A stretch of DNA of 35,656 bases from Bacteroides timonensis (lineage in GTDB: Bacteria > Bacteroidota > Bacteroidia > Bacteroidales > Bacteroidaceae): assembly GCF_000513195.1 (NCBI RefSeq), contig NZ_CBVI010000013.1:1-35656 (forward strand), read 5' to 3'. Within the stretch, counting starts at the first letter, position 1. Every line of letters starts with the position of its first letter. Positions 1 through 35,656 of the stretch are shown piece after piece. Made by a program: the position numbers and the translations under genes. Below the pieces are notes generated by a model that was not told where the DNA came from, did not search any database, and was given only the letters and a program-made list of their open reading frames with translations.

Positions 1-20
1 AGAAATGGGGATGCACATTA

Positions 21-65
21 CGTAGGGCGATGCCCTACGCTATATAATGCAAGCCTTTCAGGCTT
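21..65. repeat. Two small inverted repeats upstream of the RND gene
   Basis: A perfect 8-bp inverted repeat (CGTAGGGC at 21-28 and its complement at 32-39, 3-nt loop) is followed by a 5-bp one (AAGCC 51-55 / GGCTT 61-65). They lie about 60 bp before the RND start. They could be a terminator or attenuator between this gene and an upstream efflux gene, or a dispersed intergenic repeat. No U-run follows directly, so the role is unclear. Confidence 0.4.
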
Positions 66-121
66 AAAATTCAGCCTGTTAAATTATCATTTATAGAATC
101 TAAAACATAAATATAAATCAT

Positions 122-3100
122 ATGAATTTAGCTAAATATGCATTAGACAACACCAAGATTGTTTATTTCTTCCTGGCTGTGTTGCTAATCGGCGGTATAC
201 TATCATTCGACCGGTTGGGAAAGAAAGAGGATGCACCCTTTGTCATCAAGTCAGCGGTCATAATGACCCGCTACCCGGGGGCGGAACCGGCAGAAGTAGA
301 ACGACTGATCACCGAACCGATCTCCCGCGAGATACAGTCGATGAGTGGTGTCTATAAAATCAAGTCGGAGTCCATGTACGGACTGTCCAAGATAACATTC
401 GAGCTTCAGCCTTCCCTTTCCGCAGAATCCATTCCGCAGAAGTGGGACGAACTGCGCCGCAAGGTGCTCAACATACAACCGCAACTACCCGCCGGCGCTT
501 CCGTTCCCACGGTATCGGACGATTTCGGCGATGTATTCGGCATCTATTACGGTCTGGTAGGCGATGACGGTTTCTCTTACGAAGAAATGCGCAACTGGGC
601 AGAACGTATCAAAACTCAGGTTATCACTGCCGACGGGGTAATGAAGGTAGCCCTGTTCGGTACGCAAACCGAAGTGGTGAATATCTATATATCCGTCAAT
701 AAACTGGCCGGTATGGGCATAGATCCAAAACAAGTAGCAAGCCTGTTGCAATCGCAAAACCAGATTATCAATACAGGTGAAATCAATGCCGGTGAACAAC
801 AACTGCGCATCGTTGCCAACGGAACCTACACCACCGTCAATGACATCCAGAACCAAGTGATTACCACTCCGGGCGGACAGGTGAAACTGGGCGATATCGC
901 TGTCATTGAAAAAGGATATATGGACCCGCCCGCCAACATCATGCACGTCAACGGGAAGCGCGCCATAGGCATCGGCGTCTCCACCGACCCGACAAAAGAT
1001 GTAGTAAAGACCGGAGAACTGGTAGACCGGAAACTGGCTGAACTTCTTCCCCTTATTCCGGTAGGGCTGGAATTGGAAAGTCTGTATCCGGAAAATGTCA
1101 TAGCTCAGGAAGCAAATAATGGTTTTATCATGAACCTGATAGAATCCCTCCTCATTGTAATCGTTATCATCATGCTGGTGATGGGGCTGCGTGCAGGTAT
1201 ACTTATCGGCAGTTCGCTGCTATTTACCATTGGCGGCACGCTGCTCATCATGTCCTTCATGGGGGTAGGATTGAACCGTACTTCACTGGCAGGTTTCATC
1301 ATTGCCATGGGTATGCTGGTGGATAATGCTATCGTAGTGACAGACAATGCGCAAATAGCCATTGCCCGAGGCATAGACCGGCGAAAAGCGCTGATAGATG
1401 GAGCTACCGGACCGCAATGGGGATTACTTGGCGCTACGTTCATCGCCATTTGTTCGTTCCTGCCGTTGTACCTCGCCCCTTCTGCCGTAGCGGAAATCGT
1501 AAAACCCCTGTTTGTCGTACTTGCCATTTCTTTAGGATTGAGCTGGGTACTGGCACTCACGCAGACCACCACTTTCGGCAACTTTATCCTGAAAGCCAAA
1601 TCCGGCGATGCCAATAAAGACCCGTATGACAAACCTTTCTATCACAAGTTCGCCTCTATCCTCGAAGTACTGATCAAGAAGAAGACTCTCACACTGGGCA
1701 GTATGGCAGCGCTGTTCATCATCTCACTGGTCATCATGGGAATGATGCCGCAAAACTTCTTCCCCTCACTGGATAAGCCCTATTTCCGTGCCGATATATT
1801 CTATCCGGACGGTTACAGCATCCGTGACGTGGAAAAGGAGATGAAACAGGTGGAAGCGCACCTCCTGCAACAACCGGAAGTGAAACGAATATCCACCACA
1901 TTCGGAAGTACACCGTTACGTTACTATCTGGCATCTACTTCCGTCGGTCCCAAGCCCAACTTTGCCAATATACTCATTGAACTGACCGACAGTAAATATA
2001 CAAAGGAATACGAAGAGAACTTCGACCAATATATGAAGGCAAACTATCCGAATGCCATAACCCGCACCACTTTGTTTAAGCTATCGCCTGCGGTAGACGC
2101 CGCCATTGAAATCGGCTTTATCGGTAATAATGTCGATTCATTGGTGATGCTGACCAACAAAGTCCTGGAAATCATGCATCGGGATGATGATCTCATCAAC
2201 ATACGAAATTCATGGGGGAATAAGATTCCTGTATGGAAACCCGTTTACAGTCCGGAACGTGCCCAACCGTTAGGTGTCTCCCGGCAAAGTATGGCACAGA
2301 GTATTCAGATCGGTACAAGCGGTATGACATTAGGCGAATATCGTGAAGGCGATCAGGTGCTGCCCATCCTGCTAAAGGATAACACAGTCGATTCTTTCCG
2401 CATCAACGACCTGCGTACACTACCCGTATTCGGAACAACACAGGAAACCACTACCTTGGAACAAGTAGTCAGTGAATTTGATTTCCAATATAAGTTCTCG
2501 AATGTGAAAGACTATAACCGTCAGATGGTAATGATGGCGCAAGCCGATCCACGCCGGGGAGTAAATGCCATAGCAGCATTCAATAAGATATGGAAAGAAG
2601 TACAAGAAGAAATTCAGGTACCGGAAGGATACACCATGAAGTATTTTGGTGAACAGGAAAGTCAGGCAGAAAGTAACGCGGCATTGGCAGCTAACATGCC
2701 ATTGACGTTTTTCCTGATGTTCATCACCCTGTTGTTCCTGTTCAAGACCTACCGCAAGCCAATTGTCATCCTATTGATGTTGCCGCTTATCTTTATCGGC
2801 ATCGTACTGGGATTAATCTTGCTTGGTAAATCATTCGACTTCTTCTCTGTACTCGGCCTACTGGGTTTGATTGGTATGAATATCAAGAATGCAATTGTAT
2901 TGGTAGACCAGATCGATATAGAAGCTGCTTCCGGAAAAACACCGCTGAATGCGGTAATCAGTGCCACAACCAGCCGTATCATACCTGTAGCCATGGCATC
3001 CGGAACCACGATTCTGGGTATGTTGCCGTTGCTATTCGACGCTATGTTCGGTGGTATGGCGGCAACCATCATGGGTGGTCTGCTGGTAGCCTCGGCATTG

Positions 3101-3154
3101 ACGCTGTTCGTGCTTCCGGTGGCATATTGCGCGATACATAAGATCAAAGAGTGA
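122..3154 (+). CDS. RND-family multidrug efflux pump, inner-membrane transporter
   Basis: This is a proton-driven RND (AcrB/HAE1-like) transporter that exports drugs or other amphiphiles through a tripartite envelope complex. Its 1010 residues match the family length. TM1 is near residues 10-28, followed by the porter domain with its typical PGAEPAEVE segment, TM2-6 near 335-490, a second large periplasmic region, and TM8-12 near 860-1005. The TM4 segment GMLVDNAIVVTDNA carries the acidic residue (D401) expected for proton relay. A TolC-like gene follows after 21 bp, so the two form an operon. The membrane-fusion protein normally encoded just upstream is not in the window. Substrate cannot be told from sequence. 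Confidence 0.95.
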   Translation: MNLAKYALDNTKIVYFFLAVLLIGGILSFDRLGKKEDAPFVIKSAVIMTRYPGAEPAEVERLITEPISREIQSMSGVYKIKSESMYGLSKITFELQPSLSAESIPQKWDELRRKVLNIQPQLPAGASVPTVSDDFGDVFGIYYGLVGDDGFSYEEMRNWAERIKTQVITADGVMKVALFGTQTEVVNIYISVNKLAGMGIDPKQVASLLQSQNQIINTGEINAGEQQLRIVANGTYTTVNDIQNQVITTPGGQVKLGDIAVIEKGYMDPPANIMHVNGKRAIGIGVSTDPTKDVVKTGELVDRKLAELLPLIPVGLELESLYPENVIAQEANNGFIMNLIESLLIVIVIIMLVMGLRAGILIGSSLLFTIGGTLLIMSFMGVGLNRTSLAGFIIAMGMLVDNAIVVTDNAQIAIARGIDRRKALIDGATGPQWGLLGATFIAICSFLPLYLAPSAVAEIVKPLFVVLAISLGLSWVLALTQTTTFGNFILKAKSGDANKDPYDKPFYHKFASILEVLIKKKTLTLGSMAALFIISLVIMGMMPQNFFPSLDKPYFRADIFYPDGYSIRDVEKEMKQVEAHLLQQPEVKRISTTFGSTPLRYYLASTSVGPKPNFANILIELTDSKYTKEYEENFDQYMKANYPNAITRTTLFKLSPAVDAAIEIGFIGNNVDSLVMLTNKVLEIMHRDDDLINIRNSWGNKIPVWKPVYSPERAQPLGVSRQSMAQSIQIGTSGMTLGEYREGDQVLPILLKDNTVDSFRINDLRTLPVFGTTQETTTLEQVVSEFDFQYKFSNVKDYNRQMVMMAQADPRRGVNAIAAFNKIWKEVQEEIQVPEGYTMKYFGEQESQAESNAALAANMPLTFFLMFITLLFLFKTYRKPIVILLMLPLIFIGIVLGLILLGKSFDFFSVLGLLGLIGMNIKNAIVLVDQIDIEAASGKTPLNAVISATTSRIIPVAMASGTTILGMLPLLFDAMFGGMAATIMGGLLVASALTLFVLPVAYCAIHKIKE

Positions 3155-3175
3155 AAAGAAGAAATACAAATAATC

Positions 3176-4447
3176 ATGAAGAAGAAGATATTCATAATCG
3201 CCCTACTCTGTTGCTTCGGCCTGAAATCCGGAGCCCAGCAGTACTTAAGCCGCGAAGCATATCGTGACAAAGTAGAAACCTACAGCCAGGTGCTGAAACA
3301 GCAGCGCTTGAAAACCACGGCAAGCACTGAAGCGCGAAAAATAGCAAATACCGGCTTCCTGCCACAAATAGACATCACTGCCGAAGGTACCGCCAACCTC
3401 AACCACCTGGATAAGTGGAACAGTCCGAAAGGTGAATACCGCCCCTATACCTATCAGGCACTCGCAACTTTAGCACAACCCCTCTATACCGGTGGTTCTC
3501 TGATAGCCCAGAAACGTATGGCGCAGGCTGATGAAGAGTTAAGCCAGCTCACCACAGAACTGACTCTCGATCAAATTCATTATCAAAGCGATGCCGTTTA
3601 CTGGAATGCCTCAGCCGCCTATGCCAGTCTTGAGGCTGCTGCTACATTTCAGGATATCATAAAGAAGCAGCACGATATTATTCAGGATCGTTTCAACGAT
3701 GGCGCTATCAGTCGTACAGACCTGCTGATGATTTCCACCCGCCAGAAAGAAGCTGAATTGCAGTATATCAAGGCCCGCCAGAACTATACCCTTGCTCTGC
3801 AACAACTGAACATTCTGATGGGAGTAGCACCCAATACCCCTGTAGATAGCCTAAGTGAAATCAGTATAGCCAGTGAACCCGTCGACATTCTTGGACTTGA
3901 CGATGTACTTCCACGCCGTGCCGATTATGCCAGCACAACGGTAAACATAGCCCGAAGTGAAGCACAACGCCATGCCGCCCTCAGCAAGTACAATCCTCAG
4001 GTAAGCATGTTCCTTGCCACAGGTTGGGATACCGGTATCACGTACATGGGACAGGAAATCCCCCATACGCCTGTAGCCGGAGTAAACGTCAGTATCCCCA
4101 TCTTCCGTTGGGGGGCGCGTTTCAAGACAAACCGGCAACAGAAAGCATTCATTGGTATCCAGAAGCTGCAACAAAGTTATATCACTGATAATATTCTTGA
4201 AGAACTCTCCGCCGCCACTACAAAACTGACGGAAACAGAGCAACAAGTAAAGACAGCAAAGGAAAATATGGATCTTGCCGAAGAGAACCTGGACCTTGTC
4301 ACTTTCTCTTATAACGAAGGAAAATCCAGTATGGCAGATGTTTTGTCCGCACAATTATCCTGGACACAGGCGCATACGAACCTGATTAATGCATATCTGG
4401 CAGAGAAAATGGCAGTGGCAGAATACAGAAAAGTGATTAGTGAATAA
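3176..4447 (+). CDS. TolC-family outer-membrane efflux channel
   Basis: This is the outer-membrane channel of the tripartite efflux system. The 423-residue protein starts with a signal peptide (MKKKIFIIALLCCFGLKSGA) and shows two alpha-helical repeats rich in Gln, Ala and Glu, as in the OEP family. Family-like stretches include GFLPQIDITAEG near the N-terminus and an E-N-L-D-L-V-T-F-S-Y-N-E-G-K-S pattern in the second repeat. It starts 21 bp after the RND gene and shares its direction, so it is very likely co-transcribed with it. It is followed by the large inverted repeat at 4455-4532. Confidence 0.93.
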   Translation: MKKKIFIIALLCCFGLKSGAQQYLSREAYRDKVETYSQVLKQQRLKTTASTEARKIANTGFLPQIDITAEGTANLNHLDKWNSPKGEYRPYTYQALATLAQPLYTGGSLIAQKRMAQADEELSQLTTELTLDQIHYQSDAVYWNASAAYASLEAAATFQDIIKKQHDIIQDRFNDGAISRTDLLMISTRQKEAELQYIKARQNYTLALQQLNILMGVAPNTPVDSLSEISIASEPVDILGLDDVLPRRADYASTTVNIARSEAQRHAALSKYNPQVSMFLATGWDTGITYMGQEIPHTPVAGVNVSIPIFRWGARFKTNRQQKAFIGIQKLQQSYITDNILEELSAATTKLTETEQQVKTAKENMDLAEENLDLVTFSYNEGKSSMADVLSAQLSWTQAHTNLINAYLAEKMAVAEYRKVISE

Positions 4448-4454
4448 AGATTCA

Positions 4455-4532
4455 GGCGCGGATTACACGGATTACGCAGATTTATTTCTTTATTGTAATG
4501 AAAAAATCCGTGTAATCCGCGTAATCCGCGCC
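4455..4532. terminator. Bidirectional hairpin terminator built from GGATTAC-type repeats
   Basis: The left arm (from GGCGCGGATTACACGG at 4455) and right arm (ending in CCGCGCC at 4532) are complementary over about 28 bp with about three mismatches, around a loop of roughly 22 nt. The gap separates the convergent TolC and oadB genes, so a two-way terminator is the natural reading. The arms are themselves made of short GGATTAC(A/G)C repeats, and related TCCGCGT units continue to about 4575. Confidence 0.7.
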
Positions 4533-4586
4533 TAAAAAGTCCGCGTTCGTCCGCCTCAATCCGCGTCGTCCGCGTATCTATTCTCC

Positions 4587-5822
4587 TTATCCCAAGAATG
4601 AGATCAATACACCCGCAGCTACCGCTGAACCGATAACACCGGAAATATTACTGGACATACAGTAATTCAGCACATGGTTCTTCGGATCATACTTCGTAGC
4701 AATCTCATTGCACACACGGCTTGCCATAGGCACAGCACTCAGTCCTGTTGCACCGATCAGCGGATTGATCTTCTTCTTGCTGAACAGGTTGAACAGCTTC
4801 ACAAAGAAGATACCACCCGTAATGGAAAGTGCAAATGCAAGGAAACCACCTATAACAATACCGATGGTCGTCCAGTTCAGGAATGCTTCGCTTGTCATAG
4901 TTGCGCCTACACTCAGTCCTAAGAAGATGGTTGCCGCATTCATAATGCTGTTGGCAGCCGCATCAAACAAGCGGCTGGTGTCCGCACCGATTTCCTTAAT
5001 CAGGTTACCGAACATCAACATACCGATCAAAGGCACTGCCGTCGGTACAAAGAGAGCGACAATTGTAGTTACCGCTATCGGGAAAATGATTTTCAGTACA
5101 CGCAGATTCTTGATTTCCGTCTTCGAAGGATAGAGTTTCTCCTGCTCCTTCATATTGATCATCAATTCCTTCTTAGAGCAGAACAGCTTCACTACCAACG
5201 GAATAATCACCGGCACCAACGCCATGTAAGAATAGGCGGCAATAGCAATCGGACCCAACAAATGCGGAGCCAGTTTAATAGTAGTGAAAATAGCCGTCGG
5301 GCCGTCAGCACCACCAATGATACCGAGAGCACCTGCTTCCTGCGGTGTGAAACCCATCATCACCGCACACAACAGCACCGTAAAGATACCCAACTGTGCT
5401 GCCGCTCCAAAGATAGAGAGACGCAGGTTACGAAGCATCGGTCCGAAGTCCGTCAAAGCACCCACCCCCATAAAGATGATGGGCGGCAAGAAACCTGTCT
5501 TAATCAACATATAGTAGATGAAGTTCATCAATCCCAAGTCGTGTGCAATTTCATGCAACGGCATTTCCCAGATGTTCTTTAATACCCCATTTACCATTAC
5601 CATTCCGTTTTCATCCGCCTGAATGACACCCATTTCGCCACCGGGAAAGTTAGCGATGAGTACACCAAAGGCGATGGGCACCAGCAATAACGGTTCGTAA
5701 TGCTTCTTGATACCCAAGTACAGCAGAATGAAAGCAATGGCATACATCACCAGAAACGACGGGTCGGCAATAATGTTGCTGAACGCCGTCATATCATAGA
5801 GTTTTGCAAATATTTCTTCCAT
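4587..5822 (-). CDS. oadB: Oxaloacetate decarboxylase-type beta subunit (sodium-pumping carboxybiotin decarboxylase)
   Basis: This integral membrane subunit decarboxylates carboxybiotin and couples the reaction to sodium export. The 411-residue protein is almost entirely hydrophobic helices. It contains the signature GGADGPTAIF (Asp173), which in Klebsiella OadB holds the essential sodium/proton-binding aspartate, and a conserved late segment GLSAVPMASRVCNEIATKYDP. It begins 6 bp after the alpha subunit stop and is the last gene of the gamma-alpha-beta operon. The same fold serves methylmalonyl-CoA and glutaconyl-CoA decarboxylases, so the substrate rests on the alpha subunit. Confidence 0.92.
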   Translation of the reverse strand: MEEIFAKLYDMTAFSNIIADPSFLVMYAIAFILLYLGIKKHYEPLLLVPIAFGVLIANFPGGEMGVIQADENGMVMVNGVLKNIWEMPLHEIAHDLGLMNFIYYMLIKTGFLPPIIFMGVGALTDFGPMLRNLRLSIFGAAAQLGIFTVLLCAVMMGFTPQEAGALGIIGGADGPTAIFTTIKLAPHLLGPIAIAAYSYMALVPVIIPLVVKLFCSKKELMINMKEQEKLYPSKTEIKNLRVLKIIFPIAVTTIVALFVPTAVPLIGMLMFGNLIKEIGADTSRLFDAAANSIMNAATIFLGLSVGATMTSEAFLNWTTIGIVIGGFLAFALSITGGIFFVKLFNLFSKKKINPLIGATGLSAVPMASRVCNEIATKYDPKNHVLNYCMSSNISGVIGSAVAAGVLISFLG

Positions 5823-5828
5823 CGCTGT

Positions 5829-7664
5829 TTATCCTATCTTCATTAATACATCATCTTCTGATACAGTGTCACCCGGAGTGGCGCAAATGGCCGTCACCGT
5901 TCCGTCAAAGTCGGCACGGATGGCATTGTATGTCTTCATAGCTTCAATGTAGCAAAGCAAGTCGCCTTTCTTCACCTTGTCGCCCACTTTCACCGGAGTC
6001 TCTTGTGCATTCTTCGTCAGGAAGAACTTACCTTCCAACGGAGCGATCACATCCTGACCTTCGCCTACGGGAGCTTCCACTTTCGCAGTAGCATTTGCCG
6101 GTAGGTCAATATCACCATAAGCCACCGTTACGCGATAAGCCTGTCCATCCACCTGTACGGTTAGCGTCTTCGGTTTAGCGTCATCCAACGGGGACTTATT
6201 AAGTTCTGCCTTCCGTTTTTCCACGTCTGCCAGGAAGTCTTCTTTCGCCTTGCCACTCTTGTATGCTTCGTATTGTGCCGGATGCATGGCATATTCGAAG
6301 AGTTCTTCATCATCTTCTCCCAGATCCCATTTATTCTCTTTCATCATCTTGCGATACTTGTCGAGCGCATCCGGATAATTATCCTGTGGATTTCCGGTGA
6401 AGAACTTACGGCCTTCACGTTCCGCTTTCTCTACGAGTTCAGGAGCCAGCGTACCCGGCAGTTTACCTGCCTTGCCCAACAGCATATCCCAGATATCATC
6501 AGCAATCATACCCCAACGTTCCTTGCCTTTTTCCATGGCAATCACGTTCATCATCGCCAGATTCTTAACATACTGACTGAATGGAGTTACCAACGGGGGA
6601 TAACCTACACGCGGCCATACATAAGCTACTTCGTTAAACAGTTTGATAAGCAACTGATCCTGCGTCATAAACGGCAAGTTACGTTTTGCCTTATATTTAT
6701 TGATGGATTCCAGATTGGACTCCAAGTCGGCCATAAGGCTACCCATCATACCACCCGGAAGTCCCGGACCGATCAGCAGGGAATTCATCAAGCGGTTCTT
6801 CGGACTGATGTACAAACCGAGGAAATCATCCATAAATTCCTGAATCAATGCACGCACCTTCATGTATGCTTCCATATTCACCTCAGGAACCTGGAAACCT
6901 GCATCTTTCAGCATTGCCTGCACACTCAGCAAGTCAGCGTGTCCTGTACCCCATGACAACGGTTCCATACCCACGTCAATATAATCGCAACCAGCCTCAC
7001 AAACTTCGAGGATGCTTGCCATATTAAAACCAGGACCTGCATGGCTATGATACTGAATAGGAATTTCAGGATGTGCAGCCTTGATATTTGCTACGATCTT
7101 ACCCAATGATACCGGGCGTCCGATACCTGCCATATCCTTGATACAGATTTCATCGGCACCTGCCTTGATGAGTGTTAACGCCATATCCGTATAGTATTCT
7201 ACTGTATGAATGGGCGAATGGGTGATACAGAGCGAGCACTGGGATATCATTCCGGCTTCCTTAGCGTAAGTGATGGAAGGAATAATGTTACGGGTATCGT
7301 TCAATCCGCAGAATGTGCGTGTGATATCTGTCCCCTGTACTTTCTTCACTTTGTAAAACAGCCTACGTACATCCGCAGGCACAGGACTCATGCGCAGACC
7401 ATTCAGTGCACGGTCCAACATGTGAGTTTGTATACCGGCTTCGTGGAACGGTTTCGTCCATGCACGTACAGCTTTATTAGGATTTTCACCAAACAATAGA
7501 TTTACCTGTTCAAAACCTCCGCCATTGGTTTCTACGCGGGCAAAACAGCCCATTTCAACAATAGCTGGAGCAACCTTTACCAGCTGGTCTACGCGGGGCA
7601 CATATTTTCCGGCACTCTGCCACATGTCCCTGAACACCAAGCTGAACTTAATTTCTTTTTTCAT
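5829..7664 (-). CDS. oadA: Oxaloacetate decarboxylase-type alpha subunit with C-terminal biotinyl domain
   Basis: This is a cytoplasmic carboxyltransferase that moves a carboxyl group from a 2-oxoacid (oxaloacetate in the named family) to biotin. Residues 1-300 form the TIM barrel: a probable metal-binding Asp13 in FRDMWQS, a Lys in CIKDMAG (Lys176) and the His pair Y-H-S-H (206/208). A PYC/OadA-type middle domain follows, and the C-terminal 80 residues are a biotinyl domain with EAMKT, biotin on Lys577. The barrel is divergent: the usual HTHDTSG-like segment reads HSHAGPG, and the N-terminal metal motif differs from the common LRDAHQS. The carboxyltransferase assignment is firm, but the exact oxoacid is less so. 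It is operonic with gamma and beta. Confidence 0.88.
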   Translation of the reverse strand: MKKEIKFSLVFRDMWQSAGKYVPRVDQLVKVAPAIVEMGCFARVETNGGGFEQVNLLFGENPNKAVRAWTKPFHEAGIQTHMLDRALNGLRMSPVPADVRRLFYKVKKVQGTDITRTFCGLNDTRNIIPSITYAKEAGMISQCSLCITHSPIHTVEYYTDMALTLIKAGADEICIKDMAGIGRPVSLGKIVANIKAAHPEIPIQYHSHAGPGFNMASILEVCEAGCDYIDVGMEPLSWGTGHADLLSVQAMLKDAGFQVPEVNMEAYMKVRALIQEFMDDFLGLYISPKNRLMNSLLIGPGLPGGMMGSLMADLESNLESINKYKAKRNLPFMTQDQLLIKLFNEVAYVWPRVGYPPLVTPFSQYVKNLAMMNVIAMEKGKERWGMIADDIWDMLLGKAGKLPGTLAPELVEKAEREGRKFFTGNPQDNYPDALDKYRKMMKENKWDLGEDDEELFEYAMHPAQYEAYKSGKAKEDFLADVEKRKAELNKSPLDDAKPKTLTVQVDGQAYRVTVAYGDIDLPANATAKVEAPVGEGQDVIAPLEGKFFLTKNAQETPVKVGDKVKKGDLLCYIEAMKTYNAIRADFDGTVTAICATPGDTVSEDDVLMKIG

Positions 7665-7700
7665 ACTAAATAAATAGATGTGTGTTTTTATTAAAGATTA

Positions 7701-7961
7701 TCATTTTACTTTCTCGACCTTGGCTACTTTACCCTTGCCTTGTGTCACCACTGTTACAGCGGCACTGATAGCAGCCAAAATATTTCCGGGAATCGCTGCG
7801 GGACCTTGCGCACCTTTCTTATCCGGCACCACCTCTTCGGGGGCGTACTTGTTTACCAGAAGAATGAGCCCTTTACCTAAGTAGATTACAATCAGCAGGA
7901 TAGCGAACACTGTCGTCATACCTACCACCATCAGCAGAAGCGCTGTGTTTAGATTTTCCAT
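7701..7961 (-). CDS. oadG: Oxaloacetate decarboxylase-type gamma subunit (OadG)
   Basis: This small 86-residue membrane anchor has one N-terminal transmembrane helix (about residues 7-30, LLLMVVGMTTVFAILLIVIYLG) and a short cytosolic tail ending in lysine-rich residues. That architecture fits OadG, which bridges the beta membrane subunit and the alpha carboxyltransferase. It is the first gene of the operon, 36 bp before the alpha subunit. The segment MVVGMTTVF is typical of this poorly conserved family. Assignment relies on size, topology and operon position. Confidence 0.85.
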   Translation of the reverse strand: MENLNTALLLMVVGMTTVFAILLIVIYLGKGLILLVNKYAPEEVVPDKKGAQGPAAIPGNILAAISAAVTVVTQGKGKVAKVEKVK

Positions 7962-8005
7962 ATTATAAATTATTAGTTATTCGACCTGTTTTGCAAAAAA
8001 TCGTC

Positions 8006-8013
8006 CGAAATTA
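8006..8013 (-). promoter_or_regulatory. Possible -7 box for the decarboxylase operon
   Basis: On the minus strand this reads TAATTTCG, one base from the Bacteroides -7 consensus TAnnTTTG, about 45 bp before the gamma-subunit ATG. No clear -33 TTTG is seen at the right distance. Weak candidate. Confidence 0.35.
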
Positions 8014-8068
8014 CGGATTTTCGATGAATTAAAACAGAAAAAGAACGATAAAATATGCTAAAACGAAA

Positions 8069-8108
8069 GTTCCCGTGCCCTCTCCTATCGAAAAGATTGC
8101 ACGGGAAC
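8069..8108 (-). terminator. Rho-independent terminator after the HU-like gene
   Basis: A perfect 10-bp inverted repeat (GTTCCCGTGC 8069-8078 and complement 8099-8108, 20-nt loop) lies about 60 bp beyond the stop of the HU-like gene. On the minus strand it is followed by a T-rich tail (TTTCGTTTT). Confidence 0.7.
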
Positions 8109-8164
8109 CACCTGTCACAAGTCACTGGATATCAAAAGATATCAACTTATCAGAACTAAGAGGA

Positions 8165-8641
8165 TTAACCTAATGGATTATCCTCGATACCGCCGTCGCC
8201 ACCGGTATTTCCGCTATCGGTGTTGCCACCGGGAGTGGCGGTTTTGCCCCACTCTTCCCAAACAATCTTCGTATTCACCATACTACGGGTAGTTACCTGA
8301 CGACCACTGTTACGCTCCACTTCGGGAAGAAAGCGAACGCGTACCCCGTTAATCAGCGAAGCACTCACCTCCGCAGCCGTCGGTACTCCTCTTTTAGCGG
8401 AAGTAGCCGTGTAATAGAAAGTGCCCACACCGTCTATTTTCACTGTACGTCCCTGTCCCATATAACTACTTAATACCCGTCCAAGATTTTCCATCACCGC
8501 ATACGTGTCACCACGGGTCACGGTAGAGAGAACGGACAGTTCGTCTGCCACTTCGCGGGTAGTAACCGCCTTGCCCCAGGTTACTGATTGAGGATACCAC
8601 AAATTGTTTACTTTCTTCTGAATTCTTTTAAAAAATGCCAT
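8165..8641 (-). CDS. HU-like DNA-binding protein with glycine-rich tail
   Basis: The protein resembles the Bacteroidetes HU-related family: an HU/IHF-like fold binding DNA without strong specificity. Of its 158 residues, about 25-125 carry the fold (helices with TTREVADELS, then GRTVKIDGVGTFYYTATS as the beta arm, and NGVRVRFLPE). The last roughly 25 residues are a low-complexity Gly/Asn/Asp tail unlike classical 90-residue HU. It has its own likely promoter (8770-8801) and terminator (8069-8108), so it is probably monocistronic. It may act as a nucleoid or accessory-region DNA binder; no specific role can be shown. Confidence 0.82.
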   Translation of the reverse strand: MAFFKRIQKKVNNLWYPQSVTWGKAVTTREVADELSVLSTVTRGDTYAVMENLGRVLSSYMGQGRTVKIDGVGTFYYTATSAKRGVPTAAEVSASLINGVRVRFLPEVERNSGRQVTTRSMVNTKIVWEEWGKTATPGGNTDSGNTGGDGGIEDNPLG

Positions 8642-8769
8642 AATCGTAATGTTTTAAATGATTAATTTAATAATGTATATTCCATCTCTTTTATCTCATC
8701 CAAGAAGCAGAAGTTTTCAGCGTGAGGCCTCAACGATTCAGCTATCCGCTTTTCTCAAATTCGATGTTG

Positions 8770-8801
8770 CAAAGTTAGGGTGAGAAACAAGAGAAAACAA
8801 G
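8770..8801 (-). promoter_or_regulatory. Promoter of the HU-like gene
   Basis: The minus strand shows an exact Bacteroides -7 box TAACTTTG (8777-8770) with CTTG (8801-8798) 20 nt upstream as a -33-like element. Transcription would start near 8763, giving a leader of about 120 nt before the ATG at 8641. Confidence 0.6.
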
Positions 8802-8810
8802 AAAATGGCA

Positions 8811-8980
8811 TCTACAACCGATTTACATAAATCACTATAAAACAACACATTACGCAACAGGCGTCTCTACAGCGAGAAAGAGAATATCAAACAGGAATAA
8901 GAAGAATAGGATGGTAATCTCTACAAGCAGGAGACGTAAAGCACTGATAATGAGCAGTGGCTTTCAGGGCGGTCTCTACA
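8811..8980 (-). repeat. Four TGTAGA(GA) motifs spaced 54-55 nt apart
   Basis: In the gene-free stretch 8642-9331, the minus strand carries TGTAGA-type motifs (plus-strand TCTAC starting at 8811, 8866, 8920 and 8975). Spacings are 55, 54 and 55 nt. Three of the four read TGTAGAGA. The sequence between them shows no clear similarity. This may be a decayed tandem repeat or coincidence. Confidence 0.35.
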
Positions 8981-9009
8981 ACAAATAGAGTTCCATCACT
9001 AAATGCCAC

Positions 9010-9299
9010 TCAATCCAATAAATATAACTTTTGCCTGATATTGCCCATATCCGGTATGGAAACTCCAACAGATACATTAATATAAGTCGGGGCACAAATC
9101 ACATATCGAACACCATTCAACAAGATATAATCACCTTTCACTTTTTCCGTAAAGCAAACCGTGAGAGTCAAATGTCCGGGATAGTGTAGATTAAAGCAAC
9201 TTTCAGTCCAAATAAATCATGCACTAAACGCATGAACAAGATTGAACGATAAATGTGTACGCTTTGCTGATGAAGACATGCGGCTCTCACGGAATCAGT
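9010..9299 (-). pseudogene. Decayed fragment of a transglutaminase-like protein
   Basis: The minus strand encodes two adjacent reading frames that join into one recognisable protein. Frame A (9299 to about 9186) gives RSILFMRLVHDLFGLKVALI, and after a one-base-type frameshift near 9184 frame B (to a TGA at 9010) gives YPGHLTLTVCFTEKVKGDYI and, further on, VRYVICAPTYINVSVG. Together these resemble the C-terminal half of Bacteroidales transglutaminase-like proteins, whose usual motifs are a C-x-D/E-R segment, YPGHLATAV and DPTYIGA. Here the catalytic Cys position and the Asp of DPTY (now APTY) are lost, the N-terminus is missing and there is no start codon. It lies just downstream of the RiPP operon. 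The family call is from recalled motifs, not a search. Confidence 0.55.
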
Positions 9300-9331
9300 T
9301 TACAGAAATATATGTATACTTACCATACTCA

Positions 9332-10393
9332 TCAAATATCATTTTGAATACAAAATAGTATTAGAAGCTGGATAGCTGCATTTACATCTCTAATATCACA
9401 CATTTCCACAGGCGTATGCATATAACGGCAAGGAATACCAAGTGATATTGTACGAATTCCTTCATGTACAAGCTGTATTCGAGATATGTTAGTTCCTCCT
9501 GTGGCATGAGGTCTTGCAGACATTTGGTAAGGTATATTATATTCCTTGGCAAGCATTTCCAGTTTTCTACTTAAAGCAATATCACAATCGACATTTAATG
9601 GAATGACAACGCCAGCCCCTAAAAGTATCTTCCCGTATTTGCTTTGAGAGCAGTCCGGCACATCTGTAGCAAAATCAAGATCTACAGTAACAGCAATATC
9701 CGGTTTTATACGATATCCCGCTACAGCAGCTCCTCTACTTCCAACTTCTTCTTGTACAGTTGCAACACCAATAATAGTATTAGGTAATGTATGTTCTTGG
9801 GCGAGTTGTTTTATTACTTTTATAATGGCATACACACCAAGCTTGTTATCCAATCCCCTACCAGATATTCTGTTTTTCCCAAGCCATTGCAGATTAGGCA
9901 TTAAAACAACTGTATCACCAACTGAGATATTTAATTTCACCTCATCAACATCCAGACCTGTGTCTATCCATAGCTGATTCAGTTTCAATGTATGTTTTCG
10001 ATCATCAGAGGACATCAAATGAATAGGTTTTTTGCCGATTACTCCCAGCACACGTTCACCACTACGGGTAACAATCTCCACTTGTGACCCTGGCACACAT
10101 TGTTCGTCAATACCACCATTACATCGCACATACAAGAAACCGCTTTCATCAATGTGTATTACTTGAAAACCTATTTCATCGGCATGTGCCTCAACCATTA
10201 TTTTTTTACCATTCCCACTACCAGATAACACACCATAAGCATTACCCATCACATCTGTATACTGTTTATTTACATTTTTTTCTATTTGATTAAGGTAGCA
10301 TTCGCATACCTCTTTTTCGAATCCGGAGACTCCGGATGCTTGACATAATGAATTTAATAATGAAATATCATTGAAAATTTTATCCTGTAACAT
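9332..10393 (-). CDS. M42-family metalloaminopeptidase in the RiPP operon
   Basis: This is a cytosolic di-metal peptidase of the M42 family (glutamyl aminopeptidase/deblocking type, usually forming large tetrahedral particles) that removes residues from peptide N-termini. The 353-residue length is typical. Expected metal and catalytic residues are visible: His70 in VEAHADEIGF, Asp182 in GRGLDNKLG, Glu215/Glu216 in QEEVGSRGA, Asp238/240 in VTVDLDFATD and His326 in RYMHTPVE. It starts 12 bp after the preceding radical SAM gene, making it the last gene of the peptide-modification operon. The context suggests trimming of the modified precursor, analogous in role to peptidases in PQQ or mycofactocin loci; this is inference. 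Confidence 0.9.
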   Translation of the reverse strand: MLQDKIFNDISLLNSLCQASGVSGFEKEVCECYLNQIEKNVNKQYTDVMGNAYGVLSGSGNGKKIMVEAHADEIGFQVIHIDESGFLYVRCNGGIDEQCVPGSQVEIVTRSGERVLGVIGKKPIHLMSSDDRKHTLKLNQLWIDTGLDVDEVKLNISVGDTVVLMPNLQWLGKNRISGRGLDNKLGVYAIIKVIKQLAQEHTLPNTIIGVATVQEEVGSRGAAVAGYRIKPDIAVTVDLDFATDVPDCSQSKYGKILLGAGVVIPLNVDCDIALSRKLEMLAKEYNIPYQMSARPHATGGTNISRIQLVHEGIRTISLGIPCRYMHTPVEMCDIRDVNAAIQLLILFCIQNDI

Positions 10394-10405
10394 AACTCTT
10401 TGAAT

Positions 10406-11788
10406 TTAATGAAGTTGAAAATACTTTTTAATGACACATTCTTTCAATATCTTTGCCATTTCACAAAATCGAGAACACGCGCTATATACATCACCATTTT
10501 CATTAAAATTATATACAGCACACATATCACAAAAGTTGTACAAATCACAGCTCTTGCATGTGGCAAATTCATCTATATTAATTGCCCGTAACTTATTAGC
10601 TTGTTCACTCAACCATATATTTTTAATGGAAGATGAAGCAATGTTTCCCATTTTCATGCCATTCCATCCCGGACAGGGATATACGGTTCCATCCGAATCT
10701 ATACAAAGTGAAGCCGAGAGGATATCACACATTGTTCGACGACGGGCATATCTCTTCGACAAAGCTTCCGCCAGCGTATTTGAGTTAGCTATAGCTTCAA
10801 TAAATTTAGGTTGGGAATCAATACGAAATTGAAGCATATCCTTTGTTTGCTCTAAATTGATTCTAACAGACAAGTTATCATTTTTGCCATTGCATTCAGC
10901 CATCATCATAAAGTCAAAATACACATCTACACCTAAACTTTGAGCATATTTATGGAGACTGCGTACTGTAGAAACATTTTGGGACATCACCGGACAAGAA
11001 ATCATGGCAGGAATATCATTTTTCACCAACATTTCTATATTCCGTTTTGTCCTTTCAAATGAGCCTTTACGTCGTGTTATTGATTCATGAATTTGTTCAT
11101 CCGTTGAATAAAGTGAAACTTGTACATTAAATACATCAAGTTCCTTTATCTTCTTTAAATTGGCTTCGGTTAAGGAAAGCAGATTGCTTTGTAGTAAAAT
11201 CATTAAATTTAGTCGCTTACATTCCTCTAAAATTTCGAAGAGATTGGCATGTAACAAAATTTCGCCTCCTGAGAATACCACTTTAAGCCCATTCATTGCA
11301 CGAAATTGCTGAAGGATTTCAATAACTTGTTCAACACTCAAGGCATTTCCCTTATCTTTTTTTTCATTGGGAAGATAGCAATGAATGCAATGTTCGTTAC
11401 AAACATCCGTCAATTCTATTTGCAGATTGATTAAACAAGGGACTTCGCTTTCATTTTTTATTCCGATGAATGGGTAATCGCCAAACCGATGCTCTATTTC
11501 TGCTTTATGAGCATAAGAAAAACGTCTTTCCAAAGTCACAGGAATGCCTATAATATCTATCAGCCATACTTTATGTAACTGAAGCATAGTTTTCTCTATT
11601 TCTACAGAATCAACTAAAATTTCATATATAGAGGATAGAGTATTGTGGATTCCGATGCTTTCCAGCCACTCAAATTTATCTTTTGGCAAAAAAGCCCGCA
11701 TATGGCTCACCTGATTCTCCAAATAATAGCCATCTGAATAATTACGCACAAAGGTGTAGGGATTCAATCTAAAACTTAGTTCTTTCAT
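10406..11788 (-). CDS. Radical SAM/SPASM peptide maturase with N-terminal recognition-like domain
   Basis: This is a putative peptide-modifying radical SAM enzyme of 460 residues. Residues 1-110 resemble the small PqqD-like/RRE region that grips precursor leaders (inference from pattern). The radical SAM core begins at about 120 with C130-x3-C134-x2-C137 (CNEHCIHC) and the GGE motif at 174-176. The C-terminal SPASM region carries Cys354, 362, 372, then C411-x2-C414-x5-C420-x2-C423, and Cys438/442, enough for two auxiliary Fe-S clusters. The gene starts 2 bp after the YcaO stop, implying translational coupling, and 12 bp precedes the M42 gene. The reaction on the peptide (thioether, C-C crosslink, epimerisation or other) cannot be inferred. 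Confidence 0.88.
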   Translation of the reverse strand: MKELSFRLNPYTFVRNYSDGYYLENQVSHMRAFLPKDKFEWLESIGIHNTLSSIYEILVDSVEIEKTMLQLHKVWLIDIIGIPVTLERRFSYAHKAEIEHRFGDYPFIGIKNESEVPCLINLQIELTDVCNEHCIHCYLPNEKKDKGNALSVEQVIEILQQFRAMNGLKVVFSGGEILLHANLFEILEECKRLNLMILLQSNLLSLTEANLKKIKELDVFNVQVSLYSTDEQIHESITRRKGSFERTKRNIEMLVKNDIPAMISCPVMSQNVSTVRSLHKYAQSLGVDVYFDFMMMAECNGKNDNLSVRINLEQTKDMLQFRIDSQPKFIEAIANSNTLAEALSKRYARRRTMCDILSASLCIDSDGTVYPCPGWNGMKMGNIASSSIKNIWLSEQANKLRAINIDEFATCKSCDLYNFCDMCAVYNFNENGDVYSACSRFCEMAKILKECVIKKYFQLH

Positions 11789-11790
11789 AA

Positions 11791-13494
11791 TTATTGGAAT
11801 AACTCACTTAAGGAATCTTGTGAAGGCATATGCTTAGCCATAGCTGTTTGACAAGCAGTTTCTATTTCTTGCAACAAAGGATAAAGACAACCTATAGATA
11901 AATGACATCGTTCACAATTGAAGCACATGGGTGTATCAATTGCCTCCAAAGCCTTTTCCGGATGTGCTAAAAATGATGATGCAATTTTATAACTATTGGC
12001 TGTTTTATCTGCCACATATTCCCCTCGCAAGATGTGTATCATTTGTTCATAATAGGGACGTATCTCTCTTTTTTGTGACAGGCAGTAACTTTTATAGGTC
12101 TCCAAGCACTCTACAGCCTCTTCTTTATGTCCCAATCTTACATGAAGAAGCATAAGTATAATGTGACGGTTAACCGTATTGTTGGGGTGATTGTTTCGAG
12201 TGAATAGCTCTATTGCTTCCTTGTCAAGTAGACTCAGATATTCAATGGTTTCACGACACTCAGAATCATTAAGCCACCTGAATCGAAAGAGAGGATTAAC
12301 CCTGTTCTCAGTAAGTTGCATGTGACAGACACGTCTATTGAGATTGCAAAATGTATGGTCAATCTCCGACAATCCCGGTACCACTAAATGAAGGGCAGGA
12401 AATCCGAGAAATGAATTGTCACGTATATATATATCGTATCCTTTCTTTATCAGCCACTGACATATATTATGCAGGTCTTCACAGAAATTCTTGCCAACGG
12501 GTATAGTAGTATGTCCCAAATATGAATAAGAAGGGAGACCGGTAAAGAAATTATCATGCTGCCGTCCCCTTCCATACATTAGACTTCGTTTAAACTCATT
12601 GAATGCATCTAATCGTTCACAGGCATTGACATCATTCTCAAAGGTCAAGGTATCTGCTGTATATCCTTGAAATATTTCAGTGAAACATCGTTCAAGAGCT
12701 ATTTCGGGATTGAGGTCGGCTCCCAGATGAAGTATGTACTTTGATTTGTCTTTATTATAGAGTAAAAGTCCAATTACAGGAAATCCTTCCCCTAATGAAT
12801 AATCCTTAATAGAATAATCCATTCCATAAACATTCCGTAGATCCTCTAATCGCTCAATCACCTTTGTTCCATCAAATACAGACCTTGGAACCTCAGGAGG
12901 AACAATTTTTCTTTTATACATTTCCTGTATGCAATACCGTTCGAAGACTTCACAAAACCCTTGAACAAGTGCCTCTTCACGGATATTGCCGGCACACATA
13001 CCATTCGAACCGTTTATCCAGCGGATGAGAGAATAAGGTACTTCTTGGACTTTACCACTGTTTACATGATAGAAAGGAAGCGATACCCCCTCTAGAGTAG
13101 CTGAACATAATCCTGTAGACGAAAGCACTCTTGGCACATATTTTTTAATCGCCGCTATTGCATCATCATGGTTTAATTCATAAGCTTTTTCATCAGGGAA
13201 AAAGCGACAAGATGAGTTGATGTTTGCGGGATTTGGGTAAACGATTACTCTGTTCTGAAAACGCTCCATAAATTCAGCATAACCGCTTGCTAAAGCATAT
13301 TCTTGATTCATTCCTTTCCCATTAGTACCTATCGAAGAATCTTCCCCATGCGAAAGATAAATTCGGCATGAGAAGAAATCACGACCATCACCTAAGCTTT
13401 TTTCCTTTACGGGGAGAACATGTGTTGCAATAATATTTCTAATGCGGTTTACCGTGCCTGTCGGTGTATCAGCTTTATAAGGTTTCTTTATCAT
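11791..13494 (-). CDS. YcaO-domain protein with C-terminal helical region and Cys cluster
   Basis: YcaO proteins use ATP to activate peptide backbone amides, giving azolines (from Cys/Ser/Thr), thioamides or amidines. The 567-residue protein shows the family ATP/Mg signatures in order: GTNGKGMNQEYALASGYAEF then MER (about 56-78; Glu74, Glu77), NGSNGMCAGN with EEALVQGFCEVFER (161-186), and LNPEIALERCFTEIFQG (261-277). The C-terminal part from about 410 is helical with possible TPR-like repeats, as in E. coli YcaO, and ends with C524-x2-C527-x2-C530-x5-C536, which looks like a metal or Fe-S site. No E1-like or dehydrogenase partner is present. It overlaps the preceding radical SAM gene by 20 nt. 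Confidence 0.88.
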   Translation of the reverse strand: MIKKPYKADTPTGTVNRIRNIIATHVLPVKEKSLGDGRDFFSCRIYLSHGEDSSIGTNGKGMNQEYALASGYAEFMERFQNRVIVYPNPANINSSCRFFPDEKAYELNHDDAIAAIKKYVPRVLSSTGLCSATLEGVSLPFYHVNSGKVQEVPYSLIRWINGSNGMCAGNIREEALVQGFCEVFERYCIQEMYKRKIVPPEVPRSVFDGTKVIERLEDLRNVYGMDYSIKDYSLGEGFPVIGLLLYNKDKSKYILHLGADLNPEIALERCFTEIFQGYTADTLTFENDVNACERLDAFNEFKRSLMYGRGRQHDNFFTGLPSYSYLGHTTIPVGKNFCEDLHNICQWLIKKGYDIYIRDNSFLGFPALHLVVPGLSEIDHTFCNLNRRVCHMQLTENRVNPLFRFRWLNDSECRETIEYLSLLDKEAIELFTRNNHPNNTVNRHIILMLLHVRLGHKEEAVECLETYKSYCLSQKREIRPYYEQMIHILRGEYVADKTANSYKIASSFLAHPEKALEAIDTPMCFNCERCHLSIGCLYPLLQEIETACQTAMAKHMPSQDSLSELFQ

Positions 13495-14824
13495 CTTTTT
13501 CTTTAATCAGTGAAATTATTTGTCTTTGATAATTAGATTTCCAATCCGGGCAACAGGTTTCTGTTCCATGCTTTTTATCAGTAAACAGCGCATTATGGGG
13601 ACAGCCGCCATTGCACAGTGGCACAAGAATACAGTCTTTACAAATATCAGATTGCAGTGGAGTCCATTGTTGCCACTGAGTGTACCATAAAGGCTTAAAT
13701 ACAGATTGCCCTGCTATATGCCCCATTACCCATTTCCGATTACCCACAGTGTCAAGACATTTATAAATCTCTCCGCCCGCACCAATCACTATATCCCCCT
13801 CACGCAAACAGCCACCCAAAGGAGCCGCGTGCGGAAATCTGTATTGCCATAAATCTAAACTATGAGCATGTTGGATGAGCCGCCATTCAACTTCGGCAAA
13901 CTCCGCTTCTGTATAAAGTGTATCCGATATGGCGTCTGGAGTATAGTTGTAGTCTATTGTTCTACAAAACGACAACCCCACCTGCCCGCATAGCTTGCTT
14001 TTCGCAATAAAGTCAAGCAACTTCGGTATTTCCTCAGCATTATTTTTATCTATAGTCATGCGTATAGTAACCCATGCTCCAGTATCTACCAACAATTCTA
14101 TATTGTGCCAAATGGTCGAAAATGAAGATTCTCCATTCTTTAAGGGCCGGCGTACATCATGAGTTGCAGCTAAACCATCTATGGTAATAATATATCTTTT
14201 CACTTGCAATTGAGATACCATTTCATGGCAACGTGCTTCATTCAACGCAAAACCATTTGTCGTTATATCTGCTTTATATTCAATCTGATGACTATTACAA
14301 AATTCCATCAATGCGAGCGACAACTCTTTCAATCTGTAATAAACAAGTAATGGTTCACCGCCAAACCAAGTTACGCGTAACTTCTTGCATGTTCCTACTT
14401 GTGTCCTCAAAAAGTCTATGATATGACTCATTGTGGCTTTCTGTATATTGTTTTTCATTTTTGCGCCCTCAAAACAATATACGCAACCCATTTGACAGTT
14501 ATTTGTCAGCAGTATTGTCAAATCTATATAAGAGAGGTTTTTTTTACCTTGAGCAAAGAGTTTCTCCCACTCTGTTTTCTCATTAATATGGCCTGTGACT
14601 AAAAATCCTAATTCAAACAATTGCCTTGCGATATTCCTCTCTAATAGATGTGGCTGTTTCAATTCACCACATTCCGCTAAAATTGCATTACGTGATGAGG
14701 TGTTAAAGACAACCATTCGATTTTTGTCTATCCTTATTCTATCATTCCATACCGACCATTTTAGATCTTGTAAATGGAAATCACCAATAGAAGCAAGCCT
14801 ATTAGTTCGTAAAAGTATTTTCAT
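13475..14824 (-). CDS. Radical SAM/SPASM peptide maturase (anSME-like)
   Basis: This 449-residue putative peptide-modifying enzyme has an N-terminal 95-residue extension (with a typical FNTSSRNAIL strand-helix segment and GFLVTGHINEKTEW), common in peptide maturases of this class. The core has C110-x3-C114-x2-C117 (CQMGCVYC) and GGEP at 155-158. A canonical SPASM tail has Cys339, Cys356, C395-x2-C398-x5-C404-x3-C408 and Cys424/425. It overlaps the YcaO gene by 20 nt and follows the 380-aa radical SAM gene after 83 bp, on the same strand. Sulfatase maturases share the fold, but no sulfatase is nearby and the operon context points to a small-peptide substrate. Confidence 0.88.
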   Translation of the reverse strand: MKILLRTNRLASIGDFHLQDLKWSVWNDRIRIDKNRMVVFNTSSRNAILAECGELKQPHLLERNIARQLFELGFLVTGHINEKTEWEKLFAQGKKNLSYIDLTILLTNNCQMGCVYCFEGAKMKNNIQKATMSHIIDFLRTQVGTCKKLRVTWFGGEPLLVYYRLKELSLALMEFCNSHQIEYKADITTNGFALNEARCHEMVSQLQVKRYIITIDGLAATHDVRRPLKNGESSFSTIWHNIELLVDTGAWVTIRMTIDKNNAEEIPKLLDFIAKSKLCGQVGLSFCRTIDYNYTPDAISDTLYTEAEFAEVEWRLIQHAHSLDLWQYRFPHAAPLGGCLREGDIVIGAGGEIYKCLDTVGNRKWVMGHIAGQSVFKPLWYTQWQQWTPLQSDICKDCILVPLCNGGCPHNALFTDKKHGTETCCPDWKSNYQRQIISLIKEKDDKETL

Positions 14825-14907
14825 TAATATTGATAAATTTCTTTAATAAAAGAAGATGATTATATGCCTTGCCCCTATGTGAGAAAAGTACAAATAGCAT
14901 TTTTTCA

Positions 14908-16050
14908 TTATTTATGCACAAAGATTTTATTAATTATATCACGTTTTTCTTCAAGACTTTTCCCTTTTAACATATATAGATAGCCTCCTTTTGATTCAAT
15001 CCATTTCACAATATGTTCCCAATACATCATATTGCTTTTGCATCTATACGGATAACCAAGCATAAACCTCTCTCGAAGACAACCTCCATGACATGTAGGT
15101 TCAAATTTACAGAGATGGCATTTTTCAGGAACAGGAGCCTTTAAAACGAGTAATTCTCGGGCATCAGATGCTGCAAATTCTTCGGGTGTTTGAGTGAGAA
15201 AGTTTCCTATTACAGACTCTGGCACATCGAACTCAGCACATGAGAAAACATCCCCACCAGGACTAAATGCCATATAACGCTGATGGCAGTTTTCTTCTCG
15301 TAAACAGAGCGAAGGAACCCCTAAGAGTAAATCAGCCACCAATTTTATTATATCCGTATTATCAGCTGGTTTTGAATCATTTGCCCAACAATCAAAGAAT
15401 TGTATCATAGCTCCAGTAAATTCTTCATCACTTACATACATGGGTGACGAAAGTGTGTCAGAATCGTTAATTGGAAAAACACGTGCCAGCCTGACATTCA
15501 TGTTTCGCTGTTTGTAAAAATCATATATATCATGGATTCTATGCAAATTATCCTTAGTGATTAAATTTATGGCACCACACCTAATACCTGCAGCTAAAGC
15601 ATCATTGATATTCTTTACGACAATTTCTGTAGACACTTTCCCTGACGGAAAAGTGCGATAACAGCTAAATAAATCTACGCTTACACCGACAAAACCATCA
15701 AAGTACTTCTGAATCAATGGATAAATATCAGATTTAAGTAATATTGCATTCGTTTGTATACCATGGGACACTTTTATCCCTTTATCTGCAAATAGCCTAT
15801 TTGCAGATTCTATTACAGCAGGCAATCTTTTAGCAAAAAGTAAAGGTTCACCGCCATGCCAACATATTGTAAGGCTTTTAGCACCTACAATTAAAGCGTA
15901 TTTGTATACGAATAAAAGACCACAATAAATTTCTTCATCTGACATCTCGCCTCCTTGGGCATAATTATCGCGTCCATAGCAATATTGGCATGCCAAATTG
16001 CATTTCAGTGTGACTTTAAACGTCACATATATATTTTTTAAAGTTAGCAT
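14908..16050 (-). CDS. Radical SAM/SPASM peptide maturase, first enzyme of the RiPP operon
   Basis: This 380-residue radical SAM enzyme is encoded directly after the precursor peptide (24 bp gap). The cluster motif C17-x3-C21-x2-C24 (CNLACQYC) lies near the N-terminus, so unlike its two operon partners it has no leader-recognition extension. GGEP is at 66-69. The SPASM part shows Cys249, 255, 271, then C311-x2-C314-x5-C320-x3-C324 and Cys337. Position next to the precursor suggests it acts early, perhaps relying on the RRE-like domain of a partner protein. Reaction type is unknown. Confidence 0.88.
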   Translation of the reverse strand: MLTLKNIYVTFKVTLKCNLACQYCYGRDNYAQGGEMSDEEIYCGLLFVYKYALIVGAKSLTICWHGGEPLLFAKRLPAVIESANRLFADKGIKVSHGIQTNAILLKSDIYPLIQKYFDGFVGVSVDLFSCYRTFPSGKVSTEIVVKNINDALAAGIRCGAINLITKDNLHRIHDIYDFYKQRNMNVRLARVFPINDSDTLSSPMYVSDEEFTGAMIQFFDCWANDSKPADNTDIIKLVADLLLGVPSLCLREENCHQRYMAFSPGGDVFSCAEFDVPESVIGNFLTQTPEEFAASDARELLVLKAPVPEKCHLCKFEPTCHGGCLRERFMLGYPYRCKSNMMYWEHIVKWIESKGGYLYMLKGKSLEEKRDIINKIFVHK

Positions 16051-16074
16051 AACGATGAACCATTTTTTTAATCT

Positions 16075-16188
16075 TTAGTCGAGCGGTGCAGGGTGACCTT
16101 CATTACAATGATCACACCATTCTGCTTGAGTTTCGCTTGCATCGAGACGTACTTCGAGTTCAGCGTAAAGACTTTCATTCTGTGCCAT
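16075..16188 (-). CDS. Candidate RiPP precursor peptide, 37 aa, with C-terminal WCDHC motif
   Basis: This short ORF starts ATG at 16188 and stops TAA at 16075, heading an operon of three radical SAM enzymes, a YcaO and a peptidase. The first about 23 residues are acidic and probably helical (segment SLYAELEVRLDASETQAE), as expected for a leader. The tail WCDHCNEGHPAPLD is rich in modifiable or metal-binding residues: Trp24, Cys25, His27, Cys28, His32. It lacks the GG leader motif of common Bacteroidetes precursors. The gap to the first enzyme is 24 bp and the upstream region has an exact -7 box. Role as substrate is inferred from size, position and composition; I do not recognise the family. 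Confidence 0.75.
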   Translation of the reverse strand: MAQNESLYAELEVRLDASETQAEWCDHCNEGHPAPLD

Positions 16189-16253
16189 AATGGTAAAAAA
16201 TAAAATGTTATTCCTACTCTTTTCTGGTTTTTCGGATTCCACCTATCTTCACA

Positions 16254-16275
16254 TAAATGTTTAACGTTACATTTA
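16254..16275. promoter_or_regulatory. Palindromic operator candidate at the RiPP operon start
   Basis: A 22-bp near-palindrome, TAAATGT-N8-ACATTTA with a TTAACGTT centre, begins 6 bp beyond the predicted -7 box, covering about +1 to +22 of the transcript. Its size and symmetry suit a dimeric regulator; a weak RNA hairpin is the alternative. No dedicated regulator gene is adjacent. Confidence 0.45.
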
Positions 16276-16281
16276 ATATAT

Positions 16282-16289
16282 CAAAGTTA
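16282..16289 (-). promoter_or_regulatory. Promoter -7 box of the RiPP operon
   Basis: The minus strand reads TAACTTTG, an exact TAnnTTTG match; its first three bases are the TAA stop of the SH3-domain gene. The start point would be near 16275, leaving an 87-nt leader before the precursor ATG. No good -33 TTTG is seen, so the promoter may be weak or activator-dependent. Confidence 0.5.
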
Positions 16290-17432
16290 ACGCCGCCTAG
16301 CACAGCCATTGCCGTCCACATCCCACGGATGACCGCTTTCATCCTGCCAATCACCTGTAATAGGGTTGCGTGTCAAGAATGTAGGATGGCCGTTACTGTC
16401 ATATATCACCCTATCACCTCTAGCTGTTTCTTGCGAGGTACCCGAAGTGGGCGGCAACGGTGTTTGTGAGGTATCCTGCACCGAAGCATGGCTTTCTCCA
16501 TTGGCAACTGCGCCTACCAGCAGCAAGATGAGAAAACCTCCTATCAGTACACCTGCCGTTTCCCATACCATAGCCAAGAAGCCACCACACACAAGTATCA
16601 CCAACAAGACAGAGCGTAATGCTCCTAGCAGTCCTCGCGAGGTACGTACCACCATCGCTATCCACAATACACCGATTATTCCCAAAACAATGAACCATAA
16701 TTTGAAACTAAGTAGCAGCGAAGCAACGGATAATCCCGCAACAAGCATCAGTGGATACCCCAACAGCGTACCCAAACATCCGGGAAATAATTCGGACATG
16801 ATAGGACGGAAAACTGCAAACTGCATGCCTAATATTGCTATCAGTAACACAAAACCTAAAGCGGCATAAAGCCAGCCCACTTCGTTAGGATCGCCAAACC
16901 AAACCATTTCACCATGCCCAGGCGCCATTATTCCAGCCACAAACAATAATTCGGCCACACCCATAAGCACCAATAGCGTGCTACATAACGGAGTACGTGC
17001 CAACAGCAGCAATAGTATGCTTAATCCCAAAATAACATAAGGCATTTTCTCATACAAGAATATATAAGTCTGATAACCGAACAGTTTGTCGTCGTCAATG
17101 TCCGGTACGGCACACTCGTCAGATGGAATGTAGGCCTTAAGATAACGGGCACTAACATAACCTTTCTTGCCATTATACGTAACCTCAGCCCAATTATCCG
17201 TACAGGAAAGTACCTCAACCAAGTCACCGTTCATAATTGAACCGACCTGTAGGGCCTGAGATGATGGAGCTTCGCGTAAAACAAGACTGGTGTTTACAGT
17301 TACTTCGTATGAGCCCGGAGTAAGAGGCACCTGTGAGGCATTTGCCGCCTGCAACAAAGCGATCGAAAAAAGTGCTGACACCGTAACCCATATCTTGAAT
17401 AGATGCGGGAGAAATTCAAGTCGAATAGCCAT
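16287..17432 (-). CDS. Multi-pass membrane protein with extracytoplasmic SH3-like domain
   Basis: This 381-residue protein has a signal peptide (about 1-32, LPHLFKIWVTVSALFSIALL then a small-residue cleavage region), a bacterial SH3-type domain (about 41-100; NTSLVLREAPSSQALQVGSI, GKKGYVSARYLKAY) and about seven hydrophobic helices between 131 and 309. It ends in a polar, Gly/Asp-rich tail (DVDGNGCARRR). SH3b domains usually bind peptidoglycan or proteins in the periplasm; here one is joined to a membrane domain of unknown function. Its stop codon overlaps the RiPP promoter, but nothing indicates a shared function. A structured region with its own promoter lies immediately upstream. Confidence 0.72.
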   Translation of the reverse strand: MAIRLEFLPHLFKIWVTVSALFSIALLQAANASQVPLTPGSYEVTVNTSLVLREAPSSQALQVGSIMNGDLVEVLSCTDNWAEVTYNGKKGYVSARYLKAYIPSDECAVPDIDDDKLFGYQTYIFLYEKMPYVILGLSILLLLLARTPLCSTLLVLMGVAELLFVAGIMAPGHGEMVWFGDPNEVGWLYAALGFVLLIAILGMQFAVFRPIMSELFPGCLGTLLGYPLMLVAGLSVASLLLSFKLWFIVLGIIGVLWIAMVVRTSRGLLGALRSVLLVILVCGGFLAMVWETAGVLIGGFLILLLVGAVANGESHASVQDTSQTPLPPTSGTSQETARGDRVIYDSNGHPTFLTRNPITGDWQDESGHPWDVDGNGCARRR

Positions 17433-17439
17433 ATTCTAT

Positions 17440-17812
17440 TAAAATAAAGCCCTGCAGATTCCCGAATCGGACGGTTCATAAATTAGATATAAGCCTGATT
17501 CATATAAAAAGAAAAAGCGCGGGAATCTGTACCTGTTACTTATCCTGTGTGCTAGGCCTTCGCATTGCCCCTCAACCAAGGATAAGCAACGCAGAAGCCC
17601 ACGCCGATATGTACAAACAACTTTGCACGCCACTTGTTGTGGCGCACAAAGGATATAGACATATCCCGCAGACATCTACCGTTGCCCTGTCCTGTGGTTG
17701 AGTGATAAATTTGCGAAGTTTAGCACAACCAAGACAAAAACGCAGTAAACGTCTTTTCTAATATATGAATTTCCCACCCCATTCACCCTCATTCGAGGTA
17801 TCGGCGCAGGAA
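17440..17812 (-). ncRNA. Candidate structured noncoding RNA (or long leader of the SH3 gene)
   Basis: Downstream of a good minus-strand promoter (17819-17851) there is about 370 nt of highly structured sequence. Visible stems include a 13-bp hairpin with an AACAA loop (CTTTGTGCGCCAC pairs with GTGGCGTGCAAAG), flanked by GATATGT/ACATATC and GCAAC-GTAGA/TCTGC-GTTGC to make a long rod; then CTTATCC/GGATAAG; and CAGATTCCCG/CGGGAATCTG (10 bp) near 17450-17526. A T-rich run (GCGCTTTTTCTTTTT) may end a shorter transcript near 17510. A 78-codon ORF (17439-17675) inside is very Cys/Arg/Tyr-rich and probably not a gene. I saw no RNase P or tmRNA signatures; a 6S-like RNA or repeated element is possible. 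Confidence 0.5.
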
Positions 17813-17818
17813 ACATCG

Positions 17819-17851
17819 CAAAACTACAAAAATAAATTTATAAACAACAAA
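17819..17851 (-). promoter_or_regulatory. Promoter reading into the structured RNA region
   Basis: The minus strand has TTTG (17851-17848), a 21-nt spacer and an exact -7 box TAGTTTTG (17826-17819). The start point would be near 17812, about 380 nt before the SH3 gene. Confidence 0.6.
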
Positions 17852-17956
17852 AAATGACAATGTTTTTTTAGGAAAGTCAAGCCAGGAACTTTTTTTTGTA
17901 ACAATATATTAAAGATCAATAGCATTGGTTTCAATCGCCAATCCGCCACAATCCAT

Positions 17957-17987
17957 CCCCCTCCCAGAACACCTTCTGAAGCGGGGG
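17957..17987. repeat. Nested inverted repeat beside the tandem palindromes
   Basis: CCCCC (17957-17961) and GGGGG (17983-17987) enclose a second stem CAGAA (17965-17969)/TTCTG (17974-17978) with a CACC loop. It lies downstream of the TOPRIM-like gene, before the tandem repeat. No U-run follows, so terminator function is doubtful. Confidence 0.4.
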
Positions 17988-17990
17988 TAA

Positions 17991-18078
17991 TTCAGTATAC
18001 GACTGAATAGGGTTCAGTATACGACTGAATGGCATTCAGTATACTACTGAATAGGGTTCAGTATAAGACCGAAGTTAT
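17991..18078. repeat. Four tandem 22-bp units, each an inverted repeat TTCAGT-N5-ACTGAA
   Basis: Units begin at 17991, 18013, 18035 and 18057. The first three carry TTCAGT-ATAC(G/T)-ACTGAA plus a 5-bp joint (TAGGG or TGGCA type); the fourth is degenerate (TTCAGTATAAGACCGAAG). Each unit can form a 6-bp hairpin, and the 22-bp step equals two helix turns, so sites would face the same side of the DNA. They sit in the gap between the ATPase/TOPRIM pair and the structured RNA promoter. Binding-site array, transcript-end structure or repeat element are all possible. Confidence 0.8.
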
Positions 18079-18136
18079 ATTAGTAGCAAAACAAGATTGG
18101 GAACAAAGGGGAATCACCGTTTTTTGTCCTAATAAA

Positions 18137-18949
18137 TCAATACAAATTGGCTATATCCCTAAAATAATCATATAAAAATATCGGAAATGAGTTCAAGACA
18201 GCCACTCTACAATCTTGCGTATTTACATACTTAGTCAATTGCTTTTCATATATGGTGCTCTGAGCGACATTTTCTTTGGAAATCGGTATGGCAGCCACAT
18301 CCATACAAATAAAGTTCGCCTTTCGGATATTCATATCGGTCAAATGCAACCAATTTTCTTTAGCTGTCTGCCGTTTCAACAACTTCTTTTCCTCTTTTTC
18401 ATTTTTATTACCTGATATAAGCAGATGTTCAAAAGACTCATAAAAAGAAAAATCACGAGCCAAGGCTTTAAAATTATGACATTCCTCACGAGTAACGTAA
18501 TAACTCTGATAATCCTTATCCGGCAGTTGCTTGGTATAGAATACAGATTCAACCATGGGGTAATTGATATACAATTTTCCATTCTCGGTTTCATCGTTAA
18601 AATACTCCAGCATTTCACCGATATGTCGGTTATTCTCTTCCAATGTCAATCGGGATTCTTGAAAATCATAATCGAAAAACAAGAATATTTCAGAAACATT
18701 CACTTCCAGAATGTCAGCAAGAGTATCATCCCCGTTCTCTTGCAATATGTCATTAAGTATAGTTACCGTATTTCCGCTTGCTGTAACATTTTCAAAGACA
18801 TCATACCCCTTTAACTTTGAATATAAAGAATAAATATTACTGTTATAAGTACATACGAACGGTTCTGTTTCTTTGGCGAAAAACAAATGTTTCAAAGTCT
18901 CAAAAAGACGAGGTCCACATTTCTTACCTTCAAAAATAAATAGTATCAT
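18137..18949 (-). CDS. TOPRIM-like protein, partner of the upstream ATPase (putative defence effector)
   Basis: This 270-residue protein has features of a TOPRIM-type nuclease domain: an N-terminal strand with Glu7 in FIFEGKKCGPRLFETLKHLF, and a D-x-D pair (Asp93, Asp95) in SEIFLFFDYDFQESR. The later segment YINYPMVESVF is like the NP-x-x-E region of RloB/AbiL-type proteins. The rest is unrecognised. Its start overlaps the ATPase stop by 4 bp, so the two proteins are made together. ATPase plus TOPRIM-like protein is the architecture of several anti-phage modules (OLD-like, AbiL, PARIS); membership in any one cannot be shown here. Confidence 0.65.
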   Translation of the reverse strand: MILFIFEGKKCGPRLFETLKHLFFAKETEPFVCTYNSNIYSLYSKLKGYDVFENVTASGNTVTILNDILQENGDDTLADILEVNVSEIFLFFDYDFQESRLTLEENNRHIGEMLEYFNDETENGKLYINYPMVESVFYTKQLPDKDYQSYYVTREECHNFKALARDFSFYESFEHLLISGNKNEKEEKKLLKRQTAKENWLHLTDMNIRKANFICMDVAAIPISKENVAQSTIYEKQLTKYVNTQDCRVAVLNSFPIFLYDYFRDIANLY

Positions 18950-20046
18950 ACCTTAAAAGTATTACCCCGAAAAAGCTTTTCGATATTGTGCCCGAATCTC
19001 AATTCTTTATCCGTACAATCACACAAAGGTTTAATCTTATTTTCATTCAAGATAAAATTACAGTCCGGACGCAGCAGGTCATTGGTCATCAGATAAGTGT
19101 TATGTGAAGACGTAAATATCTGGCAATCCATATTGAACAACATTTTGCACACTTCAAAGGCTAAACGGAAATGATAGAATGCATCAAATTCGTCAATAAA
19201 GACAAATGACGCTTCACTCATTCGCTTCATCCAAAAATAAAGTAATTGCAGTGACTTGGTTCCCGTAGATGCAACCAAGTAGAAAGGTATTTCCGAACCG
19301 CCTATATCACAAAGTATTTGTTTATCGGCAGACGTATGTGCAACAAGCCGGAACGTTTGCCCACTGACTCTCCGCAGGAAATTTGAGAAATCTTCAAGCA
19401 ATCCGTTTGCAATGATAAACTCATCAAGATTCATTGCAGTTGTTTCCAGACCGATAAATTCCCTTATATCAAGATTCCGGAACCAAAGCATCGAGTTGAC
19501 AAACTTACTGAGTTTTATTAAGTAGTGTTCTTTGGCCAACGGGTAGGAAGTCAATAAGAAATTGACTATTGACACATTATTTGCATTGCTTCCGAGGTTA
19601 TTCTCTATGGTTTCTTCCATAGGAAACTGTTGTTTGTCTATGCAAAAAGAGCCATTCTTCCGTTCAAAAACTAAGTTATCGTCAACCCGAAGTGATTCAG
19701 ACACTAATATACCATCGGCATTTTTGGAATAAATATAGACAACTATCTCGTTCCCAAATCTAAATGTATATTCGAACTCAACCACCCCCTCTTTCTTTCC
19801 GGCATAAATGAAGTTTATATAGTAATCTATCTTTTTCCACTTGGGAGATAGATGGTTTTCTATGTCAAACAAGGCCAAACTGAAATTCGTTTTACCCGAA
19901 CCATTGGGACCATATATGATACCATTCTTTATTATACCGTCTTTTATGGCATTCTTATTGAACTCATAATTTGCAGGAGTTGACAAATCCCACTCTATGC
20001 GGTCTGCAAATCCACGATAGTTGGTAACGGCAAATTTTACTATCAT
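18946..20046 (-). CDS. SMC/ABC-type AAA family ATPase of a two-gene module
   Basis: This 366-residue ATPase of the RecF/OLD-like class has Walker A GPNGSGKT (46-53), an ABC-signature-like STGTKS at 260-265, Walker B FVFIDEFD (281-288) and a switch His315 in TSSHNTYLM. The N-terminus (MIVKFAVTNYRGF) is the typical first strand of this class. The insert between the ATPase halves is short, so it is not a full SMC or Rad50. It is followed, with 4-bp overlap, by the TOPRIM-like gene. An exact -7 box lies 28-35 bp upstream. Likely role: sensing or activating component of a defence pair; this is inference from architecture. Confidence 0.8.
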   Translation of the reverse strand: MIVKFAVTNYRGFADRIEWDLSTPANYEFNKNAIKDGIIKNGIIYGPNGSGKTNFSLALFDIENHLSPKWKKIDYYINFIYAGKKEGVVEFEYTFRFGNEIVVYIYSKNADGILVSESLRVDDNLVFERKNGSFCIDKQQFPMEETIENNLGSNANNVSIVNFLLTSYPLAKEHYLIKLSKFVNSMLWFRNLDIREFIGLETTAMNLDEFIIANGLLEDFSNFLRRVSGQTFRLVAHTSADKQILCDIGGSEIPFYLVASTGTKSLQLLYFWMKRMSEASFVFIDEFDAFYHFRLAFEVCKMLFNMDCQIFTSSHNTYLMTNDLLRPDCNFILNENKIKPLCDCTDKELRFGHNIEKLFRGNTFKV

Positions 20047-20073
20047 ATTCCTATTGGTTTAATTTTCAAGAGA

Positions 20074-20081
20074 CAAAGATA
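20074..20081 (-). promoter_or_regulatory. Promoter -7 box of the ATPase/TOPRIM operon
   Basis: The minus strand reads TATCTTTG, an exact match to TAnnTTTG, with a T-rich stretch but no perfect TTTG about 20 nt upstream. The start point near 20067 would leave a leader of about 21 nt. Confidence 0.55.
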
Positions 20082-20094
20082 CGAAAAATAGAAA

Positions 20095-20111
20095 CCGTAA
20101 AAAAATTACGG
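20095..20111 (-). terminator. Short hairpin after the membrane-anchored HTH gene
   Basis: CCGTAA (20095-20100) and TTACGG (20106-20111) pair perfectly around an A5 loop, 27 bp past the stop of the upstream gene. There is no long U-run on the minus strand, and it overlaps the -33 region of the ATPase promoter. Confidence 0.4.
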
Positions 20112-20137
20112 ATTTAAAATATCTTAATGAACACGCA

Positions 20138-21217
20138 TCAGCACCCGGCCACCACCGCATCCACCGTTTCACCGTTGGCAAACAACGCCTCGTCCATCTG
20201 CAACAGTCTCTTCTTCAGCCGGAACTTCTGCTGAGATACCGAAGCGGGCGACACAGCCGTCAACGTAGCAACCTGCGCGTTGGTAAAGCGCAACCGGATG
20301 AGCAGGCAAAGCTGAAGATCGGCAGGCGTAAGTTTCGGGAAACGTCCGGCAAGGCGGGCGGTAAACCCTTCGTACACACGGTCCGTGAGTGTTTGCAGGT
20401 ATTTCCACTGTTCGTCCGTGAGGAACTTGGGATGACTGCGCAGTTGCCCCACTACCTCGTCGCAGTCTATCAAGGCAGAAGTGAGTGCCTGTACCTGGCC
20501 ATCCAGCACGTGCGCACGCTCCCCCTCCTTCCGCAACAATTCCAGTTCGCGGGGGAAGGGACGCTTTTCATAATCCTTGAGGCGGGCACGGAGGGATGCG
20601 TTCTCTTCGCACAAGTGACTGCCATGTTCCATAAGGTTCACCAACGACCGATGTACTTCTTCCCGTTCTTCATCCGTCAGCGACATTTCCCTCAGGCACT
20701 CCTGCAATTCATTTTTTTCCAGTTCATTGTTACGCAGACGTTGTTCATTCTCGCTCAAATCAATAAGATAGCGGCGATGCTTACGGTCGGTCGAAAACTT
20801 GATATCTCTTATGGAAAGCCATACGTTCAGGCCTATCATCAGTGCGGTAAACGCTCCCCAGAAGAATTGCTTCCGCTTATCGGCAGGCATCAGGCGGACG
20901 CGCTTTCCATCAGAAAGTTCTTTCACCCTGTTATATTCACGGTGCAAGTCTGCCAGCAAACGCACGGCATGAGCGCTGTCGGCCGCACCAACTTGTACTA
21001 AAGAGTCGGCACGGACGAGAGATTGTTCATAATCGAGCATGGTTTTACTGACAGGGGCAGTGCAAGCTGTCAGCCCCAGAAAAAAAGAAAGGACAAAAAG
21101 AATAGTATATATCCGCTTTTCATAATCAATGTTTTGTCGTTGTTTTTTAGAATCAACACATATCAATCTTATATACACAAAAGTAATGCTTTCTTTCCAT
21201 AATAAACAAAAAGGCAC
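20138..21217 (-). CDS. Membrane-anchored lipoprotein-type protein with coiled coil and C-terminal HTH; start region probably frameshifted
   Basis: The open frame encodes 359 residues: a lipoprotein signal (YTILFVLSFFLGLTAC, lipid Cys at about 52), a second hydrophobic segment (about 118-135, FFWGAFTALMIGLNVWLSI), a Glu/Leu/Arg-rich coiled coil (about 150-240) and a LuxR-like HTH at the end (FTNAQVATLTAVSPASVSQQ then KFRLKKRL). This matches membrane-tethered regulators common in Bacteroidales. The ATG at 21217 is unlikely to be the start: it precedes a good promoter (21178-21210) and adds about 33 odd residues before the signal peptide. The ATG at 21123 sits perfectly but is one base out of frame; one extra A in the AAAA run after it would restore a classic signal peptide. 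See findings. Confidence 0.7.
   Translation of the reverse strand: MPFCLLWKESITFVYIRLICVDSKKQRQNIDYEKRIYTILFVLSFFLGLTACTAPVSKTMLDYEQSLVRADSLVQVGAADSAHAVRLLADLHREYNRVKELSDGKRVRLMPADKRKQFFWGAFTALMIGLNVWLSIRDIKFSTDRKHRRYLIDLSENEQRLRNNELEKNELQECLREMSLTDEEREEVHRSLVNLMEHGSHLCEENASLRARLKDYEKRPFPRELELLRKEGERAHVLDGQVQALTSALIDCDEVVGQLRSHPKFLTDEQWKYLQTLTDRVYEGFTARLAGRFPKLTPADLQLCLLIRLRFTNAQVATLTAVSPASVSQQKFRLKKRLLQMDEALFANGETVDAVVAGC
21178..21210 (-). promoter_or_regulatory. Promoter of the membrane-anchored HTH gene
   Basis: The minus strand has TTTG (21210-21207), a 21-nt spacer and an exact -7 box TACTTTTG (21185-21178). Transcription would start near 21171, inside the longest open frame, which argues for a translation start at or below that point. 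Confidence 0.6.
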
Positions 21218-21268
21218 AAAATTTTTCGCTACTTTATGCCTCCCTATCTATTTAAAAAACAAGAAAAA

Positions 21269-22843
21269 TCAGAATTCACTCGTAAAGTGGAACTTAATAT
21301 TTTTAAAATCCATCTGCGCCATCTGCAACACATAACCGCTATCAGCCAGGAATACATCCCTACCCTCACGATCCTTTGCCATATACTGGTACTTACGCTT
21401 CTTGAAAGCTTCCAGCTCTTCCTGATTATCGCTCTCTATCCAGCAAGCCTTATACAAGCTCAACGGTTCCCAACGACACTTCGCACTGTATTCATTCTCC
21501 AAGCGATACTGGATAACCTCGAACTGCAACTGTCCTACCGTACCGATAATCTTACGCCCATTAAACTGATTGACAAACAACTGCGCCACACCCTCGTCCA
21601 TCAACTGGTCGATACCCTTGGCAAGCTGTTTCTGCTTCATCGGGTCAGCATTCTCGATATACTTGAACATCTCCGGTGAGAAACTCGGTAAACCACGGAA
21701 ATGAAGCATCTCCCCTTCCGTCAGCGTATCACCAATCTTAAAAGTACCGTTATCCGGCAAACCGATAATATCGCCTGCCCAAGCCTCGTCAACGGTTGTC
21801 TTGCGCTGTGCCATGAACTGCGTGGGCGAAGAAAAACGCATCGTCTTCCCATGACGTACATGCAGATAAGGAGTATTACGTGTGAATTTACCGGAACATA
21901 TCTTGCAGAATGCAATGCAAGAACGGTGATTCGGGTCAATATTTGCCGTAATCTTAAACACAAAACCGGTAAACTTCGGTTCTTCCGGTTCCACTTCACG
22001 TTCTTCCGCCTGCACCGGACGAGGGCTTGGGGCTATTTCCACAAAGCAATCCAGCAACTCCTGTACACCGAAATTATTCAGAGCCGAACCAAAGAATACA
22101 GGCGCCACTTCTCCTTTCAGGTATTCTTCCTTATCAAATTCAGAATATACTCCATCTATCAACTCCAACTCACCACGTAATTTATCAGCCAGTTGCGCAC
22201 CGATTTGCTTATCCAACTCTTCGGTATTGATATCTACCTCCACCTTTTCCGTCACCACTTGCTTGGAAGGTTGGAAAAGATTCAGATTGTTTTCATAGAT
22301 ATTATAGACACCCTTAAAGCGCACACCACTTTCGATAGGCCACGTCAACGGACGCACATGAATGGCAAGTTCTTCCTCTAGCTCATCCAACAAATCGAAA
22401 GGATCTTTGGCCTCACGGTCCATCTTATTGATGAATATAATGACCGGCGTATTACGCATACGGCACACTTCCATCAACTTACGCGTCTGTGTTTCCACAC
22501 CTTTGGCACCATCCACAACGATGATAACGCTATCTACAGCGGTCAACGTGCGATATGTGTCTTCAGCAAAATCCTGGTGACCGGGAGTATCGAGGATATT
22601 AATCTTATACTCTTTATAATCGAACTCCATCACAGAGGTGGTTACAGAGATACCACGCTGCTTCTCTATATCCATCCAGTCCGATGTAGCGGTTTTCTTT
22701 ATCTTATTGCTCTTTACAGCACCCGCCACTTGAATCTGTCCACCAAAAAGCAATAGCTTTTCAGTCAAAGATGTCTTACCGGCATCCGGATGCGCGATAA
22801 TCGCAAAGGTTCTTCTCCTCTCAATTTCGTTATTATTGGCCAT
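21269..22843 (-). CDS. prfC: Peptide chain release factor 3
   Basis: RF3 is a translational GTPase that recycles RF1/RF2 from the ribosome after peptide release. The 524-residue protein has the standard G-motifs: AHPDAGKT (17-24), GISVTTS (64-70, switch I), DTPGHQDF (85-92) and NKMD (139-142), followed by domain II and the RF3-specific C-terminal domain (near [15 protein letters not shown]). It starts 23 bp after the rfbD stop with no promoter visible between, so it is the last gene of the lysE-like/DUF4924/rfbD/prfC operon. Confidence 0.97.
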
Positions 22844-22866
22844 ATATAAAATTTGGTATAATATTA

Positions 22867-23724
22867 TTATTGGGCATTCAGCTTTTCAATACATACTTTC
22901 AGACTCTCTTCCCAATGAGGTACTTCAATGCCGAAAGTCTTTTTAATCTTCGTCTTATCCAATACGGAATAATGCGGACGCGGCGCCTTTGCCGGATACT
23001 CATCCGTATGTAAGGGACTCACCTTGCATGTCGTGATATCCGCAATGCGATGTATAGCCACCGTAAAGTCATACCATGAACATACCCCTTCATCGCTGAA
23101 ATGATATATTCCCGGAACAATACCCTGATTAATGGCAGCATAGATAGCTTGTGCCAGATCATTTGCATACGTCGGTGTACCAATCTGATCAAAAACCACA
23201 CCTAAAGACTCACGCTCACGTCCCAGACGAATCATCGTTTTCACAAAGTTGTTTCCATAAATAGAGTATAACCATGCTGTACGAATTACCATCGCTTTCT
23301 CACAATTCCGCATAACCTCCTTTTCTCCACCCAGCTTGGTAAAGCCGTAAACAGAATTAGGACAGGGGGCGCAATCTTCTTTATAAGGTATATGCGCTGT
23401 TCCATCAAAAACATAATCCGTAGAAACCTGTATCATAGCGGCACCATGGGTCTGCGCGGCACGTGCCAGTATTCCCGGAGCTTCCTGATTCAGTTTGCGG
23501 CACAAATCTTCATTATCTTCCGCTTTGTCAACTGCTGTGTAAGCAGCACAGTTCACTACAACCTCGATCCGATTCTCTGCAATGCAAGCCTGCACAGCTT
23601 GTTCGTCACAGATATCCAATTCCTGTACATCAGTAAAAAAATAAGTGTGTTGCGGATTCTCTTTTGCAAGAACTTGCATTTCGTTGCCAAGTTGTCCGTT
23701 GGCACCGGTTACTAATACTCTCAT
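22867..23724 (-). CDS. rfbD: dTDP-4-dehydrorhamnose reductase
   Basis: This enzyme catalyses the last step of dTDP-L-rhamnose synthesis, NAD(P)H-dependent reduction of dTDP-4-dehydrorhamnose, for surface polysaccharides. The 285-residue short-chain reductase has a nucleotide-binding GANGQLGNE (7-15), the STDYVFDG segment (101-108) and the catalytic YGFTK (Tyr126, Lys130). Length and motifs match RmlD/RfbD. It lies between a DUF4924-type gene (46 bp upstream) and prfC (23 bp downstream), not in a rhamnose cluster; the other rml genes are not in this window. Confidence 0.94.
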
Positions 23725-23770
23725 GTTCTATCTATTATTTACAATTTACTATCTTTGAAAGCTGCCTCTG

Positions 23771-24313
23771 TTACTCATCCAGTTTCAGTTCTCCCTTCTT
23801 GTCCTTTTCGCAATAATTGGCAAGCAAAGAAATGAAACTGCTGATGGCCTCTATTGCCTTTGCGGTTCCCTCCGTGATTTCTTTCTTCTGCAAACGCAGC
23901 AATAAAACACCATACAAAGCCTCAAAACAGGTTTCCAGTTCCGGTTCCTCCTGCTTCCCACTCTTCTGACGAAGTTCTACGATGAAGGGCAATGCTTTGA
24001 AATAAGCCGCACTATAATAAGGATACTTCGGTGACGCCAACAGTTCTACGTGCAATTCCGTCAAATTCACTATTACGTTACGATTAATTTGCAGATGTCC
24101 CTTTTCCTTCACTCCTTCCGCACGCATCATGTCTATCAGATTACCGTACCATTCTTCGAGTGCCGGATGTTCTTCTTCCGGATAACGGGAGATAATGTTT
24201 TCGCAGATCTTATCGATATCGCACTCATTGGCACGTATCAAATCTTCCACTTGCCACATATATATAAGGTATTCCGCGATATTCTTCGCTTTCAATTGTT
24301 GCGCTATCTTCAT
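23771..24313 (-). CDS. DUF4924-type protein of unknown function
   Basis: This 180-residue, mostly helical, charged cytosolic protein begins MKIAQQLKAKNIAEYLIYMW, the pattern I associate with the Bacteroidetes DUF4924 family. No catalytic motif, signal peptide or membrane segment is visible. It sits 17 bp after the LysE-type gene and 46 bp before rfbD on the same strand, consistent with co-transcription. Function is unknown. Confidence 0.75.
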   Translation of the reverse strand: MKIAQQLKAKNIAEYLIYMWQVEDLIRANECDIDKICENIISRYPEEEHPALEEWYGNLIDMMRAEGVKEKGHLQINRNVIVNLTELHVELLASPKYPYYSAAYFKALPFIVELRQKSGKQEEPELETCFEALYGVLLLRLQKKEITEGTAKAIEAISSFISLLANYCEKDKKGELKLDE

Positions 24314-24330
24314 GATTCTATAGTTTCTTC

Positions 24331-24984
24331 TCAGTAAAGTGACTCACCCATCAACGTAAACACCAACCCAAACACAGACACAACAATGACAATGCCTCCA
24401 ATGATACGATTCAATATCCAGATGCCGCGCAGGTTGAATTGCGTACGGACTTTATTAACAAAGAAAGTAATGCCGAACCACCATGCTAATGCTCCCAGCG
24501 CAATAGCCAGATATCCGGTAACCGCTTCGAACACCAAGACCCCCTCACTGACGAAGGCAAAGCGTGCAAAGAGTCCGATAAAGAGGAATATAATAAGTGG
24601 ATTGGATAAGGTGACGGCAAAGGCGGTAATGAAGTTATGAAAATAAGAACCTTTGTTGGTTGAGACGGGACGGATGGACTGGACGGGATTACTGCGAAAC
24701 GTATAAATGCCAAATGCTAACAACATGATGCTTCCGAACAATTGCAAATAAAAAATATTTTTATTTACGTAATCGAATACGAAACTCATTCCGTACCCTG
24801 TCAGCAAGGCGTAAGCAATGTCACTCAACGAGGCTCCCAGTCCTGTTATGAAACCATACCAACGCCCCTTATTCAACGTACGCTGAATACACAGCACGCC
24901 GACAGGCCCCAGCGGAGCAGACACAACTACCCCGATAATAAAGCCCTTCCATAATATATCGAATATGGTCCTTATTTCAATCAT
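24331..24984 (-). CDS. LysE/RhtB-family amino-acid exporter
   Basis: This inner-membrane exporter has 217 residues with about six hydrophobic helices. The N-terminal helix carries the family segment GVVSAPLGPVGVLCIQRTLN followed by G-W-Y-G-F-I-T-G-L-G-A, the most conserved part of LysE proteins. The substrate (amino acid or related small molecule) cannot be told from sequence. It is the first gene of the operon leading to DUF4924, rfbD and prfC. A weak -7-like box (GATATTTG at 24997-24990) is so close to the ATG that it would give an almost leaderless transcript. Confidence 0.85.
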   Translation of the reverse strand: MIEIRTIFDILWKGFIIGVVVSAPLGPVGVLCIQRTLNKGRWYGFITGLGASLSDIAYALLTGYGMSFVFDYVNKNIFYLQLFGSIMLLAFGIYTFRSNPVQSIRPVSTNKGSYFHNFITAFAVTLSNPLIIFLFIGLFARFAFVSEGVLVFEAVTGYLAIALGALAWWFGITFFVNKVRTQFNLRGIWILNRIIGGIVIVVSVFGLVFTLMGESLY

Positions 24985-25187
24985 GGCTGCAAATATCGTA
25001 CTTTTTTGTGAAAAGAGCCAATAGTGTTAACGTTTTTTCGACTGATTAGCATAAAACACCTAATACTTTACACTACTAAAGGTTCGGAGAAAACAGCTAA
25101 CGAAGGAGAGAAATGAATAAAATCTTAAAATCATGCCATATCAGAATAAGCTCCAGAGAGTTATAAAGGCAAAGAATTACCGGCCTA

Positions 25188-25265
25188 TTGGGAAAATATT
25201 TTTTCCCAGTTGGGAAAAAAACGGAGGTCCTGCAAAACTTGCAAACTTGCAAAACTTGCAGGCCC
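25188..25265 (-). terminator. Terminator region after the EamA transporter
   Basis: On the minus strand a stem CCTGCAA/TTGCAGG (25256-25262 with 25229-25235) encloses short repeats of AACTTGC and is followed by CCTCCG and a run of seven T (25215-25221). A second hairpin, TGGGAAAA/TTTTCCCA, lies at about 25188-25208. Together they form a convincing transcription end. No gene is seen in the remainder of the 24985-25272 gap. Confidence 0.65.
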
Positions 25266-25272
25266 CCGCCAA

Positions 25273-26139
25273 CTAATTCAAAACCCGCCTATAATGAATC
25301 ATTTGCAATAACAAAGACAAGACTATTAGCAAAAGGCCGATATAAAAAGACACTCCCAACATCTTGTCTTCATGAAAAATAAGAATTGCCAGGACAATGC
25401 TATAAACCGGCTCCAAGTTGAAGCTAAGGCTCACCGTAAACGCACTTATTGACTTTTGAGCCTTATTCAAAAGGATGCACATGCACACAGTGCAGCCTAA
25501 GGCCAACAGAAAAAGGAATCCTGCATCTGCAAATGTAGGCGTAATAACAGCCGTCGACATATTATACAGATAAAGCGGAAGTAGCAGTCCTACTCCAGTA
25601 GCACCTCCAATCATCTGCAATGCCGTTGTCCTGACCACATCACCGGATGCATTCACCCGTTCGTTGAGCGTAGCATAGACAGCAAACAGCAACGAAGAGA
25701 TGATTCCCAGAATAATCCCCGTACGGAACGAACTGTCAAAATGGAAAATCAACGATATACCAATCAACGTCAGCGAACTGAGCAATAGTTCCGCAAGGGA
25801 TATGCGCCGACGATTAATCCAGGGCGAAACAATCGCCGTGAAAAAGCCGGATAGACAGAAGCATACCACACCAACCGACACGTTGGCATATTTAATGCTA
25901 CCATAAAAGAATATCCAGTGCAAAGCCAGCAAAAGTCCTGTTGCCAACACACGCCAGTCTGTTCTATTGATTTTTGTATCGCACCCTTTTACTGCCATAA
26001 TAACGATGAGGATAATTCCCGCCAGCAACATACGATACCAAGTGATAAGTACTGCATCCAAAGAAATAAGATTCCCGAATATGCTTGAGCAAGCAGCCAA
26101 GAGAATGGCCGCATGCAATTGAAAAAATGTCTTTTTCAT
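25273..26139 (-). CDS. EamA/DMT-family transporter
   Basis: This drug/metabolite-superfamily permease of 288 residues has about ten transmembrane helices in two EamA repeats. The first half carries AACSSIFGNLISLDAVLITW then YRMLLAG; the second repeat ends in a helix pattern SAFTVSLSFNLEPVYSIVLA, which is characteristic of EamA proteins. Substrate unknown. It is transcribed away from purL and is probably monocistronic, with a terminator region at 25188-25265. Confidence 0.9.
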   Translation of the reverse strand: MKKTFFQLHAAILLAACSSIFGNLISLDAVLITWYRMLLAGIILIVIMAVKGCDTKINRTDWRVLATGLLLALHWIFFYGSIKYANVSVGVVCFCLSGFFTAIVSPWINRRRISLAELLLSSLTLIGISLIFHFDSSFRTGIILGIISSLLFAVYATLNERVNASGDVVRTTALQMIGGATGVGLLLPLYLYNMSTAVITPTFADAGFLFLLALGCTVCMCILLNKAQKSISAFTVSLSFNLEPVYSIVLAILIFHEDKMLGVSFYIGLLLIVLSLLLQMIHYRRVLN

Positions 26140-26207
26140 TGTTGTGAAAATAAGTTTGATTTTTATACTAAAGTTATCTCCTCAAGAATAGAGCATAGAA
26201 TCCCCTA

Positions 26208-26215
26208 TATCTTTG
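26208..26215 (+). promoter_or_regulatory. Possible distal promoter upstream of purL
   Basis: TATCTTTG, followed by CA as in many Bacteroides promoters, matches the -7 consensus exactly. No clear -33 box is seen. If used, it would give a leader of about 310 nt before purL. An opposite-strand -7 match (TACATTTG, 26358-26351) could serve the EamA gene. Apart from these and a short hairpin ACCCTT/AAGGGT near 26252-26275, I see nothing coding in 26140-26533. Confidence 0.35.
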
Positions 26216-26395
26216 CACATTCAGAATGCAAGATTCACCCAAAGACTCCTTACCCTTCCCGTTTCCGTAAAGGGTTGAGGTTATGGTACTATTTCCTGAT
26301 TCAAATCCTTGTTAAACATCATTTTCACATTCTCTTTTTTAAATCGCCTGCAAATGTAGTAAAAAGAATATTCGGCTTGTTTTATTCTTCTAAGT

Positions 26396-26430
26396 TTTGT
26401 CGGTTAATTCAACGATTTCCCGTATCTTTG
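26396..26430 (+). promoter_or_regulatory. Promoter of purL
   Basis: TTTG (26396-26399) and an exact -7 box TATCTTTG (26423-26430) are separated by 23 nt, slightly more than usual. Transcription would start near 26437, about 97 nt before the purL ATG. Confidence 0.6.
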
Positions 26431-26452
26431 CACCCTAAAGAAAAGAGAAGCC

Positions 26453-26492
26453 GCGCTCCGACATAAAAATGAAACGTTTATTTCCGGAGTGC
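26453..26492 (+). other. Hairpin and 13-codon upstream ORF in the purL leader
   Basis: GCGCTCCG (26453-26460) pairs with CGGAGTGC (26485-26492) over 8 bp including one G-T pair. The loop holds an ATG (26469) opening a 13-codon ORF (MKRLFPECSKQKS, stop TAA at 26508-26510). It could be a control element of purL or chance. Confidence 0.35.
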
Positions 26493-26501
26493 TCTAAGCA
26501 G

Positions 26502-26526
26502 AAATCATAAATCATAAATCATAAAT
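26502..26526 (+). repeat. Tandem AAATCAT x3 just before purL
   Basis: Three perfect 7-bp units AAATCAT (26502-26522) plus AAAT end 8 bp before the purL ATG. A/T-rich unstructured leaders replace Shine-Dalgarno sites in many Bacteroides genes; similar ATAAATCAT stretches precede the RND gene and the second chromate-transporter gene. Confidence 0.6.
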
Positions 26527-26533
26527 ATTCAGT

Positions 26534-29500
26534 ATGATTCTTTTTTTCAGAACCCCATCCAAAAGCGTGATAGCCGTAGAATGCGACCACGCACTCCCCC
26601 AGGCAGACAGCGACAAACTCTGCTGGCTTTTTGGAGAAGCCACCCTCGAAAGTGAAGACAACCTGAAAGGACATTTCGTAGGTCCGCGCCGCGAAATGAT
26701 TACCCCTTGGAGTACGAATGCCGTAGAAATTACCCAGAACATGGGGCTTAATGGTATTCTCCGCATCGAGGAGTATTTCCCAGTGAAAGATGAGAATGCT
26801 GACCGTGACCCCATGCTGCAACGCATGTACAAAGGTCTCAATCAGGAAGTGTTCACCACCAACCGTAAGCCGGAGCCGATTATCCACATCGAAGACCTGG
26901 AAGCTTACAATGAGAAAGAAGGTCTGGCACTCTCTAAAGAAGAGATGGACTACCTCAAGAAAGTAGAACAAGACCTTGGACGTAAACTGACCGACTCCGA
27001 AGTATTCGGTTTCGCCCAGATCAATTCCGAACACTGCCGCCACAAAATCTTCGGCGGGACATTCATCATCGACGGTGTAGAACAAGAGTCTTCCCTCTTC
27101 CAAATGATTAAGAAGACTACACAGGAAAATCCGAATAAAATCATTTCAGCTTATAAAGATAATGTAGCCTTTGCCGAAGGTCCGGTAATTGAACAGTTTG
27201 CTCCGGCAGACCATTCAAAACCCGACTATTTCCAGGTGAAAGATATTAAGAGTGTTATCTCACTGAAGGCTGAAACACACAACTTCCCGACTACCGTAGA
27301 ACCGTTCAACGGTGCATCTACCGGTACAGGTGGAGAGATTCGTGACCGTATGGGCGGTGGTAAAGGTTCCTGGCCAATTGCTGGAACTGCCGTTTACATG
27401 ACTTCATATCCCCGTACAGATGAAGATCGTCCCTGGGAAGAAATCCTTCCGGTACGTCAATGGCTGTATCAGACTCCCGAACAGATTCTGATCAAAGCAT
27501 CCAATGGTGCCAGCGACTTCGGTAACAAGTTCGGCCAACCGCTGATCTGTGGTTCTGTACTGACTTTCGAACATAAGGAAAACGACGAAGTTTACGGTTA
27601 CGACAAAGTAATCATGCTTGCCGGTGGTGTGGGTTACGGTACGAAACGTGACTGTCTGAAGGGTGCTCCCGAAGCCGGTAACAAAGTTGTCGTGATTGGT
27701 GGTGATAATTACCGTATCGGCTTGGGTGGCGGTTCCGTATCTTCAGTAGATACCGGACGCTACAGCAGCGGTATTGAGTTGAACGCCGTACAGCGCGCCA
27801 ATGCAGAAATGCAGAAACGTGCCTACAACGTGGTACGTGCCCTCTGCGAAGAAGACAACAATCCGGTGGTATCCATCCACGACCATGGTTCAGCAGGACA
27901 CGTGAACTGTCTCTCCGAATTGGTGGAAGAATGTGGTGGCATGATAGACATGAGTAAATTGCCCGTAGGTGACAAGACCTTGTCTGCCAAAGAAATTATC
28001 GCCAACGAAAGCCAGGAACGTATGGGATTGCTGATTGAAGAAGATGCTATCGAGCATGTACGTAAAGTGGCTGAACGCGAACGTGCCCCAATGTATGTGG
28101 TAGGTGAAACTACCGGTGACCATCGCTTCGCTTTCCAACAAGCTGACGGTGTACGTCCGTTCGATCTTGCCGTAGAGCAGATGTTCGGTTCGTCTCCCAA
28201 AACTTACATGGTAGACAAAACCGTAGAGCGTCACTACGAAATGCCTAAATACGAACAATCCAAGTTACACGAATATCTGACGAATGTATTGCAGTTGGAA
28301 GCTGTTGCCTGCAAAGACTGGTTGACCAATAAGGTAGACCGCTCGGTAACCGGCAAGATTGCCCGCCAGCAATGTCAGGGTGAATTGCAATTACCGCTGA
28401 GTGACTGTGGCGTGGTTGCTCTCGACTATCGTGGTGAGAAAGGTATCGCTACTTCACTGGGACATGCTCCGCAAGCTGCACTGGCAGATCCGGCTGCAGG
28501 TTCAGTACTTTCCGTCAGCGAAGCACTGACCAACCTGGTATGGGCTCCGATGGCTGAAGGAATGGACAGTATTTCACTCTCCGCCAACTGGATGTGGCCC
28601 TGCCGCTCACAGGAAGGTGAAGATGCACGTCTCTACACCGCCGTAAAAGCATTGAGCGACTTCTGCTGTGCACTGCAAATCAATGTGCCTACCGGAAAAG
28701 ACTCTCTGTCCATGACTCAGAAGTATCCCGACGGTAGCAAAGTAATCTCTCCGGGAACCGTAATCGTTTCCGCAGGCGGTGAAGTTTCTGATGTGAAGAA
28801 AGTGGTTTCTCCCGTACTTGTCAACAACGAAAAGACAACGATTTATCATATCGACTTCAGTTTTGATACACTGAAACTGGGTGGTTCGGCCTTTGCGCAA
28901 TCATTGGGCAAGATTGGCGACGAAGTACCCACTGTACAAGATGCCGAATATTTCCGCGATGCTTTCCTTGCCGTTCAGGAACTGGTGAACAAAGGACTGA
29001 TTCTTGCCGGGCACGATATTTCAGCCGGCGGTCTGATTACTACCTTACTCGAAATGTGCTTCGCCAATGTAGAAGGTGGTATGGAAATCAATCTCGACAA
29101 GATGAAGGAACACGACCTCGTGAAACTCCTGTTTGCCGAGAACCCGGGTATTGTTATCCAGGTAAGCGACAAGCATAAGGAAGAAGTAAAACAAATATTG
29201 GAAGATGCCGGAGTAGGTTTTGTGAAGATTGGTAAGCCGACCGACGAACGCCACATCCTCGTATCTAAAGATGACGCTACTTATCAGTTCGGTATCGACT
29301 ATATGCGTGATGTTTGGTATTCTACTTCTTACCTGCTCGACCGCAAGCAATCTATGAACGGTTGCGCCAAGAAACGTTTCGAAAACTACAAGATGCAGCC
29401 ACTGGAATTCGCTTTCATGCCCGGCTTCAAAGGTAAATTCTCTCAATATGGTATCGACCCGAACCGCCGTACACCGACAGGCATCCGCGCAGCAATCATC

Positions 29501-30238
29501 CGCGAGAAGGGAACGAATGGCGAACGCGAAATGGCCTACTCACTATACCTGGCAGGATTCGATGTGAAAGACGTTACAATGACCGACCTTATCAGCGGAC
29601 GCGAGACACTGGAAGACGTGAACCTGATTGTTTATTGTGGTGGTTTCTCCAACTCAGACGTACTGGGTTCTGCCAAAGGTTGGGCAGGAGCTTTCCTCTT
29701 CAATACGAAAGCTAAAGAAGCACTAGACAAGTATTATGCACGCGAAGATACGCTTTCACTGGGTGTTTGTAATGGGTGCCAGTTGATGATGGAATTGAAC
29801 CTCATAAATCCCGAACATAAGAAAAACGGTAAAATGCTGCATAATGAATCTCATAAATTCGAATCGAGATTCCTGGGACTTACCATTCCTACCAACCGCA
29901 GCGTAATGTTCGGCTCTCTGAGTGGCAGCAAACTCGGTATATGGGTAGCTCACGGAGAAGGAAAATTCTCTTTGCCTTACGACGAAGATAAATATAATGT
30001 GGTAGCCAAATACAGCTATGACGAGTATCCTGCCAATCCGAATGGCTCCGACTACTCCATAGCAGCCATAGCAAGTGCCGACGGACGCCATCTGGCTATC
30101 ATGCCTCACCTAGAGCGCTCTATCTTCCCGTGGCAGAACGGTTGTTATCCTGCCGACCGCCTGCACAGCGACCAGATCACTCCATGGATGGAAGCCTTCG
30201 TCAATGCACGTAAATGGGTAGAAGAAAAGGTTAAGTAG
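26534..30238 (+). CDS. purL: Phosphoribosylformylglycinamidine synthase (single-chain PurL)
   Basis: This enzyme catalyses the fourth step of purine synthesis: FGAR + Gln + ATP gives FGAM. The 1234-residue single-chain form includes an N-terminal PurS-like part, a linker, two AIR-synthase-like halves (signature FGFAQINSEHCRHKIFGG near 155-172; KAETHNFPTTVEPFNGASTG near 250) and a C-terminal class I glutamine amidotransferase. The last has nucleophile Cys1079 in GVCNGCQLMM and His1192/Glu1194 in MPHLERS. Codon use is that of a highly expressed gene. It stands alone, with its own promoter and terminator. Confidence 0.97.
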   Translation: MILFFRTPSKSVIAVECDHALPQADSDKLCWLFGEATLESEDNLKGHFVGPRREMITPWSTNAVEITQNMGLNGILRIEEYFPVKDENADRDPMLQRMYKGLNQEVFTTNRKPEPIIHIEDLEAYNEKEGLALSKEEMDYLKKVEQDLGRKLTDSEVFGFAQINSEHCRHKIFGGTFIIDGVEQESSLFQMIKKTTQENPNKIISAYKDNVAFAEGPVIEQFAPADHSKPDYFQVKDIKSVISLKAETHNFPTTVEPFNGASTGTGGEIRDRMGGGKGSWPIAGTAVYMTSYPRTDEDRPWEEILPVRQWLYQTPEQILIKASNGASDFGNKFGQPLICGSVLTFEHKENDEVYGYDKVIMLAGGVGYGTKRDCLKGAPEAGNKVVVIGGDNYRIGLGGGSVSSVDTGRYSSGIELNAVQRANAEMQKRAYNVVRALCEEDNNPVVSIHDHGSAGHVNCLSELVEECGGMIDMSKLPVGDKTLSAKEIIANESQERMGLLIEEDAIEHVRKVAERERAPMYVVGETTGDHRFAFQQADGVRPFDLAVEQMFGSSPKTYMVDKTVERHYEMPKYEQSKLHEYLTNVLQLEAVACKDWLTNKVDRSVTGKIARQQCQGELQLPLSDCGVVALDYRGEKGIATSLGHAPQAALADPAAGSVLSVSEALTNLVWAPMAEGMDSISLSANWMWPCRSQEGEDARLYTAVKALSDFCCALQINVPTGKDSLSMTQKYPDGSKVISPGTVIVSAGGEVSDVKKVVSPVLVNNEKTTIYHIDFSFDTLKLGGSAFAQSLGKIGDEVPTVQDAEYFRDAFLAVQELVNKGLILAGHDISAGGLITTLLEMCFANVEGGMEINLDKMKEHDLVKLLFAENPGIVIQVSDKHKEEVKQILEDAGVGFVKIGKPTDERHILVSKDDATYQFGIDYMRDVWYSTSYLLDRKQSMNGCAKKRFENYKMQPLEFAFMPGFKGKFSQYGIDPNRRTPTGIRAAIIREKGTNGEREMAYSLYLAGFDVKDVTMTDLISGRETLEDVNLIVYCGGFSNSDVLGSAKGWAGAFLFNTKAKEALDKYYAREDTLSLGVCNGCQLMMELNLINPEHKKNGKMLHNESHKFESRFLGLTIPTNRSVMFGSLSGSKLGIWVAHGEGKFSLPYDEDKYNVVAKYSYDEYPANPNGSDYSIAAIASADGRHLAIMPHLERSIFPWQNGCYPADRLHSDQITPWMEAFVNARKWVEEKVK

Positions 30239-30264
30239 TTCTGACTACAATCTATAAGTGAAAC

Positions 30265-30299
30265 ACAGGCGCAGGTTATAATATACAACTTGCGCCTGT
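30265..30299 (+). terminator. Rho-independent terminator after purL
   Basis: ACAGGCGCAGGTT (30265-30277) and AACTTGCGCCTGT (30287-30299) pair over 13 bp with one mismatch around a 9-nt loop, 27 bp after the purL stop, followed by TGTCGTC. The T-run is weak but the stem is strong. Confidence 0.7.
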
Positions 30300-30348
30300 T
30301 GTCGTCTAAACAATGCGAGGAATCGAACATTATTCTTCTTGCTTTCGT

Positions 30349-30380
30349 GTTGCTTTTATCAAACAAAATGCATATTTTTG
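30349..30380 (+). promoter_or_regulatory. Promoter of the hybrid two-component gene
   Basis: GTTG (30349-30352) as a -33-like box, a 20-nt spacer and an exact -7 box TATTTTTG (30373-30380). The start point near 30387 would leave a leader of about 39 nt. Confidence 0.6.
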
Positions 30381-30425
30381 CGTTAATTTCACAAATACCC
30401 CCAATAACGAACGACCGTAACTGTT

Positions 30426-33400
30426 ATGAGAAAATTTATCATTTTCTTTTTATTCACATACATTTCCTCCTTCTGCATCGCCCAAACTTATAAATATCTT
30501 GGCGTAGAAGATGGCTTGAGCAACCGTAGGGTATATGCCATTCAGAAAGGACCGAAAGGATATATGTGGTTTCTTACGCACAATGGCATTGACCGCTATG
30601 ACGGAAAAAATTTCAAGCAATACCGGCTTATAGACAGCGAAATAGAAGTTAACTCCATGCTCAATCTGAGTTGGCTATATGTTAGTGTGGATGGAACACT
30701 GTGGGAAATAGGCAAAAAAGGAAGAGTATTCCGCTATGATGCCAAACATGATCGCTTTCAGCTTGTATATAAGCTACCTGATGAAGTGGTAAAAGGAAAT
30801 CCGACTCCCGTAAGCTATGGATTTATTGACAGCAACAATATTGTATGGCTCTGTAACGAAGAAGCATTGTATCTCTACGATACGAATACTGAGAAAACTA
30901 CCGTTATCAAAAACCATATCGGAGAAAGTATTACGGATATCGAGCAAATCGACCCTGAACATTATTTCATCGGTACAGACGTCGGTATACATCATGCCGA
31001 ATTAAAAGACAACGTTCTCAACCTTTCTCCATGCAACTGGCTTGATAAACTGAAGATGCAAGTGAACGAGTTATATTTCCATAAAGCAAACCGCAAACTA
31101 TTCATCGGTACGTTCCAGAAAGGCATTTATCTGTACGATATGAATATTCATCAAACTGTAGAGCTGAATGTCGGTTTGCAGGATGTCAGCATTACACGTA
31201 TCAAAGCCTTCAATGACAAAGAAATATTGATAGCTACAGATGGTGCCGGTATATATAAAATGAATGTGGATACCTATGAGTGCATCCCCTACATCGTGGC
31301 GGATTACAATAGCTATAATGCCATGAACGGCAACAGTATTTACGACTTCTATGTAGATGATGAACGCATCTGGATAGCCAATTACCCTATCGGCATCACA
31401 GTACGCAACAATCAATATGCCAGTTATGAATGGATCAAACATTCTATTGGCAACAAGCAATCGCTTATCAATGACCAGGTGAATGCCATCATCGAAGACC
31501 ATGAAGGTGATCTCTGGTTCGCTACCAACAATGGCATCAGCCTCTACTCCACTAAAACAAAGCAATGGCACTCATTTCTCAGCGTGTTTGATAATGGTAA
31601 CGCAACCAAAAACCATGTTTTCATATCTTTGTGCGAGGTATCACCCGGCATCATCTGGGCAGGTGGATACACTTCGGGCATCTACCAAATCAATAAAAAA
31701 CAGATGAAGGTGGAGTTCTTTACTCCTTCTACATTTGGCGATTGTGATATCCGTCCGGATAAGTACATACGCTCTATCATAAAAACTTCTGATGGCAGTA
31801 TCTGGTCCGGTGGCTATTACAATTTAAAGCAAATAGACTTCAACCGTAAAAATATACGTGCTTATCCGGGACTTAGCGGAATTACGGATATTAAGGAGAA
31901 GGATGCGCAACACATGTGGATAGGTACTGCCACAGGACTGTATCTGCTGGACAAAGAAACCGGCAAGTATCAGTATATATCGATGCCGATAGAGTCTTTC
32001 TACATTAACGCGCTTTATCAGACACCAGACAGTTTGCTGTACATAGGGACCAGCAACTCCGGATTACTCATTTATAACCATCAGCGAAAGTCGTTTGAGC
32101 ATTTCCACAAAGACAACTGCCCGCTGATTTCCAATAACATATATACCATTCTTCCGGACGGAAACAAAAGTGTCCTGCTGAGTACGGAAAACAGTCTGAC
32201 AAGCTATTATCCGGCTGGAAAGATATTTCATAACTGGACTAAAGAACAGGGACTGAAGAGTGATCATTTTAATTCAACATCAGGCGTACTGCGAAAAAAC
32301 GGAAACTTCATTCTTGGAAGTACGGACGGAGCAATAGAGTTCCACAAAGATATGATGATTCCACGCAATTATGAGTTCAAAATGATATTCAGCGATTTGC
32401 GCGTATTCTATCAAACCGTTTACCCCGGCGATGAGGGTTCACCGCTGGAAGTGGACATAGATGAAACTCAAGTGTTAAAGCTGAAATACAATCAGAACAT
32501 ATTCTCTCTACGGATATCTTCTATCAACTACGATTATCCGTCATTGGTTCTGTATTCTTGGAAACTGGAGGGTTTCTATGACGGATGGAGCCGTCCTGAG
32601 AAAGATTGCATGATCCGGTTCACAAATCTGAGTCCTGGAAAATATACATTACGGGTACGTGCCATCTCCAGTGAAGACCGACGAATCGTTCTTGAAGAGC
32701 GTGACATGGAAATCATGATAGAACAGCCCTTATGGCTCAGCATATGGGCATTAATACTTTATGCCGCCGTGGTAGCCGCGATTGCCATTATCACATTGCG
32801 TGTCATTATCCTGCGCAAACAGCGTAAGGCTTCGGATGAGAAAATACGTTTCTTCATCAATACAGCGCATGATATTCGTACTCCGTTGACACTGATCAAA
32901 GCGCCACTGGAAGAACTCAGTGAAAAGGAAAATCTGACGCCGAACGGACGAAGCAATATGAATACTGCCATACGAAATGTGAACGCCCTGTTGCGACTGA
33001 CAACCAATCTTATTAACTTCGAACGTGCAGACACTTATTCCAGTGCCCTATATGTATCCGAATATGAGTTGAGCACCTACATGGAGGAAATGATCAATGC
33101 TTTCCGGGCTTATGCCGACGTAAAACGTATCAGCCTGACTTATGAAAGTAATTTCCGCTACATGAATACCTGGCTTGACAAGGATAAGATGGATTCGATT
33201 CTGAAAAATCTGATATCCAATGCCTTGAAATATACACCGGAAGGTGGAAGCGTACATATCTATACAGCAGAAACAGAAGACTATTGGAGTGTGGAAGTAA
33301 AGGATACGGGTATCGGCATTCCGTCCTCAGAACAGAAAAAGCTCTTTAAAATACACTTCCGGGGTAGTAATGCCATCAACTCGAAAGTGACGGGTAGTGG

Positions 33401-34436
33401 TATCGGACTGCTACTGGTATGGAAACTTGTTCACCTGCATAAAGGCAAAATCAACTTTACAAGCACGGAAGGAAAAGGCTCCTGTATTAAAGTCACATTC
33501 CCAAAAGGTGAAAAACCTTATCGAAAAGCTATTCACAGTCCGAAACCGGGAAGTGAGAAAGTAGCTTATGCTGAATCGGGAGTGCCTAAGAATGTTACGC
33601 CAAACATTGCTTATGATGCAACTAAACAGAAACAACAGCAAAACAATGATCTTCCGAAAATCCTGATTGTGGAGGATAATGATGAGTTGAGGGAATATCT
33701 CCGCAATACACTGTCGGACGACTATAACATACAAGTATGCAGCGATGGCAAACAAGCACTCGAAATAGTCAAGGAATATATGCCTAACATGATTATTTCG
33801 GATATTATGATGCCGGAAATGCGTGGAGACGAATTGTGTCATGTCTTAAAGAATGATATTGAAACCTCTCACATCCCCATCATTTTGCTCACAGCACTGA
33901 ACAATGACCGCAACATCATTGAAGGATTGAAGACCGGAGCCGATGAGTATATTGTGAAACCTTTCAATATAGGTATTCTCCGTGCTACGATATCCAACAT
34001 CCTGACGAATCGCTCTTTGCTGCGACATAAATATGCTAATCTGGAACTGAATGATGATGAAGATGCCACAACTTGTATCAATTGTTCCACCGACCTTGAC
34101 TGGAAATTCATTTCTTCCGTCAAGAAGCATGTGGAAGAAAATATGGATAACGGCGCACTCAATGTGGAAATGCTCTGTTCATTATTGAATATGAGTCGTA
34201 CCAGCTTCTATAATAAAATAAAAGCCCTGACCGACCAGGCTCCGGCGGACTATATCCGATTGATACGTCTGAAACGTGCCGCACAACTACTGAAAGAGCA
34301 GAAATACAGCATAACTGAAGTTGCAGAAATGACTGGTTTCAGCGATGCGAAATACTTCCGCGAAGTATTCAAGAAGCATTTCAGTGTCAGCCCGAGCCAA
34401 TATGCGAAACAGAAAGAAGAAGAGGAAGAAGGGTAA
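30426..34436 (+). CDS. Hybrid two-component system (sensor, kinase, receiver and AraC-type regulator in one protein)
   Basis: HTCS proteins sense a ligand in the periplasm and control transcription in the cytosol. The 1336 residues run: signal peptide (MRKFIIFFLFTYISSFCIA), two beta-propeller domains of Reg_prop repeats (e.g. GPKGYMWFLTHNGIDRYDG, HEGDLWFATNNGISLY, MWIGTATGLYLL), a Y_Y_Y domain, one TM helix (about 769-793), HisKA with phospho-acceptor His815 (AHDIRTPLTLIK), HATPase (Asn932, DTGIGIP), receiver with Asp1126 (ISDIMMPEM) and a C-terminal AraC HTH. Most such proteins neighbour the polysaccharide-utilisation genes they control; here none is visible, only purL and chromate-transport genes. 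Ligand unknown. Confidence 0.95.
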   Translation: MRKFIIFFLFTYISSFCIAQTYKYLGVEDGLSNRRVYAIQKGPKGYMWFLTHNGIDRYDGKNFKQYRLIDSEIEVNSMLNLSWLYVSVDGTLWEIGKKGRVFRYDAKHDRFQLVYKLPDEVVKGNPTPVSYGFIDSNNIVWLCNEEALYLYDTNTEKTTVIKNHIGESITDIEQIDPEHYFIGTDVGIHHAELKDNVLNLSPCNWLDKLKMQVNELYFHKANRKLFIGTFQKGIYLYDMNIHQTVELNVGLQDVSITRIKAFNDKEILIATDGAGIYKMNVDTYECIPYIVADYNSYNAMNGNSIYDFYVDDERIWIANYPIGITVRNNQYASYEWIKHSIGNKQSLINDQVNAIIEDHEGDLWFATNNGISLYSTKTKQWHSFLSVFDNGNATKNHVFISLCEVSPGIIWAGGYTSGIYQINKKQMKVEFFTPSTFGDCDIRPDKYIRSIIKTSDGSIWSGGYYNLKQIDFNRKNIRAYPGLSGITDIKEKDAQHMWIGTATGLYLLDKETGKYQYISMPIESFYINALYQTPDSLLYIGTSNSGLLIYNHQRKSFEHFHKDNCPLISNNIYTILPDGNKSVLLSTENSLTSYYPAGKIFHNWTKEQGLKSDHFNSTSGVLRKNGNFILGSTDGAIEFHKDMMIPRNYEFKMIFSDLRVFYQTVYPGDEGSPLEVDIDETQVLKLKYNQNIFSLRISSINYDYPSLVLYSWKLEGFYDGWSRPEKDCMIRFTNLSPGKYTLRVRAISSEDRRIVLEERDMEIMIEQPLWLSIWALILYAAVVAAIAIITLRVIILRKQRKASDEKIRFFINTAHDIRTPLTLIKAPLEELSEKENLTPNGRSNMNTAIRNVNALLRLTTNLINFERADTYSSALYVSEYELSTYMEEMINAFRAYADVKRISLTYESNFRYMNTWLDKDKMDSILKNLISNALKYTPEGGSVHIYTAETEDYWSVEVKDTGIGIPSSEQKKLFKIHFRGSNAINSKVTGSGIGLLLVWKLVHLHKGKINFTSTEGKGSCIKVTFPKGEKPYRKAIHSPKPGSEKVAYAESGVPKNVTPNIAYDATKQKQQQNNDLPKILIVEDNDELREYLRNTLSDDYNIQVCSDGKQALEIVKEYMPNMIISDIMMPEMRGDELCHVLKNDIETSHIPIILLTALNNDRNIIEGLKTGADEYIVKPFNIGILRATISNILTNRSLLRHKYANLELNDDEDATTCINCSTDLDWKFISSVKKHVEENMDNGALNVEMLCSLLNMSRTSFYNKIKALTDQAPADYIRLIRLKRAAQLLKEQKYSITEVAEMTGFSDAKYFREVFKKHFSVSPSQYAKQKEEEEEG

Positions 34437-34483
34437 TAAAGTGGTAGAATAATACCATATTATCACATTATAACATTAAAACT

Positions 34484-35032
34484 ATGAATATTTATTTAGA
34501 GGCATTCGGCCTTTTTTCTAAAATAGGAGTTTTCACTATCGGAGGTGGCTATGCCATGGTGCCACTCATGGAGGAAGAAATTGTGGAGAAACGAAAGTGG
34601 ATCGCCAAAGACGATTTTATAGACTTACTTGCCATTTCCCAATCGACCCCCGGCATTCTTGCGGTTAACATTTCTATTTTCATAGGATATAAACTACGGG
34701 GAATTCGTGGTAGCCTGGTGACTACTTTAGGTACTATATTGCCATCATTCTTCATTATTCTTGCCATTGCTTTATTTTTCCATAACTTCAAAGACAATAC
34801 AGTTGTAGAGCGCATTTTCAAGGGCATCCGCCCGGCAGTAGTCGCACTGATTGCCGCTCCTACATTCAGTATGGCGAAATCAGCAAAAATCAACCGTTAC
34901 AATGTCTGGATACCCATTGTATCTGCACTGATCATCTGGTTGTTGGACTTCTCTCCTATCTGGGTAATCATCATCGCCGGTGTAGGTGGATACCTGTACG
35001 GACGGTTACACCATCCCAAAGTTGAAAGTTGA
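34484..35032 (+). CDS. Chromate-transporter family protein, first half of a split pair
   Basis: This 182-residue short-chain CHR protein has about five to six hydrophobic helices. Family motifs are the N-terminal FSKIGVFTIGGGYAMVPLME, then AISQSTPGILAVNISIFIGY, and GIRPAVVALI. In short CHR families two homologous halves of opposite topology act as a pair, and the second half follows 48 bp downstream. The PGP triplet typical of the family reads PGI here. Chromate or another anion may be the substrate; evidence in Bacteroidales is lacking. It follows the hybrid two-component gene after 47 bp, so co-transcription is possible. Confidence 0.88.
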   Translation: MNIYLEAFGLFSKIGVFTIGGGYAMVPLMEEEIVEKRKWIAKDDFIDLLAISQSTPGILAVNISIFIGYKLRGIRGSLVTTLGTILPSFFIILAIALFFHNFKDNTVVERIFKGIRPAVVALIAAPTFSMAKSAKINRYNVWIPIVSALIIWLLDFSPIWVIIIAGVGGYLYGRLHHPKVES

Positions 35033-35080
35033 AAGTTAGCTACGCATTATAAATTATAAATCATAAAACATAAATCTCCC

Positions 35081-35629
35081 ATGCTTTATCTCCAGTTATT
35101 CTATACATTCTTCAAAATAGGTCTTTTCGGCTTTGGCGGCGGATATGCCATGCTTTCAATGATACAAGGTGAAGTAGTTACACGTTACGAGTGGCTGACG
35201 CCGCAAGAGTTTACAGATATTGTAGCTATCAGTCAGATGACTCCCGGACCTATCGGAATCAATTCGGCAACGTATGTAGGCTTCACGGCTACCGGAAGTG
35301 TGTGGGGTTCTGTCATCACTACCTTTGCAGTAGTGCTTCCTTCATTCATCCTGATGTTGGCTATCAGCAAGTTTTTCCTGAAATACCAGAAACACCCGGC
35401 TGTTGAAGCAGTATTCAGCGGATTACGTCCGGCAGTGGTAGGTCTTCTGGCATCGGCGGCCTTAATATTGATGAATACTGAGAATTTTAGTTCACCTAAA
35501 GAAGACATATACTCGTTTATCGTCAGTTGCATCATCTTCCTGGTGGCTTTTGTGGGTACCCGGAAATATAAAGTCAATCCGATAGTGATGATTATAGTCT
35601 GCGGAATAGCAGGTTTCATATTGTATTAA
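35081..35629 (+). CDS. Chromate-transporter family protein, second half of a split pair
   Basis: This second 182-residue CHR protein is homologous to its neighbour: FFKIGLFGFGGGYAMLSMIQ, VAISQMTPGPIGINSATYVG (with the intact PGP) and GLRPAVVGLL. Helices cover most of the chain. The gene starts 48 bp after the first half behind an A/T-rich leader (AAATCATAAAACATAAAT). The two presumably form a heterodimeric inner-membrane transporter. The window ends 27 bp after its stop. Confidence 0.88.
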   Translation: MLYLQLFYTFFKIGLFGFGGGYAMLSMIQGEVVTRYEWLTPQEFTDIVAISQMTPGPIGINSATYVGFTATGSVWGSVITTFAVVLPSFILMLAISKFFLKYQKHPAVEAVFSGLRPAVVGLLASAALILMNTENFSSPKEDIYSFIVSCIIFLVAFVGTRKYKVNPIVMIIVCGIAGFILY

Positions 35630-35656
35630 CAAAAAAAGTGAAGCTTATAGCGAGGG

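What the first reader, a model, noticed from the sequence alone, without database searches (positions are those of the whole stretch)
9332..16188. Unfamiliar RiPP operon: one small peptide, three radical SAM/SPASM enzymes, a YcaO and an M42 aminopeptidase
Six minus-strand genes are packed with gaps of 24, 83, -20, 2 and 12 bp, so they form one transcriptional unit. Each radical SAM gene has an intact CX3CX2C motif and SPASM cysteines; the YcaO has all ATP-binding signatures. Combining three different SPASM maturases and a YcaO on one 37-residue precursor implies at least two chemistries (radical crosslinking or epimerisation plus backbone cyclisation or thioamidation) on the same peptide. I do not recognise a characterised RiPP class with this gene set.
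Basis: partly seen in the sequence, partly recalled or inferred. Interest (0 to 1): 0.92.

Follow-up and report, generated by a model that had tools for sequence, protein, structure and literature searches.

The report
Radical-enzyme peptide operon, one gene lost
A Bacteroides genome carries an operon that is predicted to turn a 37-residue peptide into a small modified molecule with three radical enzymes and a YcaO enzyme, and it has likely lost a fourth, B12-binding radical enzyme that all six relatives found still encode.

Summary
In detail: precursor, three radical SAM (rSAM) genes, YcaO and M42 peptidase form one minus-strand unit with exactly the stated gaps. It is conserved: six other Bacteroidales genomes hold precursor, rSAM_A, rSAM_B, YcaO and rSAM_C in the same order; M42 follows in four of the six. 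The precursor is a real, constrained family (32 aligned rows; core WCDxCxxG, mostly followed by HP; pN about 0.07 against pS 0.43-0.49 to the two closest relatives). The main new point: all six relatives carry a fourth radical SAM gene, a B12-binding type, between rSAM_A and rSAM_B. The window has 83 bp there, in which a frame matches the last 20 or so residues of that enzyme, so this copy is most likely a deletion derivative. All seven loci have a DUF805b RNA match 18-26 nt before the precursor start. My literature searches found no description of this gene set. Best reading: an uncharacterised RiPP pathway making one conserved product, possibly cofactor- or metal-binding-like and not a bacteriocin. 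The chemistry of each enzyme, and whether this copy is active, is inferred or open.

The parts
16211..16245 (-). DUF805b RNA motif (Rfam RF02914), predicted cis-regulatory leader, 22 nt before the precursor ATG
   Evidence: 44.6 bits against gathering 35.6; same place in all six relatives; the one match of three over the cut-off in the genome
16075..16188 (-). precursor peptide gene, 37 aa, predicted leader about 1-23, predicted core WCDHCNEGHPAPLD
14908..16050 (-). rSAM_A: radical SAM enzyme with SPASM-type cysteines, 380 aa, nearest models DynA and anaerobic sulfatase maturase
14802..14909 (-). likely remnant of a B12-binding radical SAM gene (about 1.26 kb shorter than in L007 and L008); the tail frame overlaps the rSAM_B start by 23 nt as in L008
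   Evidence: gene absent elsewhere in the genome
13475..14824 (-). rSAM_B: radical SAM/SPASM enzyme, 449 aa, nearest models TIGR04463, CefB, Clo7bot
11791..13494 (-). YcaO protein, 567 aa, with four C-terminal cysteines (524, 527, 530, 536) invariant in 21 aligned proteins
10406..11788 (-). rSAM_C: radical SAM/SPASM enzyme, 460 aa, N-terminal part aligned with SuiB/SkfB in a predicted model
9332..10393 (-). M42 family aminopeptidase, 353 aa, predicted leader-trimming peptidase

Best explanation
The window holds a minus-strand operon of a 37-residue peptide gene, three radical SAM genes, a YcaO gene and an M42 peptidase gene that is predicted to make a modified ribosomal peptide (RiPP), and it is likely a deletion derivative of an operon whose six relatives found here all encode a fourth, B12-binding radical SAM enzyme. 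Shown: gene order, conservation, purifying selection on the precursor, the near-invariant WCDxC core, the DUF805b match, no match to the B12-type protein in the genome, and a frame that matches its end. Inferred: the N-terminal part of the peptide (about residues 1-23, with the conserved RLDxSE) is the leader, read by recognition-like N-terminal domains on rSAM_C and perhaps rSAM_B. Inferred: the radical SAM enzymes cross-link or otherwise oxidise the W-C-D-x-C segment; the YcaO activates a backbone amide near the CxxC with ATP (azoline or amidine type); in relatives the B12 enzyme adds a methyl group; the M42 peptidase then trims the leader from the N-terminus. Inferred: because the core is nearly invariant and no exporter or immunity gene was seen in the operon, the product is one conserved small molecule acting inside the cell or leaving by a general route, more like PQQ or mycofactocin in logic than like a bacteriocin.
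Confidence: 0.72

Rival explanations
1. The operon makes a bacteriocin-like antimicrobial RiPP that is exported by a housekeeping transporter.
For: A small Cys-containing precursor and patchy distribution (3 of 158 genus genomes with the window's own counted) are usual for bacteriocins; Bacteroidales RiPP clusters with rSAM, YcaO and PCAT exporters are described (PMC10352776, section 3.2).
Against: No transporter or immunity gene in the operon; among the neighbour proteins that I scanned only an SNF symporter after the L012 operon is a transporter (not all neighbours were scanned). The window precursor has no GG dipeptide and no NCBIfam match. The core hardly varies between genera, which I recall as untypical of bacteriocins.
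Confidence: 0.2
2. The window copy is a dead or dying operon after loss of the B12 radical SAM gene.
For: An internal deletion of about 1.26 kb in one enzyme gene, no match elsewhere in the genome, and rSAM_B and rSAM_C somewhat more diverged than in L007 and L008.
Against: The other six genes are intact; the precursor keeps all twelve conserved positions; a 96% identical full-length YcaO stands in a cluster of 65 contigs, and no listed B12-rSAM cluster has its longest contig length, so the loss may be old and tolerated.
Confidence: 0.25
3. The YcaO is the RimO accessory factor of ribosomal protein S12 methylthiolation and stands beside the radical SAM genes by chance.
For: Its best NCBIfam hit is the S12 accessory YcaO (155.7 bits) and its best solved relative is E. 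coli YcaO.
Against: 155.7 bits is far below the curated cut-off of 700; the gene is found in only 3 of 158 genus genomes, and in all six near-clade loci it lies in the same operon.
Confidence: 0.04

Closest known systems
Bacteroidales rSAM + YcaO clusters BGC6-8 with ItfB-type amidine YcaO (PMC10352776)
   Same: Bacteroidales; radical SAM plus YcaO on one small precursor; C-terminal amidine proposed for BGC8 and, as that paper reports, shown for ItfB
   Different: That paper gives them PCAT exporters and mostly GG-type leaders; the window operon has neither, has three (in relatives four) radical SAM enzymes and an M42 peptidase, and a WCDxC core
Bottromycin pathway
   Same: YcaO chemistry and an aminopeptidase (BotP, M17) on one peptide (passages of PMC10885120 and PMC8442711); B12-binding radical SAM methyltransferases (recalled)
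   Different: Two YcaO proteins and a follower in place of a leader (same passages); no SPASM maturases (recalled)
Streptamidine family (PMC8442711)
   Same: Standalone YcaO acting on a small peptide
   Different: Actinobacteria and Firmicutes; 'radical SAM' and 'Bacteroid' occur 0 times in that paper's text
PQQ and mycofactocin pathways
   Same: SPASM radical SAM plus peptidase making one conserved peptide-derived molecule (recalled)
   Different: One radical SAM maturase with a PqqD/MftB partner, no YcaO (recalled)
Sister YcaO systems in L013, L014, L016, L026
   Same: YcaO of the wider branch (31-32% identity), one radical SAM gene beside it (Pfam-checked in L014 and L016, motif only in L013 and L026), precursor candidate with a C-terminal CxxC; M42 in L014; DUF805b in L016
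   Different: No further radical SAM gene seen; the precursor ends in another Cys-rich tail, without WCD

Membership tests
RiPP biosynthetic cluster (general) | Small genetically encoded precursor beside modifying enzymes, conserved with them | tested here: met
   six of six near loci plus the window
RiPP biosynthetic cluster (general) | RiPP recognition element on a modifying enzyme | tested here: inconclusive
   rSAM_C model aligned over its N-terminus with SuiB/SkfB; rSAM_B model too weak
RiPP biosynthetic cluster (general) | Enzymes modify the precursor | not testable with these tools
   needs expression and mass spectrometry
Thioamidated RiPPs (YcaO-TfuA) | TfuA partner | tested here: not met
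   PF07812: 0 of 1, own genome; one of 14 control genomes rings
Azol(in)e RiPPs (LAP/TOMM) | E1-like/Ocin-ThiF partner in the operon | tested here: not met
   no ThiF domain in the six window proteins; a ThiF gene lies upstream in L011
S12 accessory YcaO (NF040716) | Curated score 700 | tested here: not met
   155.7 bits
TIGR04463 radical SAM maturases (rSAM_B) | Curated score 525 | tested here: not met
   233.8 bits
DynA dynobactin maturases (rSAM_A) | Curated score 450 | tested here: not met
   138.9 bits
Bottromycin | Two YcaO proteins | tested here: not met
   one YcaO match in the genome
Bacteroidales GG-leader/PCAT RiPPs (BGC6-8) | GG motif before the core | tested here: not met
   window precursor has no GG and no NCBIfam match; a GG stands after the CxxC in L009, L010 and P0248 and before the Cys in P0258
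Bacteroidales GG-leader/PCAT RiPPs (BGC6-8) | PCAT exporter in the cluster | tested here: not met
   no transporter domain in the six operon proteins
ItfB-type amidine-forming YcaO | Sequence clustering with ItfB | not tested
   ItfB sequence was not at hand

The most novel reading that the evidence does not exclude
A new RiPP class in Bacteroidales in which four radical SAM enzymes of four different kinds (three SPASM, one B12-binding) and a YcaO all act on one near-invariant WCDxCxxG core, giving a conserved peptide-derived cofactor or metal-binding molecule; the window lineage dropped the B12 enzyme and makes a natural congener without that step.
Probability: 0.42. Interest if true: 0.88.

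Novelty: new variant of a known kind. Interest (0 to 1): 0.74.

Why it matters
I recall no known peptide that receives this many distinct radical reactions plus YcaO chemistry in so short a core, so the product may hold bonds not seen together before. The near-invariance of the core across genera points to one conserved function and not to an arms-race toxin. The window copy, which lacks one enzyme, and the intact relatives form a natural pair for finding what the B12 enzyme adds.

Tried and rejected
Plasmid origin: no DNA match and only distant YcaO matches on plasmids, 29 records, none covering 80% of the query. DUF805b as a specific RiPP leader: rejected, it matches in 262 of 393 genomes of the order (176 over the cut-off) and stands before unlike ORFs. 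DUF805b in print: none found. Gene set in print: searches listed no paper whose title or abstract describes it; only open-licence papers are held, and I opened four. Defence role of the enzymes: PADLOC gives weak viperin-type matches for the three rSAM proteins, none for YcaO and M42. Remnant by DNA alone: weak (simple base shuffles), so I rest on the protein-level test. In fold listings, families not shown are not excluded. Sigma-70 promoters and terminators: at shuffle level, no use. Wider draws for more operons gave none beyond those known: searches found again the genomes of L009-L011 and L007, plus one distant YcaO. Not done: ItfB comparison, other strains of the species, a tree of the YcaO branch.

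Choices behind counts: one search used 93 homologues (five loci, and listed proteins of P0122-P0215 longer than 430 aa; L010 left out because its mechanical ORF runs past the gene); the shuffle control used three of them. One search took ATG ORFs of 25-110 aa on the YcaO strand within 7 kb and dropped those overlapping longer ORFs by more than a third, which removes the L026 precursor candidate. One search shows 15 sites that fit a hand-written pattern, among loci L027-L061. One search used three relatives of six (two for M42). Searches scanned neighbours chosen by me. One search left out the window's own cluster P0002. Of the 25 precursor hits, P0258, P0265 and P0266 look damaged and P0248 contains the L009 peptide; all were kept in the 32 rows. 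Script 22 found no locus files and was followed by 23; script 38 printed nothing and was repeated. Structure jobs asked for before they were done. Two earlier hand-ins of this report were sent back, one for checking and one for its form.
Full report
Observation. The 37-residue peptide ends EWCDHCNEGHPAPLD. Pfam finds Radical_SAM in three proteins, YcaO and Peptidase_M42. NCBIfam family models stay below their cut-offs among the rows shown: rSAM_A to DynA (138.9 of 450 bits) and sulfatase maturase, rSAM_B to TIGR04463 (233.8 of 525), rSAM_C to AhbD, PqqE and AlbA types, YcaO to the S12 accessory model (155.7 of 700); the domain models TIGR00702 and TIGR04085 are reached. The YcaO is the only one found in the 7.0 Mb genome. 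The nearest named YcaO, 96% identical, is labelled Bacteroides cellulosilyticus, and two same-genus genomes with the YcaO appear to be those of B. faecalis and Bacteroides sp. 519; the species is otherwise not told.

Conservation. A scan of the genome collection (84,980 species by its description) with a YcaO alignment gave 20 loci. Six form a near clade (50-73% identity): L007 Candidatus Cryptobacteroides faecigallinarum, L008 Bacteroides faecalis, L009, L010 and L011 uncultured Muribaculaceae, L012 Bacteroides sp. 519. All six hold precursor, rSAM_A, rSAM_B, YcaO, rSAM_C in this order; M42 follows in L007, L008, L011 and L012 and is not found in L009 or L010. The operon is rare. YcaO matches: 3 of 158 genomes of the genus, the window's own counted; 4 of 337 in a draw from the family of L010, namely the genomes of L009-L011 and one distant YcaO; 1 of 299 in a draw from the family of L007, namely L007 itself; 3 of 399 in a draw from the window's family, own and two at 30-35%. 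rSAM_B: 2 of 393 in the order, own and one at 29%. The neighbour genes that I scanned differ between loci.

Precursor. The seven locus precursors share M, Q, RL, SE, WCD, C and G. A profile search found 25 proteins, some damaged or overlapping the loci; in 32 aligned rows six positions are invariant (M1 Q3 R14 E19 C25 D26) and six more reach 90% (L15 D16 S18 W24 C28 G31). Most rows go on as GHPAPLD or GHP with two last residues fewer; L009, L010 and P0248 have GGAAPLD. Against L007 and L008 the precursor has pN 0.068 and 0.071 and pS 0.493 and 0.433, on only 37 codons. In a screen of small intergenic ORFs at 22 YcaO loci every ORF with CxxC near its end was a precursor candidate: six of six near loci and three of 16 distant ones. 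The distant ones (L013, L014, L016, and L026 which the filter dropped) end in a different Cys-rich tail with CxxC; I infer that CxxC is the shared element of this YcaO branch.

The missing fourth radical SAM. Between rSAM_A and rSAM_B all six relatives have an ORF of 450-457 aa (in L010 it is the tail of a longer mechanical ORF, matched at 62%). The L008 protein has B12-binding and Radical_SAM domains, most listed homologues bear both in their precomputed Pfam column, and CX3CX2C is invariant in nine aligned sequences. The window has 83 bp there. Its genome has no match to the L008 protein, while the genomes of the six relatives have (alone lacked a control). The frame ending at 14802 overlaps the rSAM_B start by 23 nt, as the L008 gene does. 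Its end aligns with the C-terminus of the relatives (YNHLLLLKKFININEN against YNHLRSLKKYINTHEN in L007), score 59 against a shuffle maximum of 44 (0 of 500), and the best match lies in the C-terminal 45 residues of 84 of 93 homologues. DNA alone is weak and the start of the gene is not recognised significantly. I conclude that an internal deletion is likely. In database clusters, 22 of 97 near YcaO clusters have exactly the longest-contig length of one of 99 B12-rSAM clusters, against mean 0.6 and maximum 3 with shifted lengths and 0 of 22 for distant YcaO; the 96% cluster P0003 shares none, which hints that the loss is shared there, no more. Against a healthy copy: rSAM_B and rSAM_C of the window are 4-7 points further from L007 and L008 than those are from each other.

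Leader RNA. Rfam DUF805b lies at 16211-16245 and before all six relatives' precursors, 18-26 nt from the ATG (18 in L012, whose ORF has a second ATG 21 nt on). It is common in the order, and in 13 of 15 sites shown the first ATG ORF starts 21-28 nt after the GAGTAG end, so it is a general leader and supports the chosen start codon.

Mechanism (inferred). rSAM_C's predicted model (pLDDT 74.6) aligns from its first residues with SuiB and SkfB, which I recall as bearing N-terminal recognition domains; rSAM_B's model is too weak to tell. I propose leader binding, radical chemistry on the WCDxC segment, ATP-dependent backbone chemistry by YcaO, methylation by the B12 enzyme in relatives, and M42 trimming. 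No TfuA is found in the genome and no E1 partner in the operon, which weakly favours azoline or amidine chemistry over thioamidation. No exporter or immunity gene was seen in the operon, and among the neighbours scanned only an SNF symporter after the L012 operon is a transporter.

Known systems. PMC10352776 (abstract, passages and section 3.2 read) describes Bacteroidales rSAM + YcaO clusters with PCAT and GG-type leaders, which differ from this one. PMC8442711, PMC8120280 and PMC10885120 were seen as passages. Searches listed no paper on this gene set in the held open-licence library. I rate it a new variant of a known kind, the RiPP.

Noticed in passing
window 16211-16245 and loci L027-L061: DUF805b RNA matches in 262 of 393 genomes of the order (176 over the cut-off); in 13 of 15 sites shown the first ATG ORF starts 21-28 nt after it, before unlike ORFs: looks like a general translational or leader element, unexplained.
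   Followed up: partly
window 18137-20046: Two-gene candidate defence pair near the operon: PADLOC matches PDC-M12A (454 bits) and PDC-M12B (233 bits).
   Followed up: no
L013, L014, L016, L026: Sister systems: distant YcaO, one radical SAM gene and a 44-46 aa precursor candidate with a CxxC-containing Cys-rich tail ending near VG; L014 also has M42, L016 also has DUF805b.
   Followed up: partly
L022 2944-15562: Three YcaO matches in one locus with two ORFs bearing a CX3CX2C or like motif (4766-5722, 5719-6660, not domain-scanned) and a 58 aa ORF with Cys.
   Followed up: no
L011 3901-5913: A ThiF protein and an SH3-domain protein stand directly upstream of the precursor; the window also has an SH3-domain protein upstream (16287-17432).
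   Followed up: no
window 11791-13494 (YcaO residues 524-536): Four cysteines (CxxCxxC and C536) invariant in 21 aligned YcaO proteins, perhaps a metal or Fe-S site.
   Followed up: no
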